Of a DNA stretch of 64,000 nucleotides, positions 1-64,000 are shown one piece after another (positions within the stretch are counted from its first letter, which is position 1; the number at the start of each line of letters is the position of its first letter). A program made the position numbers and the translations under genes. This stretch comes from Collinsella aerofaciens. Its GTDB lineage: Bacteria; Actinomycetota; Coriobacteriia; Coriobacteriales; Coriobacteriaceae. Under the pieces are notes generated by a model. That model worked only from the letters and a program-made list of their open reading frames with translations, did not search any database and was not told the origin of the DNA. The stretch covers positions 744,001 to 808,000 of the forward strand of contig NZ_OY725712.1 in assembly GCF_963360655.1 (NCBI RefSeq), written 5' to 3'.

Positions 1-28
1 GTTGCCATTTTTTGAGGGTTCGCCGTCG

Positions 29-907
29 TTAGCGCTCAACGAACTCTTGGATTTCCGCGAGCAGACGCTTTGCCTCCTGACGGCCCTGGATATACAGGTC
101 CAAAAGCTTTGCCGAATCGTGCTCGACATGGCCGACCTCGACCGGCTTTTGCGGAGCGACGACCAACGCACGGCCCTCGCGCTCATACTTCCACAGGTGC
201 ATGCGCTGGATGTTGTAACGGTCGTGGCGCGTCTCGATAGCCTCGAGCAGATAGGGGTAGTCGGCATAGCGGGCGCGCGCGGCAGGCATAAACTCGTAGG
301 GCTTTTTCTCGTACGAGCGGTCCTGCGTGACAATGACAACCGCGCGATCGAAGCCCGCCTCCTCCAGCACGTGCTCGATAGGAACCGAATCGGCCACACC
401 GCCGTCGACGTATTTGTGCCCGTCAATCTCGACCGGCGGCGTCACCAGCGGCAGCGACGTCGATGCGCGCACAGCGTCGAGATCGAGCACGGCGCTTTTG
501 ACCGGCAGGTACGCGGCGGTTCCAAAAAGCATGTCCGTCGCGACGGCGTACATCTCGATGGGGCTCGCGTCGAACGTCTCGTTGTCAAAGGGGTCCAGGC
601 GGTCCTGGACATCGTTGAAGATAAAGTCGTAACCCACAATAGAGCCCGTGGACGCAAACGATGCGGCGCCCATGAAGCGACTGTCGTTGCAGAAAGCCAG
701 GTTGATGCGGTTGGCACGGCCGATCTGGTGCGACTTATAGTTCACGCCGTTGAGGGCGCCGGCCGAGACGCCGTACACCGCCGGGATTTCGACACCAGCC
801 TCCATGAGGACGTCGAGCACGCCTGCGGTAAATTGCCCGCGAAAGCTACCGCCCTCCAGGACGAGCGCGACCTTGCCGGCGTTCTTTGCCTTATCTTCTG
901 CAGTCAT
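29..907 (-). CDS. Patatin-like phospholipase family protein
   Basis: A 292-residue protein predicted to be a serine acyl hydrolase acting on lipids or acyl esters. The N-terminus has the glycine-rich oxyanion motif GGSFRG (about residues 19-24). It is followed by the nucleophile elbow GVSAG (about 46-50) and a later DGG motif (KYVDGGVADS, about 166-175) that supplies the catalytic Asp, so the Ser-Asp dyad is intact. There is no signal peptide, so it is probably cytosolic like the YchK/RssA-type bacterial patatins. The ATG is preceded by a strong AGGAGG ribosome site about 6 nt away. It appears monocistronic, and the substrate is unknown. Confidence 0.88.
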   Translation of the reverse strand: MTAEDKAKNAGKVALVLEGGSFRGQFTAGVLDVLMEAGVEIPAVYGVSAGALNGVNYKSHQIGRANRINLAFCNDSRFMGAASFASTGSIVGYDFIFNDVQDRLDPFDNETFDASPIEMYAVATDMLFGTAAYLPVKSAVLDLDAVRASTSLPLVTPPVEIDGHKYVDGGVADSVPIEHVLEEAGFDRAVVIVTQDRSYEKKPYEFMPAARARYADYPYLLEAIETRHDRYNIQRMHLWKYEREGRALVVAPQKPVEVGHVEHDSAKLLDLYIQGRQEAKRLLAEIQEFVER

Positions 908-994
908 GTTGACCTCCTGCGATTGCGTTTTGGCTTTCTTCTACCCAGTTTTGGGATGGTGAGAGCGCAGGTTTTTCGAGGCGGCAGGTGAAGC

Positions 995-1268
995 GGAAAG
1001 TGTGTCCCGTTCTCAGAGCAAATTCCGGGTCTCATTTTCCGCTGAGCCCACCATCAGGAAAATGAATCCCATTCCGAGCTTAGATTCCGGGATGCGCTTT
1101 CCGCTTGAGCTGCCATTGGGAAAGCATGTCCCACTCTACGGCGGGATTCCGGGTCGCAGTTTCCGCTTGAGGCGCCATCCGGAAACTACGTCCCAGTCTG
1201 AGCGCGGATTCCGGGACACGCTTTCCGCCTGGGCCGCCATTGGGAAAGCGCGTCCCGGTCTGCGTTGC
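995..1268. repeat. 62-bp tandem repeat array (4.4 copies) encoding serial hairpins
   Basis: Four consecutive units of exactly 62 bp begin at 995, 1057, 1119 and 1181, with a partial fifth from 1243. Each starts with GGAAA-N4-TCCC and contains ATTCCGGG and TTTCCGC. Across each unit boundary the end of one unit can pair with the start of the next, giving stems of the type GGGNN..TTTCC/GGAAA..NNTCCC. The variable stem bases change together: CATTTTCC with GGAAAATG, AGTTTCC with GGAAACT, CGCTTTCC with GGAAAGCG. The array lies between the patatin gene and ssrA and has no convincing reading frame of its own. Confidence 0.8.
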
Positions 1269-1272
1269 CAAG

Positions 1273-1319
1273 GCGTTTTCTTTACGCTCGCGCCCTGCAT
1301 AGAGTTCGATTCTCCGCGG
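1273..1319. repeat. 47-bp direct repeat, copy 1, ending in an ssrA T-arm-like sequence
   Basis: This copy matches 1484-1530 with only two differences. Its end (1302-1318) reads GAGTTCGATTCTCCGCG, identical to 17 nt of the T-arm near the 3' end of the neighbouring tmRNA gene, but in the opposite orientation. It may be a remnant of a duplicated ssrA or integration-site sequence. Confidence 0.7.
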
Positions 1320-1483
1320 GTAGAGATGACGTTGGCGCGGGGGCATTGTCGGCTGTCATCCGATCGACATCGCATCTGTTTTGGGCTGAGGCATTGCGCG
1401 GAGAATCCGCGTATTTACTTCGCAAATACGCACCGGCTTCGGCCGCCTACCGGCGTCCTCGCCCGCGGGCTAAAAACGCTTAC

Positions 1484-1530
1484 GCGTTTTCTTTACGCCC
1501 GCGCCCTGCACAGAGTTCGATTCTCCGCGG
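1484..1530. repeat. 47-bp direct repeat, copy 2, ending in an ssrA T-arm-like sequence
   Basis: Second copy of the repeat at 1273-1319. The 17-nt ssrA-like core is at 1513-1529. The roughly 165 bp between the copies has no supported gene; it contains GC-rich short palindromes such as AAAACGCTTACGCGTTTT. Confidence 0.7.
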
Positions 1531-1540
1531 TACGGACTAG

Positions 1541-1580
1541 AAATAAAAAGACAGGCAGATACGAATATCTACCTGTCTGT
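1541..1580 (-). terminator. Intrinsic terminator of ssrA
   Basis: On the minus strand the tmRNA 3' end is followed within about 8 nt by a hairpin with arms AGACAGGTAGATA and TATCTGCCTGTCT around a short loop, then TTTTATTT. This is a classical Rho-independent terminator and supports the tmRNA orientation. Confidence 0.85.
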
Positions 1581-1586
1581 TGCTTA

Positions 1587-1950
1587 TGGTGGAGGCGCGG
1601 AGAATCGAACTCCGGTCCACGAAAGCCCCCTGATTGGCATCTCCAAGCTCAGTCGCTGGTTTAGTCTCGGACGCTTTGCGCGCAGCGACACGCTCGCGGC
1701 GTCCTAACCGGTTCGGTCTTAGCCTGCGCCATACCGATTACGTGCGCAGGAGCATTCCCCTAACATGACGTCGCGCCGGTGTCGGGGAAATCACCGGGTT
1801 GACGCGCCGCTATAAACTAAGCAGCGAGAGCCATAGGCTCAAAAGAAGAGTTGTTGTCAATTCAATTTGACGGTACCCCTGTTTAACGAGGCGAGGAGAC
1901 CTCGGCTTGCTTCCTCTCTCAGAGCTATCGTGTCGAAACCAGTCGCCCCC
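1587..1950 (-). ncRNA. ssrA: Transfer-messenger RNA (tmRNA)
   Basis: A one-piece tmRNA of 364 nt. The 5' end reads GGGGGCGACTGGTTTCGACA and the 3' end CCGGAGTTCGATTCTCCGCG followed by CCTCCACCA. The first seven bases (GGGGGCG) pair with CGCCTCC near the 3' end to form the acceptor stem, and the T-arm TTCGATT is intact. The internal reading frame ends at a TAG whose reverse complement is at 1819-1821, and reads IDNNSSFEPMALAA. This is a plausible degradation tag ending in the usual ALAA; an in-frame TGA just upstream means the resume codon must be ATT or GAC. tmRNA works with SmpB to rescue stalled ribosomes. Confidence 0.95.
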
Positions 1951-2187
1951 GAATGTCGGGAAAGTCTGGATGGCATTGGGCACGAGCACCCAACACCCGT
2001 CGACTTTTCAAGGAACATGCGGGGCGAGCCCCGCTTGTGGAGTGTTATCTTACCACGTTCTGAAAGCGGACAGCTGTTCTATGCACGAGCTGTGAAGACC
2101 CCAATGTGCGCCGCACTTCGCACTTTTGCTACCGATCGCGTCACGTATATTTTCGCCAAGCAAAATTGACCCGTCGAAAGGACCGCC

Positions 2188-2622
2188 ATGGATACCAAGC
2201 AGCAACTCGTCAATGCCCTCGCAGGCCTGGGCTCAACCATTACCGAAGCTATGGATGTCATCGAAGGCTTTGTCCCCTGCGGACATCCCGCCCTCACGGT
2301 ATCGAACGCACTCGTCGCGCTGGACGCCGACGATGATGCAGCTCTCGCCCAGCAGCTTGAGACCGTCGAGGGCTTTATCGACCACGTGAGTGAGAACCGC
2401 GGCGTGGCCGCCTACCACGGCATCGAGGTAGAGCTCGCAGGTCCCAAGGCCGATCTGCTCGCAGCAATCCGCGAGGTAGGTACCCTTATGCAGACTGCAG
2501 GCGTCAAGAACACCCAGGTCAACGAGTGGGTCTACCGCAGTCTGGCAGCACTCGACAGCTCAGACGAAAAGGCAGCCGAGCAGCTCGCAGAAAGTCCCAC
2601 CATTAAGGCCGAGCTTTTGTAA
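2188..2622 (+). CDS. Hypothetical protein, 144 residues
   Basis: I do not recognise a family. The protein is acidic, mostly helical in appearance, and rich in Ala, Leu, Asp and Glu. It has no signal peptide, membrane segment or metal-binding cluster; a single CGH near residue 31 is the only cysteine motif. The ATG follows GAAAGGA at a spacing of about 6 nt. It lies between ssrA (minus) and a toxin-antitoxin pair (minus), so it is transcribed alone from within the 237-bp gap after ssrA. Codon use resembles the neighbours, which supports a real gene, but the function is unknown. Confidence 0.65.
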   Translation: MDTKQQLVNALAGLGSTITEAMDVIEGFVPCGHPALTVSNALVALDADDDAALAQQLETVEGFIDHVSENRGVAAYHGIEVELAGPKADLLAAIREVGTLMQTAGVKNTQVNEWVYRSLAALDSSDEKAAEQLAESPTIKAELL

Positions 2623-2680
2623 ATAGCAGACGCGAGTCCCTTGGCGCATCGTCGTCCAAGAGGCCCGCAAACAGTTCGCG

Positions 2681-3196
2681 TCAGCCGATAGCCGCGCCGC
2701 CGCGTTCGGCCAAAGCAAGAATCGACATCATTTGGCGCGGGGTCTTCGCTGCAAGATCGGCATGTTCGAGCAGCTTGTGATCGTTGGTCACTAAGTAATC
2801 GACCTGTGCGCGCTTGCACGCGGCGAGCACCAAGTTGTCCTCGTAATCGCGATGGAGCGTCAGATATTTGTCGGCTAGCCACAGATCGGATGCGTCTGCA
2901 CCCACGGCCGTAGCGTTTTCGGTCATGTTCCGAACAAACGCCAACGCCGCATCGCCAATTGCACGGGCAGATGCCTCGTCGAGCGCTCCCCCGCTGGCAA
3001 GAACGCTACGCTTCAGCTCGTGTTGGACAACGTACAGCACGTCCTTGGCGATATGCACCGGAAAGAACAGCAATGCCCCCGTCTCCGCCGCCTGCCCAAT
3101 AAACGCACGCGCGGCAAGCGACTCGGCATGGTCGACGCAAAACGAATCAACCCATACGTTGGCGTCCACCATTATTTTGAGGGGAGCCCCGCTCAC
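2681..3196 (-). CDS. PIN-domain ribonuclease toxin
   Basis: A 171-residue PIN-domain protein, probably the endoribonuclease toxin of a type II toxin-antitoxin pair. The first PIN aspartate is in MVDANVWVDSF (about residues 9-19). Later acidic residues occur in the DYEDNLVLAAC segment and YLVTNDHKLLEH gives the final conserved Asp. I chose the GTG whose codon overlaps the antitoxin TGA stop by 4 nt (GTGA), which indicates translational coupling. A longer in-frame extension upstream would run through the antitoxin in another frame and is not supported. The antitoxin is immediately upstream. Confidence 0.82.
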   Translation of the reverse strand: MSGAPLKIMVDANVWVDSFCVDHAESLAARAFIGQAAETGALLFFPVHIAKDVLYVVQHELKRSVLASGGALDEASARAIGDAALAFVRNMTENATAVGADASDLWLADKYLTLHRDYEDNLVLAACKRAQVDYLVTNDHKLLEHADLAAKTPRQMMSILALAERGGAAIG

Positions 3197-3546
3197 AGGA
3201 TCATCCCCTTTTGGCGATAGCGCTCGTCCATGGCTTCGGAATAGATTGTGTCCCAACCGCGATCGTCGGATACGGGCGACGTAGCGATGCCCAAATCTGC
3301 ATAAAGCCGGTCTGCCGCTGCCCACGACGCGGCGAACGGAGTATCGGGCGCGACGGTCTGCTGCCGGTCGTCGACGGCCGCAAGCACTTCCTCGCACTGC
3401 CCGCCACCCTGCGCGACCTTGGCCACGACCTTTTTGATGAGCTCGGGCAGCGAGACGCCCGAAAGCCGCAGCGCTTCCTCGGCGCGCTCTTTAACCGAGC
3501 GATCTACGCGAACATTCACCTGTGCCATGCTGCCAACGGTAGCCAT
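3193..3546 (-). CDS. RelB/DinJ-like antitoxin
   Basis: A 117-residue protein with an N-terminal ribbon-helix-helix segment (MAQVNVRVDRSVKERAEEAL, then LRLSGVSLPELIKKVVAKVA) typical of RelB/DinJ antitoxins. The remainder is acidic and probably wraps the toxin. The chosen ATG has GGTGAGG upstream; an in-frame start 45 nt earlier lacks a good ribosome site. It overlaps the PIN toxin by 4 nt. RelB-type antitoxins usually pair with RelE folds, so pairing with a PIN toxin is a mixed combination, although such hybrids are known. The perfect palindrome at 3570-3582 is the likely autoregulatory operator. Confidence 0.78.
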   Translation of the reverse strand: MATVGSMAQVNVRVDRSVKERAEEALRLSGVSLPELIKKVVAKVAQGGGQCEEVLAAVDDRQQTVAPDTPFAASWAAADRLYADLGIATSPVSDDRGWDTIYSEAMDERYRQKGMIL

Positions 3547-3569
3547 CTCAACCTCACCTTCAGCATTTA

Positions 3570-3582
3570 CTAGCATTGCTAG
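3570..3582. promoter_or_regulatory. Palindromic operator candidate of the PIN/RelB pair
   Basis: CTAGCATTGCTAG is a perfect inverted repeat about 24 nt upstream of the antitoxin ATG. AGCA half-sites are repeated on both sides. This is the position expected for conditional autoregulation by an antitoxin-toxin complex. Confidence 0.5.
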
Positions 3583-3611
3583 CACGAGCATATATCCGAG
3601 CTAACATATCG

Positions 3612-3666
3612 TCAAACAAAAGAAGGCCTGCACCCTGACGGCTGCGGTGCCGCCCGAATGCAGGCC
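3612..3666 (-). terminator. Terminator of the P-type ATPase operon
   Basis: GGCCTGCA (3625-3632) pairs with TGCAGGCC (3659-3666). On the minus strand the hairpin is followed by TTCTTTTG. It lies 20 nt after the ATPase stop codon. Confidence 0.7.
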
Positions 3667-3685
3667 ATATACTCAATCGAAAACG

Positions 3686-5761
3686 CTAACGCAGGTACGC
3701 CTTTGCGTTGCCCAGGCTGTAGGCGATCGTTGAGCCGTTGTGCAGCAGTGACGACGTCTGCGGAGTGATCATGCCGGTAATACCCAATGCCAACAGTGCC
3801 GAGTTGGTGAGCATCACCTTGGAATACGAACTCGACAGACGGTCGATAAGCCCCTGACTCATGCGGCGCAGGCGCACGATTGCGGCCAGATCTGTATCGG
3901 TCAGGATGATATCGGCGACCTCCTTGGCGATGTCGCTTCCACCGCCCATGGCCAGACCCACATCGGCCAGACCCAGCGCCGGTGAGTCGTTGACGCCGTC
4001 GCCCACCATGGCAACGTGGCGCCCCTCGCCCTTAATGCGCTCCACATACGCGTACTTGTCCTCGGGCAGCAGCTCGGCCTTAAACTCGTCGACACCTGCC
4101 TCGCGAGCAATGCGCTCGGCCGTGCGCTCCGAGTCGCCCGTGAGCATGACCACGTGCTTAACGCCCAACGCGTGCAAGTCGGCGATGGCCTCGCGGACCC
4201 CGGGCTTAAGCGGGTCCTCGATACCGAGCACGCCCACAACGGTGCCGTCGACCGCCAGATACAGCGGCGACAGGCCCTGCATCTGGGACTCGATGCGCTC
4301 CTTTATGTCGGACTCGAGCTGCGCGCCCTCATCCTCAAACACAAAGTGTGCCGAGCCGATAATCGCGCGACGTCCTTCGATGGACGAAGCGATGCCGTGT
4401 GCCACGATGTACTCGACGGCAGCATGGCGCTCGCGGTGCTCGAGCCCGCGCTCGCGGGCGGCGTTGACCACGGCACGCGCCACCGGATGCGGGAAATGCT
4501 CCTCCAAGCAAGCGGAAAGGCGCAGGACCTCATCCTCGCTCCAGCCATCGGTGGTGAGCACGCAGGCAAGACGCGGCTGTGCCTCGGTGAGCGTGCCGGT
4601 CTTATCAAACACAATGGTGTCGGCCTTGGCAAACGACTCAAAGTACTTCGCACCCTTGACCATGACGCCCATCTTGGCAGCATCGCTCATGGCAGTCATG
4701 ACGGCGACGGAACCCGTGAGTTTGAGTGCGCACGAGTAGTCGACCATCAGCGCCGCTGAGGTCTTGATGAGGCTGCGCGTGGTGAGCGCAACCAGGCCCG
4801 CGAGCAGGAAGTTCCATGGGACGATCTTGTTGGCGAGGTCCTCCATGTGCGACTGACCCTCGGACTTGAGCGAGTCGGCCGTCTGCACGAGCGAGACGAT
4901 CGAGCGGAGCTTGGTCTGAGCCGTGTTGGCGCGCACACGCACCAAGATGCTGCCATCTTCCACAACGGTGCCGGCGAACACGTCGTCGCCCACGCTGCGC
5001 TCGACGGCCAGCGGTTCGCCGGTCAGGGTCGCCTGGTTGACCATAGCGCTCCCCTGCTCGACCACGCCGTCGATACAGATAGACATGCCGGTGCGCACGG
5101 CGACCAAATCGCCGGGTTCAAGCTCGGTGGCGGCAACGCTTACCTCGGTGTCGCCGACGACCTTTTGCGCCTTGTCGGGCACATCGAGCAGCGAGTTGAT
5201 GAGTTCGTTTTCGCTCATGGCGCGGGTGTAGTCCTCGAGCAGCTCACCCACGTTGAGCAGGAACATCGTCTGGCCCGCGGTGTCGACATCACGTTTGACG
5301 AACGAAATGCCGATGGCCGAAGCGTCAAGCACAGGAACGGTTAGGCGCGGCTGCGCCAGCTCATGAAGGGCAGCGCGCAAAAATGCCATGTAACCGGCCA
5401 CGACAAACACCGCACGCAGAGGCGTCGGCAAGAACCAGCGGCGCGCGTAGTGGGCGCCGATAAGTGTGGCAAGATCCATGACGAGCTTGTGCTTGCGTGG
5501 CTCAAGCTGCATCACATAACCCGTCTTTGCGTCGGCAATGGCCTGGGCATCGAGCGCACACAAAGCGTCGAGCACGCCCGCACGACACTGCTCATCATAT
5601 TCGAGCGCCATCTGGCCAATACGGCCGTAAACGCGCACCTTGTGCACGCCGTCGATGTCGCCGCTGAGCTTAAGAAGCGCATCGAGATCACTCTCTGGCA
5701 CAGGACCCGCCAACTGAAGGCGGGTCCTGCCGGGGATCTCGCTAATAATCGAGAATCTCAT
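3686..5761 (-). CDS. Heavy-metal P-type (P1B-like) ATPase with an atypical YSC membrane motif
   Basis: A 691-residue metal-exporting ATPase. The N-terminus (residues 1-55) resembles an HMA domain but lacks CXXC. The actuator TGEP is at about 247-250, the phosphorylation site DKTGTLTE at about 386-393, an HP locus (HFPHPVARA) follows, then TGDSERT and MVGDGVNDSPAL. The membrane segment that normally carries CPC instead reads DYSCALKLTG (about 341-350), so the metal is uncertain; Mn, Zn or Fe are all possible. The upstream gene encodes a PacL-like membrane partner 18 nt away, so the two form an operon. A terminator follows. Confidence 0.88.
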   Translation of the reverse strand: MRFSIISEIPGRTRLQLAGPVPESDLDALLKLSGDIDGVHKVRVYGRIGQMALEYDEQCRAGVLDALCALDAQAIADAKTGYVMQLEPRKHKLVMDLATLIGAHYARRWFLPTPLRAVFVVAGYMAFLRAALHELAQPRLTVPVLDASAIGISFVKRDVDTAGQTMFLLNVGELLEDYTRAMSENELINSLLDVPDKAQKVVGDTEVSVAATELEPGDLVAVRTGMSICIDGVVEQGSAMVNQATLTGEPLAVERSVGDDVFAGTVVEDGSILVRVRANTAQTKLRSIVSLVQTADSLKSEGQSHMEDLANKIVPWNFLLAGLVALTTRSLIKTSAALMVDYSCALKLTGSVAVMTAMSDAAKMGVMVKGAKYFESFAKADTIVFDKTGTLTEAQPRLACVLTTDGWSEDEVLRLSACLEEHFPHPVARAVVNAARERGLEHRERHAAVEYIVAHGIASSIEGRRAIIGSAHFVFEDEGAQLESDIKERIESQMQGLSPLYLAVDGTVVGVLGIEDPLKPGVREAIADLHALGVKHVVMLTGDSERTAERIAREAGVDEFKAELLPEDKYAYVERIKGEGRHVAMVGDGVNDSPALGLADVGLAMGGGSDIAKEVADIILTDTDLAAIVRLRRMSQGLIDRLSSSYSKVMLTNSALLALGITGMITPQTSSLLHNGSTIAYSLGNAKAYLR

Positions 5762-5779
5762 AGCTTGTGCCTGGGAGCG

Positions 5780-6025
5780 TTACTCGGCTGCCTCGTCAGC
5801 AGCGGCCTCGCTCTGGGTGATGTAGGCAGCCTCGGCAACCATGTCATCGACATTGGCCTTGGCCTGCTCGACCATGTCCTGGTAGCAGTTCTTGACGCGC
5901 ATACCGCACGCGATGCCCTGCACGCAGGCATTCTTGACCGGAGCGCTGGTAAGCAGCTTGATGCCGGCCGTGCCAAGCAGAAAACCGCCACCGACAAGCA
6001 GGGTATTGAACGTCGACTTCTTCAT
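5780..6025 (-). CDS. Small PacL-like (DUF6110-type) membrane partner of the metal ATPase
   Basis: An 81-residue protein. Residues 7-27 form one membrane helix (LLVGGGFLLGTAGIKLL). An amphipathic region follows with three cysteines (about residues 34, 40 and 47), then a charged helix with KANVDDMVAEA and an acidic tail. The ATG is preceded by GGGAG. The order membrane helix, AP-V, G-R, then an acidic charged helix recalls the actinobacterial DUF1490/PacL proteins that sit beside and assist CtpC/CtpG/CtpV ATPases. I believe this family is named DUF6110, but that is from memory. It probably delivers metal to, or stabilises, the adjacent ATPase. Confidence 0.72.
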   Translation of the reverse strand: MKKSTFNTLLVGGGFLLGTAGIKLLTSAPVKNACVQGIACGMRVKNCYQDMVEQAKANVDDMVAEAAYITQSEAAADEAAE

Positions 6026-6110
6026 GTTGTTTCTCCCTTTTGCCGCATTGGACGCGGCACGGTGCCTCAGCACCCGAGTAAACAAGTTTGCTCGAGCACA
6101 CTTTTGGAAA

Positions 6111-6132
6111 ATAGTTTAGTTTATCTAACTAT
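6111..6132. promoter_or_regulatory. AT-rich inverted repeat upstream of the metal ATPase operon
   Basis: ATAGTT and AACTAT arms separated by 10 nt lie about 90 nt upstream of the small membrane protein gene, in an AT-rich stretch that probably holds its promoter. It could be the operator of a metal-responsive repressor; no regulator gene is adjacent. Confidence 0.35.
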
Positions 6133-6178
6133 TAAGTTCAACAATGGTTAACTTTTTGGAAACTATGGGGGTGAACTC

Positions 6179-6211
6179 AATATGACAAAGGGACTGCCCC
6201 TTTGTCATATT
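6179..6211. repeat. GGGGCAG-loop hairpin, copy a
   Basis: A perfect 14-bp stem, AATATGACAAAGGG with CCCTTTGTCATATT, around a 5-nt loop. It lies 2 nt past the end of the ABC transporter gene, so it may also end that transcript, although no T-run follows. It belongs to a nine-member hairpin family scattered through the window. Confidence 0.75.
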
Positions 6212-6212
6212 C

Positions 6213-7970
6213 CTACAGCTGCCAGTCCGCCGCCTCCTTTTGCAGCGCAACCATGCGGGCGAATTCTCCACCTGCCGCCTTGAGCTGCGCCGGGGTGCCC
6301 TGTTCGGCAACCACTCCATTCTTGAGCACAACGATTTTGTCGGCATTTTCCACCGTACGCATACGGTGGGCAATAACGATAACCGTCTTACCTGCAAGCA
6401 GACGGGAGAGTGCCTGCTGTACCACGGTCTCGTTCTCCACATCCAAGCTTGCCGTCGCCTCGTCCAACAGCACGATGGGTGCGTCTTTGAGCAGCGCGCG
6501 GGCGATGGAGATGCGCTGGCGCTCGCCACCGGACAGCTTGGAGCCGTTCTCGCCGATCATGGTGTCGTAGCCCTGCGGCATGCGGCACACAAACTCGTCG
6601 CAGTTGGCGGCACGCGCGGCCGCAAGCACTTCCTCATCGGTGGCATCACGACGCCCGAGGCGGATGTTTCCCATCACCGTGTCGTCAAAGAGCAGCACGT
6701 CTTGGAACACGATAGCGTAGTCGCGCAGGAGTACCTCGGGATCGACGCCCGCAACATCCACACCGCCCACGGTAACCTTGCCCGCAGTGGCATCCCAAAA
6801 GCGCGCGGCCAGGCGGCTCACCGTAGACTTACCGGAACCCGAAGGACCGACCAGCGCCGTAACTTCGCCTTCCTTGGCGGTAAAGCTCACATCGGTAAGA
6901 ACTTTCTCGCCGGCGCGGCCGTCCTCGCCCGCACCATAGCCAAATGCCACGTGATCGAACACCACATCGTGACCCGCGGGCTCAAATTTCTCGCTGCCCC
7001 GCGCCACAGGCTCTTCCATGATGGAACGCATGCGCTTGGCAGACGACTCGGCGGCAAACAGCTCGGACATTAACATTAACGCCTGGTCAAAGGGCGCATA
7101 GATACGGCTCACCATAAGCAAGAAGGCAAACATCACCAAAAAGTCGACCCGCCCCGAGGCAACCATCGCGGCACCCGTTACCAGCGTGGAAGCGACCCCC
7201 AGACGCAAAATGACAAAGGCAGAGTTGACCAAAAGCCCGTTAACGAGTTCTCCCTTAGTGGTCTCGCGCTCCTCGTCATCGATCACGGCACCGAGTCCCT
7301 CAAGATAATAGGCCTCCTGGTTGGTAGCGCGGATCTCGCGCACACAATCGAGCGTCTCCTGGATCGCCTCGGTGACTTTGACCTTCTCGGCGCGAACACG
7401 GTCGAACACCGGGACCATGGGGCCGCGCGTCAAATACAGCACGGCAAAGGCCACGGGAACGCTCCAGAACGCCGTGATCGCCAACTGCCAGCAAAAGAAC
7501 AGCGATGCTGCGAACACAATAGCGCTTGCGATAATGGCGCCCCAAAGCTCTCCCAACACGTGGCTGTAGGCATGTTCCATGGTCTGGACATCGCCCATGA
7601 TGGTCTCGGTTAAATCGGCCAGATCACGACGACCGAAAAACGACAGCGGCAGTTTGCGCAAGCGTTCGGCGATCTCCATACGCTGCTTGCCGCACTCCTC
7701 GTAAAAGATGCAGTAGGTGTAGTAATACTGTTGCCAGTTAGAGGCAAAGAGCAACACGAAAAAGACCAGGAGGCCGCCCACGATCGGCAGGGCATCCGGC
7801 AGGTCAGCGCCAGTGGCGAGATGTTCGACAAAACCGGCCATGACCAGGAATAAAAAGCCCATGCCGGCCATGGTAATAAGATTGGTGAGCGTGGTCCAGA
7901 AAATGCCGCGCTTTACGCCGGCGACGCCTTTATCGGATAGGAAATACTTCTTTTGGAATGAGGCGAACAT
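6213..7970 (-). CDS. ABC transporter, fused membrane-ATPase subunit (YbtQ/IrtB-like)
   Basis: A 585-residue half-transporter with an exporter-type fold. Residues 1-310 carry about six membrane helices. The ATPase domain has Walker A GPSGSGKST, signature KLSGGERQR, Walker B IVLLDEAT and the H-loop IAHRMRTV. It starts immediately after the stop of the partner gene, so both are co-translated and very likely form a heterodimer. The divergent AraC regulator reproduces the ybtA-ybtP-ybtQ arrangement. Such pairs (YbtPQ, IrtAB) import ferric siderophores despite an exporter fold. Direction and substrate are inferred from this context; a peptide or drug exporter is the alternative. Confidence 0.85.
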   Translation of the reverse strand: MFASFQKKYFLSDKGVAGVKRGIFWTTLTNLITMAGMGFLFLVMAGFVEHLATGADLPDALPIVGGLLVFFVLLFASNWQQYYYTYCIFYEECGKQRMEIAERLRKLPLSFFGRRDLADLTETIMGDVQTMEHAYSHVLGELWGAIIASAIVFAASLFFCWQLAITAFWSVPVAFAVLYLTRGPMVPVFDRVRAEKVKVTEAIQETLDCVREIRATNQEAYYLEGLGAVIDDEERETTKGELVNGLLVNSAFVILRLGVASTLVTGAAMVASGRVDFLVMFAFLLMVSRIYAPFDQALMLMSELFAAESSAKRMRSIMEEPVARGSEKFEPAGHDVVFDHVAFGYGAGEDGRAGEKVLTDVSFTAKEGEVTALVGPSGSGKSTVSRLAARFWDATAGKVTVGGVDVAGVDPEVLLRDYAIVFQDVLLFDDTVMGNIRLGRRDATDEEVLAAARAANCDEFVCRMPQGYDTMIGENGSKLSGGERQRISIARALLKDAPIVLLDEATASLDVENETVVQQALSRLLAGKTVIVIAHRMRTVENADKIVVLKNGVVAEQGTPAQLKAAGGEFARMVALQKEAADWQL

Positions 7971-9797
7971 TTAGGCCTCGCCTCCCTTCGTGACGGCGGC
8001 ATCCGCGGTCGCTGCAGTGATTTTCCAGCTCGCGGCCTGTTCGTATTCGGCCCACATCTTGGCATACAAACCCTCTTGGGACAGCAACTCGGCATGAGTA
8101 CCCGACTCCTGCACCCTGCCCTGGTTGAGCACCACGATTTGATCTGCGCCCACTACAGTCGAGAGTCGATGAGCAATCATAATGACCGTGCGACCCGCCG
8201 CCAGCTTGCTAAAGGCGCGCTGGATGAGCGCCTCGTTCTCGGGGTCGGCAAACGCCGTGGCCTCATCGAGCACCACGATAGGCGCGTCTTTAAGGATCGC
8301 GCGGGCGAGCGCCACGCGCTGGACCTCGCCGCCCGAAAGATATGCTCCGCCGGCACCGAGCATGGTATTGATGCCCTGCGGGAGCTTGGCCACAATGTCG
8401 TCGCACTGAGCTGCGGAGAGGGCCGCACGCACTTCGTCGTCAGTGGCCGTAGGCTTGGAGGCGCGCACATTATCGGCAAGTGTTTGCCGGAACAGCTGGT
8501 TAGTCTGGAACACGAAAGCGACCTGGTCCATAAGCTCGTGCGGATCCATATCGCAAACGTCCACACCGCCTACAAGCACTCGGCCCGAAGAGACATCCCA
8601 AAAACGAGGAATCAGGCTTGCGCAGGTTGACTTGCCGCCGCCCGAAGGACCCACTAGGGCGAGGGTGCTACCAGCGGGAACACTGAAACTTACATGGCTA
8701 ACGGCAGGTGCTTCGGCACCCTCGTACGTAAAGCTTACGTCCTCAAATCGCACTTCGCCGCCGGCAGGGTGCTTGAGTTGGGCGGGCACGGAGAGCTGCT
8801 TGGAATCCATGATACTTCGAATACGAGCCAGCGAATCGGCACTCATCTGAGAGGCCTCGCCCACAAACATGAGCTTGGTCAGGGCCGTCGGTACCACGGC
8901 CGAAAATATCGCGTAAAACGTGAAGTTGGCCATAAAATGTGCGAAGTCCGTCTCGCCCGGCGCCAACAGCAACGCCACGGGCAACAGGAATGCCACAAGA
9001 CCATTGAGCGCGGTAAGGTTGAGTACCTGCGGACCTCGGCAGAACGTGCCCGCATAGTTTTGTGCCATGTCGGCGTATTCGGCGATCGCATCGTGGAAAG
9101 CCTTAAAGGAGTAGACCGTCTGCTGAAACACCTTGACCACGGGAATACCGCGTACGTATTCGGTGCCGGTCTTGTTCATCTTGACCAGCGCTCCCATGTA
9201 GGCCTTCATGAACTCGGCGCCTTTGCCGCTCATCATGGTGGCCATGGCGCCAAACGAAATGGCCACCGAGATGAGGCATGCCGCGCCCAAGCGCCAATCG
9301 AGGGCGAAAAGCAATACGAGCAGGCCCACGACCATGGCGGCGGCGCCTGCGATATCGGGCAGCATGTGTGCGAGCAAAGTCTCGGTGGAGGCGGCACATC
9401 CGTCTACAACACGACGCAGCTCACCGGTGGCGTGCGTGTCAAAGTAGCCAAGCGGCAGCTTAAGCAGGTGCTCGCTCGTAGTCTTGCGGATATTGGACGC
9501 ACAGCGAAACGCGGACAGATGCGTGCACATGAGCCCCACGAAATAAGCTACGATGCTTGCCAGGGCAAAACCCACGGCCCACCAGCCATACATCGCGATG
9601 TCGCAGGCTTCGCTCCAGTTAGGCGCCACGGCGATCAGATCGCGCGCGACAAGCCAAATGCACACGTACGGGCCAAAGCTCAGCAGCTGCGAGAGCGCCG
9701 AGAGCGCCATGCCCAAATACGTTAGGAATTTGCGGTCACCGGCATACGCGAGCAACTCGCCGATGCCTCCACCTTCCCTTTTTGATCCCTTTGCCAT
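7971..9797 (-). CDS. ABC transporter, fused membrane-ATPase subunit (YbtP/IrtA-like)
   Basis: A 608-residue half-transporter: six membrane helices (residues about 25-320), then an ATPase domain with Walker A GPSGGGKST, signature LSGGEVQR, Walker B IVVLDEAT and IAHRLSTV. The ATG is preceded by AGAAAGGAA. It abuts the second half-transporter gene with no gap. It lacks the N-terminal siderophore-reductase domain of mycobacterial IrtA, so it is closer to YbtP in length. The 114-bp divergent promoter region shared with the AraC gene contains a TTGAGA/TCTCAA dyad that may be a regulator site. Confidence 0.85.
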   Translation of the reverse strand: MAKGSKREGGGIGELLAYAGDRKFLTYLGMALSALSQLLSFGPYVCIWLVARDLIAVAPNWSEACDIAMYGWWAVGFALASIVAYFVGLMCTHLSAFRCASNIRKTTSEHLLKLPLGYFDTHATGELRRVVDGCAASTETLLAHMLPDIAGAAAMVVGLLVLLFALDWRLGAACLISVAISFGAMATMMSGKGAEFMKAYMGALVKMNKTGTEYVRGIPVVKVFQQTVYSFKAFHDAIAEYADMAQNYAGTFCRGPQVLNLTALNGLVAFLLPVALLLAPGETDFAHFMANFTFYAIFSAVVPTALTKLMFVGEASQMSADSLARIRSIMDSKQLSVPAQLKHPAGGEVRFEDVSFTYEGAEAPAVSHVSFSVPAGSTLALVGPSGGGKSTCASLIPRFWDVSSGRVLVGGVDVCDMDPHELMDQVAFVFQTNQLFRQTLADNVRASKPTATDDEVRAALSAAQCDDIVAKLPQGINTMLGAGGAYLSGGEVQRVALARAILKDAPIVVLDEATAFADPENEALIQRAFSKLAAGRTVIMIAHRLSTVVGADQIVVLNQGRVQESGTHAELLSQEGLYAKMWAEYEQAASWKITAATADAAVTKGGEA

Positions 9798-9816
9798 GAG
9801 ATTCCTTTCTAACGGC

Positions 9817-9837
9817 TTGAGAGTTAACCGTTCTCAA
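9817..9837. promoter_or_regulatory. Dyad in the divergent ABC/AraC promoter region
   Basis: TTGAGA and TCTCAA arms separated by 9 nt lie about 20 nt upstream of the ABC gene start. It is a candidate binding site for the AraC protein or an iron regulator. Confidence 0.4.
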
Positions 9838-9911
9838 CTTATCATTGATATGTTAGCCAAGGCACACAATCGAGCCAGGCGTGGACGTTTTCGCAAAGGA
9901 AGGGGACGCTT

Positions 9912-10916
9912 TTGAAAATGCATCGGGCTGCGACCGACATAACTGAGCTCTACGCACCACAGTTTGAGCAGTTTGGCCTGGAGCTTTCCGGCAAGGGCGC
10001 TGTCTTTACCGGCGAGGTGGCAAACGATCGGGCGCACGGACGCGCATGGATCATGCCTCTCTCCCCTGCCTGCATTGTCATGGAGCATTTCATCACCCCG
10101 ACGCACGATATGTACCTGGCCGAATACACACCCGAGCCGTACGCCTGCGTGAGCGAAGTCAGCGCGCCCACACTTACATGCATGCCCGAGACTGGCATAA
10201 CGCCCGCGAACCTCAAACCATCGCATGGACCGTGGCCAAACAATGCCGTTTGCAGCTTTATCCAAGATAGCTGTGGCGAGGAATTAAGCCCGCTGTTTGC
10301 GGGGGAACTTTATCACTCGCGCTCGGTGCTCTTTTTGCCTGGATATTTTGACGAACTGGAGCACCGCTATCCCACCGAGTTCGCGGGAATCTTTGAGGCG
10401 TTTGCCGAGCCATGGCACGAGGAAGCGACGTCTGCCATCTATCACACGCTGCGCCGGATTAACGAGGACCGTGCCCAAACCGTAGGCGGACACGTCTATA
10501 TGCAGGGCATCGTGGAGACCATGGTCGCGGAGCTCGCCTGTTCGCGCGCGGCCCACAAGCAGGCGCGGCAGGCGGCAGACACACGCGTCAGCATAACCAT
10601 GGCCGAAGAAGCAACGGCAATGATTGAGCGCACGCTCGACAAAGGCAGACATGTGGGTATCAACGAGGTGGCCGAGAGGCTCTACACAAGCCGCTCCAAA
10701 CTATGCGCCACCTTTAAGGCCCAAACCGGCGAGTCCCTGGGCGCCTACATTCGCAGACGCCGTATGGAGCGAGCGCAGGACCTTTTGGCAGATAGCGCGC
10801 TCACGATAGCGCAGGTGGCAGAGCGTCTAGGCTACCCTCAGCAGGCCGCCTTCGCCCAAGCCTTCAAGCAATACACCGGCATGACACCCACGGCTTGGCG
10901 AAGCAAGCATCGCTAA
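9912..10916 (+). CDS. AraC-family transcriptional regulator (YbtA-like context)
   Basis: A 334-residue protein with a C-terminal AraC DNA-binding domain (about residues 230-334). Its two helix-turn-helix units are recognisable in INEVAERLYTSRSKLCATFK and TIAQVAERLGYPQQAAFAQA, and it ends in the typical F-Y-G-MTP-WR pattern (KQYTGMTPTAWR). The N-terminal 220 residues are a ligand-sensing region I cannot assign. The frame begins at TTG 9912, about 7 nt after AGGAAGGGG; an ATG two codons later at 9918 is equally possible. It is divergent from the ABC pair and probably activates it, perhaps with a siderophore as effector, as YbtA does. Confidence 0.85.
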   Translation: MKMHRAATDITELYAPQFEQFGLELSGKGAVFTGEVANDRAHGRAWIMPLSPACIVMEHFITPTHDMYLAEYTPEPYACVSEVSAPTLTCMPETGITPANLKPSHGPWPNNAVCSFIQDSCGEELSPLFAGELYHSRSVLFLPGYFDELEHRYPTEFAGIFEAFAEPWHEEATSAIYHTLRRINEDRAQTVGGHVYMQGIVETMVAELACSRAAHKQARQAADTRVSITMAEEATAMIERTLDKGRHVGINEVAERLYTSRSKLCATFKAQTGESLGAYIRRRRMERAQDLLADSALTIAQVAERLGYPQQAAFAQAFKQYTGMTPTAWRSKHR

Positions 10917-10980
10917 GGCCCAAGCTCCCTGGCCGTAACGGAGCGATTAATTAGCCGCCGCCCGTCAGCTCACCCGGGAT

Positions 10981-12345
10981 CTAAACGTCAAGATGCGCAC
11001 AATCAAGCGCCTTTTTGATAAGAGGGACAGATCGATCAGCCAAATACAACGGAATGTTGAGCACCCCGTCGTCGAGCTTTAGGTTCTTAAGTGAGTAGCG
11101 GACCCTCAATGGAGTCGTCTCCGCATGCTTGTCGGCATAGTACTTAAGGCTCTTGGAATGAACGACCTCTCCCGATTTGACCTCGACGGGAACGATTTCG
11201 TTTCCGACCTGAATCAAAAAATCGACTTCGTGCTTCGGCTTCTCGTTTGTCCAATAACGCGGAGCAGCATCTAACTGTGAAAGTAATGCCTGAAGCACAT
11301 AGTTCTCGGCGAACGAACCTTTGAACTCCGAAAATAGCGCATCCGAGATGGCAAAAGCGGACGCATCCAGCCTTGCCATGCGGCGCAGCAAGCCGACATC
11401 AAGACAGTAGACTTTAAATGCCTTGAGGTCATCGTACGCAGAGAGCGGCACACCACCGGCAGCATTAAGGCGAACCGCCGTGATGAGCCCAGCATCGGCA
11501 AGCCATTCCAGAGCATCCTCGTATTCTCGAGCACGAGCCCCCTCGCGCACCGCACCCCAAACGAACTTTTTGTTCTCGCGCGCCAACTGAGCTGGAATCG
11601 AGTTCCATATTTGCGAAAGCTTGGCGAACTGCGCACGGCCACCATGCTTGGCAAAATCGCGCTCGTAGGAATCCAAGAGATCAGACAACACCTTATCGAC
11701 CTGAACGATATCGCCCGTCTCCACCCACCGGCCAAGAGCCTCTGGCATGCCGCCGCATGCAAAATAACGACGAAGATGCTCGACGAGACGGACATGGAAG
11801 AAATCGGGCACTGTCTCGATCTGATCCAGGCCGCCAAGGTATTCGTCGTAGTTTGCAGCGCCCTCGGCTTTCAGAAACTCGGAAAAGCTCATGGGGCGCA
11901 TCTCCATGAACTCGACCTTTCCCACCGGAAAAGCGCTGGTCTCACGGGACAAGCGAACGCCCAACAAAGACCCTGCGCATGCGACGTGATACTCGGGGGC
12001 CTCGTCACAGAAGTATTTAAGGGCGCCGACTGCAGAAGGACAATCCTGGATCTCATCAATAATAAGCAGCGTTTCGCCGGGCTCGATAGGCTGTCCAAGT
12101 GCCAGGGAAAGATTTGAGATGATCCGTCGAGGATCGCGCGTACCTTCGAAAAACTGAGCGTACTCGCTCTGTACCCCAGGTGACGGCTCCTCGAGCGTCA
12201 GATACACAAAATTGCGGTACGAGGTTCGACCGAACTCCTTAAGCGCCCACGTCTTTCCAACCTGGCGCGCCCCCTTAAGGATAAGCGGCTTACGATATTC
12301 TGACGCTTTCCAAGCGTTAAGCTTGGCAATGATATCTCGCTGCAT
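10981..12345 (-). CDS. AAA-family ATPase with DUF4143 C-terminal domain
   Basis: A 454-residue protein of the common AAA_14/DUF4143 family. The N-terminal ATPase has Walker A LKGARQVGKTWAL (about residues 23-35) and Walker B LLIIDEIQDCPSA. The C-terminal DUF4143 region ends in a PD-(D/E)XK-like HEVDFLIQ...PVEVKSG segment. The family is widespread and its role is not established; a link to mobile elements or stress has been suggested. The ATG follows GGGAGG. A large concentric inverted repeat (12368-12436) lies 23 nt upstream of the start and is a strong candidate operator. The gene is not in an operon with gatB, from which it is separated by 343 bp of repeats. Confidence 0.85.
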   Translation of the reverse strand: MQRDIIAKLNAWKASEYRKPLILKGARQVGKTWALKEFGRTSYRNFVYLTLEEPSPGVQSEYAQFFEGTRDPRRIISNLSLALGQPIEPGETLLIIDEIQDCPSAVGALKYFCDEAPEYHVACAGSLLGVRLSRETSAFPVGKVEFMEMRPMSFSEFLKAEGAANYDEYLGGLDQIETVPDFFHVRLVEHLRRYFACGGMPEALGRWVETGDIVQVDKVLSDLLDSYERDFAKHGGRAQFAKLSQIWNSIPAQLARENKKFVWGAVREGARAREYEDALEWLADAGLITAVRLNAAGGVPLSAYDDLKAFKVYCLDVGLLRRMARLDASAFAISDALFSEFKGSFAENYVLQALLSQLDAAPRYWTNEKPKHEVDFLIQVGNEIVPVEVKSGEVVHSKSLKYYADKHAETTPLRVRYSLKNLKLDDGVLNIPLYLADRSVPLIKKALDCAHLDV

Positions 12346-12367
12346 GGCCGAACCTCCCGCAAAGAAT

Positions 12368-12436
12368 CTTCCGTAAACGTGATATTTCCCACATTTTACC
12401 CTAGGTAAAACGTGACATTTATCACATTTACGGAAG
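12368..12436. promoter_or_regulatory. 69-bp concentric inverted repeat upstream of the AAA/DUF4143 gene
   Basis: Outer arms CTTCCGTAAACGTGAT and ATCACATTTACGGAAG match at 15 of 16 positions. The inner palindrome TTTTACCCTAGGTAAAA (12394-12410) has the same centre, at 12402. The spacing from the start codon suggests an operator or an RNA hairpin that could hide the ribosome site. Confidence 0.6.
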
Positions 12437-12478
12437 TTTTAAGCTCATTTCGCCACACTTTCATCACATTCAAAAGGC

Positions 12479-12499
12479 GGAGGCGCATTTTGCGCCTCC
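12479..12499. repeat. GGAGGCGC hairpin
   Basis: GGAGGCGC and GCGCCTCC around ATTTT. It resembles the central hairpin of the 12550-12685 element (GGAGGCGCC AGT GGCGCCTCC), and both are followed by GTC. It may be a terminator or a degenerate copy. Confidence 0.55.
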
Positions 12500-12549
12500 G
12501 TCACCATCTTTCCTATCAGCCCGCCTGACCCGAACGGCCGAGTCGTCAC

Positions 12550-12685
12550 GGAACCGAGGGGCCGAGCGCAGGGCCTTGCCTCTCAATGAGTTCCGCACGA
12601 ACAGGAGGCGCCAGTGGCGCCTCCGTCGTGAGTCAGGACTGTCCGAAATTGAGAGGCAAGGCCCTGCGCCCGGCCCCTCGGTTCC
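12550..12685. repeat. Large inverted repeat with 38-bp arms and a central hairpin, just after gatB
   Basis: Arms at 12550-12587 and 12648-12685 match at 37 of 38 positions and flank a 60-bp centre. The centre holds a perfect 9-bp hairpin (12604-12624). The right arm ends 3 nt before the gatB stop codon, so a gatB transcript would fold into a very long stem. It may act as a transcript end or be a palindromic mobile element. Confidence 0.75.
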
Positions 12686-12688
12686 CGC

Positions 12689-14365
12689 TTACGAGAGCGA
12701 CGTTCTCAGCAACTCGTTGAAGAGCTTCGGGTTGCCCTTGCCGCGGCTCGCCTTCATGCACTGGCCCACCAAAAAGCCGATGACCTTCTGGTTGCCGTCA
12801 CGATACTGCTGCGCCTGCTCGGCACAGTTTGCCAGCACCTCGTCCACAATCGGCTGCAGCGCACCGGCATCGCTCACCTGACGCATACCACGCTCGTCGA
12901 CGATCTTGTTGGGGTCGTCGCCGGTCTGGGCCATGGCCTCAAAGACCTCGTGCGCCTGGTTGGAGCTGATAGCATCGGTCGCCAGCAGCTTAGCCAGCGC
13001 CGCAACCTGAGCCGGCGCGATACCGGACTCGGTCAGCGACACGCCCGCGCCCTTAAGATAGGCGATCATCTCGTTCACCAGCAAGTTTGCAACCGTCTGG
13101 GCCTCCTTGCCAGCCATACCGGCAGCGGCGGCCTCAAAAAACTCGGCAAACTCGGGGTCGCCGGCAATCTGCTCGGCGTCGGCCGCCTTAATGCCAAAGT
13201 CGGCCTCAAAACGGACGCGCTTGGCATCGGGCAGCTCGGGGATCTCGCCACGGCAGCGGTCGATGAACTCGTCGTCCAGATCGAACGGCGCCAGATCGGG
13301 GTCGGGGAACAGACGATAGTCGTCTGCCGTTTCCTTCACACGCATGACCACGGTGCGCTTGCGACTGGGCTCCCAGTGGCGGGTCTCCTGATAGATGATG
13401 CCGCCCTCCTCGAGCACCTCGGCCTGGCGGCAGATCTCGTAGGCAAGGCCATCGTGCAGGCTCTTAAACGAGTTGAGGTTCTTGAGCTCGGTCTTGGTGC
13501 CCAACTTGGTCTCGCCGCGGCGGCGCAGCGACACGTTGCCGTCGCAGCGCATGGAACCCTTCTCCATGGAGCAGTCCGAAATGCCCAGCGTCACAAAGAT
13601 GCGACGGAGCTTCTCCATAAACAGACGCGCTTCCTCGGGCGTGCGCAAGTCGGGCTCGGTGACGAGCTCGATCAGCGGCGTGCCGCAGCGGTTGTAGTCG
13701 ACGAGCGACTCGGCCGCGGCGGTAATGCGGCCCTCGGCACCGCCCACGTGCACCATCTTGGCGGCGTCCTCCTCCATGTGGATGCGCAGGATGCGGATGG
13801 GCACCGTGTAGGAACCGTCCTCGCGACGCTCGGGCATCTGCAGGTTGGACGCGTCATAGCTGGCCAGGTGGCCGGCGCGCTGGTTGCCTTCGCGCATGGT
13901 CGACGTCATGGACGTGGACAGGCCCTCGGCGTTGGCCGAGGCGCTCGCCAGGCTCTGGGCCTCGGCCTCGCCAAACGCGCAGTCGGGGCGCTCGGCGGCA
14001 CCGCGACCGGTCACGTCCAGGTCCAGGTGACCGTACATGGCAAAGGCGACCGGACCCTGCGTGGTCTGGAAGTTCTTGGCCATATCGGGATAGAAGTAGT
14101 GCTTGCGGTAGAACATCGAGTGGCGCTGGATCTCGCAGTTGGTGGCAAGGCCGGCCTTGACGATGCTCTCGATGGCGCGCTTGTTAGGCACCGGCAGGGC
14201 GCCGGGCAAGCCCAGGCACACCGGACACACGTTGGCGTTGGGCTCGTCATCGTGGCTGAGCTTACAGTTGCAGAACATCTTGGTGTCGAGTGCGGTGAGC
14301 TCGGTATGGATCTCCAGGCCGATCACGGCCTCCCAATCCTGCAGGACCTCGGAAAGCTCCTTCAT
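12689..14365 (-). CDS. gatB: Asp-tRNA(Asn)/Glu-tRNA(Gln) amidotransferase subunit B
   Basis: A 558-residue GatB, the subunit that binds misacylated tRNA and activates the acyl group during transamidation. The N-terminus VIGLEIHTEL, the zinc-site cysteines in MFCNCKLSH and NVCPVCLGLPGALP, and the later LVDYNRCGTPLIELVTEPD and CDGNVSLR motifs are all typical. It is longer than the usual 475-505 residues. The extra length is an insertion of roughly 60 residues (about 115-180) between the cradle strands, before RILRIHMEEDAAKMVH. The start overlaps the gatA stop. It is the last gene of gatCAB. Confidence 0.95.
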   Translation of the reverse strand: MKELSEVLQDWEAVIGLEIHTELTALDTKMFCNCKLSHDDEPNANVCPVCLGLPGALPVPNKRAIESIVKAGLATNCEIQRHSMFYRKHYFYPDMAKNFQTTQGPVAFAMYGHLDLDVTGRGAAERPDCAFGEAEAQSLASASANAEGLSTSMTSTMREGNQRAGHLASYDASNLQMPERREDGSYTVPIRILRIHMEEDAAKMVHVGGAEGRITAAAESLVDYNRCGTPLIELVTEPDLRTPEEARLFMEKLRRIFVTLGISDCSMEKGSMRCDGNVSLRRRGETKLGTKTELKNLNSFKSLHDGLAYEICRQAEVLEEGGIIYQETRHWEPSRKRTVVMRVKETADDYRLFPDPDLAPFDLDDEFIDRCRGEIPELPDAKRVRFEADFGIKAADAEQIAGDPEFAEFFEAAAAGMAGKEAQTVANLLVNEMIAYLKGAGVSLTESGIAPAQVAALAKLLATDAISSNQAHEVFEAMAQTGDDPNKIVDERGMRQVSDAGALQPIVDEVLANCAEQAQQYRDGNQKVIGFLVGQCMKASRGKGNPKLFNELLRTSLS

Positions 14366-15879
14366 TACAGCTCGCCTCCCTTCCCGGCAAAATCGGGCGC
14401 GACGGAAAGCGCGGGCGCGCCCGTGGCGGCATCGGCAAAGCCGCGCTCCAGGGCGCGGGCAAACGTGAGCAGCTGACGGTCCTTAAAGGCAGGCCCCACC
14501 AGCTGGGCAGAAACGGGCAGCTGAGTATCCTCGCCCAGACCCAGCGGCACCGAGATACCACCGTTGCCGCAAATGTTGAGCGAGATGGTGTACAGGTCGG
14601 AGAGGTACATCTGCGTGGGGTCGCTGATCTCGCCAAACTTAAAGGCCGTGCGCGGCGAGGCGGGCATGAGGATGGTGTCCACCTTGGCATACGCGGCGTC
14701 GTAGTCCTGCGTGATGAGCGTGCGGGCCTTTTGCGCAGCGTAGTAGTACTTGTCGTACACGCCCGAGCTCAGCAGGTAGGCGCCGAGCATCTGACGGCGC
14801 TTGGCCTCGGCGCCAAAGCCGTGGGCGCGCGACAGCGAGCTCTGGTCGGACAGGTTGGCGCAGCCCTCCTCCTGATAGCCGTAGCGAATGCCATCGAAAC
14901 GGGCCAGGTTGGAGAACGCCTCGGCCGGGCCGATGACGTAGTAGGCAGCGATGGCGGCATCCAGGTGCGGCAGGTCGACCTCGACCAGCTCGGCGCCCTG
15001 ATTCTGCAGCTCCTGGGCGGCGCGCTGAACAGCGGCCTTGACCTCGGGCGTCAGGCCCTCGGTCTCCATGAACGCAGGGATGATGCCCACGCGCTTGCCC
15101 TCGATGCTGTCGTTGAGATGCTCAGTAAAGTCGACGGCGCAATCCTGACTGGTGCAGTCGTACGGATCGTGGCCCGCACCGGTAAGCGCGTTCATAGCCA
15201 GCGCGACGTCCTCGACCGTGCGGCCGAAGGGGCCCACCTGGTCGAGCGACGAGCCAAAGGCAACCACGCCGTAACGGCTCACGGCGCCATACGTGGGCTT
15301 AAAGCCCACCACGCCGCACAGCGACGCCGGCTGGCGAATGGAGCCGCCGGTGTCCGAGCCCAGCGAGAGCGCGACCTCGCCCGCGGCGACGGCTGCAGCG
15401 GAACCGCCCGAGGAGCCGCCGGGCACGCGCTCGGTATCCCAGGGGTTGTTGGTGCGATGGAAGGCCGAGCTTTCGGTAGAGCTACCAAAGGCAAACTCGT
15501 CCATGTTGGCCTTGCCCATGGGCAGGCAGCCGGCATCGAGCATGCGCTGGACGCAGGTGGCGGTGTAGACGCTCTGGTAATCCTCGAGCATGCGGGAAGC
15601 GCAGGTGGTGCGCGTGCCCACGAGGTTCATGTTGTCCTTGATGGCCAGCGGCACGCCCGCAAGCGGGGGCAGCGGCTTGCCTGCGGCACGGTTGGCATCC
15701 ACGCGTGCAGCGGCCTCGAGCGCAAGCTCGGGCGCCACCTGCAGGAATGCCTGGACCCCGCCCTCACGCGCCTCGATGGCAGCAAGGGAGGCCTGGGCCA
15801 CCTCGGTAGCGGTAAAGTCGCCGGCGGCAACGCCCGCGGCGATCTGAGCGGCGGTAAGGGAATCGAAGCTCTGCGCCAT
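14365..15879 (-). CDS. gatA: Asp/Glu-tRNA amidotransferase subunit A
   Basis: A 504-residue amidase-signature enzyme that releases ammonia from glutamine (or asparagine) for tRNA-dependent amidation. The Ser-cis-Ser-Lys triad is visible: Lys in LAIKDNMN (about residue 82), then GGSSGGSAAAVAAG and SDTGGSIRQPAS, which carry the two serines. The length is normal. The start overlaps the gatC stop by one base and its own stop overlaps the gatB start, indicating tight translational coupling. This indirect route is expected to make Gln-tRNA(Gln) and possibly Asn-tRNA(Asn) in this organism. Confidence 0.95.
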   Translation of the reverse strand: MAQSFDSLTAAQIAAGVAAGDFTATEVAQASLAAIEAREGGVQAFLQVAPELALEAAARVDANRAAGKPLPPLAGVPLAIKDNMNLVGTRTTCASRMLEDYQSVYTATCVQRMLDAGCLPMGKANMDEFAFGSSTESSAFHRTNNPWDTERVPGGSSGGSAAAVAAGEVALSLGSDTGGSIRQPASLCGVVGFKPTYGAVSRYGVVAFGSSLDQVGPFGRTVEDVALAMNALTGAGHDPYDCTSQDCAVDFTEHLNDSIEGKRVGIIPAFMETEGLTPEVKAAVQRAAQELQNQGAELVEVDLPHLDAAIAAYYVIGPAEAFSNLARFDGIRYGYQEEGCANLSDQSSLSRAHGFGAEAKRRQMLGAYLLSSGVYDKYYYAAQKARTLITQDYDAAYAKVDTILMPASPRTAFKFGEISDPTQMYLSDLYTISLNICGNGGISVPLGLGEDTQLPVSAQLVGPAFKDRQLLTFARALERGFADAATGAPALSVAPDFAGKGGEL

Positions 15880-16208
15880 TACTCGCTCTCCCCCTCTCCC
15901 AAAATGGACGGCACGCGGAAGTAGCGGTCGCGCGCGCTACCGGCGTTTTCGAGCGCAACGTCGAGTGGCAGGTCGCGCTCGGGCTCGCGCAGGTCGTCGC
16001 CCATCACGTTGGACAGGCTTCCGATAGGATGGAACGTGGGCTCCACGTCGGGCAAGTCATATTGCAAGACGGGCTCGAGCATCTGGACGGCGTCGTTCAT
16101 GTAGGACGTCATCTGGGTGAGCTCGTCGTCGGTCAGTGCGATCTTTGCGTACTCGGCGATGCCGCGCACGTCTTTCTCGCTGAGTGCCATAGGCGCTCCC
16201 TTCCGCAT
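15879..16208 (-). CDS. gatC: Asp/Glu-tRNA amidotransferase subunit C
   Basis: A 109-residue GatC that wraps around GatA and stabilises the GatAB complex. The N-terminal helix LSEKDVRGIAEYAKIALTDD and the central Asp-Val-Glu-Pro segment (DLPDVEPTFHP) are characteristic. An ATG two codons after MRKGAP would also serve. It is the first gene of the gatCAB operon; the promoter must lie in the 285-bp gap upstream, which also holds two palindromic repeats. Confidence 0.9.
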   Translation of the reverse strand: MRKGAPMALSEKDVRGIAEYAKIALTDDELTQMTSYMNDAVQMLEPVLQYDLPDVEPTFHPIGSLSNVMGDDLREPERDLPLDVALENAGSARDRYFRVPSILGEGESE

Positions 16209-16370
16209 AACAGATAAACCGCTCTAGTATACAAGGCAACGCCGCTTGGAGCAGGTGCTTTACCCAAATGCAGCGAAAACGTAACGTGGGCGGCGGTTGG
16301 CAGGGCGTGGTCCGGCGGTTCTGCAGTGAAACCGCACCGTCCATAGCGAAAACCGTCCCGCCCACAACGA

Positions 16371-16435
16371 AAACCATCACAACATTCGACGCTTTTCGCC
16401 AAAAACGCGATTTTCATCGAATGTTGTGATGGTTT
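16371..16435. repeat. 65-bp palindromic repeat, copy A1
   Basis: Perfect 19-bp arms AAACCATCACAACATTCGA and its complement enclose a 27-nt loop. The loop is in the same orientation as A2 and opposite to A3 and A4. It lies between gatC and the sortase gene. Confidence 0.85.
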
Positions 16436-16445
16436 GAAAGCCCCG

Positions 16446-16480
16446 ACCACCACAAAGGTGCCTGCCCCCATTGTGGTGGT
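16446..16480. repeat. GGGGACAGGCACC-loop hairpin, copy b
   Basis: 10-bp perfect arms ACCACCACAA and TTGTGGTGGT. On the minus strand the loop side reads GGGGGCAGGCACCTTTG. It lies just past the sortase stop codon. Confidence 0.75.
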
Positions 16481-16493
16481 TCCGAACGATGTC

Positions 16494-17420
16494 TTATGCC
16501 GAGACCTTAGCCTTGCGGCGTTTACGGACCGCATGGATCACGATGTCCAGCAGCAACAGCACAATGGCCACGACCACGATAAGCACGGCGAACTCGCGCT
16601 TGCCCCAGTGGCGGCCGGCCAGCGACTTTTGCTTGTCGACGTCCTTCTTGTTGTACTTGGTGCGCACGCAATGCACCAACAGGCGATGGTCGTTCACGCC
16701 GTAGGGCGTGCAGGTGACGAGCGTCACCTTGTCGGCACCGGGCTCGATGGTCAGCGACTCCATCTCCTCGGGCAGCACCACCTCGGAGTCCACCATCTTG
16801 TAGGCGAGCGTCTTATTCATGGTGTGCAGCAGCACCAGGTCGCCGGGCTCCAGCGAATGGATGTCGTCGAACATACTCAGGTTGCGCATGCCCGAGTGCG
16901 CGGTGAGCACGCAATGCGTCGAGGTGCCACCCACCGGCAGGCTCGTGCCCTCCAGGTGGCCGACGCCCGCCATGAGGACTTCTTCGCTCGTGCCGTGGTA
17001 GATGGGCATACTCACATCGATGGAGGGGATCTCGACCCAGCTCATCATGGGGTCGCGGTCAAAGATGAGCTGCTGGGCGTAGGGCTCGATCTGGTCGGCG
17101 GGAAGCTCGGTGGCCTCGCCCGCCAGCTGCTCGTTATAGGAGCGCGCCTGGAGCAGGATGCGCTCACGCTCCTCTTCAGACAGCGCATCCACGGTGCTGG
17201 ACACGGTGCTGATCTGGTTGAACACGCCCGAGGCCTCGAGCCGGTCCAAGATCCACGGCCAGGTCATAAGGCCCACGCCAATAAGGATGATGACGATGGT
17301 GATGAGCCGGTCGGCCCAGCGCGGCAGCCGCTTGCGGCGGCGCTTGGGTTTGGGCTGAGGGCTTGAGCCGCCGTTGTCCGCGGCGTTATTGCTCTTCATA
17401 TGTTTGGCGCCCTGCACCAT
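16494..17420 (-). CDS. Class C (pilin-polymerising) sortase
   Basis: A 308-residue membrane transpeptidase that links pilins through their sorting signals. A basic N-terminus precedes one membrane helix (about residues 37-58). The catalytic residues are visible: His in HCVLTAHSGM (about 175), Cys in TLVTCTPYGVN (about 237) and Arg in the following HRLLVHCVR. A second C-terminal membrane helix (about 276-297) is typical of class C. The ATG has GAGGAG upstream. The three pilin-like substrates lie further upstream on the same strand, but two AbiE-like genes and a terminator now separate them, so the sortase is probably transcribed separately. Confidence 0.92.
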   Translation of the reverse strand: MVQGAKHMKSNNAADNGGSSPQPKPKRRRKRLPRWADRLITIVIILIGVGLMTWPWILDRLEASGVFNQISTVSSTVDALSEEERERILLQARSYNEQLAGEATELPADQIEPYAQQLIFDRDPMMSWVEIPSIDVSMPIYHGTSEEVLMAGVGHLEGTSLPVGGTSTHCVLTAHSGMRNLSMFDDIHSLEPGDLVLLHTMNKTLAYKMVDSEVVLPEEMESLTIEPGADKVTLVTCTPYGVNDHRLLVHCVRTKYNKKDVDKQKSLAGRHWGKREFAVLIVVVAIVLLLLDIVIHAVRKRRKAKVSA

Positions 17421-17530
17421 CGCCAGTCACTCCTCTACAACTCAAGTTGTCTAAACAAATAATAGCCGATTAGCGAGCCCCGCGCCGGATAACGCAGCCA
17501 GATTGCACCGTCCGGGCCACGTAACCCCAC

Positions 17531-18304
17531 TCAACCAATCAAGCCATATGTTGCTTTCATCGTCTCGAGCAACTGCACCATCGTTGCGCCCGCAACCCCA
17601 ATCTGTTTCAGATTGACGTCGCCCACCTCGCAATCTTTAACAAACGCAAGCATATCGTCCTTCAGTTCTCCGCGCAGGTCGACGCCTTCCGACTCGCCAA
17701 GCAGCTGAGCAAGCCTCAGCGCATCGCGTTTATGCTTTTTTACCTTCTTCGAATCAACGTTCTCCCCCGCTTCCCTTCTGGCTTTTAGGTCGAGATACGC
17801 CTTCGCTTTGAACGGGACAATGTATTCCGTACCCAGGACCGAAACGCCGTCTACGGTCCGAATTCCCTGAAGGAACAAGCTGTAGTAAGCATCGTCCAAC
17901 AAAATTGCCGAAAGACTGCTTATGTTTTCATCAACGTGAATTGGCGCCGCATCAATCCCCTCACGACCCTTTAGAAAGTCGGGGCACTTCGCGAAGAGTT
18001 CGATCATATGGGGGTAACCCGGCCTCTTTGGCTCTGTAAACCGATAAAAACATGAGCCTTTACCTTCGCCCCAGCCGCAGCGGTAACCGCCATCACGCAC
18101 CAAAGTCCATATAGCTTCTGCCGTCTGAGGCAACCGGTCATCGGCGACAATTACCACATCAAAATCGTGAGTCATCCTAAACGGAAGTCCCGCCTCCGCG
18201 AGCAAAATGTCGCATGCCGTGCCGCCGATAAGAGCATACGATCCTACAGCTTCTTGCATATGCTGCTGAAATTCTTGGAGACCTTCTACAGCGCTTCTTG
18301 CCAT
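17531..18304 (-). CDS. AbiEii-like nucleotidyltransferase
   Basis: A 257-residue protein with the minimal nucleotidyltransferase motif: GGTACDILL (residues about 27-35) followed by RMTHDFDVVIV (about 43-53), which supplies the two catalytic aspartates in DFD. A later FKAKAYLDLKARR segment fits the AbiEii/AbiGii toxin family, which transfers nucleotides to targets such as tRNA acceptor ends. It overlaps the upstream partner by 19 nt, the gene order expected for an antitoxin-toxin (AbiEi-AbiEii) pair. Such pairs can give phage resistance by abortive infection. The AAAGGA site before the ATG supports the start. Confidence 0.75.
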   Translation of the reverse strand: MARSAVEGLQEFQQHMQEAVGSYALIGGTACDILLAEAGLPFRMTHDFDVVIVADDRLPQTAEAIWTLVRDGGYRCGWGEGKGSCFYRFTEPKRPGYPHMIELFAKCPDFLKGREGIDAAPIHVDENISSLSAILLDDAYYSLFLQGIRTVDGVSVLGTEYIVPFKAKAYLDLKARREAGENVDSKKVKKHKRDALRLAQLLGESEGVDLRGELKDDMLAFVKDCEVGDVNLKQIGVAGATMVQLLETMKATYGLIG

Positions 18305-19254
18305 GGATATTCCTTTCCAAACATGCGATCGACTTCGAGCTGAATTCGCTCATCGTCGATTGCCGCCAAAGATAGCGCAAGTGAAATGTCGTCGATACGG
18401 GAGGAGTTGGCAAACACGGGCGCATAGCGCCACACTTGGATCATCGCCGTTTCGTTATCCGGCAGTTCCCCGTCTGCGACTTCAAGGTCACGCAGCTCAC
18501 GCCATACACTTCTTAAGACAGCCTTTTGCTCCACGCCCGGCGCAGCGAGCATCGAACGCGCAGCGAGCGCCGTCTCCCCAGCGTCAGCAAGGCGATCGAT
18601 CTGTGGTGCCTTCCTTGCAAAAATAACCTTCGAGACAGGCGAGGAAAGCTCTGCAATGTGCTCACTGAGCAGTAGATCCACGACCACGGGTAACACAATG
18701 ACACGCCGTTCGCGCCGCTCGCGCCTTGCGAGCCCCCTGTCTACAAGCTCGGTTATGGCCTCACTCGCACGGCTTGCCGAAATCCCGAGCGCACGACAAA
18801 GGTCATCGGGATGATATGACTCCTGACCTGCTCCCCAGATTGCGGCAGCCTGCGCGTTGGGTGACATCTTGGTCGCGCGATTATGAAACCGGGCACCGCC
18901 TCTCTCCGTATAGGCAGCGCCCATAAATGGAAGAAAAGCCTGTCTACCGGGGCAAACAAAGTGAATCCCTTGCGCGACCAATGCCTTGCGCTGGCGCGCA
19001 TCGGCATCAGGGAACGAAATGACAACAGGAGCCTCCGAACGCAAGGTTAGCTGGCTATAGACCCTTTTGGCCTCGGGAAGCCCGACGCCAGTAGGCAAAC
19101 TTGCAAGCAAAAAAGAAAAACCATTTGCGTCAACGGCGCGGACCTCAATCGACCGCAGATGCAGCGGCAAGTGTGCGGATCCAGGCCAAGTTGTAGCCTT
19201 GGCGGAGAGGCCCAGTGCTTCTTGTAAGTAGGTAAGCGCTTCGTTCATTTCCAT
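18286..19254 (-). CDS. Putative AbiEi-like partner with winged helix
   Basis: A 322-residue protein, upstream of and overlapping the AbiEii-like toxin. A helix-turn-helix is suggested by DDLCRALGISASRASEAITELVDRG (about residues 148-172), followed by a basic wing RRERRERRVIVLP. The N-terminal 120 residues and the C-terminal region (about 190-322) are not recognised. By position it is the antitoxin and DNA-binding autoregulator. It is larger than the classical AbiEi, with the HTH in the middle, so it may be a variant family. The start is uncertain; ATG codons at 19254 and 19248 both have weak ribosome sites. A TTCCA-N8-TGGAA dyad lies about 15 nt upstream. Confidence 0.6.
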   Translation of the reverse strand: MEMNEALTYLQEALGLSAKATTWPGSAHLPLHLRSIEVRAVDANGFSFLLASLPTGVGLPEAKRVYSQLTLRSEAPVVISFPDADARQRKALVAQGIHFVCPGRQAFLPFMGAAYTERGGARFHNRATKMSPNAQAAAIWGAGQESYHPDDLCRALGISASRASEAITELVDRGLARRERRERRVIVLPVVVDLLLSEHIAELSSPVSKVIFARKAPQIDRLADAGETALAARSMLAAPGVEQKAVLRSVWRELRDLEVADGELPDNETAMIQVWRYAPVFANSSRIDDISLALSLAAIDDERIQLEVDRMFGKEYPWQEAL

Positions 19255-19339
19255 CTTTTTCGCTTAGTTCCAGTTGATATTGGAATTATACATAATTTTC
19301 GGAAATGATGTGATTTCTATCAGGTATGGACCCGCATTT

Positions 19340-19490
19340 GAGTTTTCAAAATGTCCCGAATCGGCTGGGCGATTCGGGATACAATGCCAGTAGGAAACGA
19401 CGCACCCCGCGTAAGTGATCGAAAGCGCGGGTGGCCTAGTTTTCTGGTTTTGTTAAATGCCCGGGATCCGACCCCCGGGCATTCTTATTT
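19340..19490 (+). other. Structured intergenic segment, possible small RNA
   Basis: Within the 513-bp gap between the AbiE-like pair and the pilin gene there are three hairpins in succession. TCCCGAATCG/CGATTCGGGA (19354-19379) has a 6-nt loop, CCCGCG/CGCGGG is at 19406-19441, and AATGCCCGGG/CCCGGGCATT (19456-19483) is followed by CTTATTT. The last looks like a plus-strand terminator although no plus-strand gene precedes it. Further on, CCTTCCACCGTCCG (19512-19525) can pair with CGGACGGTGGAGG (19601-19613). I could not match these to a known RNA family. Confidence 0.35.
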
Positions 19491-19627
19491 GCGCTTGTTG
19501 CGGCGCAAATGCCTTCCACCGTCCGCACCGCGCGTGCGCCTACGGACCTTAAACCGAATCTCATACGAGTCAAGAAACGCGATGACGGATGAGTCCGCAC
19601 CGGACGGTGGAGGCTGCCTGTGTTGTC

Positions 19628-19667
19628 CAAAAAGAACGGGGCAGACTCCAGCGTGGAGTCTGCCCCG
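19628..19667 (-). terminator. Terminator of the pilin operon
   Basis: A perfect 14-bp stem, CGGGGCAGACTCCA with TGGAGTCTGCCCCG around a 3-nt loop, followed on the minus strand by TTCTTTTTGG. It lies about 100 nt after the major pilin stop. Confidence 0.88.
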
Positions 19668-19767
19668 AAAAGAGAATGGCAAAGCAAGAACGTGGATGGA
19701 CGAGAAAAGTGTCCGCAAGTCTCATGGCCATCGCATCCCACCTGCCAAAGGGATGGGTGAGCGAGCG

Positions 19768-21525
19768 TTACTCCTGCTCGGACTCCTCAGCCTGCTTACG
19801 GCTGCGGACGAGGTGTGCCACGCCAATGCACAGCACCGCGCCGCCAGCAATCCAAGTGAAGGTCACGCCGTTAAGGCCGGTAAGCGGGAGGCCGGAGCCC
19901 TTCTGGTCGACAATGGTAAAGCTGAGTTTGCCGACTTCAGCTTTCGCGGAGTTCTGCTGGATGACATTTTCACCTGCCACAATGGCGCTCGTAGTTTCGG
20001 GCGTCACATCCGTACCGTCCTGATTGAGCGTGCGGCTGATAGTAAAGGTCACACCGCTTGCTGCGGAGTTATTGTAGCCAGGCGCAGGCTTAACCTCCTT
20101 GAGGATATAGGTGCTCTCGTCGAGGCCGACAACGTTAATCTTGCCGTTGCTGTCAGTTGTCAGAATTGCATTATCCTTAGTTGACGTCGTGGTACCGTCG
20201 GCCTTGATAAATTCGCTGGAGTCTTTCTCCTGTAGCGTGAACTGAACGCCTTCGAGGGTCTTGTGCTTGCCAGTCTCATCCTTGTCGTTACCAACCTTGG
20301 TGACGTCGATGCCGTAGGTGTAGTCGTAGGCAGGATGCGTAACCGTAGTGCCGGTACCGTCGGTGTGCGGGTTGTTGGAATAGGTCAGTTTTACCGTGTT
20401 TGTCTGGGCCTTACCGAGAATGTTCTCGTTAATCTTGCTAGCAACAAGTTTTGCCTGGTAGTTCACATAGACCTTTGAATTACCGCCAACGACAATGGGC
20501 TCACCGGCCTCATTCTTTACTTCTTTGAGATTATCGAAAGAGACAGTGAGTTTATTGTTGCTTTCCTCAGAAGGATAGTTCACTGTATAACAACTGTCCG
20601 CTACGACCGTATCGCCAATTTTGACCTTAACGACCGGCTTACCGTTCTCGTCGCATACCGGCACCATCGTAGAAGGAAGCTCGTCGGTAAAAGCATAGCT
20701 GTACTTAGTGTACGTATTGATGTTGCTAGCAACAGTGCCGGCAAGCTGATAATCAATCGGCTGCTCAGAGGCAGAGTCGGCGGACTTGTTGGGAGCACTG
20801 AAAACGTCCTTGCTATTGTCCGTAACAAACTTGCCGTTCTTGTCATCCTTGACGGCCTTGGTCACGTTGGGGACGTCCTTCTTGGGCTCCGCCTTTACAT
20901 CTTCACCACCGACGACAGTGAAGATTGGCGAGGTATAGGCGTCGGTATTGCCGTTGGCCGAATCGCTAGATGTGGTCGAACCAACATTTGCAGTCACAAA
21001 GAGCCAATAGCCGGTGTTTAAAGCCTTAAAGTCTCCCTTGCTGGAATCGCCTGGATTTGTCCAGGTTAGAGTCGAACCCTCAAGTGCGGCAGCAATCTTA
21101 TCCAACGTGGAGCCAGCGTCAACCTTGGCAGTCTGGCCAACATTATCACCGGCATTATCTTTAATGTACTTGGCCCAAGCCTGAGCGCCTGCATTCGCAT
21201 CAGGAGCCTTCGCGACGCCAGCAAATGCACCAGTCACAACATTCATAACATCAGGCGACGCCCAATCAATATCGGAAAGGATCTTATCGCCAGACCAGGC
21301 ACTTCCATCATAATTCTGCGTAACCTTTGCCTTGAAAATCTGGATGCCCTTAAAGGTTGTGTCCTTATAGGTCTTCTCGTCAATCTTTACATTGCCGTCC
21401 GTGGCCACCGTCGGCGTGACCGCAGCAAACGCCATCGTGACCGGGGCCATCACGCCGCCGAAGCTCAGCGCTGCTGTGAGGCCGGCGGTTACTGCCAGGC
21501 GTGCGATGTTCTTGCTCATGCTCAT
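19768..21525 (-). CDS. Major pilin (isopeptide-forming fimbrial backbone protein, LPLTG)
   Basis: A 585-residue surface protein. A signal peptide (about residues 1-35, ending AFA) is followed by pilin domains. The segment AEPKKDVPNVTKAV (about 210) matches the pilin motif whose lysine is joined by class C sortase. A SpaA-like Cna-B domain lies near 450-550, with GVQFTLQEKD and YILKEVKPAPGY carrying the usual Lys and Glu for isopeptide bonds. The C-terminus has LPLTG, a hydrophobic helix and a basic tail (RSRKQ). The ATG has CGGAGGA 8 nt upstream. It is the last gene of the three-gene pilin operon; being nearest the terminator and having a canonical LPXTG make it the likely shaft subunit. Confidence 0.88.
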   Translation of the reverse strand: MSMSKNIARLAVTAGLTAALSFGGVMAPVTMAFAAVTPTVATDGNVKIDEKTYKDTTFKGIQIFKAKVTQNYDGSAWSGDKILSDIDWASPDVMNVVTGAFAGVAKAPDANAGAQAWAKYIKDNAGDNVGQTAKVDAGSTLDKIAAALEGSTLTWTNPGDSSKGDFKALNTGYWLFVTANVGSTTSSDSANGNTDAYTSPIFTVVGGEDVKAEPKKDVPNVTKAVKDDKNGKFVTDNSKDVFSAPNKSADSASEQPIDYQLAGTVASNINTYTKYSYAFTDELPSTMVPVCDENGKPVVKVKIGDTVVADSCYTVNYPSEESNNKLTVSFDNLKEVKNEAGEPIVVGGNSKVYVNYQAKLVASKINENILGKAQTNTVKLTYSNNPHTDGTGTTVTHPAYDYTYGIDVTKVGNDKDETGKHKTLEGVQFTLQEKDSSEFIKADGTTTSTKDNAILTTDSNGKINVVGLDESTYILKEVKPAPGYNNSAASGVTFTISRTLNQDGTDVTPETTSAIVAGENVIQQNSAKAEVGKLSFTIVDQKGSGLPLTGLNGVTFTWIAGGAVLCIGVAHLVRSRKQAEESEQE

Positions 21526-21633
21526 CTTCTTTTCCTCCGTTTTCCGGTTGGTTCTCATTTGATCGGTCATCATCTGTCTGTGTCTTAGCATCTGCTTCGC
21601 TACGTCTCGCCCCGCTCTCTGCGGGGCTGCCAG

Positions 21634-23298
21634 CTACTCTTTATGGCTGCCACCTCCCCGCTTGACCAGGAGCGCGACCACGATGAGCGCGGCTCCGGCG
21701 ACCGCTGCGGCGGCCGCGGCGTACATTGCCATATCGCCAGTCGAGGGCATAAAGCCTCCGGTGGTAATGCTAGGGGGTGTGCCGGTGGGCGTGTTGATGA
21801 GCGACGCCTCCAGGCTGCCCGTCGACCCGTCCGCGCTGTCGGCGCGCAGGGGCGACTCGGCCGTGATGGTGAGCTTGGGCTTGGCGGCGGCCACCTGGTC
21901 GACGTCCAGGCCCTCGGCCTTGACCGTCACGGAGCGCGTGCCCTTAAAGGCGGTGTAGCCCTTGGGCGCCTTGAGCTCGCGGACCTCCAGCTTGCCCGAG
22001 TCCACGCCCGAGACGGTCACGCGGCCGTCCTCGCCCGTGGTGACGGTGGCCTTGCCCTCCGCATCCCACGTGCCGTCGGCCGCCAGCGTGCGGCCGCGGT
22101 CGTCGGCGATGCTCAGGACCGCCCCGGCAAGCGGCTTGTCGCCGTCGCTACTGCGCTTGGTGAGCGCGAGATCCCAGGTGTAGGCGCACGCATCGTCGCT
22201 CGGCGTGCGGGCAAAGCCCGCGTCGCCGGACTGGTCGGTAAAGGGAGAGCGCGGGTAGCGCAGGTAGACCTCGTTGGGGTTGCCCTTCGCGATGCCGTGG
22301 TTGCACGCGCTGTTGAGCGGCGCGTTGTACACGGCGACCACGCGGGCGCCCGCGGCGAAGGCGTCGGCCCCGCCGAGCGCGGCGATCAGGTCGCCGGTGC
22401 GCACGGTGAAGGTCTTACCGTCGACCGAGACCCCGCACTGGGCCGTGATGTCGGTCCAGCCCTTCGCGGGCTCGGTGCCGGCGCGGCCGTCCTTGCCGGT
22501 CGAGACGGCGTCAAAGCCGCCGTCCGCGCCCGCCGCCACGTACACGCGCATGCTCGCGGCCACCTTGGAGGGGTCGAGCCCCGCGCTCATGGTGTCGACG
22601 AACCGCACCGTATAGGTGTCGTAGGCCGTGAGCCCCGCCGGGACCGTGGCCGAGAGGCGCCAGTACAGGTCGTCGGCGACCGTGGCGTCGGCGGCCTTCT
22701 GCCAGGCGGCGGTGCCGTCCTCCAGCACGTGCTTGGACACCTTGGGCGTCGCCGCCTTGGGCTTGACGGTGACGGCGCTGCCGCCCACCAGGGCCATGAT
22801 CGGCGCGGTGCCGACCTCGCCTTGGGCGATGGCGTCGTCGTCGGCGACGATGAGCCAGTAGCCGCAGTGCAGCTCGGCCGCCGTACCCGCGTTAAGGGCC
22901 ACGAACACGGCGCCAGAGCTCTGGAGGGAACGAGCGAGCTGTGCGCTCAGCGCGCTCGTAAGGTGGGAATCGGTGTTGAGCCACTCGGCAGCTTCCTGCG
23001 CGGTGGTCTGGGAATTGGGCATGCCGGCGCTGTGCAGCACAGGCAGTGCGGCGTCGCGCGCGGCGTCGCTTGCCCAGGTGAGGTCGGTGGCGATCTTGGC
23101 GTCGCTGTCGCCGTCGACGACGTTGGCGCTAAAGATCTGGTAGGCGTCGTAGCTGCTCGCCACGGTGCCGCTCACCGTGATGGAACCGGTCGAGGTCGGC
23201 GCGGCCTGCGCGGAAGCGGGGAACACAACCGCGCAGGTGCCGACCACGAGGGCAAGCAGCGCAAACAAGATCGGGAAGGAGCAAACTTTCTTATTCAC
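21634..23298 (-). CDS. Pilin-like LPXTG-class surface protein (MPSTG signal)
   Basis: A 554-residue surface protein. A signal peptide with a long hydrophobic core (SFPILFALLALVVGTCAVV) ends at AQA. The pilin motif VKPKAATPKVSKHV is at about 170-185. A Cna-B-type domain (AGAVLSIADDRG...LEVRELKAPKGY) lies near residues 400-480. The sorting signal is FMPSTGD rather than LPXTG, followed by a long Ala/Val membrane helix and KRGGGSHKE. The GTG start overlaps the tip gene's TAA and has AAGGGAGGT upstream, so translation is coupled. The GC content is clearly higher than in the flanking pilin genes. It is probably a minor or basal pilin; a second backbone is possible. Confidence 0.82.
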   Translation of the reverse strand: MNKKVCSFPILFALLALVVGTCAVVFPASAQAAPTSTGSITVSGTVASSYDAYQIFSANVVDGDSDAKIATDLTWASDAARDAALPVLHSAGMPNSQTTAQEAAEWLNTDSHLTSALSAQLARSLQSSGAVFVALNAGTAAELHCGYWLIVADDDAIAQGEVGTAPIMALVGGSAVTVKPKAATPKVSKHVLEDGTAAWQKAADATVADDLYWRLSATVPAGLTAYDTYTVRFVDTMSAGLDPSKVAASMRVYVAAGADGGFDAVSTGKDGRAGTEPAKGWTDITAQCGVSVDGKTFTVRTGDLIAALGGADAFAAGARVVAVYNAPLNSACNHGIAKGNPNEVYLRYPRSPFTDQSGDAGFARTPSDDACAYTWDLALTKRSSDGDKPLAGAVLSIADDRGRTLAADGTWDAEGKATVTTGEDGRVTVSGVDSGKLEVRELKAPKGYTAFKGTRSVTVKAEGLDVDQVAAAKPKLTITAESPLRADSADGSTGSLEASLINTPTGTPPSITTGGFMPSTGDMAMYAAAAAAVAGAALIVVALLVKRGGGSHKE

Positions 23299-26200
23299 GA
23301 CGCTCACCTCCCTTCGCATTCGCCTTGCGACGAATGTGCATCCAGGCTGCAGCAGCGCAAAGCACCGCCGCGCCGGCAAGGTACGTCAGAGTGACGCCCG
23401 ACATACCAGAAAGGGGCAAAGAGGTGGAGTAGGTGTTGGTGAAGGTGGAGACGGGAATGATGGTTGGGTCCGCACCGGCGGAGGTTTGAACCGCGACGCC
23501 CTGCCCGTTCTTGCCAAGGGTGTTGCCCATGTCGTCCTTCATCTGCGTAACGGTGGTAGAGGTGGTAAGACCGGTGTACTTGCCAGTGGTCTCATTCATG
23601 ACGGCCTTCACCGTGACGGCAACCTGGTACTCGGCCTTGGAGTAGCGGAGCTTATCGATGGCACCGGTGGTAGGCGCGACCTCCTTCACCGTGTAGGTGT
23701 AGGTCTTGGCGTAATCTTTATTGGTGCCTGCTTCAGTGGACAGGTGCGACTTGTTGAACGTCATGGCGCCAAAGGTCGCCGTGATGTTGTTGAGCTTGGC
23801 GGCATCGGTCTCCCCTGCCTTTGGGGCAACAGAAATCTTGGGCGCTTCGGGCATGGGGGCTTTGGCTGCATAGTCACCCGTAGCCACAACGCTGAACTCG
23901 AACGGCACATAGTTGTCGTCAGCATCCTTCGGCCAATCCGTATTGCGAACGGATTTGGTCACCGGGATCTTCACGGACGTAGCACTGCACTTGTCGGAGA
24001 TGTACGTAGTGCCACTATCGATGCTCAGCTGCTCGTTCTCTTTCCACGTAATGGAGCCGTTTGTGCTGTCCACCGTGAACTTGTAGGTGTTCTTGTTCAG
24101 TTCGTAGCCAAACGGAGCCTGGGTCTCAACAAGCGTGTACGTGCCCGGCAGCAGGCCCTCGAGCTTGAACTTGCCAGGCGCGGTGTCGGTGTCTACCCAC
24201 GTGGTATCGCTCGAAGTCGACTGGTCGCTCACCTGATCTCTCACGGTCCAGGACTGGTTAACGGCCGCACCATCGGCGTCATTAGTCTTGGTGAGTTTCC
24301 ACTCAGAACCAGCCAAAGGAGTGTGTTTTGTGTCGCCCTCCCCCACCTTGGTCCAAGACACCGTACCGGTGATGATCTTGGTGTTGGGAATGGCACCTGT
24401 GGGGTTATTCTCGAACGGAACATTTTTGCCGTTCTCATCCACGTAACCCTGAACGTAGTTCGGCTTCTCGCCAGTATTGTTCATAGTGGCATAGTAGATG
24501 GTGTCTGACTTCTGGTAGCCAGCCGGCGCCGTCTCCTCTTTGATGTAATACGTGAAGTAGTTGGTATCGTTGGAATTGCCGATGTTTGCCTTCTGGTTCA
24601 GATAGTTGAACTGAAGCTTGCCATCACCCGAAGCGTAATCATTTGCGCCACCGTCAGTCACCGTCACGATAGCGTCCTTGCCCGCGACAGCATTCTCGAC
24701 AGAACCATAGATAGCCCACGAGGAACCAGGAAGCGACGTGTTGCCGTTCGCCGCATCGACCTTGCTCCACGCAACGGCGGAGCCGTCGGGCGTATACGAC
24801 CCAGACCACGGGAAGTTGTGACGCTCCTGATCCATATCGATGACGGAAGCCGAGTTACCCTCACCAAATGCTGCGGCAACCTTCGGGCTGTTCATTGAGA
24901 AATCGACGCCCACATAAACGCGGCCGTTGGTAGTCACATGGTCGTCGAAACTTCCGTTGGGAACGAGAATCGATCCGATCATAGCCGCCGCAGGATCGTC
25001 GTCAGTCCACTTGGCACCGGTGGCTGTGCCGCCGTATCCCCAGTCCGCGCGGTTTTCTCCCGCGATGCCGCCTCGAATGGTAAGGCTTTGCGTATCGACA
25101 AAGTTCCACATGATGGACTGGGAAGCCGTCGCGTATGCCTCGCCCAGCTCCTTGCCGGAATATTGAGTTTCGTAACCACGCGAAATCTCGGTACCGTTCC
25201 ACCAAAAGCGCCAGCCATTGTGAAACTCAATATTCGAAGGTCCGGTAACGTTCACAACAACCGAGGCGCCCTTGGGAATGCCCTCGAATGCGAAATCAAC
25301 GCCACGATAATACTCGTTGTTGTATGTATTGCTCAGCTGAGAAGCATCGATGGTGAACACCTGCTGCATAGAGGTGTTGTCGCCCTTAAACGTGATAAGA
25401 CGCTCGCTATTCTTGAATTTCTTACCATTGAGCGACGTATCGGCGCAGTCCGAATATATGGTCTTATACGACTCATCAAACACCAGGCCATAATTACAAT
25501 CCGTCTTGTCGTACTTGTTGATTACGTAGTTGTTGTGATTGCTCGCGAAACCAACCTCGAGCGTGCCGGTATTTGCAAACGAGTTGAGCTGTTTCGATAG
25601 CTTCGAGAGGTACCCATCTTCACCGTTGTAGCTCGAATAATCGTTATTGTTGACATTAGTCAAATCAACAGTTTGATTGAACAGGTTGCTTTCCTGAGAG
25701 TTCTTGCCCTCGTACCAATTACCCTGCGTTGTCACCACGGATTGGCGTTCATTGTTATCGCGCCAGTATGTGATGGGGCCTGCGATCTGCGCAGTGTAGG
25801 CAAAGCCGGAAGGAGTCGCGCCCTCAGAAGATTTCTGCCGTCCGACCCAAGCGCCTTTCTTCCAAGCGCCAACGGTAGTCGTCTCCGGCGAGTCGCCGCT
25901 ATAACCAACGCTCATCTTGGTGATCGCACTTTTAATTCCGGCCACCGCAAGCACGGTGCTGCCGGCGACAGGACGGAACTGGGAACCAAAACCAACGGTG
26001 CCAAAGCGGAAACCAGCACCAATTGATTGATAGGGCCAGCTCTCTTTGACTGGATTCATGGCAAGCTTGCCACGGACCAAGGTAAGGCCCTCCGCCTCAG
26101 CGGCATATGAGCCGGTGGGGGCGTTCTTCGCATCAAGATTACTAGTGTCGCTCGGCTTACCACCGATGTACATGTCGCGGCCGACGTAGGTGGCCACGCC

Positions 26201-26605
26201 GGAATCGGGGGTGGAGACATCGATATTCGTACCGATACCGATAGACGTGGGAACATAAATTCCCTTCTCCACGGTGGCCGTCGCTCTCGCTGAAGCCGCA
26301 TTCGCACTCTGAGCCTGCTCAGCACTATTTGAAGAGCCAGCCTCGCCGCCATTGGTCTCGTCGCTATTCTGGTTTTCGGCATCCTCGCTGGTGTTATCTA
26401 CAGCAGCGGACTCACTTGAGGAACCCCCCCCCATCACAGTTTCCTCGGTAGAATCTGTCTGGGCGTCGTTGGCAATGGCCTGCGAGATCGGAGGCATGAC
26501 GAGCGACAGTACCAGGCTCAAAACGGAGGCTCCGCACAAAACGCCTGCCAGTACACGGCGCGTCGCTTTATTACTCTGCTTAAATTTGTCCGAATTCGCT
26601 TTCAT
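23291..26605 (-). CDS. Large pilus tip adhesin candidate (LPLSG signal) with internal G9 tract
   Basis: A 1104-residue secreted protein. A signal peptide (about residues 18-45, ending IANDA) is followed by a Ser/Glu/Asn-rich linker (about 50-105). A large unassigned N-terminal region (about 110-600) is probably the binding domain. Then come SpaA-like repeats (TGTVSWTKVGEGD...GSEWKLTKT) and a Spy0128/FctA-type isopeptide domain (about 890-1050). It ends in LPLSG, a membrane helix and MHIRRKAN. A run of nine G residues covers codons 58-61 and could switch expression by slippage. It is the first gene of the operon, as expected for a tip or ancillary pilin. The ATG follows GGAGGAG. Confidence 0.85.
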   Translation of the reverse strand: MKANSDKFKQSNKATRRVLAGVLCGASVLSLVLSLVMPPISQAIANDAQTDSTEETVMGGGSSSESAAVDNTSEDAENQNSDETNGGEAGSSNSAEQAQSANAASARATATVEKGIYVPTSIGIGTNIDVSTPDSGVATYVGRDMYIGGKPSDTSNLDAKNAPTGSYAAEAEGLTLVRGKLAMNPVKESWPYQSIGAGFRFGTVGFGSQFRPVAGSTVLAVAGIKSAITKMSVGYSGDSPETTTVGAWKKGAWVGRQKSSEGATPSGFAYTAQIAGPITYWRDNNERQSVVTTQGNWYEGKNSQESNLFNQTVDLTNVNNNDYSSYNGEDGYLSKLSKQLNSFANTGTLEVGFASNHNNYVINKYDKTDCNYGLVFDESYKTIYSDCADTSLNGKKFKNSERLITFKGDNTSMQQVFTIDASQLSNTYNNEYYRGVDFAFEGIPKGASVVVNVTGPSNIEFHNGWRFWWNGTEISRGYETQYSGKELGEAYATASQSIMWNFVDTQSLTIRGGIAGENRADWGYGGTATGAKWTDDDPAAAMIGSILVPNGSFDDHVTTNGRVYVGVDFSMNSPKVAAAFGEGNSASVIDMDQERHNFPWSGSYTPDGSAVAWSKVDAANGNTSLPGSSWAIYGSVENAVAGKDAIVTVTDGGANDYASGDGKLQFNYLNQKANIGNSNDTNYFTYYIKEETAPAGYQKSDTIYYATMNNTGEKPNYVQGYVDENGKNVPFENNPTGAIPNTKIITGTVSWTKVGEGDTKHTPLAGSEWKLTKTNDADGAAVNQSWTVRDQVSDQSTSSDTTWVDTDTAPGKFKLEGLLPGTYTLVETQAPFGYELNKNTYKFTVDSTNGSITWKENEQLSIDSGTTYISDKCSATSVKIPVTKSVRNTDWPKDADDNYVPFEFSVVATGDYAAKAPMPEAPKISVAPKAGETDAAKLNNITATFGAMTFNKSHLSTEAGTNKDYAKTYTYTVKEVAPTTGAIDKLRYSKAEYQVAVTVKAVMNETTGKYTGLTTSTTVTQMKDDMGNTLGKNGQGVAVQTSAGADPTIIPVSTFTNTYSTSLPLSGMSGVTLTYLAGAAVLCAAAAWMHIRRKANAKGGERRE
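26424..26432 (-). repeat. G9 homopolymer in the tip adhesin gene (possible phase-variation tract)
   Basis: Nine consecutive C on the plus strand are nine G in the coding strand (codons 58-61, Met-Gly-Gly-Gly). Tracts of this length early in surface-protein genes are classical sites of slipped-strand frameshifting. The current length keeps the frame open. Confidence 0.6.
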
Positions 26606-27065
26606 CGATGTCTCCTCCCCAAGAGACCGCGATCTCGCTCTTTCCCTATCAAACGTATCTGCGCAATCTGTAATTGCACACGCTTATTGTACATATTGTA
26701 ACGATTGTTTGAACATCTAAGCAAAAATACCGATAGTTTTGTAGCGAATTCTCAATTCTCTTGACATTTGCTCGGATTTACCTTCGTTTATTCGCTATTT
26801 AGTTTTTATTTCTGCTGTTAATTTAGTTGCCTATCATTTTTTAATAGCATTTTATTTATTTGCACAACATTTTGCTCAAGAGTAAACATCCTGTGAACGG
26901 TTGAAAATCGACCGTGAGCGGTAGGTCATCAACCGGGAGGAATAGACTACCAAATTGGTGGGAATATCTTTAACCCATCGGTAGTTAGAAGCGAGATGTT
27001 CATACAACAAAATTTGAATTTGCGCGCAGTTTTTAGGCATCAATTCGCCCAAATCGCCTGAGGCT
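26606..27065 (-). promoter_or_regulatory. AT-rich upstream region of the pilus operon
   Basis: About 460 bp without a supported gene and much more AT-rich than the rest of the window. On the minus strand a possible promoter is TTGCTT, 18 nt, TACAAT (near 26695-26725), about 100 nt upstream of the tip gene start. No regulator gene is adjacent. Confidence 0.4.
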
Positions 27066-27095
27066 ACCGCAAAGGGGCCTGCTCCCTTTTGCGGT
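27066..27095. repeat. GGGGACAGGCACC-like hairpin, copy c
   Basis: ACCGCAAAGGG pairs with CCCTTTTGCGGT with one bulge. On the minus strand the loop reads GGGAGCAGGCCCC. It lies just after the HAD gene stop. Confidence 0.65.
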
Positions 27096-27110
27096 GGTTC
27101 TCCCCCAGCG

Positions 27111-27932
27111 CTACAGCAGATGCTCCTCGATAAAGATCGCGATGCCGTCTTTGTCGTTACTCGCGGTTACAAAGTCGGCGGCGGCCCGGGTGGCGTCGCT
27201 GCCGTTTGCCATGGCCACGCCCACGCCGGCGTCGGCCACCATGCAGGTGTCGTTGTCCGCATCGCCAAACACGCAGATGTCCTGGAGCTCCATGTCGTTG
27301 AGCTCCGCCACGCGTACAAGGCCGCGCGTCTTGGACACGCGCGGATCCATGAACTCGTAGAGCCGCTGCGTGGTCTGCAGGGCCGCTGCCTTAACGGTGC
27401 TATCGGCAAACGTCGACGCCCGCTCAATCACCCGCGGCATTACCTCGGGCGCCATGGTAAACATCACCTTGGGCTGCGGCTCGCGCAAAAACTCGGCAAA
27501 ATCGACCACCTGGTAGGGAACGCCGTCGACGCGCGACAGGTGCTCGACGCACGCGTTGCTCTCGGGCACGTAGAACACGCCGTCTCGGGGGCAGACGGGC
27601 GTTGCCGGAAGGTCCGCCATGTGCTTGCAGATGCGCGCGATGGTCTCGCCCGGCAGCGGATAGCTCAGCTCGTTGATGTCGTGCGCGCGGTCGATGACCT
27701 CGGCGCCACCGCAGCCCACGAGCACGTCCACCAGGCCTTCGATGCCCCAGAGCTCGTACATGGCCTCGGTCGCATGGGCGTCGCGCCCGGTGCACAGGCC
27801 AAAGAGCACGCCGCGCTCGCGCAGGGCGCGGATCGCCGCCACGGTGCGCGGGGACACCGTGTGCTGGCTCGTGAGCAGCGTGCCGTCGATATCGCAGAAC
27901 ACGGCTTTGATGTGGCTGAAGGTGGTGTCCAT
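27111..27932 (-). CDS. HAD-superfamily Cof-type sugar/nucleotide phosphatase
   Basis: A 273-residue HAD hydrolase of the Cof/YkrA-type subfamily (cap type IIB), likely to remove phosphate from sugar phosphates or cofactors in the cytosol. Motif I is VFCDIDGTLL (about residues 11-20), motif II LCTGRD (about 45-50), and motif IV VFGDADNDTCMVADAGVGVAM near the C-terminus supplies the Mg-binding aspartates. I chose the ATG preceded by AGAAAGG; an upstream in-frame extension of 32 residues lacks a ribosome site. It is monocistronic between two palindromic repeats. Confidence 0.88.
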   Translation of the reverse strand: MDTTFSHIKAVFCDIDGTLLTSQHTVSPRTVAAIRALRERGVLFGLCTGRDAHATEAMYELWGIEGLVDVLVGCGGAEVIDRAHDINELSYPLPGETIARICKHMADLPATPVCPRDGVFYVPESNACVEHLSRVDGVPYQVVDFAEFLREPQPKVMFTMAPEVMPRVIERASTFADSTVKAAALQTTQRLYEFMDPRVSKTRGLVRVAELNDMELQDICVFGDADNDTCMVADAGVGVAMANGSDATRAAADFVTASNDKDGIAIFIEEHLL

Positions 27933-28020
27933 GGGGGCCTTTCTGGGTTGTGCGGCGGTGTGGGGTGTATTCGTGAACGGCGTACATGGTATACCAAGGC
28001 ACAGGCCGTTGGGGCCCGAT

Positions 28021-28053
28021 CGCCACAAAGGTGCCTGTCCCCCTTTGTGGTGG
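28021..28053. repeat. GGGGACAGGCACC-loop hairpin, copy d
   Basis: CCACAAAG pairs with CTTTGTGG. The minus-strand loop reads GGGGGACAGGCACC. It lies in the gap between the HAD and MFS genes, 33 bp before repeat A2. Confidence 0.75.
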
Positions 28054-28085
28054 CCGAACTCGAAGGGTGGCCGGACCCGGGGCGC

Positions 28086-28150
28086 AAACCATCACAACAT
28101 TCGACGTTTTTCGGCAAAATCGCGATTTTCGCTGAATGTTGTGATGGTTT
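28086..28150. repeat. 65-bp palindromic repeat, copy A2
   Basis: Same 19-bp arms as A1 with one change in the right arm. It directly abuts the stop codon of the MFS gene and could end that transcript. Confidence 0.85.
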
Positions 28151-29431
28151 TTACTGCCTTGCGGCACGATCAAAGTGCCGGCGGCCAAACAGCAGCAGCG
28201 CCGCGGGAACCGCCGTCACGACCATGCCCGCCCCGATGAGCGTCTGCTGTACGCCAAATGTCGCCGCCAGCCACGGGGCAATCGCCAGCGGCGCCACGCC
28301 GGCGAACATATTGCCAAAGCCCATGACCGAGTTGACGCGGCCGAGCTGTCCGAGCGGGGCCGTCGTTTGCACGATCGTGTTGTGGAGCGGGTTGACGACG
28401 CCCCAGGCCACGCCCAGGGCAATCTGGCCGACGAGGGCTACACCCACGTACGGTGTCCCCACATAGAGCAAACTTCCCAGGCCCACGGACATGAGCGCCA
28501 CGAGCAGGGTTTTAAGGTTGACCAGGTGCGGCGGCAAGCGGAGCGCGAGGACGGCGCCCAGCACCGCGCCCAAACCGCTGGCCGACGAGAGCCAGCCCAT
28601 CCATTCGACACCGACATGTAGGACATCGCGGTAGAAGAACGACTCCAGTGGATCGAAGGCGCCGTAGCCAAAGTTTGAAAGAAAAATAATGCAGAACAGC
28701 AGGGCGAGGATGCTATTGGTAAAGACCGTCTTGATACTGGTCGCGAAGGTGACGCGGGCGGATGTGCTGGGGTTGGAGCTTTGTCCCGCACGCCCCCCTT
28801 CCTCTGCCGAATCGGCATCCGCATCTCCGGCGACATGGCTGGTCTGCGGTCTAAAGCCCCAACCGGCGACGAGCGCCAGTACGGTAAAGATCATCATGAG
28901 CACGAACACCGCACGCGACGACGCAGCAGCTGCGACAAAGCCGCCCAGTGTGGGGCCGACGATAATGCTCACGTTGGAGAACATGGCGATGGCGGAGTTG
29001 ATGTCTTTGAGCTCGACAGGATCGTCAGTGAGGTAGGCTGGATAGGATGTGGCGATGGGCTGGGCGAATCCCATCACAAAGCCCAGGAGCACCGCGCCGA
29101 GCAGGACGATGCCGGTCGCGCTGCCAAAAACGAGGATCGCCGCGCCGGTTGCCAACGTGCCCACGATGCTCAGCAAGAAATGACGGCGCGGGCCCCAGGC
29201 GTCAAGCGCCGCGCCACCCGCAAAGGATCCCAAGATCACGAATACGTTCATAAACAGGACGGCCAGCGATGTCGCCACAACCGAAGCGTCGTCTGCATAG
29301 GTGAGCGTTCCGATGACGCCGATAAAGTAGCTGGTCTGAAAACCGGTGTAGATGAGAAAGCGCATCGCCACCAGGCGCTTGGCCTGCACGGACAGCGATG
29401 ATCGAGGCTTTGAGAAAAGAAAGGCGAGCAT
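28151..29431 (-). CDS. Major facilitator superfamily transporter
   Basis: A 426-residue membrane protein with about 12 predicted helices and a central charged loop near residues 190-215 (DADADSAEEGGRAGQ). It resembles drug- or metabolite-efflux MFS proteins of the MFS_1/MFS_3 group (for example YfiS- or enterobactin exporter-like); the substrate is not evident. The chosen ATG follows AAGGAG at 5 nt, and an in-frame extension of 13 residues is unlikely. It is monocistronic; the upstream gap holds short palindromes including TTGGTAGAT/ATCTACCAA (29561-29597). Confidence 0.85.
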   Translation of the reverse strand: MLAFLFSKPRSSLSVQAKRLVAMRFLIYTGFQTSYFIGVIGTLTYADDASVVATSLAVLFMNVFVILGSFAGGAALDAWGPRRHFLLSIVGTLATGAAILVFGSATGIVLLGAVLLGFVMGFAQPIATSYPAYLTDDPVELKDINSAIAMFSNVSIIVGPTLGGFVAAAASSRAVFVLMMIFTVLALVAGWGFRPQTSHVAGDADADSAEEGGRAGQSSNPSTSARVTFATSIKTVFTNSILALLFCIIFLSNFGYGAFDPLESFFYRDVLHVGVEWMGWLSSASGLGAVLGAVLALRLPPHLVNLKTLLVALMSVGLGSLLYVGTPYVGVALVGQIALGVAWGVVNPLHNTIVQTTAPLGQLGRVNSVMGFGNMFAGVAPLAIAPWLAATFGVQQTLIGAGMVVTAVPAALLLFGRRHFDRAARQ

Positions 29432-29605
29432 GGAGACTCCTTGTTTCATACGAATACGGGCGGCGGGCATTCGCCACCGTCTGTCAAATCAATCTATCCG
29501 CATGAAACATTAAGGACGCATCAAGCCCCTTCTCTCCGTTTTTCGCCCGTCATGAACTACTTGGTAGATTTTAAGGCATGTCCCACGCATCTACCAAAGC
29601 AAAAA

Positions 29606-29638
29606 CCACCACAAAGGTGTCTGGCCCCTTTGTGGCGG
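29606..29638. repeat. GGGGACAGGCACC-like hairpin, copy e
   Basis: CCACCACAAAG pairs with CTTTGTGGCGG (one G-T pair). The minus-strand loop reads GGGGCCAGACACC. Confidence 0.7.
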
Positions 29639-29657
29639 AAATGACGTTTGCCCAGAT

Positions 29658-29698
29658 AAAACCTGCCAAATTAAACCTGTCCCTTTTTGGCAGGTTTT
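29658..29698 (-). terminator. Terminator of the moaA/moaC-mobB operon (hairpin copy f)
   Basis: A perfect 13-bp stem, AAAACCTGCCAAA with TTTGGCAGGTTTT, overlaps the stop codon. On the minus strand it is followed by TATCTG after the TTTT of the stem. Its loop AGGGACAGGTTTA is identical to the loop at 62599-62625, so it belongs to the palindrome family as well. Confidence 0.75.
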
Positions 29699-30995
29699 AG
29701 GCTAGATGATCTTGGATGAGATCGCAGATGGCTCGGGCGTCGTTGATGTTGATGGCTCGGGTCGCAAAGCCAGCATCGAAGGCCTGACGCGCCAGGGCTT
29801 CGTTGCAGGCAAGGGCCAGCGTGTGACCGTCGACCAGGTCGAGCGAGCTCTTGCCGCGCAGACGGTCGACACCAGAGCGCGCGACCACGATGTTGTCGAA
29901 GCCCTCGGTCTTGTAGCCCTCGATGATCACCACGTCGACATCGTTGTAACGCGACAGCAGCTCGCGTGCGGGCATCTCGTCCTCCTCGCGCGTGTCGGCG
30001 TACTCCGCCCAGCGCGTGGCGCAGATGAGTCCCACGTGCTTGGATCCGGCCTGATGATGGCGCCAGGTGTCCTTAGCGGGTACATCGATATCAAAGCCGT
30101 GATGCCCATGATGCTTGAGCGAACCCACGCGCAGGCCGCGGCGGGTGAGCTCGGCGATAACCTTCTCGACGAGTGTGGTCTTGCCCGAGTTCTGGTAGCC
30201 GATAAACGCGATCGCGGGGACAGCCGGGGCCGGAGCTGCGGGCGCGACGGCGACGGGTGCGCTCGCGGGCGCGGCACCGTCAGCGGCCACGGCCTTAGCA
30301 GCAGCAACCTGACGCTCGGCACGATCCCACACGCCCGAGCGGCCGCCCTCCTTGTGCAACAGGCGCACGTCGACGATCTCCATGCCGCGATCTACCGCCT
30401 TGCACATGTCGTAGATGGTCAGACATGCGGCACTCGCGCCGGTCAACGCCTCCATCTCGATACCCGTCTTGCCCGTCACGCCCGCCGTGACCAGCACGTG
30501 AAAGCCGACCTGCCCGTCCGCGCGCGCCGGCACCCAGCCCTCGGGCATGTCCTCGGCCGGCGTCCCCGCCGGAGCGATGGGCGCAATATCGCACTTGCTC
30601 TTGGTAATGAGCAGCGGATGGCACATGGGGATGATGTCGCTCGTGCGCTTGATGGCCATAATGCCCGCCACGCGCGCGCAGGCAAGCACGTCGCCCTTTT
30701 TGGCGCGGTCCTGCAGCACCATGGCTTGCGTCTCGGGGTGCATGAGGATGGTGCCCTCGGCGATGGCAATGCGATGGGTCTCGGCCTTGTCGGACACGTC
30801 GACCATGCGCACCTCGCCCTTGGCGTCCACGTGCGTCAGCTCGTCGCGGCGCGCGTCACGGGCGGGCTCGGCGGCAGCGCTGGCAGTCGGCTGCACGACC
30901 GTGGCGACATCGCCGGCCGCAGCCGTGGCTTTATGGGCAGACATCGCGGCCCTGCGAGCGGCCTTGGTGGCATCGGCGTACCTGCTCTTGGCCAT
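29697..30995 (-). CDS. MoaC-MobB fusion: cyclic pyranopterin monophosphate synthase plus Mo-cofactor GTPase
   Basis: A 432-residue two-domain protein. Residues about 52-230 are MoaC (LTHVDAKGEVRMVDV, the catalytic-site MCHPLLITKSKCD, and GKTGIEMEALTGASAACLTIYDMCKA), which converts the MoaA product to cyclic pyranopterin monophosphate. An Ala/Pro linker (about 231-260) leads to MobB (about 261-432), with Walker A GYQNSGKTT and GSLKHHGHHGFD, which helps load molybdenum-guanine dinucleotide cofactors. An Ala-rich N-terminal tail precedes MoaC. The ATG has GGAGG 6 nt upstream and lies 4 nt after the moaA stop, so the two are co-translated. Fusion of an early and a late pathway step is unusual. 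Confidence 0.9.
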   Translation of the reverse strand: MAKSRYADATKAARRAAMSAHKATAAAGDVATVVQPTASAAAEPARDARRDELTHVDAKGEVRMVDVSDKAETHRIAIAEGTILMHPETQAMVLQDRAKKGDVLACARVAGIMAIKRTSDIIPMCHPLLITKSKCDIAPIAPAGTPAEDMPEGWVPARADGQVGFHVLVTAGVTGKTGIEMEALTGASAACLTIYDMCKAVDRGMEIVDVRLLHKEGGRSGVWDRAERQVAAAKAVAADGAAPASAPVAVAPAAPAPAVPAIAFIGYQNSGKTTLVEKVIAELTRRGLRVGSLKHHGHHGFDIDVPAKDTWRHHQAGSKHVGLICATRWAEYADTREEDEMPARELLSRYNDVDVVIIEGYKTEGFDNIVVARSGVDRLRGKSSLDLVDGHTLALACNEALARQAFDAGFATRAININDARAICDLIQDHLA

Positions 30996-30999
30996 ATGA

Positions 31000-32055
31000 T
31001 CATCCTCCGATTTGGGACATAAATCGTTGCGTGCCCTCAATTATCGCGTGTTCCTGCGGTTTGTGGGCGACGGCATCGCGCCAAATCGAAAGTACCTGCA
31101 TATCATCACCACGGCGCAGGGCGTCGCGCACCGAATACTCGGCATCGCTGAACAGGCACGGACGCACGTTGCCATCGGCCGTCAGACGCAGACGGTTGCA
31201 ATACGCACAAAAATGATTGGACATGGCGCTAATGAAGCCGACCGTTCCCGCCGCGCCCGGAAAGTGCCAATAGCGCGCAGGGCCCGCGCCGGCAGGAGCG
31301 TCGTTGATGTCGAGCGGCTCGAGCTCGCCCAGTCCCGCCGCGGCGGCCCCGGCATTGATGCGCGCCCGCAGCTCGTCGCTCGGCACGGTATCGCTCGCGT
31401 CCCACAGCTCGGGATTGAGCGCGGGCGCATGCGGGTCCACAGCGCAATGCGAGCTTGTGTGCTCGTCGCCGATGGGCATGTATTCGATAAAGCGCAGGTG
31501 GATGGGGCGGTCGAGCGTGAGCCGCGCAAGGGCCGCCACATCCTGGTTGAGCCGGCGCACAACAACGCAGTTGACCTTAACGGGCTCAAAGCCCCAAGCT
31601 AGCGCCGCGTCGATGCCCGTCATGGTCTGCTCGAGTCGGCCCAGACGCGTGATCTTTCCAAAGAGCGTAGGGTCAAGCGTATCGAGTGAGATGTTGACGC
31701 GGTTAAGCCCGGCATCTTTGAGCTGCGGCGCCAACTTGGGCAGCAGGGCACCGTTGGTGGTAAGCGAGATGTCCTCGATCTGCGGGATTGCGCGGATGTC
31801 ACGAATGAGCGGGATGATGCGGCGGCTGACCAGCGGCTCGCCGCCCGTCAGGCGTACGCGGCGAATGCCCTCCCCCGCCACCAAGCGCACAAAGCGGGCG
31901 ATTTCCTCGGCGCTGAGCAGCTCGTCGTGTGCACGGGGCGCCACGCCATCGGCCGGCATGCAATAGATGCAGCGGAAATTGCACTTGTCGGTAACGGCAA
32001 TGCGCAGGTAGTTGATATCGCGGCCAAAGCCGTCATGTTGCACGTGCCCGTCCAC
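31000..32055 (-). CDS. moaA: GTP 3',8-cyclase (molybdenum cofactor step 1)
   Basis: A 351-residue radical SAM enzyme that rearranges GTP to 3',8-cyclo-7,8-dihydro-GTP. The SAM cluster cysteines are in CNFRCIYC (about residues 25-32), TGGEP follows (about 70), and a second cluster is suggested by HFCAYCNRLRLTADG and CLF near the C-terminus. The protein ends in the conserved Gly-Gly that is needed for activity. The start is GTG, with GAGGAGGG upstream. The next gene is the MoaC-MobB fusion, so this operon covers steps 1 and 2 and nucleotide attachment; the other mo genes are outside the window. Confidence 0.93.
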   Translation of the reverse strand: MDGHVQHDGFGRDINYLRIAVTDKCNFRCIYCMPADGVAPRAHDELLSAEEIARFVRLVAGEGIRRVRLTGGEPLVSRRIIPLIRDIRAIPQIEDISLTTNGALLPKLAPQLKDAGLNRVNISLDTLDPTLFGKITRLGRLEQTMTGIDAALAWGFEPVKVNCVVVRRLNQDVAALARLTLDRPIHLRFIEYMPIGDEHTSSHCAVDPHAPALNPELWDASDTVPSDELRARINAGAAAAGLGELEPLDINDAPAGAGPARYWHFPGAAGTVGFISAMSNHFCAYCNRLRLTADGNVRPCLFSDAEYSVRDALRRGDDMQVLSIWRDAVAHKPQEHAIIEGTQRFMSQIGG

Positions 32056-32187
32056 GCAGCCCTCCTCTCACGCGGCGTTTTATTCTTCGGAAAACATAAT
32101 ACCCCACGAGAGAATCATGCCGACACCCGTACGACAGGACAGGTCGCTTCGAGCAAAACGGACTTTCCAAGCCCATCCTCAGCACGC

Positions 32188-32252
32188 AAACCATCACAAC
32201 ATTCGATGCTTTTCTCGTTTTTGGCAAAAAACGTCGAATGTTGTGATGGTCT
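32188..32252. repeat. 65-bp palindromic repeat, copy A3
   Basis: Arms as in A1. The loop is inverted relative to A1 and A2. It lies 38 bp downstream of the 345-residue nuclease-like protein gene. Confidence 0.85.
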
Positions 32253-32289
32253 GCCTGCCGCAGCGCCCCGTAGAAGGACCAAAGCACCC

Positions 32290-33327
32290 CTAAAGGCCGC
32301 CGTCCCAGTGCCGAATCACGAATTCTCGCAGGTCGTTTTGACGTTTCTGAAACACCTCGCTTCGGTCGCACTTAAGGCCCATAGCGAGTGCGATGGCATT
32401 CATCGCCCGGTGCAATTGCAGCTGGTGGGCAAACTGAGTCCCGGTGAGGACGATCATCCTAAAGCCCAGCGCACTCAGCACGGTCATACGCTCCGCATCC
32501 GACGCGCTGCGCTGTTTATCAAGATGGTCCGAGCCGTTGTATTCAATCCCTGTACCGCTTGCAGGCGCATATACGTCAATCTCGAAATACCCGGCCTTTG
32601 CGAGATACTTGAACTCGTTGGGAACATCGACCCGATGGTTGAGCTCGATCTTGGCGTATCCCAGCCCGCCCTGGGAACGTTTTGCTACGACCATGATTGC
32701 GGTGGCCGTCTCCATGGGCGACCGCGCGCCATCGTGCACGCGCTTGAGCACAGCGGCCGCGCGTATAGCCCCCTGACGAGATCGGTTCTCATTGCAATAA
32801 GCAATCAAGTCGGCAACGGTATACCTCTGCCCCATCTCGATATAATCGCCTGTCGACAGATGATTCAAATGGTATCGGGCACAGATTTCGTAGCCATATT
32901 CCAGCTGCTCGGACTCGCTCATCCACGAGCCCGCCTGGACAAAGCACATGGCCTCATCAACCACCAGAAGGCCCTCCGCCACCTCGATAAGATGGCCTGG
33001 AGGTATCGGCGCCCCAAACACGTGGCACCTAAATCCAGCCGGCGTCGAGCGCTCAAAATCAAAGTTGACGAGCGTGTCGATATGATCGAGCTCTTCTCGC
33101 GGAATACCAAGCGAAACCAGATAGTCGGTAACGATCCCAACTGCCGTTGAAGCCCTCAGTCCCTTGGCATCGAGTCCCAATTTGGGCAGGCTCGCGGTCG
33201 GCTCCCCCTCGTTGGCAAGCGAGTCCTCATCGTATAGACTGCTTGCTCGCGAGAGCGGCTCGGACGGGCGCGCCACGTTGTGGTACAGCCAGGCAGTCTT
33301 ATGGGACAGGACGATCGGCAGATCCAT
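32290..33327 (-). CDS. Unknown protein with a DUF559/Vsr-like nuclease C-terminus
   Basis: A 345-residue protein. The N-terminal about 200 residues are not recognised. The C-terminal part has FEIDVYAP, then GIEYNGSDH and a downstream helix leading to GFRMIVLTG (about residues 235-300). This Asp...Glu-Tyr-x-Gly-x-x-His pattern recalls DUF559/Vsr-like PD-(D/E)XK endonuclease folds. The ATG is preceded by GGAGG at 4 nt. It stands alone, flanked at about 40 and 100 bp by inverted copies A3 and A4 of the 65-bp palindrome. Its role is unknown; a DNA-repair or defence nuclease is only a suggestion. Confidence 0.6.
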   Translation of the reverse strand: MDLPIVLSHKTAWLYHNVARPSEPLSRASSLYDEDSLANEGEPTASLPKLGLDAKGLRASTAVGIVTDYLVSLGIPREELDHIDTLVNFDFERSTPAGFRCHVFGAPIPPGHLIEVAEGLLVVDEAMCFVQAGSWMSESEQLEYGYEICARYHLNHLSTGDYIEMGQRYTVADLIAYCNENRSRQGAIRAAAVLKRVHDGARSPMETATAIMVVAKRSQGGLGYAKIELNHRVDVPNEFKYLAKAGYFEIDVYAPASGTGIEYNGSDHLDKQRSASDAERMTVLSALGFRMIVLTGTQFAHQLQLHRAMNAIALAMGLKCDRSEVFQKRQNDLREFVIRHWDGGL

Positions 33328-33428
33328 GAGCCCTCCAATGGAGTCGGATAACCAACCTTATTCCCCTGCTCACGGGTTCGCACACCTTCGTGCGCAAGAA
33401 AGCGATTCCACTCGATCGAGTGGCAGAA

Positions 33429-33493
33429 AAACCATCACAACATTCGATGCTTTTCCCGATTTTGGCAAAAAACGTCGAATGTTGTGATGGTTT
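33429..33493. repeat. 65-bp palindromic repeat, copy A4
   Basis: Perfect 19-bp arms, with a loop nearly identical to A3. It lies about 100 bp upstream of the nuclease-like gene and 50 bp past the end of the ABC exporter gene. Confidence 0.85.
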
Positions 33494-33542
33494 GAGGCGA
33501 GGTGAGGGGCACGGAGGGATCAAAGCATCGTGCTCGAACGGG

Positions 33543-35441
33543 TTAATCCAGCTCTTTTAAGCCATGCGCCAGCTGCCAGTACTCGCCGTGCTGGGCGAGC
33601 AGCTCTTCGTGCGTGCCGCGCTCGATGATGCGGCCGTGTTCGAGGACCATGATGGCGTCGGCGTCGCGGACAGTGGACAGGCGGTGCGCGATCATAAACG
33701 TGGTGCGACCGCGCATGATGCGGTCCATACCGCGCTCGATGAGCTTTTCGGTACGCGTGTCAATGGAGCTCGTGGCCTCGTCCAGGATGAGCACCGGCGG
33801 ATCAGCGACGGCCACGCGCGCGATGGCGAGCAGCTGACGCTGACCCTGCGACAGGTTGGCGCCGTCGGCCGTGACCGGTGTGTCGTAGCCCCGCGGCAGG
33901 CGGCGGATAAACGAGTCGGCGCAGGCGGCCTCGGCAGCGGCGCGCACCTCCTCGTCGGTCGCGTCGAGCTTGCCAAAGCGGATGTTCTGCGCAATGGTGC
34001 CGCTAAACAGGTGCGTGTCCTGCAGCACAATGCCGAGCGACCCGCGCAGGCTGGCCTTGGCAATGTGCTTGACGTCGATGCCGTCGTACGTGATCTCGCC
34101 GTCATCAACCTCGTAGAAGCGGTTGATGAGGTTGGTGATGGTCGTCTTTCCGGCACCCGTCGAGCCCACAAACGCGATCTTTTGCCCCGGCTTGGCAAAC
34201 AGGTTGAGGTCCGTGAGCACACGGGTGCCCGGCACGTAGGAAAAGTCCACGGCATGGAAGCGCACGTCGCCGGCAAGCGGGACCAAGCCGCACGTGAGCT
34301 CGGTGCCGTCGGCGGCCACCGCGCGGCCCGACTCATCAACGGCTGCCACGTCATGCAAGTGCCCGTACGCGCCCACGCCCTGGCCCTCGGGAATCTTCCA
34401 CGCCCACGCGGCGTCGCCCGTCTGCACCAGCTCCACGCAGCCCTCGTCCACCTCGGGCTCAAGGTCCATAGCCGCAAACAGGCGCTCGGCACCGGCCAAC
34501 GCGTTGAGCAAGAAGTTGCCGAGCTGCGTAAATTGGTTGATGGGCATGGCGGCCTGGCGCACAAAGACCAGGTAGCTTGCAAGTGCGCCCACATCGGCGA
34601 GCCCCTTGATGCAGAGCATGCCGCCCGCCACGGCGACGATGGCATAGTTGACATAGCCAATCACGACGGTCATGGGCACCATGGAGTTGGCATAGCTCAC
34701 GGCGGCGGTACCGGTGCGGCGAAGCTCGTCGTTGCGGCAGGTGAAGCCGGCGACATTCGCTGCCTCACGGTTAAAGACCTTGATGACCTTTTGGCCCGAG
34801 ACCATTTCTTCGATATATCCGTCCAGGTCGCCAAGCGATGCCTGCTGGGCGGCAAAGAAGCGCTTAGAGCGCGCGCCCGAGTAGCGCGCATACAGCACAA
34901 TGGCTGCATCGCACACGAGCGTGATAATCGTGAGCTGCCAGTTAAGGATGATGAGCATGGCCGTGGTGCCCACGACCTGAATGGCGGCCTGAATCACGTT
35001 GGCAAAGCTGTTGTTGAGCGCCTCGGAGACGGTGTCGACGTCGTTGGTGAAAAAACTCATGATGTCGCCCGAGCGCGTGCTGTCAAAATAACTGAGCGGC
35101 AGCGTCTGGATGTGCGCGAACAGGTCGCGGCGAATATCGGACACCACGCGTTGGGCCGCACGCACCATGATCTGTGAGTAGCCCAGGGCCGAGAGCACGC
35201 CCGCGGCGTAGATGATCGCCGTCAGGATGACCTGCCTGGCAAGCAGTTCCTCCCCGCCCGTGGCCAAACCGTTAACGATGGGGCGCACCATGTAGGTGCC
35301 GGCGAGGCTCGCGATGGCGGCGACAGAGGCGAGCACGCCCACCGCGAGCAACGAGAACTTGGCATGCCCCATGTAGGAGAGCAAGCGGCGTACAGTGCGC
35401 TTGAGGTCGGCCGGGCGTGCTTGGGCTGCGGTCTTAGGCAT
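33543..35441 (-). CDS. ABC exporter half-transporter (second subunit of heterodimer)
   Basis: A 632-residue fused membrane-ATPase protein. Six membrane helices (about residues 25-310) precede an ATPase with Walker A GSTGAGKTT, signature LSQGQRQ, Walker B VLILDEAT and the H-loop IAHRLSTV. An insertion of about 40 residues lies ahead of the ATPase core (about 350-390). The ATG overlaps the end of the upstream half-transporter gene by 8 nt and has AAGGGGGTGAG as its ribosome site; the long frame that continues upstream is not coding. Together they form a multidrug/lipid-type heterodimeric exporter. Confidence 0.88.
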   Translation of the reverse strand: MPKTAAQARPADLKRTVRRLLSYMGHAKFSLLAVGVLASVAAIASLAGTYMVRPIVNGLATGGEELLARQVILTAIIYAAGVLSALGYSQIMVRAAQRVVSDIRRDLFAHIQTLPLSYFDSTRSGDIMSFFTNDVDTVSEALNNSFANVIQAAIQVVGTTAMLIILNWQLTIITLVCDAAIVLYARYSGARSKRFFAAQQASLGDLDGYIEEMVSGQKVIKVFNREAANVAGFTCRNDELRRTGTAAVSYANSMVPMTVVIGYVNYAIVAVAGGMLCIKGLADVGALASYLVFVRQAAMPINQFTQLGNFLLNALAGAERLFAAMDLEPEVDEGCVELVQTGDAAWAWKIPEGQGVGAYGHLHDVAAVDESGRAVAADGTELTCGLVPLAGDVRFHAVDFSYVPGTRVLTDLNLFAKPGQKIAFVGSTGAGKTTITNLINRFYEVDDGEITYDGIDVKHIAKASLRGSLGIVLQDTHLFSGTIAQNIRFGKLDATDEEVRAAAEAACADSFIRRLPRGYDTPVTADGANLSQGQRQLLAIARVAVADPPVLILDEATSSIDTRTEKLIERGMDRIMRGRTTFMIAHRLSTVRDADAIMVLEHGRIIERGTHEELLAQHGEYWQLAHGLKELD

Positions 35442-37263
35442 GGCGCTCACCCCCTTCCAAGGGCGATCCGCATGCGACGGAGGAAAACGGATCATTCGCG
35501 CAACCATCGTCACTGCCGTCGCCGGCTTCCGCGTTCCTCGCAAACTCCATCTGCGAGGCGTAAATCTCCTGGTAGATGTTGTCGCCCGCCAGCAGCTCCT
35601 CGTGCGTGCCCACGCCGTGGACACGACCGTCGTCCAACACCACAATGCGATCGGCATCCATGACACTCGCGATGCGCTGGGCGATGATGAGCACGGTCGT
35701 ATCGGAAATCCGGGCGATGTGCTCGCGAATCTTAGCGTCGGTCGCCATATCGACCGCGCTGGTGGAGTCATCAAAAATGAGCACGCGCGGATGCTTGAGC
35801 AGCGTGCGCGCGATGCACAGGCGTTGCTTCTGGCCACCCGAGACACCGGCGCCGCCTTGGCCCAACTCGCCGTCCAGCCCGCCGATGCGATCAAGGAACT
35901 CGTCCACGCACGCCGCGCGGCAAGCCGCGAGGAGCTCATCGTCCGACGCCTGCGGATTGCCCCACTGCAGGTTCTCGCGCACGGTGCCCGTAAACAGCAC
36001 GTTCTTTTGCAGCACAATGCCCACGGCGTCGCGTAGGGTCGCGAGGTCGTAGTCACGCACGTCACGTCCGCCCACAAGCACGGCGCCCTCGGTAGCGTCG
36101 TACAGGCGCGCAATCAGCTGCACAAGCGAGCTCTTGCCCGATCCCGTACCGCCGAGGATGCCCACCGTCGAGCCGCTCTCGATGCGAAGGTCGATATGCT
36201 CGAGCACATCCTCGGCTGCATCCGCGCGGTATTTAAAGGAAACGTCGCGAAACTCGATACTGCCGTCCGCTGGTGCCGCAATCGCGAGGTCTCCCGCGGG
36301 GTTGGCGATAAAGGGCTCCTCATCGAGCACCTCGGCGATACGGCCCACACTCGTAAGAGCGCGCGTGAGCAGCAAAAACACGTTGGAAATCATCATGAGC
36401 GAATTCATGATCAGCAGCACGTAGCTCATAAAGCCCGTGAGCGAGCCCACGCCCAGCTTGCCGGCGAGAATCATGCGGCCGCCAATCCACAGGATAGAGA
36501 GCGCAGCCACGTACATCGACAGCTGAAACACCGGCAGGTTGAGCACCGCGCTGCCAAAGGTCTTTGTCGCCGTGCCGGCGAGCTCGGTATTGACGGTGTC
36601 GAACTTGGCCTCCTCGTGCTCGGTACGAACGTAGGCCTTGACGGCACGCACGGCGGTGAGGTCTTCCTGTACCACGCCGTTGAGGTGGTCCATCGAGGTC
36701 TGGAGTTGGCGGTAGAGCGGACTGACGCGATAGGTGATGACGCCCAGTACGATTGCCAGCACGGGCAAGATGATCGCAAAGACGTTGGCGAGCGGGCGCG
36801 ACAGCATCAGCGCGTAGATAAGGCCGACGATAAGCGTCACCGGGCCGCGCACCATAGGGCGAAAGCCGTTGCCCACAGCATTTTGGATAACGGTGATGTC
36901 CGTGGTCATGCGGGTGACGAGCGAGCTGGCGTCGTAGTTGTCCAGGTTACCAAAAGCGAGCGTCTGAATCTTTTTGTACTCGGCCTCGCGCAGGTTAGCG
37001 CCTAGGCCCGAGGCAACGCGGGCGGACGTGCGGGCATAACCCAAGCCCAGTACCAGCGAAAGCGCAGCGCACACCAACATGTACGCGCCCTGCAGCAGCA
37101 TGTAGTTGATATCACCCGCAGGCACGCCCACATCGATGATGTTGGCCATGATGACCGGGATAAACAGCTCGAGCACCGTCTCGACCGACACAAAGAACAC
37201 GCCGAGGATGGCATCGCGACGGTATGCCCCTAGATAGGAAAACAGTATTTTGAGATTGCGCAC
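35434..37263 (-). CDS. ABC exporter half-transporter (first subunit of heterodimer)
   Basis: A 609-residue protein. Six membrane helices fill residues 15-320, followed by Walker A GGTGSGKSS, signature VSGGQKQR, Walker B VLIFDDST (a degenerate Glu-to-Asp change) and IAQRIASV (His replaced by Gln). These two changes make this the non-catalytic site typical of heterodimeric exporters such as BmrCD or TM287/288. It overlaps its partner gene. A consensus-like promoter (TTGACA, 16 nt, AATAAT) lies just upstream. The divergent MATE gene suggests a drug-efflux cluster. Confidence 0.88.
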   Translation of the reverse strand: MRNLKILFSYLGAYRRDAILGVFFVSVETVLELFIPVIMANIIDVGVPAGDINYMLLQGAYMLVCAALSLVLGLGYARTSARVASGLGANLREAEYKKIQTLAFGNLDNYDASSLVTRMTTDITVIQNAVGNGFRPMVRGPVTLIVGLIYALMLSRPLANVFAIILPVLAIVLGVITYRVSPLYRQLQTSMDHLNGVVQEDLTAVRAVKAYVRTEHEEAKFDTVNTELAGTATKTFGSAVLNLPVFQLSMYVAALSILWIGGRMILAGKLGVGSLTGFMSYVLLIMNSLMMISNVFLLLTRALTSVGRIAEVLDEEPFIANPAGDLAIAAPADGSIEFRDVSFKYRADAAEDVLEHIDLRIESGSTVGILGGTGSGKSSLVQLIARLYDATEGAVLVGGRDVRDYDLATLRDAVGIVLQKNVLFTGTVRENLQWGNPQASDDELLAACRAACVDEFLDRIGGLDGELGQGGAGVSGGQKQRLCIARTLLKHPRVLIFDDSTSAVDMATDAKIREHIARISDTTVLIIAQRIASVMDADRIVVLDDGRVHGVGTHEELLAGDNIYQEIYASQMEFARNAEAGDGSDDGCANDPFSSVACGSPLEGGERHA

Positions 37264-37303
37264 GCAGGTTCAACCCCCATCAAACGTTGTTCGCAAACGC
37301 ACG

Positions 37304-37332
37304 TATTATTGCGCGCCGAATAATGGTGTCAA
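37304..37332 (-). promoter_or_regulatory. Promoter of the ABC exporter operon
   Basis: On the minus strand TTGACA (37332-37327), a 16-nt spacer and AATAAT (37310-37305) lie about 40 nt upstream of the first ABC gene. ATTATT/AATAAT half-sites form a dyad over this promoter and could bind a repressor; CGGAATAATGGTG recurs at 37402-37414. Confidence 0.5.
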
Positions 37333-37450
37333 GTATTCCGAAATCGTTTTCTGCAAGGTTAGCGCCGGCGGCGAGTTCTCGTGATGTGTGTCCATATTCA
37401 CTCGGAATAATGGTGCGCGAGACTTTTTCGCTCCGACGTCATCACAAACC

Positions 37451-37474
37451 TTGACCCTACAATCGTTATAGGGT
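37451..37474 (+). promoter_or_regulatory. MerR-type operator/promoter of the MATE-merR pair
   Basis: TTGACC overlaps a dyad ACCCT-N11-AGGGT (37454-37474), in the position MerR proteins occupy between widely spaced -35 and -10 elements. TTCACT begins 19 nt after TTGACC. The MATE start is 50 nt downstream. Confidence 0.5.
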
Positions 37475-37523
37475 TTTCACTACACTGGTAGCTAAATGAA
37501 CCAATCCAGAAAGTACCCCGCCC

Positions 37524-38870
37524 ATGGAACACGACCTCACACGCGGCAATGTCCTTAAGACCATCGCGGTCTTTGCCCTGCCTTATATGCTCTCGTACTT
37601 TTTGCAGATGCTCTACGGCATGGCCGACCTGTACATGATGGGGCAGTTTAGCGGCGCCGCCGGCATCACCGCCGTGGGTAATGGCGCGCAGACGCTCTAT
37701 ATCATTACCGTGACGCTCGTGGGCCTGGCCATGGGAACGACGGTCATCGTCGGCCATGCCGTGGGCTCGCGCCGCTTCGACCGCGCCGAGACCGCCATCG
37801 GCAATACCATCACGCTGTTTATGGGCGTCTCGGTGGTGTTGGCTGCCATCTTGTTTGCACTATGCCCGCAGGTTGTGGCGCTCATTGGCACGCCGCCCGA
37901 GGCGGTCGAAGGCACCGCCGCCTACCTGCGTATCTGCTTTGTCGGCATTCCGTTTATCGCCGCATACAACATCCTCTCGGCCATCTTTCGCGGCCTGGGC
38001 GATTCGCGCTCGCCCATGTACGTGATTGGCGTGGCGTGCATCATCAACATCGCGCTCGATTTTCTGTTTATCGGCCACATGGGGCTCGGCCCCGTGGGCG
38101 CGGCGCTCGGCACGGTGACCGCGCAGACGGCCAGCGTTGCCCTCGCGCTCGTGTGGCTCAAGAGCCGCCGCACAAACATCCACGTTAAGCGCAGCGACCT
38201 GCGTCCCCAGCCCGAGGTGCTCGGCAGCATTCTTAAGATCGGCGTGCCCGTGGCCGTGCAGGACGGCTGCATCCAGATGGCGTTTATGTTTATCACCGTC
38301 ATCGCCAACCACCGCGGGCTCGTCGACGCCGCCGCCGTGGGCCTGGTCGAGAAGATGATCAGCTTTTTGTTCATTGTGCCGAGTTCCATGGGCGCCACCG
38401 TCAGTGCGCTCACGGCACAAAACGCCGGTGCGGGCAAGGGCGACCGCGCGCGTCAGGTGCTCAAGGACGCCATGACGATCTCGGTGGTGTACGGCTGCCT
38501 GATCACGGTGCTGATGTGGCTAGTAGCGCCGACGTTTATTGGCTTTTTTGCCAAGGACCCCGCGGTGGTCGCGGCCGGTACCGGCTATATGCACAGTTAT
38601 ATTTTCGATGCAATCTTTGCCGGCATCCACATTTGCTTTAGCGGCTTTTTCGCTGCATACGGCAAGAGCTACATCGGCTTTGCGCACAACGTGCTGGCCG
38701 TGGCACTCATTCGCGTGCCCGGTGCGTGGCTGTTGTCGAACGCCTATTCCGACACGCTGTTTCCCATGGGCATCGCTTCGCCGTGCGGGTCGATTTTGTC
38801 GGCAGTCATCTGTGTTGTCGCGTTTACCGTGCTCAACCGGCGCGGGGCTTTTGACAAGTTGGTAGCGTAG
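37524..38870 (+). CDS. MATE-family multidrug efflux transporter
   Basis: A 448-residue membrane protein with 12 predicted helices and the MATE pattern of two similar halves. It starts with MEHDLTRGNVLKTIAVFALPYMLSYFLQ, typical of the NorM/DinF-like groups in Gram-positives. It probably exports cationic drugs using a Na+ or H+ gradient. The next gene, 77 nt downstream on the same strand, encodes a MerR regulator, and a MerR-type dyad precedes this gene, so the pair is probably self-regulated by a drug-sensing activator. Confidence 0.9.
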   Translation: MEHDLTRGNVLKTIAVFALPYMLSYFLQMLYGMADLYMMGQFSGAAGITAVGNGAQTLYIITVTLVGLAMGTTVIVGHAVGSRRFDRAETAIGNTITLFMGVSVVLAAILFALCPQVVALIGTPPEAVEGTAAYLRICFVGIPFIAAYNILSAIFRGLGDSRSPMYVIGVACIINIALDFLFIGHMGLGPVGAALGTVTAQTASVALALVWLKSRRTNIHVKRSDLRPQPEVLGSILKIGVPVAVQDGCIQMAFMFITVIANHRGLVDAAAVGLVEKMISFLFIVPSSMGATVSALTAQNAGAGKGDRARQVLKDAMTISVVYGCLITVLMWLVAPTFIGFFAKDPAVVAAGTGYMHSYIFDAIFAGIHICFSGFFAAYGKSYIGFAHNVLAVALIRVPGAWLLSNAYSDTLFPMGIASPCGSILSAVICVVAFTVLNRRGAFDKLVA

Positions 38871-38947
38871 CGGATCGTTTGTGTCATACGACGGCCGCGC
38901 CGCACGACCTCGGCGCCCCTTCCCCGCCCATTGAAAGGAGCGGTCCT

Positions 38948-39796
38948 GTGACCGACATGCCAAGTGAACATACTGAGGGCCTGCTCCGCATTGGCGAGGC
39001 GGCGCGCTTGTTTAACCTGAGCGTGGGCACGCTGCGCCATTACGAGCAGATGGGCCTTCTTGACCCGGCGCACATCGATCCGGCGAGCGGGTACCGCTAT
39101 TACGGATCGCGGCAGCTCTCCACCCTCAATACCATCAGCCACCTGCGCGTTCTCGACTTGCCGTTGGCGCAGATCCGTGAGTTTGTGACCACGCGCGATG
39201 TGGACCTTATGCAGCGGCAGCTGACTCAGCAGCAGGAGCTCATCGAGCGCAAGCGCCACGAGCTCGAACGCGTGTCGCGTAAGATCGATAACCGGCTTGC
39301 GCTGCTCCACGATGCCCTGAACACCGAGCTCGACACCATTTGCACAATCGATGTGCCCGAGCTCCGCTGCGTCGTGTTGCGCGAACGCGTCAACCCTACC
39401 GATGCCTATGCGCTAGAGTGGCAAATTCGTCAACTGCAGAAGGGCCAGCACGAGACCTTTGTCTTCCTGGGCAACTTGGGCGTCGGTATTAGCGCCGAGC
39501 GCCTCGCCGCCGGCGACTTTGATGGCTACGACGAGGTCTTTCTACTACTCGATGACACCGATGATTACGTGGGCGACGTCGAGACGCGATCCACCGCGCG
39601 CTGCCTGGCCATAAGCTTTCGCGGCACGCACGGGCAAGCGGGCCCGCGCTATAAGCAGCTGCTCGGCTATATGCGCGAACATAACCTGACACCCGCCGGT
39701 CCATCGCGCGAGATTGCCCTGATCGACGACATCATCAGCGACGACCCCACAACATACGTGACACAGATCACGGTGCCCGTTACTGTGCTCGATTAA
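38948..39796 (+). CDS. MerR-family transcriptional activator with effector-binding domain
   Basis: A 282-residue protein. The N-terminal MerR winged helix reads LLRIGEAARLFNLSVGTLRHYEQMGLL (about residues 12-38) followed by GYRYYGSRQLSTL. A dimerisation coiled coil lies at about 80-125 (QQQELIERKRHELERVSRKI), and the C-terminal half resembles the GyrI-like effector domain of BmrR-type sensors. The GTG start has AAAGGAG 7 nt upstream. It probably senses a compound exported by the MATE pump encoded just before it. A degenerate copy of its 3' end occurs at 40881-40927. Confidence 0.85.
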   Translation: MTDMPSEHTEGLLRIGEAARLFNLSVGTLRHYEQMGLLDPAHIDPASGYRYYGSRQLSTLNTISHLRVLDLPLAQIREFVTTRDVDLMQRQLTQQQELIERKRHELERVSRKIDNRLALLHDALNTELDTICTIDVPELRCVVLRERVNPTDAYALEWQIRQLQKGQHETFVFLGNLGVGISAERLAAGDFDGYDEVFLLLDDTDDYVGDVETRSTARCLAISFRGTHGQAGPRYKQLLGYMREHNLTPAGPSREIALIDDIISDDPTTYVTQITVPVTVLD

Positions 39797-39852
39797 GAAC
39801 CTCCCGGACAGGCATGCAGTGCAGCTCAACTAACGAGCGTCAGCTACAGGAG

Positions 39853-39889
39853 AACCGCCATGTCGAGGACAATCCCCGATATGGCGGTT
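39853..39889. terminator. Bidirectional terminator between merR and vapC
   Basis: AACCGCCATGTCG pairs with CGATATGGCGGTT (one G-T pair). It is followed by TTTTAC on the plus strand and ends directly at the vapC stop on the other side. Confidence 0.65.
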
Positions 39890-40312
39890 TTACTCCTCCG
39901 GAATCGGAAACGCACGGATGAACTCTGCAGGCGAGAAGGTCTTGATGGTCGAGCGCACAAAAGCGGCGCGGTCACGCGTGATGATAAAGTCCACGCCGGC
40001 ACGCTCGGCCATCGCACGGATACAGCCGTCCTCAAAGTCCGGCTCATCGGAATAGGCGGAGGTAAAACAAGCTTCTTGGTCGAGAGGCTCTACCGAGTAG
40101 CTCTTAAGACAGTCGCGCACTACCTCGCGGGCGCGCGCCTCGCCTGCCTGTTTAGTGAGAATGTAGTACGCGTCCTTGAGAGAGCAGGCCGAAACAACAC
40201 CCTCGATAAGTCCCACGTCAACGAGCCCCTTGGTCGTTTGCGCCGCCCCATGCTCCGGCCGGCCCGGCAGCACGCAATCGAGCAGAAAATTGGTATCGAG
40301 AAATGCCCTCAT
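39890..40312 (-). CDS. VapC-like PIN-domain toxin
   Basis: A 140-residue PIN-domain ribonuclease. The opening MRAFLDTNFLLDC gives the first Asp (residue 6) with the usual TN. Later acidic residues are in YSDEPDFEDGCIRAMAERAG and DFIITRDRAAF, completing a four-acid active site. The ATG overlaps the antitoxin stop by 4 nt (ATGA). It is expected to cleave tRNA or rRNA when not bound by the antitoxin. Confidence 0.85.
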   Translation of the reverse strand: MRAFLDTNFLLDCVLPGRPEHGAAQTTKGLVDVGLIEGVVSACSLKDAYYILTKQAGEARAREVVRDCLKSYSVEPLDQEACFTSAYSDEPDFEDGCIRAMAERAGVDFIITRDRAAFVRSTIKTFSPAEFIRAFPIPEE

Positions 40313-40701
40313 AGGTAGCGCTCCCTCGCGACGCGCTTTTCATCTTCAACCGTCATCGTATCGAGCGGCGTTCCCTTTGGCATGTTAGCCACGATATCGA
40401 GATACTCCTGGTAGTCCTCATTCTCCGCGAGCATCTCACGGATCTCCTTCCAGGTGATCTTGGGATGCCACATCGTACCCACGTCGCGCTTGGGCTTGCC
40501 CGTGCCGCACGTCGGTTTTGCGCCCCCACGCTCCTGGGCAGCGTCATATTCCACCGTAACTGGACCTTCATAGTCGAGCGGCACGATCTTGAACAACGGC
40601 TTGCTCCGCTTGAAGACCACAACCTCCTCGCCCTCATTGGCAACCTTTTCGGCCACCTGCGTAAGGTTTTGGCGCAGTTCCGAAAACGCGACGGTAACCA
40701 T
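40309..40701 (-). CDS. Phd/YefM-like antitoxin of the VapC pair
   Basis: A 130-residue protein. Residues 1-40 (VTVAFSELRQNLTQVAEKVANEGEEVVVFKRSKPLFKIVPL) match the Phd/YefM DNA-binding fold. A long hydrophilic extension of about 75 residues follows and should bind the PIN toxin. The ATG has GAGGAG upstream; an extension of 6 residues is less likely. It overlaps vapC by 4 nt. A dyad (TATACAC...GTGTATA) 36 nt upstream is the probable operator. Confidence 0.8.
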   Translation of the reverse strand: MVTVAFSELRQNLTQVAEKVANEGEEVVVFKRSKPLFKIVPLDYEGPVTVEYDAAQERGGAKPTCGTGKPKRDVGTMWHPKITWKEIREMLAENEDYQEYLDIVANMPKGTPLDTMTVEDEKRVARERYL

Positions 40702-40736
40702 AACTGCTCCTCTCAACATATATCTTCACTGCTAAG

Positions 40737-40768
40737 TATACACGTTAATATTAATGTTAAAGTGTATA
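40737..40768. promoter_or_regulatory. Operator candidate of the VapC/Phd-type pair
   Basis: TATACAC (40737-40743) and GTGTATA (40762-40768) flank the perfect palindrome TTAATATTAA (40745-40754), just upstream of the antitoxin gene. Confidence 0.55.
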
Positions 40769-40771
40769 AAA

Positions 40772-40801
40772 CTCATCACAATGGGGCAGCCCCGTTGTGA
40801 G
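40772..40801. repeat. GGGGCAG-loop hairpin, copy g
   Basis: CACAATGGGG pairs with CCCCGTTGTG around a 3-nt loop, with one G-T pair. Its core GGGGCAGCCCC resembles copy a. Confidence 0.65.
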
Positions 40802-40880
40802 ACCTCACTGCGGGGCCCCTTTGCTTTGAATGAATCTTCTATCGCTCCGGAACGACACCGCTCCGCAGGGTCACCCTCAG

Positions 40881-40927
40881 CAACCTACATGACGCAGATC
40901 ATGCTGCCCGCCACCACGCCCAAATAA
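40881..40927 (+). pseudogene. Remnant of a second merR gene 3' end
   Basis: These 47 bp align with the last codons of the MerR gene at 38948-39796. The remnant reads TYMTQIMLPATTPK-stop, the intact gene TYVTQITVPVTVLD-stop. Similarity continues after the stop into AACCTCCCGGA. Nothing recognisable is left upstream, so this is a decayed duplicate. Confidence 0.55.
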
Positions 40928-40965
40928 AAACCTCCCGGAAAGTATCAACCTTTCCGGGAGGTTTT
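40927..40965. terminator. Strong bidirectional terminator after ligA
   Basis: A perfect 16-bp stem, AAAACCTCCCGGAAAG with CTTTCCGGGAGGTTTT around a 7-nt loop. It lies 21 nt after the ligA stop (minus strand) and has T-runs in both directions. Confidence 0.88.
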
Positions 40966-40985
40966 CTAATTTGGTTATCGATGTA

Positions 40986-43247
<2,262 letters not shown>

Positions 43248-43322
43248 CTAGAGTACCACCGGTCGCAATGAGGCCGAATAGCGGTCTCGAACCGCACCGA
43301 ATCGGCAGCCGCCAGACTGGGG

Positions 43323-43525
43323 TGGACAATTAGTTCAGATACGTATAAATCCTAGAGCTGAATCAGGCACGAACACCCCTGTTTCAACTAATTTGGGCTC
43401 CTCGAGACCATGTAAACGTCCCACTCTTCCTTCCAAACACCCATTCGAGCCCCATCCCAATCAAAAATTGCTCAAAACGCATCCCAAGCTGCTCTAGATT
43501 TATACGTATCTGAACTAACTGTCCA
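43323..43525. mobile_element. 203-bp MITE-like element with 35-bp terminal inverted repeats
   Basis: The left end starts TGGACAATTAGTTCAGATAC and the right end is its near-complement over about 35 bp (one substitution and one 1-bp indel). The interior is about 130 bp, more AT-rich than the surroundings, with no reading frame of note. No clear target duplication is visible. The rest of the 449-bp ligA-htrA gap holds only the htrA terminator. Confidence 0.65.
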
Positions 43526-43600
43526 GACCATTATGAACCAGGCCTCTTATCAGCCCCAAGTGATCCGTTTTCCTCCGTCCTCAAGGGATCATCGCGAAAA

Positions 43601-43636
43601 GAGGGGGCTGTCCCGCGTTGGCGGAACAGCCCCCTC
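43601..43636 (-). terminator. Terminator of the HtrA gene
   Basis: GAGGGGGCTGT pairs with ACAGCCCCCTC (perfect, 11 bp), followed on the minus strand by TTTTCG. It lies 28 nt after the protease stop. Confidence 0.8.
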
Positions 43637-43663
43637 TGGCATTGGTATGTGCGATACAGCTCG

Positions 43664-45130
43664 TTAGTAACCCTGACCGTAGCCCTGGCCCTGGCCCTGG
43701 CCCTGCTGGCCCAGCAGCTCCTCCAGATACTGGCGCAGCTGCTCGTCGGTAATACCGCCGTTGCCGGTGTCGGTCGCGCTGTCGTCCTGTTGCTGGTTCT
43801 GCAACTCCTCGTCGGAGCCCAGCTCGACGGTGACCTTCTTCTCTTCCTTGCCGCGCATGAGCGTGATCTCGACCTTCTCGCCCACCTCGTGGCTGCGCAG
43901 CGCGATGATCAGGCCATCGGCGCTCGTGATCTCGTCGTCGCCCAGCTTGGTGATGACGTCGCCCTCCTGAATGCCGGCCTTGGCAGCAGGACCATCCTCG
44001 ACGACGCTCGCCACATACGCGCCGCTATCGGTGCTCAACTTGTTGGTGCGGGCATTAAGTGCATTGACGCTCGAAAGCGTAGCGCCCATGTACGGATGCA
44101 CCGGCGTCTTGCCGTCGATGATCTGGTCGGCAATGTTCTTGGCGTAGTTGACCGGAATGGCAAAACCCACGCCCGAGCTGGAGCCCGAGTAGCTCTCGAT
44201 GAGCGAGTTGATGCCCACCAGCTCACCGTTGTCGTTGACGAGCGCGCCGCCGGAGTTGCCCGGGTTGATGGCGGCATCGGTCTGAATCATGTTGGCATAG
44301 ATGGTGTTACCGCTGGTAGAGCTCATGGCCGTGGAGCGGTAGAGCGCCGAGACGATACCGGTGGAGACAGACTGCTCGTTGCCGAACGGCGAGCCGATCG
44401 CCATGACCCACTCGCCTACGTTGAGCTTGGAGGAGTCACCGATCTCGATCGGGGTGAGCTTAGAGGCGTCGGCATCCTTGAGCTTAATGACTGCGAGGTC
44501 GCTCGAGGCGTCGTTGCCCACGAACTCCGCCTCGTAGGTGGTGCCGTCGTCCATGGTCACCACGTACTGGTCGTAACCATCGACCACGTGGTTGTTGGTG
44601 AGGATGTGACCCTCGGTATCGAGCACAACGCCCGAACCGACGCTGCCCGAACTATCCGACTCATCAGCAGACTGCGAAAGCGAGCCATTCTGGCTGCCGC
44701 TCGAAGTGGCGGTGATGGAAACGACGGAGGGCAGGGCCTTGGCAGAAACGGCCTCGGCCAGCGTGGTGTCCTCGGAATCGATCGTGATCTTTTGCGTCGA
44801 CGAACCCGAAGCACCCGCCGTCACGGCATTCTTGCCGCCGCCGATATCGAGCGTGCCGCTCATAATGAGCGCGATGACCAACAGGGCGCCGCAGGCGCAG
44901 CCGGCGAGCGCTGTAATGAAAATCGGCAGCTTTTTGGTCTTGGTCTTGACCACCGTGTGCTTGTTTACAACCTGCTGACCGCCCAGCGGCTTGCCGGTCT
45001 GCGTGTCGTAGGCCTGCACGTAGGGAATGTTGCTGCCGGCAGGCGTCGACTCCACCTGCACACGCGGCTGCTGCTGGGTCTCGCCGGCGTTGCCCGCGTC
45101 CTGGGGACGCTGGGAATCGTTCTCGCTCAT
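43664..45130 (-). CDS. HtrA/DegP-like membrane-anchored serine protease
   Basis: A 488-residue S1C protease for quality control of exported proteins. A cytosolic N-terminus of about 75 residues precedes one membrane helix (PIFITALAGCACGALLVIALIM). The protease domain has His in LTNNHVVDG, Asp in SDLAVIKL and Ser in GNSGGALV. One PDZ domain (about 360-450) follows. The C-terminus is a Gln/Gly/Tyr repeat tail (GQGQGQGYGQGY). The ATG lies after GAAAGGA. A stem-loop directly upstream (45161-45184) may attenuate it or end the preceding operon. Confidence 0.9.
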   Translation of the reverse strand: MSENDSQRPQDAGNAGETQQQPRVQVESTPAGSNIPYVQAYDTQTGKPLGGQQVVNKHTVVKTKTKKLPIFITALAGCACGALLVIALIMSGTLDIGGGKNAVTAGASGSSTQKITIDSEDTTLAEAVSAKALPSVVSITATSSGSQNGSLSQSADESDSSGSVGSGVVLDTEGHILTNNHVVDGYDQYVVTMDDGTTYEAEFVGNDASSDLAVIKLKDADASKLTPIEIGDSSKLNVGEWVMAIGSPFGNEQSVSTGIVSALYRSTAMSSTSGNTIYANMIQTDAAINPGNSGGALVNDNGELVGINSLIESYSGSSSGVGFAIPVNYAKNIADQIIDGKTPVHPYMGATLSSVNALNARTNKLSTDSGAYVASVVEDGPAAKAGIQEGDVITKLGDDEITSADGLIIALRSHEVGEKVEITLMRGKEEKKVTVELGSDEELQNQQQDDSATDTGNGGITDEQLRQYLEELLGQQGQGQGQGYGQGY

Positions 45131-45160
45131 GGCTGCGATCCTTTCGTCAAATAACCAAAG

Positions 45161-45184
45161 GCCCGCCAAACATGTGGCGGGCCA
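45161..45184 (-). terminator. Stem-loop between the GlnR-like gene and htrA
   Basis: GGCCCGCC and GGCGGGCC form a perfect 8-bp stem, followed on the minus strand by TTTGGTTATTT. It lies 30 nt upstream of the htrA start codon, so it could terminate the glnA-glnR transcript or attenuate htrA. Confidence 0.6.
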
Positions 45185-45300
45185 TCATTGTTCACGTTGA
45201 GTTGTACCCCAATATGCGGGCGAACGTGTATGAGAACGCAATCTTTTAGGAAGGCTTAAGTTCTGCTGCAGATTCGAGAGGAACCCGCGCCTGCGTCAAA

Positions 45301-45334
45301 ACCACCACGAAGGTGCCTGTCCCCTTCGTGGTGG
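45301..45334. repeat. GGGGACAGGCACC-loop hairpin, copy h
   Basis: Perfect 12-bp arms CCACCACGAAGG and CCTTCGTGGTGG. The minus-strand loop and stem read AAGGGGACAGGCACC. It lies 4 bp past the end of the GlnR-like gene. Confidence 0.8.
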
Positions 45335-45338
45335 AAAT

Positions 45339-46001
45339 CTAGTCCTTAAACAGATAGCCCACGCCGCGGACGGTGGTGATGTGTGCCGCGATCTGCGGGC
45401 CCACCTTGGAGCGGATGCGTCGGATGTGCACGTCGACGGTACGCGTACCGCCACAGTACTCAAAGCCCCACACGCGGTGCAGCAGTACCTCGCGGCTGTA
45501 GGCACGGTTGGGATGCGTCGCCAAAAAGCTCAGCAGCGAGTACTCCATCAGCGTCAGGTCGATGGGCTCGCCATCGAGCGTCACCTGGTAGGTAGCCAGG
45601 TTGATCTCGAGGTTATCGATGTTGAGCACATCGTCGGCGGTAACGGTCTCCTCCTCGCCCATCAAGCGCTGCGCGCGAGCCTTGAGCTCGTTGGGCGTCG
45701 CCGTGGGGCACACAAAGTCGGCATGCGCGTGATTGGGCAGGCGCAGGGTGCCGAGCGCCTCATCGTCGACGATCACCAACATGGGGACGCCGCCGCGATC
45801 GTCAAGCCACTTGGCAATCTGATCGATGCGGTCGCTGCGGATGCCATCGGAATCGAGGATCAGCAGGTCAAAGTCGTGCGCCGCAGTCGGCGAATCGGGA
45901 GTAGCCAGGCTCACCTCGACACCCAGGGTGGTCGTCAAGCTGCGGGCAAACTCGTGGAAGCGCGTCGTGCGCGCCATGAACAGGGCACTCTTTTCGGACA
46001 T
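45339..46001 (-). CDS. OmpR-type regulator with degenerate receiver, GlnR-like
   Basis: A 220-residue response-regulator-like protein. The receiver region (about residues 1-115) lacks the acidic pair near its N-terminus (it begins KSALFMARTTRFHEFA), although an Asp remains in LLILDSDG. The C-terminal winged helix (about 125-220) is typical OmpR: LTLMEYSLLSFLATHPNRAYSREVLLHRVWG and RTVDVHIRRIRSKVG. The atypical receiver, absence of a kinase, and position 50 bp downstream of glnA on the same strand match actinobacterial GlnR, the nitrogen regulator. A GlnR-box-like sequence upstream of glnA supports this. The ATG has GGAGG upstream. Confidence 0.75.
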   Translation of the reverse strand: MSEKSALFMARTTRFHEFARSLTTTLGVEVSLATPDSPTAAHDFDLLILDSDGIRSDRIDQIAKWLDDRGGVPMLVIVDDEALGTLRLPNHAHADFVCPTATPNELKARAQRLMGEEETVTADDVLNIDNLEINLATYQVTLDGEPIDLTLMEYSLLSFLATHPNRAYSREVLLHRVWGFEYCGGTRTVDVHIRRIRSKVGPQIAAHITTVRGVGYLFKD

Positions 46002-46051
46002 ATCGGCCTCCAAAGAAATGAGCTCAATCGTACTGGAACAAGCCAGCGCGA

Positions 46052-47389
46052 TTAGGAGTTCGCCAGGTAGTGCTTGATCTCCCACTCGGTGATCGTAGAC
46101 TCAAACTTATGCCACTCGTCACGCTTCTTTTTGAGGAAGAAGCTGTGGATGTGCTCGCCGAGGGCATCCTTCATAAACTGCGAGTCCTCAAACACGTCAA
46201 GTGCCTCTTTGAGCGAGCGCGGCAGCGGCGTGTAGCCGGCCTCGAGCATCTGGCGGTCGGTGAGCTTGAGCGTCTCGGCCGTGGCCTCGGGCGGGAGTTC
46301 CAGCTTGCGCTCGATGCCGTCCAGACCAGCCGCCAGCGTGACGGCGTTGACCAGGTACGGATTGGCCATGGGGTCGGGACTGCGCAGCTCGATGCGCGTG
46401 GACAGCTGCTTGCCGGGCTTGTAGACCGGGATGCGGACCATGCTCGCGCGGTTGCGCAGGCCCCACGTGGCGTACTGCGGCACGGAGTCGCCGCCCGTGG
46501 TGATGCGCTTGTACGAGTTGACCGTGGGGTTAGTGATAGCGCTGATCTCGCGCGCGTGTGCCAGAATGCCGGCCATGTAGTGCTTGGCGATATCGGAGAG
46601 GTGATACTTCTCGTCGTCCTCGCCCCAAAAGACGTTGTTGCCGTCGTGGTCGAACAGCGACTGGCACAGGAACATAGCACTGCCATCCTCACCCGCCAAC
46701 GGCTTGGGCATAAAGGAGGCGTGGCAACCGCTCTCGTAGGCCTGCTGCTTAATGATGAGCTTGGCCGTGGTGATGGCGTCGGACATGCTCAGGGCCTCGG
46801 CATGGCGCAGGCTCATACCGTGCTGCGAGCGACCGGCAGCGTGGAAGGTGTACTCCACGGGCACGGACATCTTCTCGAGCGTGAGGACCGTGTTGCGACG
46901 CAGGTCGCGAGCGGCATCGCTCACCGAAAGATCGAAGTAGCCCACGTTGTCGAGCGGCTCGGGGGTGTGCTCGTCGGGGAAGTAGTAATACTCCAGCTCG
47001 GCACCCACGTTGAGCAGGTAGCCAGCCTTCTCGGCCTTATAGAACATGCGGCGCAACGCATCGCGCGGATCGCCGGCGAAGGGCTTGCGGTCGGGGGTGC
47101 ACACATCGCAGAACACGCGGGCGACGCCGTTGTGGCTCGGGCGCCACGGCAAAATCTGGAAGGTCGAAGCATCGGGGAACGCCAACATGTCGGCTTCCTC
47201 GGGCGTGGCAAAGCCCTCGATGGCGGAGCCGTCAAAGCCAATACCCTCCTCAAAAGCGACCTCGAGGTCCTCGGGGCTAATGGCAAAGTTCTTGAGGCGG
47301 CCGAGAATGTCGACAAACCACAGACGTACAAAGCGGATGTCACGCTGCTCTACGGAGCGGAGTACGTAATCGATGTTCTGCTGGTTCAT
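46052..47389 (-). CDS. glnA: Type I glutamine synthetase
   Basis: A 445-residue enzyme making glutamine from glutamate, ammonia and ATP. The length matches the short GSI-alpha class of Firmicutes and some Actinobacteria. Recognisable motifs are the N-terminal DILGRLKNFAI and GFDGSAIEGF, the catalytic HAAGRSQHGMSLRHAEAL-type segment, and the late SYKRITTGGDSVPQYATWG. There is no adenylylation-type C-terminus (the NLYDLP tyrosine motif is absent), so control is probably by feedback or transcription. A GlnR-like regulator follows 50 bp downstream and a GlnR-box-like site precedes it. Confidence 0.95.
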   Translation of the reverse strand: MNQQNIDYVLRSVEQRDIRFVRLWFVDILGRLKNFAISPEDLEVAFEEGIGFDGSAIEGFATPEEADMLAFPDASTFQILPWRPSHNGVARVFCDVCTPDRKPFAGDPRDALRRMFYKAEKAGYLLNVGAELEYYYFPDEHTPEPLDNVGYFDLSVSDAARDLRRNTVLTLEKMSVPVEYTFHAAGRSQHGMSLRHAEALSMSDAITTAKLIIKQQAYESGCHASFMPKPLAGEDGSAMFLCQSLFDHDGNNVFWGEDDEKYHLSDIAKHYMAGILAHAREISAITNPTVNSYKRITTGGDSVPQYATWGLRNRASMVRIPVYKPGKQLSTRIELRSPDPMANPYLVNAVTLAAGLDGIERKLELPPEATAETLKLTDRQMLEAGYTPLPRSLKEALDVFEDSQFMKDALGEHIHSFFLKKKRDEWHKFESTITEWEIKHYLANS

Positions 47390-47454
47390 GTCGCTCCCCT
47401 TTCTTTCGGGCGGGTTTCGACTGGTCTATATCGCAGATACTATCGCAGAAAAAT

Positions 47455-47470
47455 GTTTCCGCAGGGTTAA
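47455..47470 (-). promoter_or_regulatory. GlnR-box-like site upstream of glnA
   Basis: On the minus strand TTAAC-CCTGCG-GAAAC fits the actinobacterial GlnR consensus GTnAC-n6-GAAAC at all but one constrained position. It lies about 66 nt upstream of the glnA start. Confidence 0.5.
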
Positions 47471-47523
47471 AGCGTATCAAGCGCTCAAAAAACGTGTGTG
47501 AACAGGCAGTTGCGAACGAATGG

Positions 47524-48546
47524 TTAGCGCGAGGTTGATGCGCGATGTTCGATGTGGCCGGGAATCTCGATGCGTTTGGGCGCCAGCTTTGCGGCCTCGC
47601 CCACCGTAGTGGTAACAACGTCAATGCGCTCGGAGAGGCACTCGACCACGCGCTCGGCGATGGTAAGGGTGTCTTGCGCGGCCGTGGTCACGCCGCCAAA
47701 GAGCACATGGTTCCAGGGGTAGTCGTCAAACGTCGCGATTTTGAGCCCCGCCGGCAGCGAGGGACCAAGCTGCGCCAGCGCCTCGGTCAGACGCAGGAAA
47801 ACCAGGCCGTTGACAGCAATGAGGCCGAGCTTTTTGCCTGCATAGCCGCGGATGGTCTCGTCCAAGCGGCCGACGCCCGTGGCACCACCGTCGGCCAGGG
47901 TGACGACCTCGCCGGCCAGGCCGCGGCGCGAGAGTTCGTCGGCAAAGGCCTCGGCACGCTCGCGACGCACGGGGCTGTCGTCGCTTGCCTCGGTGAGCAG
48001 GCACAGGCGCTCGCTGCCAGCGGCGGCGAGCTCGTCTACCAAGCCAGCGACCAGCTCACGGTTGTTAGATGTCACCAGATCGACTCCGCCGTCGGCAACA
48101 TCGCGGTCGAGCAGCACAACAGGCAGACGTCCCGCTGCCGCGGCGATCGCCTCGTCATTGCCTCCGCAGGTGTTGACGACCAGGCCGTCCACGCCGGCAT
48201 CGATAAGCCTGGTGAGCGACTCTGCCTCCTTGGCGGGGTCGCTGCCGCTAATGGCCGTCATGAGCGAGCAGCCGCGCGCAGCGGCGCTGGCGGAAAGTCC
48301 TTCGAGCATGGCGCTGGAGAACGGGTTGGCGATGTCGGCCAGGATCACGCCGATGAGGTTGGTGCGCGAGCTCCGCAGATTGCGCGCGGCGGCACGTGGG
48401 CGATAGCCAGTGCGCTCGATAACCGCCGCGATGCGGGCACGGGTCTCCTCGGTCATTTGCCCGGGACGGTTGTTGAGATAGCGCGAGACCGTGGCCGGGC
48501 TCACGCCCGCCTCGGCGGCAATGTCCTTGATTCTCATCTGCGCCAT
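47524..48546 (-). CDS. LacI-family transcriptional regulator
   Basis: A 340-residue repressor. The HTH is at residues 4-25 (MRIKDIAAEAGVSPATVSRYLNN), the hinge helix includes RPRAAARNLRSSRTNLIGV, and the remainder is a periplasmic-binding-protein-like effector domain (NPFSSAMLEGL, DGLVVNTCGGND, TFDDYPWNHVLFGGVTTAAQD). It matches regulators of sugar or sugar-acid use; the ligand is unknown. No catabolic genes lie beside it. The chosen ATG follows GGGGTG; an in-frame extension of 16 residues lacks support. Confidence 0.88.
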   Translation of the reverse strand: MAQMRIKDIAAEAGVSPATVSRYLNNRPGQMTEETRARIAAVIERTGYRPRAAARNLRSSRTNLIGVILADIANPFSSAMLEGLSASAAARGCSLMTAISGSDPAKEAESLTRLIDAGVDGLVVNTCGGNDEAIAAAAGRLPVVLLDRDVADGGVDLVTSNNRELVAGLVDELAAAGSERLCLLTEASDDSPVRRERAEAFADELSRRGLAGEVVTLADGGATGVGRLDETIRGYAGKKLGLIAVNGLVFLRLTEALAQLGPSLPAGLKIATFDDYPWNHVLFGGVTTAAQDTLTIAERVVECLSERIDVVTTTVGEAAKLAPKRIEIPGHIEHRASTSR

Positions 48547-48671
48547 AACGCACCCCGTTTCCCAATTGTCGGCGGTCTGAGCCATTTTAGGCATTTTTTT
48601 AAAAATCTCGGTTGCAAAACGCTGTAGGTGAGCGGCATCGTTTTTGCGCCTCGAGCAGATGCGATGATGGA

Positions 48672-49364
48672 CTAGACTGACGAGTCTTTAGGCAGCTCAA
48701 AGTAGTCGGGATGCAAGGCGATAACCGGGCCCTGCTCCTCGGGCATCAGATGCAAGTGCGTCTCTGCCAGATAGCTCGCCGTGTCGGTATCGCCCCTCTT
48801 AATGGCCTCGAGAATCCGGCGATGCTGCCGGCGAATCGGCTCCCAATCCAGGTCCTGCGACACCATACGCAACCAGTTGTATCGCTCAAAATGCGTGTTG
48901 ACGCTCTTCATCCAATCCCACAGCATGTGACGGCCAGCAATCTCAAAACACGTCTCATGGAACAGGTTGTCCAGGTCAAAGAAACGACGCGTTTCGCTAT
49001 GGTCGAGCGACTCGGACTCGGCAAGAATCTGCTCGAGCCGATGCTTTTGCTCGGACGAAGCGGCCGAACAGCATTTTATGAGTACGCTTCTTTCGAGTTT
49101 CTCGCGCAAGAAACAGGCATTCTCGGCGTGTTCCATGCTGATCTTAGAGACGTAGGTGCCGCTCTTGGGACGCGTTTCCACCAGCTCTTGCTCGCGCAGG
49201 CGCACAAAGGACTCGCGAATGGGCGTGCGCCCGATTCCCGTCTCCTTTTCCAGACCAATCGCCGAAAGGCGCGTGCCGGGCCTGAGCTCGGCATAGATGA
49301 TCTTGGAGCGCAATGCGTTGTATGCCTGGTCTTGCAGGCTCTGATAATGCTGGTGTTGTTCCAT
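48672..49364 (-). CDS. GntR-family (FCD) transcriptional regulator
   Basis: A 230-residue FadR-type repressor. The winged helix occupies residues 10-75 (ALRSKIIYAELRPGTRLS, TGIGRTPIRESFVRLREQELVETRPKSGTYV). The all-helical FCD ligand-binding domain follows, with metal-site residues in FHETCFEIAG and RRQHRRILEAIKRGD and the last histidine in AETHLHLM. An ATG with GAGGG upstream is preferred over an upstream GTG at 49406. It may control the flavin oxidoreductase 2.3 kb upstream, but nothing in the sequence proves this. Confidence 0.85.
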   Translation of the reverse strand: MEQHQHYQSLQDQAYNALRSKIIYAELRPGTRLSAIGLEKETGIGRTPIRESFVRLREQELVETRPKSGTYVSKISMEHAENACFLREKLERSVLIKCCSAASSEQKHRLEQILAESESLDHSETRRFFDLDNLFHETCFEIAGRHMLWDWMKSVNTHFERYNWLRMVSQDLDWEPIRRQHRRILEAIKRGDTDTASYLAETHLHLMPEEQGPVIALHPDYFELPKDSSV

Positions 49365-49500
49365 AAAGCCCTCGGATGAAGCCCACGGTTTGTCGAATTT
49401 CACCACGTAATACTATCGCATCGACACGCCCCAGCTCCCAATCAGTCTTTTTGGGACGGGGCTCTTTTAGCTACCCTGGCCCGCAGATCGGCCCCCCTGT

Positions 49501-49657
49501 CACAAAAGTGGCCCATCTACTACGTTAACACGGATAGCCTCGGCCATACCGAAAACCGTGAAAACAAAACCGCAGGTAGACAGCTTGTCGATTTTCGAAA
49601 AAGCCGACTATGGTTGACCCCTGCGGCTTAAACGTAGTAGATAGGCCCTTTTCGTGG
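49501..49657. repeat. 157-bp nested palindrome
   Basis: Outer arms at 49501-49528 and 49628-49657 share CATCTACTACGTT and its complement with a few mismatches. Inside, CCGCAGG pairs with CCTGCGG, and TTTTCGAAAA lies near the centre. No gene is present. It may be a decayed mobile hairpin element. Confidence 0.55.
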
Positions 49658-49740
49658 CGCAGCACTACTGCACCCCAAATTGGTACCTCGAGCCTGTTAT
49701 AAGTTGCTGTGAAATACGGACGGTTGATAATCAAGGCGCG

Positions 49741-49794
49741 CTATACGGCTTGCTATATCTCACTATACTTTGCTGAACGTCGCTATACTTTGCT
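49741..49794. repeat. Three iteron-like CTATAC..TTGCT repeats
   Basis: CTATACGGCTTGCT (49741), CTATACTTTGCT (49763) and CTATACTTTGCT (49783) are spaced by 22 and 20 bp, about two helical turns, with the same orientation. They lie in the 526-bp gap between the GntR gene and the AlbA_2 gene. Confidence 0.5.
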
Positions 49795-49834
49795 ATAACT
49801 TGACAATAATCGGCCCGTTACCATCCGGGATATA

Positions 49835-49868
49835 ACGGACCCCAAGCCAACGCCGGCTTGGGGTCCGT
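49835..49868. terminator. Terminator after the AlbA_2/Schlafen-like gene
   Basis: A perfect 14-bp stem, ACGGACCCCAAGCC with GGCTTGGGGTCCGT around a 6-nt loop, 23 nt past the gene's stop. T-runs on either side are weak. Confidence 0.6.
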
Positions 49869-49890
49869 CTTGTACCATGGCTCTTTTTGA

Positions 49891-51144
49891 CTATGAGCGC
49901 TCGTATTTCGTGGCCCGCCCGGTTCCCTGCCTTACGATTGCATTCCGTTCAAGCAGAGATTCGAGTGCCGCCAACGTCCGCATGCGGCTCAGCCCCGTCT
50001 GTTTTTCAATCTCGCTTCGCGACATAATTCGACCGCCCGACAAGGCTTTGAGAACCTGGACCTCTTCCTCGGACCCTTCAAGAGCATCGGTAACGGGCAA
50101 TGTGACGGCCACCATGCCGCCGCGAACATCAAAAATTGGTTGATTGATCGAATCGCGATAGGCACGTCTAATGCGCGCGATTCCCGTACCAAATTTCTCG
50201 ATGTAATCCAGCTTTAAGAAGGCCTCTGCAACGATGGGGTTTCTGAGCACGGATATCTGCCCATACAGGTATTGTTCCGTCGTCAAACCGGCGGGCAGCG
50301 ATCCAGGAGAGGTCACAACGACGCGATCATCGTACAGGGCAATTTGAACGTTCGCTCGAACGTCCCACGTCCGATGCACCAAAGCATTTGCGACAGCTTC
50401 GCGAAACGCCTCGAGAGGAATTCGATCGGTTTGGACGCGCTCCATCCCTTCGATACGCTCATAACGGTAGTAGCGTGCAAACATAGCTACCGCCCTGTCC
50501 ACCTGCTCAATTGCGGATACATTTGTCGCCGTCTCGCGATCCAAGATCACATCCTCGGTATCGCCAAAACGGACGCAGTCGATGCCCGGAAAATCATTCT
50601 TATCCGCCAAAATCGCCGCGGCATTGGTATAGCCATCCTTGCCGAGCAAGCGGAGCGTACGCATGATATCCGGCGTTAACTCGGAAATGCCGAGGTGTTC
50701 AACACACTTATGCTCGAGCGTATGAAAGCCCAAGTCCTGGCGAGCCGACGTGAGCGCGTCGAACGTTACGTTGCTGCCTTCGAGCGTCAGCCTGCCATAC
50801 TCAAACCGGTCGACCTCCACCGTTGCCGAATCGTTTCGCCTGTAGGCCTTTCCCTTGCTTCGATAGGGTTTGTCCTGCCCCTCATAAACCGTAAGGATTA
50901 CGGTCCCGTGTTTCTCATCGGGCTCGAGCGTGTAACGGGGAGCGGGGTCCAAGCTGTCATTAATCATGTTCTCGATGCGGAGACACTCTGCGACCGGATC
51001 TGCAAGGCCGACAACCACGCCCTCGTCATCAACGCCAAACTCAATCTTGCCCGTCCCATAGTTTGCATAGGCGCTCACCGTTTTAAGAAACGTCGGCGTA
51101 ACGCTTTCCTTGTATTCGACTGTAGGGCTCTCTCTAACAACCAT
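49891..51144 (-). CDS. AlbA_2/Schlafen-type ATP-binding regulator
   Basis: A 417-residue protein of the widespread AlbA_2 plus HATPase_c_4 family, often annotated as a transcriptional regulator. The N-terminal AlbA_2 fold includes VEYKESVTPTFLKTVSAYANYGTGKIEFGVDDEG (residues 8-41). The middle has the ATPase-like REAVANALVHRTWD (about 258-271). The C-terminus is a winged helix (GGRIMSRSEIEKQTGLSRMRTLAALESL, about 370-397). The ATG at 51144 is preceded by GGGGG at about 8 nt; an ATG 27 nt earlier is less likely. A perfect 20-bp inverted repeat lies 43 nt upstream, suggesting self-regulation. Confidence 0.82.
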   Translation of the reverse strand: MVVRESPTVEYKESVTPTFLKTVSAYANYGTGKIEFGVDDEGVVVGLADPVAECLRIENMINDSLDPAPRYTLEPDEKHGTVILTVYEGQDKPYRSKGKAYRRNDSATVEVDRFEYGRLTLEGSNVTFDALTSARQDLGFHTLEHKCVEHLGISELTPDIMRTLRLLGKDGYTNAAAILADKNDFPGIDCVRFGDTEDVILDRETATNVSAIEQVDRAVAMFARYYRYERIEGMERVQTDRIPLEAFREAVANALVHRTWDVRANVQIALYDDRVVVTSPGSLPAGLTTEQYLYGQISVLRNPIVAEAFLKLDYIEKFGTGIARIRRAYRDSINQPIFDVRGGMVAVTLPVTDALEGSEEEVQVLKALSGGRIMSRSEIEKQTGLSRMRTLAALESLLERNAIVRQGTGRATKYERS

Positions 51145-51186
51145 ATGCACAACCCCCTCGTTTCGTACCATTCATAACCGTATTAT

Positions 51187-51241
51187 AAGACGAAAACCGT
51201 TTGCGTATTGATTTATCCAAGACGCAAACGGTTTTCGTCTT
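51187..51241. promoter_or_regulatory. Perfect 20-bp inverted repeat upstream of the AlbA_2 gene
   Basis: AAGACGAAAACCGTTTGCGT (51187-51206) is exactly complementary to 51222-51241, with 15 nt between. A third related copy, GACGCAGACAGTTTTCGTCTG, lies at about 51297-51317. This is a likely multi-site operator. Confidence 0.6.
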
Positions 51242-51340
51242 GATTTGCGTACGGAATCAAGACGCGTAATTTCGCTTTCGTATGGCTCAATATCGGACGC
51301 AGACAGTTTTCGTCTGTCAATACGCCTGCAATCCAAACGA

Positions 51341-51376
51341 AAAGAGCCCCGAGCTCGTATGAACTCGGAGCTCTTT
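51341..51376. terminator. Stem-loop before the GntR fragment
   Basis: AAAGAGCCCCGAG pairs with CTCGGAGCTCTTT (12 of 13). T-runs occur on both sides. The direction is uncertain. Confidence 0.5.
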
Positions 51377-51393
51377 GTGCCGCACATCTATGA

Positions 51394-51600
51394 GAGGAGC
51401 AATTCGATGCGTACGGACGCTACTCCATGAAGCCGCCCTGGGATGGCGGCGACCTCGTCGAAGAGACCATCCGCACTCACCGTGGCGTGGCCGACGCCAT
51501 CGCCGCGCGCAATCCCACCGCCGCGCACGACGCGATGTATCTGCACCTGGTGTATAACCGCAACATGATTGCGGAGGGAGCAGAAGCAAAAGGCATTTAG
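51394..51600 (+). pseudogene. C-terminal fragment of a GntR/FCD regulator
   Basis: The plus-strand frame after a TGA at 51391 reads about 68 codons to the TAG at 51598-51600. It includes GGDLVEETIRTHRGVADAIAARNP and a final helix AAHDAMYLHLVYNRNMI. This is the last part of an FCD domain, with the expected His-x(3)-Ala-Ile and terminal His. No DNA-binding domain precedes it, so it is a truncated relic. A good terminator follows, which belongs to the lost gene. Confidence 0.65.
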
Positions 51601-51634
51601 GGCCCGACAATAATCTTTCTTTGGCAAAACGCAG

Positions 51635-51673
51635 GCGGCGGCTGCCCAACACACAGGGCAGCCGCCGCTTTTT
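51635..51673 (+). terminator. Terminator of the GntR fragment
   Basis: GCGGCGGCTGCCC pairs perfectly with GGGCAGCCGCCGC (13 bp), followed by TTTTT on the plus strand. It may also stop minus-strand transcription from the oxidoreductase gene. Confidence 0.85.
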
Positions 51674-51699
51674 GCAATCGATTGGTGCAAAGGGAGTGA

Positions 51700-53649
51700 C
51701 TAGAGCTCGCAGGCAACCTTATAGCCATCGCCGATGGCATCGCGGATGTTGCCGCACTTGTTGGCGTCGCCCAGCACGTGGGTGGTAACGCCGGCAGCGG
51801 CAAGGTCGTCGGCCAACTTGGTATTGGGACGATAGCCCATGGCAAGCACCAGCGTATCGGCACCGGTGATGGTGTGGACCTCGCCGTCCTTTTCGTAGCT
51901 GATAGTGTCCTCGGTAATCTCGGTCACCTTGGCCTCTGTCAGCACATGAACGCCCTTGGAGAGCATGCGCGTGATGAGCACCGCGCGACCGGCACCGCCC
52001 TCGTTGGCGGCAAGCGTCTTGGTCATCTCGATGACGGTGACATCGCGATTGGCCGGCGACAGGTCGTTGACCAGCGGGGCCAGGTAATCTGCCGTCTCGC
52101 AGCCAACGGTGCCGCCGCCCACAATGACGATCTTCTTGCCCGGGAAAGCCTTGCCACCCAGCAGGTCGTCAGCCGTCATAACCTGCTTAAAGCCCTGCAT
52201 GAAGGCCGGAGCGATGGGCTCGGCGCCATAAGCCAGGACGACCTCATAGCCGGCATAGTCGCGCTGAATGTCCTCGGCAGTAAGCTCGGTGCCAAATATG
52301 CACTTCACGCCCGCCTCGGCCAGACGACGGTACTGATACTTGATCACGCGGGTGAGCTCCTGCTTTGCTGGCGGAACGGCCGCGATACGCATCTCGCCGC
52401 CCGGCTCGTCCTGCTTATCCACGAGCACCACGTTGTGACCGCGCTTGGCGGCAATGAACGCCGCCTCCATGCCCGCGGGGCCGGTGCCCACAACGAGCAC
52501 GTTCTTGGCCTTGGCGGCAGGCTCGTAGCCGGCCTCGTCGCGCTCCACGTCCGGGTTGACGGTGCAGGAGATGCGCTTGCCAAACATAATGCCATTCAGG
52601 CAGCGCAGGCAGCCAATGCAGGGGCGGATGGCGTCAGCGTTGCCGGCAGCGGCCTTGTTGCAGAACTCGGCATCGCACAGATTGGCGCGGCCCATCATGC
52701 AGATGTCGGCAGCGCCGTCCTCGATCAGCTCCTCGGCAATCCAGGCCTCGTTGATACGGCCGACGGTGGCGACGGGAATGTTGACGTGCTTTTTGATCTC
52801 GCGCGAGCAGGCGGCGTGCGAGGCCTGCTGGGTACCGGCGGCGGGAATCGCGGAGCCGCGCTTGATGGTGGTGCCGCCCGACACGTGAATCATGTCGACG
52901 CCGGCCTTCTCCAAGCGACGCGAGACATAGATCATGTCGTTGAGGGTCAGGCCGCCATCGGTGTACTCATCGCCCGAGATACGAACGTCGATGATGAAGT
53001 CCTTGCCGCAGCGCTCACGAATCTCGGCGATGACCTCGAGCAAGAAGCGCATACGGGCGTCGAGCGAGCCACCATACTCGTCGGTACGCTTGTTGTAGAG
53101 CGGAGTCAAAAAGCCGCCGAGCATGCCGTGGGCGTGTGCCGCATGGACTTCAACGCCATCGACGCCAGCCTTCTGCATACGAACGGCAGCGTCGCCAAAC
53201 TGATGCGTGAGCTCGTGAATCTCGTCGACCGTGATGGGGCGCGGTGCCTCGCGGGCATAGGACGGGCCCACAAAAGACGGAGCGATCAGGCGCGGCGTGC
53301 CCGGAATGTTAAAGGCCATGTAAGCGGGGTGGAAGAGCTGCGGCATGATCTTGCAGCCGTACTCGTGGACGGCCGCGGCGAGCTTTTCCCAGCCGGGGAT
53401 AAACGTATCGTCGTAGCAGCACATGTCACCCGGCAGATAGGTATAGGTGGGCTCGACCGTCACGACCTCGGTGATGATCAGGCCCACGCCGCCCTTGGCG
53501 CGGGCACGGTAGTGGTCGACCAAGTCGTCGGTCACATAGCCATGATCGGCCAGGTTCGTGGATACCGGCGGCATAAAGACGCGGTTCTTGACCTCGGTCG
53601 TACCGACCTTGATCGGGCTAAAGAGCATCGGGTAGGCGGATGACTCCAT
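51700..53649 (-). CDS. Old Yellow Enzyme-family NADH:flavin oxidoreductase with Fe-S cluster and FAD domain
   Basis: A 649-residue enzyme of the 2,4-dienoyl-CoA reductase/BaiCD-BaiH type. The N-terminal FMN barrel (1-340) starts MLFSPIKVGTTEVKNRVFMPPVS and holds the active-site region GVEVHAAHAHGMLGGFLTPLYNKRTDEYGGS. A 4Fe-4S motif follows (CIGCLRCLNGIMFGKRISCTVNP, about 345-367). A C-terminal FAD/NAD module has VVGTGPAGMEAAFIAAKRG and VIVGGGTVGCETADYL. It reduces an activated double bond of an enoate, flavonoid or bile-acid intermediate; the substrate is unknown. The ATG follows GAAAGGA. Relatives abound in gut Coriobacteriia. Confidence 0.88.
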   Translation of the reverse strand: MESSAYPMLFSPIKVGTTEVKNRVFMPPVSTNLADHGYVTDDLVDHYRARAKGGVGLIITEVVTVEPTYTYLPGDMCCYDDTFIPGWEKLAAAVHEYGCKIMPQLFHPAYMAFNIPGTPRLIAPSFVGPSYAREAPRPITVDEIHELTHQFGDAAVRMQKAGVDGVEVHAAHAHGMLGGFLTPLYNKRTDEYGGSLDARMRFLLEVIAEIRERCGKDFIIDVRISGDEYTDGGLTLNDMIYVSRRLEKAGVDMIHVSGGTTIKRGSAIPAAGTQQASHAACSREIKKHVNIPVATVGRINEAWIAEELIEDGAADICMMGRANLCDAEFCNKAAAGNADAIRPCIGCLRCLNGIMFGKRISCTVNPDVERDEAGYEPAAKAKNVLVVGTGPAGMEAAFIAAKRGHNVVLVDKQDEPGGEMRIAAVPPAKQELTRVIKYQYRRLAEAGVKCIFGTELTAEDIQRDYAGYEVVLAYGAEPIAPAFMQGFKQVMTADDLLGGKAFPGKKIVIVGGGTVGCETADYLAPLVNDLSPANRDVTVIEMTKTLAANEGGAGRAVLITRMLSKGVHVLTEAKVTEITEDTISYEKDGEVHTITGADTLVLAMGYRPNTKLADDLAAAGVTTHVLGDANKCGNIRDAIGDGYKVACEL

Positions 53650-53767
53650 ACAGGGTTCCTTTCGTTTGAGCCGCTCGGCGGCAGTTGCTAACGTACCTAT
53701 CGTATCAGTATCCGCTGCATTCGCACTCGCTCGCACTCCCCACCTTCAATCCCGACCCTCACAAAAA

Positions 53768-53834
53768 AGTTGCGGTGGAATACGGAGTAGATAAGACTTT
53801 TGACAGGCAAAACAGTCCGTATTCCACCGCAACT
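53768..53834. repeat. 67-bp palindromic repeat, copy C1
   Basis: Perfect 19-bp arms AGTTGCGGTGGAATACGGA and complement around a 29-nt loop. It lies 64 bp downstream of kdpC. Confidence 0.85.
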
Positions 53835-53897
53835 GATGGGCGGGATGGACCTGAGGGCTCAGATAGTCAGTCATGCCCTCATCCGCCACTCCCTCAC

Positions 53898-54488
53898 CTA
53901 CAGCGCGCCGTCCAGCATAAGGTTCACCTTGAGCACGTTGACCGTGGGCTCGCCGAACACGCCGAGGAAACGGCCCTTGGTGCACTGGGCGATGATCTCG
54001 CGAACCTCGCCTTCACTCTTGCCCGTGGCCTTCGCCAGGCGCGGGACCTGGTACTCGGCGGCATCGGGAGAGATCTCGGGGTCGAGCCCTGAGCCGGAAC
54101 ACGTCACCAGGTCGACGGGCACAGCGTCCATATCGGCATCGGGGTTGGCGGCGCGGATCTTCTTCACGCGCGCATCCACAAGCTGCCGATACTCCTCACT
54201 CGCCGGGGACAGGTTGGATGGGGCACCATACGCCATGAGCTCGCCATCTTCGCCTTCGAAAATTGACACGTTCTGGATGCGGCCCCACATGTGATCCTCA
54301 TCCTCGAAGTTCTGGCCGATGAGCTCGGAACCCACAACCTTGCCGTCGACCGTAATGAGCGAACCGTTCGCCTGATACGGGAACGCAACCTGGGCAATGC
54401 CGGTCACGACAAGCGTATAGCCCAGGCCGCAGACAACGGTAAACAGCGCGAACACGCCCAGTGCGCGCGATGCAACACCTTTGAACAT
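53898..54488 (-). CDS. kdpC: K+-transporting ATPase subunit KdpC
   Basis: A 196-residue subunit that stabilises and aids nucleotide binding by KdpB. One N-terminal membrane helix (about residues 8-30), then the extracytoplasmic domain with GSELIGQNF, VPVDLVTCSGSGLDPEISPDAAEYQVPRLAKATG and the late QCTKGRFLGVFGEPTVNVLKVNL. The chosen ATG has GGAGG upstream and lies 12 nt after the kdpB stop. It is the last gene of kdpFABC. Confidence 0.95.
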   Translation of the reverse strand: MFKGVASRALGVFALFTVVCGLGYTLVVTGIAQVAFPYQANGSLITVDGKVVGSELIGQNFEDEDHMWGRIQNVSIFEGEDGELMAYGAPSNLSPASEEYRQLVDARVKKIRAANPDADMDAVPVDLVTCSGSGLDPEISPDAAEYQVPRLAKATGKSEGEVREIIAQCTKGRFLGVFGEPTVNVLKVNLMLDGAL

Positions 54489-54500
54489 ACAAACCTCCAC

Positions 54501-56555
54501 TTACATAATGCCGCAGAACGCGAGCAGCATGTCGATGAGCTTGATGAATACGAACGGGGCAACGATGCCGCCCAGACCCCACACGAGCAGGTTGTGGGTC
54601 AGCAGCTGTCCGGACGGGACCTCGCGGTACTTAACGCCCTTCAGCGCGGCCGGGATCAGCGCGACGATAACGAGCGCGTTATAGATGATGGCCGAAAGAA
54701 CCGCGGACAGCGGGCTTGCCAGACCGAGGATGTTGAGGGCGTCCAACCCGGGGTAGATCGGCGAGAACAGGGCCGGGATGATAGCGAAGTACTTCGCCAT
54801 GTCGTTGGCCACCGAGAAGGTCGTGAGCGAACCGCGGGTCATGAGCAGCTGCTTGCCGATACGCACGACCTCGATGAGCTTGGTGGGGCTGGAGTCGAGG
54901 TCGACCATGTTGCCGGCCTCCTTGGCAGCCTGGGTGCCCGTGTTCATGGCCACGGCGACATCCGCCTGCGCCAGCGCCGGCGCGTCGTTGGTGCCGTCGC
55001 CGGTCATGGCGACCAGGTGGCCCTCACGCTGGAACTCGCGGATCTTCTCGAGCTTGCCCTCAGGGGTGGCCTCGGCCAGGAAGTCGTCAACGCCGGCCTC
55101 GGCGGCGATTGCCGCGGCGGTGAGCGGGTTGTCGCCCGTCACCATGATGGTCTTGATGCCCATCTTGCGCAGGTCGGCGAACTTCTCCTTAACGCCGGAC
55201 TTGATGATGTCCTTGAGGTACACAACGCCCAGCACGCGGCAGTTCTTGGTCACGACCAGCGGGGTGCCGCCGGCCTTGGCGATGCGCTCGACGGCCTCGT
55301 CGCACTCCTGGGAGAACACGCCGCCGGCTGCCTCCACATAGGTGCGCACGGAATCGGCAGCGCCCTTGCGGATCTCATTGCCCTCGTAGTTCACACCGGA
55401 CATGCGGGTCGCCGCGGTGAAGGGGATGAACTCCATACCCTTATCCTCGAGTGTGCGGCCGCGCAGACCGAACTGCTCCTTGGCGAGCACGACGATGGAA
55501 CGGCCTTCGGGGGTCTCGTCGGCCAGCGAGGAAAGCTGGGCGGCATCGGCCAGCTCCGCGGGATCGATGCCGTCGACCGGGATGAACTCGGCGGCTTGGC
55601 GGTTACCCAGGGTGATGGTGCCGGTCTTGTCGAGCATGAGGATGTCGACGTCGCCGGCGGCCTCGATGGCGCGGCCGGACATGGCCAGCACGTTGGCCTC
55701 GTTCAGACGGCTCATGCCGGCGATGCCGATGGCGGAAAGAAGGGCGCCGATGGTAGTAGGAGCCAGGCACACGAGCAGCGCCACGAGCGTGGTCACGGCC
55801 GTGGGGTTGTCCATGTCGTTAAGACCGACCGAGAAGCAGGAGTAACAATACAGGGCCAGCGTGACCAGGATAAAGACGATGGAGAGGGCCACCAGGAAGA
55901 TCTCCAGAGCGATCTCGTTAGGGGTCTTCTTGCGCGCGGCACCCTCGACCATCGCGATCATTTTGTCCAGGAAGCTCTGGCCGGGCTCACTGGAGATCTT
56001 GACGATGATCCAGTCGGACAGCACCGTGGTACCGCCGGTAACGGCAGAGCGGTCGCCGCCGGCCTCGCGGACCACGGGGGCGGACTCGCCGGTGATGGCG
56101 GACTCGTCAACGGAAGCAGCGCCCTCGATGACGTCGCCGTCGCCGGGAATCTGCTCGCCGGCGCGTACGATCACCAGGTCGCCGCGCGTGAGCTCGGTGC
56201 CGGGAACGACGGTGAAGTGCTCCTTGTCCTCAACGGACTCGATGCGATGGGCCTCGACATCCTTCTTGGCCGCACGCAGGGAATCGGCCTGGGCCTTACC
56301 GCGGCCCTCGGCAAGCGCCTCGGCGAAGTTCGAGAACAGGTCGGTAAGCCACAGGATGACCGCGATGGCGACCACATAGTAGGCGGGCACACCCGCGTCC
56401 TGCACACCGAAAATGGAAGCGACGGCCAGGACGGAGGTCATGACGGCGGAAAGCCACACCAGGAACATGACCGGGTTTTGAATCTGGACGCGAGGATCCA
56501 GCTTGGCAAACGAGTCGCGGACCGCGCGGCCCATCATGTCTTTTTGCATAGTCAT
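54501..56555 (-). CDS. kdpB: K+-transporting ATPase catalytic subunit KdpB
   Basis: A 684-residue P-type ATPase subunit that hydrolyses ATP to drive K+ uptake through KdpA. Motifs: TGESAPV in the actuator, [11 protein letters not shown] (phosphorylated Asp at about residue 300), and [22 protein letters not shown]. The start region [31 protein letters not shown] is typical. The ATG is preceded by AAAGGAGGG. It lies 16 nt after kdpA. Confidence 0.96.
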
Positions 56556-56571
56556 AAATCTGCGCCCTCCT

Positions 56572-58395
56572 TTACGCAATCATCTGGAAGAACTCGGCAA
56601 CGGGGCCAAGCGCCAGGGCCGGAAAGAAGCTCAGGGCACCGATCAGCAGAACGATGAACACGAGCAGGAATACGAACATGCCGTTGGTGGTAGACAGGGT
56701 ACCGGCGCTCTCGGCGACCTTTCCCTTCTTGGCCAGCGAGCCGGCGATAGCCAGCGTACCGATGATGGGCATGAAGCGGGCGAACAGCATCTCGAGGCCG
56801 AGCATGACGTTGATCCAGGGAATGTTGCAGTTCATGCCTGCAAACGCCGAGCCGTTGTTGCCGCCGCATGAGGTGAAGGCATACAGCGCCTCGGAGAAGC
56901 CGTGCGCGCCACCATTGTTGAGCTGGTCGGCAAGACCCGGCACCATGCAGGCGATGGCCGAGCACACCAGAATGGCAAACGGAGTTGCCAAGCACAGGAC
57001 AACTGCCCAGCGCATCTCGCCCGGCTCGATCTTCTTGCCCAGGAACTCAGGCGTGCGTCCGACCATGAGGCCGGCGATGAACACTGTGAGGATGGCGAAG
57101 CCGATCATGCCGTACAGGCCGCAGCCCACGCCGCCGAAGACGACCTCGCCCAGAGCAATCTGGAGCATCTGGACAAAACCGCCCAGCGGGGTGTAGGAGT
57201 CGTGCATGGAGTTAACCGAGCCGTTGGAAGCAGCCGTCGTGAAAGCGGACCAGGTAGAAGAGGAGGCGATACCGAAACGGCTCTCCTTGCCCTCCATGTT
57301 GCCGCCGGCCTGGCCGTCGGTCATCTCGATATTGACCGCTCCGCCATCGGCCAGCTGCGGGGTGCCCGCATGCTCGTTGACGGCGATGATGCCGGTGAAG
57401 ATCACCAGCAGGATGAACATGGCGGCAAAGATGGCCTTGCCCTGCTTGGTGTTCTTGACGCCGATACCGAAGGCGAAGCAACAGGCGGCCGGGATCAGCA
57501 GCAGGCTGGTCATCTCGATGATGTTGGTGAAGGCACTGGGGTTCTCATACGGATGGGCGGAGTTCACGCCGAAGAAGCCGCCGCCGTTGGTGCCGGACTG
57601 CTTGATGGCGACCTGAGGAGCCGCGGGACCCTGGGGCAGGAACTGCTCGGTGACCACGCGCGCGCCCTCGACAACCTTGCCGTCGACCTTGACCGTGTCG
57701 CCCTCAATCTGGGCGCCGTCGATGACGCTCCAGCCGCCGTCTGCATTAGGCTGAACAGCGACGGGTTCTACGAGCTCAGCCTTCTGAGCCGGCTGGAAGT
57801 TGGAGATGACGCCACCGGCAGCCAGGCAGATGCCGAACACGAGGTTCAGCGGGATGAGCACATACAGGACGGTGCGGGTGAGGTCGACCCAGAAGGAACC
57901 CAGACCCTGCTCCTTGACCTGACGGAAGCCGCGGATCAGCGCGAACATGACCGCGATACCGGTGCCAGCGGAAACGAAGTTCTGCACAGTGAGACCCATG
58001 AACTGCACAAGGTAGGACAGGGTGGTCTCACCGGAGTAGGACTGCCAGTTGGTGTTGGTTATGAAGGAAGCAGCCGTATTGAACGACAGGTCCCATGACA
58101 CACCCGGCAGGTGCTGGGGATTGCCTGGCAAGAAGGACTGAAGCGCCTGGAGTGCCACAAGAGTCACGAGGCCGATCCCCGAAAAGACCAGCACGCTCGC
58201 CAGATAGCGCCTACACCCCATCTGTTCTGCCGCGTCGATGCGAAGCAGACGATAGATGCCACGCTCCACAGGAGCAATCACAGGCGACAGGAACGTATGC
58301 TCACCATCCATGATATGGGCCATGAACCGACCGAGCGGAACGGCCAGGACGACGAGTACGGCAAAGTACAAGATGTACTGAATCGCAGCGTCCAT
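56572..58395 (-). CDS. kdpA: K+-transporting ATPase channel subunit KdpA
   Basis: A 607-residue channel-like subunit with about ten membrane helices and four K+-selectivity segments. Signature stretches are [57 protein letters not shown] and [13 protein letters not shown]. These carry the Gly-rich filter residues. It begins 3 nt after the small kdpF stop and is followed by kdpB, so the complex is encoded in the standard order. Confidence 0.96.
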
Positions 58396-58398
58396 AGT

Positions 58399-58485
58399 TT
58401 ACGAATCACTCCTCATCAGAATGTAGATGTAATAGATAAGAAGTCCAATGCAGACGACTCCGATGATGGGAATGAGGATGTCCAT
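58399..58485 (-). CDS. kdpF: K+-transporting ATPase small subunit KdpF
   Basis: A 28-residue membrane peptide, MDILIPIIGVVCIGLLIYYI followed by YILMRSDS. It forms a single transmembrane helix, exactly as in known KdpF, which stabilises the KdpABC complex. The ATG is preceded by GAAAGGGG, and the stop is 3 nt upstream of kdpA. Position, length and composition all fit. Confidence 0.85.
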   Translation of the reverse strand: MDILIPIIGVVCIGLLIYYIYILMRSDS

Positions 58486-58506
58486 TTACCGCCCCTTTCA
58501 CACGCG

Positions 58507-58559
58507 GTCCGATGTCTCGGACGCCTGCCCTCGCAAGCGTCTGGGGACAGTAAACGCTT
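58507..58559 (-). promoter_or_regulatory. Leader hairpins upstream of kdpFABC
   Basis: GTCCGA-TGTC-TCGGAC (58507-58522) and AAGCGT...ACGCTT (58535-58559) form two stem-loops just upstream of kdpF. The 244-bp kdpF-kdpD gap must hold the divergent promoters. No c-di-AMP riboswitch consensus was recognised. Confidence 0.35.
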
Positions 58560-58729
58560 CTAGGGATTAAAGAGGCGTGAGGGCCGGGGCTCACGTCCTT
58601 AAGATGCCGTAAAGATGCAGGTAGAAAGCACTATTGCAGCTGCAGTGCGCCTATACTCGACCTCGCGAGCATACAGTGGTGTCTTCACCGCGTATGCACG
58701 CATGGACAACGCTTCAGAAAGGCTACGCT

Positions 58730-61465
58730 ATGCAGCGCGACGCATCGGACACTCGCGTCAATCCAGACCTCATCCTCAAGGCAATTGAGAAAGACGGGGT
58801 CGCCGATGACACTCGAACCAGCCGGGGACACCTCAAAATTTTCTTTGGCTACGCTGCTGGCACAGGCAAAACCTATGCGATGCTTCAAGCCGCCCACGCC
58901 GCCAAGCGGCGAGGTGTCGACGTCGTCGCGGGATACATCGAGCCGCACGAACGTCCGGCAACTGCCCATCTTGCACAAGGGCTTGAGAACGTGCCCTGTA
59001 AACTCATCGAGCACAACGGCATTGCGCTCAGCGAGTTCGATCTAGATGCGGCTATCGAACGCGCCCCTCAGCTCATCCTTGTCGACGAGCTCGCCCATAC
59101 GAATGCGCCGGGGTCTCGCCACGACAAACGCTATCAAGACGTCGAGGAACTTCTACATGCGGGCATCGACGTCTATACGACCGTGAACGTTCAGCATATC
59201 GAGAGCCTAAACGACATGGTTGCATCCATCACCGGCGTTGTCGTGAGCGAACGAATCCCCGACCGTATCTTCGATGATGCCGACCAGGTCGAGCTCGTCG
59301 ACATAGAGCCCGAAGACCTACTTGAGCGCCTTCGCGCCGGCCTCGTCTACCGTCCCGCACAAGCCGACCGAGCGCAACAGCATTTTTTTACCGTCGAGAA
59401 CCTCACCGCACTCCGAGAAATCGCGCTGCGCCGCTGCGCCGATCGCACCGGTCACCTCACAGACGCCGCACGCGTGCTGGGAAACCGTGACTACTACACC
59501 AGGGAGCGTATCTTAGTCTGTGTCTCCCCGGCGCCGACCAATCCCCGCATCGTCCGTGCCGCCGCACGCATGGCGAAAGCGTTTCGCAGCGAGCTCGTCG
59601 CTCTGTTCGTAGAGAGCCCGCGCACGCAAGCCATGAGCGATGATGAGCGCGCCAAGCTTGCAGCCAATATCGCCCTAGCCGAGCAGCTCGGAGCACATAT
59701 GGAAACCGTCTATGGCGACGACATCGCGTTTCAGATCTCCGAGTTCGCGCGCCTGTCGGGTATTTCGAAGATCGTCATGGGGCGCACGGGCGAGCGCAGC
59801 AGCGTCCGTCAGGCCCTCTTCGGCCGCAAATCTCTCGTAGAACAGCTCATAACATTCGCTCCGAACCTCGACATTTACATCATTCCAGAACAGTCGACTC
59901 CGCCCTCCCGACCCAAAGGACGCCGCCATGCGCTCGCCCCGCAGCCGCCCAGCAGCCGAGACGTGCTTCGCACGCTGGCCCTCTCTCTTGTCGCCACGGC
60001 GATCGGCACGGCTTTCCGCCATCTGGGATTTGCCGATTCCAGCATCATATCCCTCTATATCCTCACGGCCCTGCTGACCGCCGTCACCACGACGGGGCGT
60101 ATCTGCACGATCGTATCGAGCGTGCTTTCTGTAGTGCTTTACAACTTCTGCTTCGTCACGCCTCTGTTTTCGCTCGCCAGCTACGACCGAAGCTATCTGG
60201 TCACGTTCGGCATCATGTTCGCTACCGCTATGGTCGCCGGCGAGTTAACTGCGCGCATCGCCGACAACGCTCGCACCTCCGCCGAGAACGCATTCAAAAC
60301 ACGTGTACTCCTCGAAACGAACCAGCTCTTGCAGCAAGCCCATAGCGCGGAGGAGTGCGCCCGCGTCGCCATGAACCAACTCATCAAACTGCTAAAACTC
60401 GACGTGGTCTTCTACACCGCCGAACACGGCACGCTCGGCAAGACGCTCTATGAGTCCGCTGGCACCGAAAACCGATCCACGTCGCTGCTCACCGACTACG
60501 AGCGCGCCGTTGCAACCTGGACCTACACCAACAACAAGCGCGCAGGCGCAAGCACGCGGACCCTGCCTGAGGCGCGCTGTCTCTACCTCGCGGTTCGCAC
60601 CGGCGACAAGGTATTCGGTGTCATCGGCATCGACCTGGAGGGGCGCGAGATCGAAGCCTTCGAGCATTCGATCGTCCTATCTATCGTGGGTGAATGCGCC
60701 TTGGCGCTCGAAAGCGACCGGGCGGCGCAAGAGCGCGAAGAGGCTGCGGTCTTGGCGAAAAACGAGCAGCTGCGTGCCAACCTTTTGCGCTCCATCGGCC
60801 ACGATTTGAGGACACCCCTCACGGCTATATCCGGATCTGCGGCAATCCTTCGGAAGAGCGACGAGAAGCTCAGCCTCGAACAACGCTGCGATCTTGCCGA
60901 TGCCATCTACGACGACTCCCTCTGGCTTATCGATACCGTGGAGAACCTCCTCGCCATCACACGCGTCGAGGACGGCACCATTCGCCTCAACTTAACATCC
61001 GAGCTTATCGACGAGGTCATCGAGGCCGCCCTCAGCCATGTCGCCCAAGCATCGCATGGACGCGCCGTCACCATCGAGCGCACTGACGACATCCTGCTGG
61101 TACGCATCGACGCCCATCTCATCATGCAGGTGCTTACGAATCTCATCATGAACGCCTTCAAATACACGCCCGAGGACTCGACTGTCACCGTCAGCGCACG
61201 TCGCGAGGGCTCGTTCGTCGTGGTGGACGTCGCAGACGATGGGCCGGGTGTGGCAGACTGCGACAAGCCTCATATCTTTGAGCGCTTCTTTACCTCAGGC
61301 AATACGCGGCCCGTGGATTCGCGTCGAAGCATCGGCCTTGGGCTGTCGCTCTGCCGCTCCATCGTGGAGGCGCATGGCGGCGTCATCGAAGTTCGCGACA
61401 ACCACCCCCATGGGGCCGTCTTCCGTTTTACCCTGCCCGCTGAGGAGATCGAGATTCATGAATAA
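58730..61465 (+). CDS. kdpD: KdpD sensor histidine kinase
   Basis: A 911-residue sensor for K+ limitation. The N-terminal KdpD domain has Walker A GYAAGTGKT (about residues 40-48) and VDELAHTNAPGS. A universal-stress-protein-like domain follows (about 250-370). Four closely spaced membrane helices lie at about 410-500, then a GAF-like region. The kinase core has the phospho-His in SIGHDLRTPLTAI (about 685) and ATP-binding motifs NLIMNAFKYTP, DDGPG and GLGLSLCRSIVEAHGG. The ATG follows AGAAAGG. It is divergent from kdpFABC and overlaps kdpE by 8 nt. Confidence 0.95.
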   Translation: MQRDASDTRVNPDLILKAIEKDGVADDTRTSRGHLKIFFGYAAGTGKTYAMLQAAHAAKRRGVDVVAGYIEPHERPATAHLAQGLENVPCKLIEHNGIALSEFDLDAAIERAPQLILVDELAHTNAPGSRHDKRYQDVEELLHAGIDVYTTVNVQHIESLNDMVASITGVVVSERIPDRIFDDADQVELVDIEPEDLLERLRAGLVYRPAQADRAQQHFFTVENLTALREIALRRCADRTGHLTDAARVLGNRDYYTRERILVCVSPAPTNPRIVRAAARMAKAFRSELVALFVESPRTQAMSDDERAKLAANIALAEQLGAHMETVYGDDIAFQISEFARLSGISKIVMGRTGERSSVRQALFGRKSLVEQLITFAPNLDIYIIPEQSTPPSRPKGRRHALAPQPPSSRDVLRTLALSLVATAIGTAFRHLGFADSSIISLYILTALLTAVTTTGRICTIVSSVLSVVLYNFCFVTPLFSLASYDRSYLVTFGIMFATAMVAGELTARIADNARTSAENAFKTRVLLETNQLLQQAHSAEECARVAMNQLIKLLKLDVVFYTAEHGTLGKTLYESAGTENRSTSLLTDYERAVATWTYTNNKRAGASTRTLPEARCLYLAVRTGDKVFGVIGIDLEGREIEAFEHSIVLSIVGECALALESDRAAQEREEAAVLAKNEQLRANLLRSIGHDLRTPLTAISGSAAILRKSDEKLSLEQRCDLADAIYDDSLWLIDTVENLLAITRVEDGTIRLNLTSELIDEVIEAALSHVAQASHGRAVTIERTDDILLVRIDAHLIMQVLTNLIMNAFKYTPEDSTVTVSARREGSFVVVDVADDGPGVADCDKPHIFERFFTSGNTRPVDSRRSIGLGLSLCRSIVEAHGGVIEVRDNHPHGAVFRFTLPAEEIEIHE

Positions 61466-62162
61466 TGCCGCTAAGCCACGCATCCTCCTGGTCGAAGATG
61501 ACCTGACCGTTCAAAACCTCGTTTCGACCGCGCTTGACCTCCACGGCTATGTCGTGAGCAAGGTTTGCAACGGCCAGGCCGCCATCATGGATGCGGTGTC
61601 GCACGGCCCCAGCCTCATCATGCTCGACCTCGGCCTTCCCGACATTGACGGTATCGAGGTCATCACGAAGATCCGAAGCTGGTCGGCAGTCCCCATTATC
61701 GTCATTTCAGCGCGCACCGAAGATTCCGACAAGATTGCAGCACTTGACGCAGGGGCAGACGACTACCTCACCAAGCCCTTTTCTGTGGATGAGTTGCTCG
61801 CGCGCGTCCGTGCGAATTTGAGGCGCTCCTCGATGGCGTCGAGCGAGTCGACAGAAGCGAGCACGTTTGACAACGGTCCGCTGCATATCGACTACGCCGC
61901 GGGATACGCGACGAAAGACGGACGCGAGCTCTCGCTCACCCCAACCGAGTACAAATTGCTCGTCCTTCTGGCGAAAAACGTCGACAAGGTGCTCACCCAC
62001 ACCTTCATCACCCACGAGATATGGGGCACGAGCTGGGACAGCGATCTGGCGAGCCTGCGCGTGTTCATGCGCACCCTGCGCAAGAAGATCGAGGCAGACC
62101 CCTCTCACCCCAAGATGATTCAGACGCACATGGGTGTCGGGTACCGCATGCAGCGTCTCTAG
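61458..62162 (+). CDS. kdpE: KdpE response regulator
   Basis: A 234-residue OmpR-family activator of kdpFABC. The receiver has the acidic pair in LLVEDD (about 11-16), the phosphorylated Asp in IMLDLGLPDIDG, and the Lys in LTKPF. The winged-helix domain reads LSLTPTEYKLLVLLAKNVDKVLTH and ends VGYRMQRL. The ATG lies inside the kdpD 3' end, with GAGGAG upstream, so it is co-translated with its kinase. Confidence 0.95.
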   Translation: MNNAAKPRILLVEDDLTVQNLVSTALDLHGYVVSKVCNGQAAIMDAVSHGPSLIMLDLGLPDIDGIEVITKIRSWSAVPIIVISARTEDSDKIAALDAGADDYLTKPFSVDELLARVRANLRRSSMASSESTEASTFDNGPLHIDYAAGYATKDGRELSLTPTEYKLLVLLAKNVDKVLTHTFITHEIWGTSWDSDLASLRVFMRTLRKKIEADPSHPKMIQTHMGVGYRMQRL

Positions 62163-62176
62163 CCCACTCCACAAAA

Positions 62177-62243
62177 AGTTGCGGTGGAATACGGAGTAGA
62201 TAAGGCCTTTGACAGCCAAAACAGTCCGTATTTCACCGCAACT
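62177..62243. repeat. 67-bp palindromic repeat, copy C2
   Basis: Same arms as C1 with one mismatch in the right arm. The loop is in the same orientation and nearly identical. It lies 14 bp past kdpE. C1 and C2 thus flank the whole kdp cluster. Confidence 0.85.
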
Positions 62244-62300
62244 GATTTAACGAGACCCCAAAATACTCTTCGACTCGCCGCGCTCTCCCTCAAATGCGCA

Positions 62301-62334
62301 AAGCGCCCCGCGAACGGATGCTCGCGAGGCGCTT
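62301..62334 (-). terminator. Terminator of the FeoB-associated gene
   Basis: AAGCGCCCCGCGA pairs with TCGCGAGGCGCTT (12 of 13). It lies 13 nt after the small gene's stop on the minus strand. Confidence 0.65.
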
Positions 62335-62347
62335 AGATGTCTGGGCC

Positions 62348-62548
62348 TTACTTGATTCCGCGGCCCAAGTCTTCGGCGATTTTGTCTACGCCCTTAAGTG
62401 CGGCGCACGTCTTTTTGTTGGAGCAATGCCCCGTGCAAACGCCACCCTGAGCGCAGTCGGCGCAGGTGCCCTTGCGGTAGACGCGCACGCATACCGCGAC
62501 AAACGCAACGCCGATAACAGCCAGTACAACAATATCGATAGGTGCCAT
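62348..62548 (-). CDS. FeoB-associated Cys-rich membrane protein
   Basis: A 66-residue protein with one N-terminal membrane helix (IDIVVLAVIGVAFVAVCVRVY) followed by a cysteine cluster, CADCAQGGVCTGHCSNKKTC. This matches the small proteins that accompany FeoB in anaerobes and may help transfer or sense iron. It lies 202 bp downstream of feoB on the same strand, beyond a terminator, so it may be transcribed by read-through or from its own promoter. Confidence 0.85.
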   Translation of the reverse strand: MAPIDIVVLAVIGVAFVAVCVRVYRKGTCADCAQGGVCTGHCSNKKTCAALKGVDKIAEDLGRGIK

Positions 62549-62598
62549 AGCAAGCCTCCTCTAGTTAACCATCACTTACTTTACCCCATTCTCCACCT

Positions 62599-62625
62599 AC
62601 CAAAAAGGGACAGGTTTATTTTGGT
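62599..62625. repeat. GGGACAGG-loop hairpin, copy i
   Basis: ACCAAAA and TTTTGGT enclose AGGGACAGGTTTA, the same loop as in the moaC-mobB terminator at 29658-29698. The arms are shorter (7 bp). Confidence 0.6.
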
Positions 62626-62688
62626 CGGTTTTATCTGCGGAAACGCCACATCTTAACTTCTGGGGCAAAGTAATCTGTCTCCCATGCA

Positions 62689-62721
62689 CAAAAAGCCCGG
62701 GGTCGCTGGGACACCCGGGCT
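62689..62721 (-). terminator. Terminator of feoB
   Basis: AGCCCGGG pairs with CCCGGGCT, followed on the minus strand by TTTTTGTG. It lies 30 nt after the feoB stop. Confidence 0.82.
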
Positions 62722-62750
62722 CGTGAAAAGGGGTTAATCCTTATTCGGAC

Positions 62751-64000
62751 TTAAGCGGAAACTGCGGCGGAAGCAGTGTTGGTCTCGTCCTCGTCGGTCC
62801 ATGCATGCTTGGGCATGGGACGGAAGATCTGGAAGAGCATCGCAACCAGCAGCACGATGGCCACAATCGTCCAGATACCAAACTGTCCAAGAACAAGCAA
62901 GTTGTAGAACTGGTTGATGAACAGGCCGATCACCCAAGCAAAGGCGCACTCGTAACCGATGGCGATCGCAGTCCACTTGCCGGAATCCATCTGGTTGCGG
63001 ATGGTGCCAATGGCGGCAAAGCACGGAGCGCACAGTAGGTTGAAGGCGCCGAAGGCAACGCAAGCGCCCATGGTGGGGAACATGCCGGCAAACGCGGTCC
63101 ACAGGCTCGGGTCGGTCTCGCCCGCGTCGGCGACGGACAGCAGCGAGCCGGCGGTGGCGACGACGTTCTCCTTGGCGACGAGGCCAGAGACAGTCAGCGC
63201 GGTGGCCTGCCAGGTGCTAAAGCCGAGCGGGGCGAAGATCCAAGCGACCAGGTTGCCCAGCATGGCAAGCACGGAGTAGTCCATAAACTCCTCGGGGATG
63301 CCGTCCATCGCAGGCAGGAAGCCAAAGGAACCGTTATAGCTACCAAAGTTGGACAGGAACCAAACCACGACAGTGGACGCAAAGATGACCGTGCCGGCCT
63401 TCTTGATAAAGGCCCAGCAGCGCTCCCACACGTGCAGCGCCCAAGAGCGGATCGCCGGGAAGTGGTAGGCAGGAAGCTCCATAACAAACGGCGTCGGGCG
63501 GCCGGCGAAGAGCTTGGTCTTCTTGAGCATGAGGCCCGAGGCGATGACGGCAAAGACGCCCAGGAAGTAGAAAAGCGGGCTGATCCACGCGGCGGTGGTA
63601 GAAGAATCGCCGATGATGGAACCCATGAGCAGGGCGATGATCGGCAGCTTGGCGCCACAGGGAATAAACGTGGTGGTCATGACCGTCATGCGGCGGTCCT
63701 TCTCGTTCTCGATGGTCTTGGTGGCCATGACGCCGGGGACGCCGCAGCCCGAGGACACGAGCATGGGGATAAAGGACTTACCGGACAGGCCAAAGCGGCG
63801 GAACACGCGGTCCATGATGAAGGCAACGCGGGCCATGTAGCCGCAGTCCTCCAGGAAAGACAGCATCACGAACAGCAGGAACATCTGCGGGACGAAGCCG
63901 AAGATGGCGCCCAGGCCGCCGACGATACCGTCGCAGACCAGCGAATCGACCAGGCCACCGTCCTCGGTGCCGCCCGCCACAAGGGCGTCGTGCACCACGG
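62751..64000 (-). CDS. feoB: Ferrous iron transporter FeoB (C-terminal part, cut by the window edge)
   Basis: The last 415 or so residues of FeoB; the N-terminal GTPase domain lies beyond the window. Visible are the Gate motifs IFGFVPQMFLLFVMLSFLEDCGYMARVAFIMDR, SFIPMLVSSGCGVPGVMATKTIENEKDRR and CGAKLPIIALLMG, followed by several membrane helices and LSVADAGETDPSLWTAFAGMFPTMGACVAFGAFNLLCAPCFAAIGTIRNQ. It imports Fe2+. A terminator follows, then the FeoB-associated Cys-rich gene. Confidence 0.93.
   Translation of the reverse strand, partial: VVHDALVAGGTEDGGLVDSLVCDGIVGGLGAIFGFVPQMFLLFVMLSFLEDCGYMARVAFIMDRVFRRFGLSGKSFIPMLVSSGCGVPGVMATKTIENEKDRRMTVMTTTFIPCGAKLPIIALLMGSIIGDSSTTAAWISPLFYFLGVFAVIASGLMLKKTKLFAGRPTPFVMELPAYHFPAIRSWALHVWERCWAFIKKAGTVIFASTVVVWFLSNFGSYNGSFGFLPAMDGIPEEFMDYSVLAMLGNLVAWIFAPLGFSTWQATALTVSGLVAKENVVATAGSLLSVADAGETDPSLWTAFAGMFPTMGACVAFGAFNLLCAPCFAAIGTIRNQMDSGKWTAIAIGYECAFAWVIGLFINQFYNLLVLGQFGIWTIVAIVLLVAMLFQIFRPMPKHAWTDEDETNTASAAVSA

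Follow-up and report, generated by a model that had tools for sequence, protein, structure and literature searches.

Phase variation of sortase-dependent pili by a homopolymeric tract has been demonstrated in Bifidobacterium breve, in which a poly-G tract turns the initial gene of sortase-pilus clusters ON or OFF (PMC9187656). In strain UCC2003, two such clusters are switched in this way, through first-gene G-tracts in bbr_0113 and bbr_1889; mutagenesis of the G count placing the two ORFs in frame resulted in visible pili, and deep sequencing revealed mixed tract lengths, the proportions of which shifted in mice (PMC9187656). That study, including its Table 1, covers Bifidobacterium only. A similar principle operates at the contingency loci of Neisseria and Campylobacter, in which intragenic poly-G tracts flip the reading frame of surface proteins, with several such genes per genome.

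We analyzed a stretch of 64 kb (hereafter referred to as the window) from a 2.3-Mb draft Collinsella genome (G000, contig C1, positions 744001-808000), containing a pilus locus with nine consecutive G residues in its first gene. Like the Bifidobacterium systems with which it was compared, including those of Bifidobacterium longum, B. dentium, B. bifidum and B. pseudocatenulatum, this locus is a sortase-pilus cluster with its own sortase, in which an intragenic first-gene G-tract (8-13 G) is placed between the export signal and the LPXTG portion. The short leader ORF of the OFF state is also of similar size (65 aa in bbr_1889a versus 64-68 aa in Collinsella), and polarity on the downstream genes is proposed for both. 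Nevertheless, there are several differences. Collinsella belongs to a different class of Actinomycetota, the Coriobacteriia, and its assembly is ON at G9, as judged from sequence alone, whereas B. breve UCC2003 is annotated as OFF. The Collinsella tract follows the signal peptide (codon 58), whereas the tracts of B. biavatii and B. amazonense precede it. Most Bifidobacterium relatives of the adhesin were only 35-41% identical to it, and a G/C run of at least 8 was found near the start of the matched region in seven of the 39 relatives examined. The difference in tract position suggests that the tract probably arose in parallel, rather than by simple inheritance from Bifidobacterium. The preliminary description of this DNA stated that phase-variable pili are rarely reported in Coriobacteriia, and this still stands: a full-text search, with most subscription journals outside its reach and papers judged by title and abstract, retrieved no publication dealing with phase variation in this genus.

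Organization of the pilus locus

All the genes of the locus lie on the reverse strand. The first encodes a putative pilus-tip adhesin of 1104 aa (23291-26605) with a signal peptide, a SpaA prealbumin-like domain at residues 748-855 (PF17802, 5.5e-19) and a C-terminal LPxTG-like sorting signal consisting of LPLSG, a transmembrane segment and RRK. It is followed by a second, minor pilin (21634-23298), with a SpaA domain and a weak GramPos_pilinBB match in Pfam, and by a third pilin, probably the backbone (19768-21591), with GramPos_pilinBB and SpaA domains and an LPLTG motif; SpaA prealbumin-like domains were thus identified by Pfam in the tip and in both the pilins following it. The dedicated sortase (about 16494-17420; PF04203) has a class-C-like C-terminal transmembrane segment. 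The GTG start codon of the second pilin (position 23298) overlaps the TAA stop codon of the tip gene within GTGAATAA (23291-23298, reverse strand) and is preceded by a good Shine-Dalgarno sequence, GGGAGGTGA, an arrangement suggesting that the second pilin is likely to be translationally coupled to the tip gene, in keeping with the coupling put forward in the preliminary description.

The gene order HAD hydrolase, tip, minor pilin, backbone and sortase is kept in most of the relatives (about 20), despite wide differences between their tip bodies and backbones. A two-gene pair separating the third pilin from the sortase (17531-19254) is found at the same place in some relatives only and is absent from others. 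It encodes a winged-helix protein (18286-19254) and a partner that appeared nucleotidyltransferase-like by eye (17531-18304; no Pfam or PADLOC hit). The arrangement of this pair recalls AbiE; PADLOC returned no hit for it.

The G9 tract and its expected frequency

The G9 tract (C9 on the forward strand) occupies positions 26424-26432 and begins on the third base of codon 58 (ATG) of the tip gene and ends on the second base of codon 61 (GGT), about 15 residues after the predicted end of the signal peptide in the 1104-aa ORF (26605-23291). The 173 nt located 5' of the tract (26433-26605, reverse strand) encode the signal peptide and a linker (hereafter referred to as the leader). The tract thus lies between the export signal and the LPXTG part of the protein, at codons 58-61 and just after the signal peptide, as the preliminary description had indicated. 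The further claim that the loss or gain of a single base would break the frame was borne out by simulation: indels of one or two bases in either direction led to a stop after 63-69 aa (stop at codons 64-69 for one base lost or gained), and the frame was lost with any net change in tract length not divisible by three.

No other homopolymer of at least 8, of any base, is present in the window. Dinucleotide shuffles of the window nevertheless yielded a mean of 2.2 matches for G8 runs, with at least two in 59 of 100 shuffles, so a run of this kind is unremarkable in this respect. As this null is uninformative, we relied on comparative evidence instead. Back-translation of the tip protein according to local codon usage produced a G/C run of at least 9 in 23 of 4000 sequences (0.6%). 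We consider the comparison among the genomes of the genus, described below, to provide the decisive evidence that the tract exceeds chance.

A 14-nt inverted repeat with arms 275 nt apart is present upstream of the tip gene. An invertible promoter was rejected, however, as relatives carry only degenerate versions of the arms, and every upstream region that could be aligned has the same orientation.

Tract length across the genus

We surveyed 43 Collinsella genomes, one per species, and obtained 19 orthologues with a readable leader. The tract was present at the same codon in 10 of these orthologues, with G9, in frame, in seven (G000, G001, G002, G003, G030, G031 and G034), G8, out of frame, in two (G018 and G010), and G10, also out of frame, in one (G005). 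Tract lengths of G8, G9 and G10 therefore occur between species, in and out of frame, rather than the uniform G9 that the preliminary description had named as speaking against phase variation. Seven orthologues had no tract, and two others (G004 and G007) had a run of four G in a rearranged gene, the tract having been lost. Wherever the whole gene was on one contig, the tract-free orthologues were full-length and in frame, as expected if only tract alleles flip.

In all three out-of-frame alleles (G8, G8 and G10), the indel lies exactly within the tract, the leader ends after 64-68 codons and more than 1000 downstream codons are open to the normal end; in G005, the TAA at the end of the frame is the gene's own stop codon, not a lesion. 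These natural alleles from three other species genomes, with their downstream frames intact, support the phase-variation reading put forward in the preliminary description. The 173 leader bases are 100% identical in G018 (G8), G030 (G9) and G034 (G9), indicating that tract length changes faster than point sequence.

The adhesin bodies behind this common leader and tract were barely alignable as DNA in several pairs. The leader and tract therefore behave as a module attached to exchangeable tips, and the comparison shows, at the level of sequence, a conserved 5' module before exchangeable adhesin bodies. Several types of tip body are found in the genus (L104-L122), with a leader and C-terminal end in common, and these types probably arose through recombination at these conserved ends, with exchange of alleles. 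The leader-tract pattern was absent from the public viral contigs scanned, and in the other genera of the order the matches were weak and confined to C-terminal or repeat domains, with no orthologous leader.

Other tract genes in the same genome

A pattern search for G8 runs in the G000 genome identified three more genes with tract lengths varying among relatives, encoding a CAP-domain protein, a second pilus tip and BrxA. The first encodes an LPXTG-like coiled-coil surface protein of 1151 aa (L136:3288-6743; G000 C6:650290-653742) and carries a G9 tract at codon 58, the same codon number as in the pilus-tip gene. Across G000 and its relatives, this gene was ON with G9 in eight cases and OFF with G10 in two (G006 and G008; stop at codon 61); one allele had no tract and another had an IS110-family element in the tract. 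The second pilus-tip gene (L137:1607-4876; G000 C1:1313106-1316372), which is followed by a DUF7601/FctA pilin gene, has a G10 tract inside the signal peptide and is OFF in G000, G023 and G011, whereas it has G9 and is ON in G001; the bodies of these four alleles are 94-100% identical. Another G7/G8 run, also of variable length, is located about 100 nt upstream of this tract.

The brxA gene (L166:9992-10744; G000 C6:277994-278743; relatives L211-L215) belongs to a BREX locus at which PADLOC identified BrxA, BrxB, BrxC and PglX. The tract, near the 5' end of the gene, comprised nine G in four genomes; in two others it was G10, out of frame with a likely GTG start, the position of which was deduced. 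The related Pgl system of Streptomyces phase-varies via a G tract in pglX (PMC4365076); brxA is a candidate for a phase-variable BREX system with the switch at a gene other than pglX.

The same search returned several runs that we judged to be no switch or artefactual: a G20 run upstream of a gene that appeared hisS-like by eye, a G9 run beside a transposase-like ORF and an apparently intergenic C11 run. A G40/G14/C29 cluster between inverted repeats (L127:2177-2329; G000 C6:692176-692328) looks like an assembly artefact.

The presence of such a cluster in the G000 assembly itself raises the question of whether the differences in tract length are sequencing or assembly errors, as miscalls are frequent at homopolymers and two-colour chemistry is known to generate poly-G artefacts. 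Although any one genome may contain such an error, we consider this explanation scarcely credible overall, because the G8 and G10 calls come from separate assemblies, four separate tract genes display the same pattern and an identical G9 was recovered for the pilus-tip gene in seven assemblies, some consisting of only 1-3 contigs. The out-of-frame alleles could also be seen as pseudogenes in decay, with the tract acting only as a mutational hotspot and no selection for switching, since a homopolymer is a hotspot whatever the gene and the tract is absent from several relatives. However, the three OFF alleles of the pilus tip and five OFF alleles of the two other surface-protein genes all keep more than 1000 downstream codons open, with no frameshift seen elsewhere in them; such a tract is present either after or within the signal-peptide region of three genes encoding surface proteins, and the low frequency of such runs in back-translations also argues against a mere hotspot. 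Decay is, thus, very unlikely to account for these alleles.

An IS110-family element inserted at G-runs

Several of these genomes contain an IS110-family element of 1.54 kb, assigned to this family by eye from its transposase (L154:497-2038, L191-L210 and L218). In all 10 insertions examined, the element is immediately preceded by five or more consecutive G, and it is this element that lies within the G9 tract of the gene for the CAP-domain protein in G023. The letters of its right end, ACTGTAATGGG, match those of the opening of the pilus tract, ACTGTAATGGGG, in four genomes, and the opening reads ACTGTGATGGGG in the others; the reversed pattern is rare. In the window, the letters of the right end are found at the tract opening, ACTGTRATGGGG (26424-26440, reverse strand), as they are in relatives L104 and L120-L122, and in G007 the letters after ACTGTRATGGGG are TGTTC, with which the left end of the element begins. 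The tract-free alleles also read AACTGTG at this site, suggesting that part of the match predates the tract.

Discussion

The variation of tract length between G8, G9 and G10 among related genomes strongly supports the interpretation of the G9 tract as a simple-sequence contingency switch, and we consider it highly probable that this tract turns the pilus on and off at random. According to this model, slipped-strand mispairing at replication would add or remove one G. With nine G, the exported leader and the adhesin body would share one reading frame, and the pilus-tip protein of 1104 aa would be synthesized; with eight or ten, translation of the natural alleles predicts termination after about 64-69 residues, before any functional domain. 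Such an early stop would remove translation from the start of the next pilin gene, which overlaps the tip-gene stop, and would probably also reduce transcription of the remaining genes of the locus through polarity, an effect supported in B. breve. Switching would be reversible, and a clonal population would therefore be a mix of piliated and bald cells. Mispairing, reversibility and polarity are proposed here because homopolymers generally behave in this way and by analogy with B. breve UCC2003. Among tracts known to switch, nine G is one of the shorter lengths, and switching may therefore be infrequent. Switching is not essential, given that seven of the 19 orthologues are tract-free and two more have lost the tract.

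G tracts of about this length can also cause transcriptional slippage. RNA polymerase slippage or ribosomal frameshifting would provide every genotype with some full-length protein, and the tract would then tune dose rather than act as an on/off switch. We find this improbable: a programmed RNA slip would not need the gene to be in frame, as it is in most relatives, and changing the genomic G count visibly altered piliation in B. breve (PMC9187656).

The mechanism is already established for Bifidobacterium pili, and the contingency switch proposed here for Collinsella extends it to another class. The more novel part is the possible existence of a phasome including brxA. We see even chances that Collinsella has a small phasome in which individual G9/G10 tracts switch the pilus of the window, the second pilus, the CAP-domain surface protein and brxA, with a G-run-inserting IS110-family element able to land in such a switch, as in one genome; a single chromosome would then give rise to mixed surface and phage-defence states. 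This set of genes would resemble the contingency loci of Neisseria and Campylobacter, but it concerns Gram-positive, sortase-anchored proteins, and its tracts are few (four found) and short (9-10 G).

These findings would carry slipped-strand pilus switching from Bifidobacterium to another class of Actinomycetota common in the gut. If this interpretation is correct, Collinsella isolates and metagenomes would contain mixtures of piliated and bald cells, and perhaps also of phage-resistant and phage-sensitive cells, single assemblies would mis-annotate adhesins as “broken”, and tract-level typing would be required in studies of the association of Collinsella strains with their hosts. The conserved leader-tract module before exchangeable adhesin bodies provides a ready comparative system.
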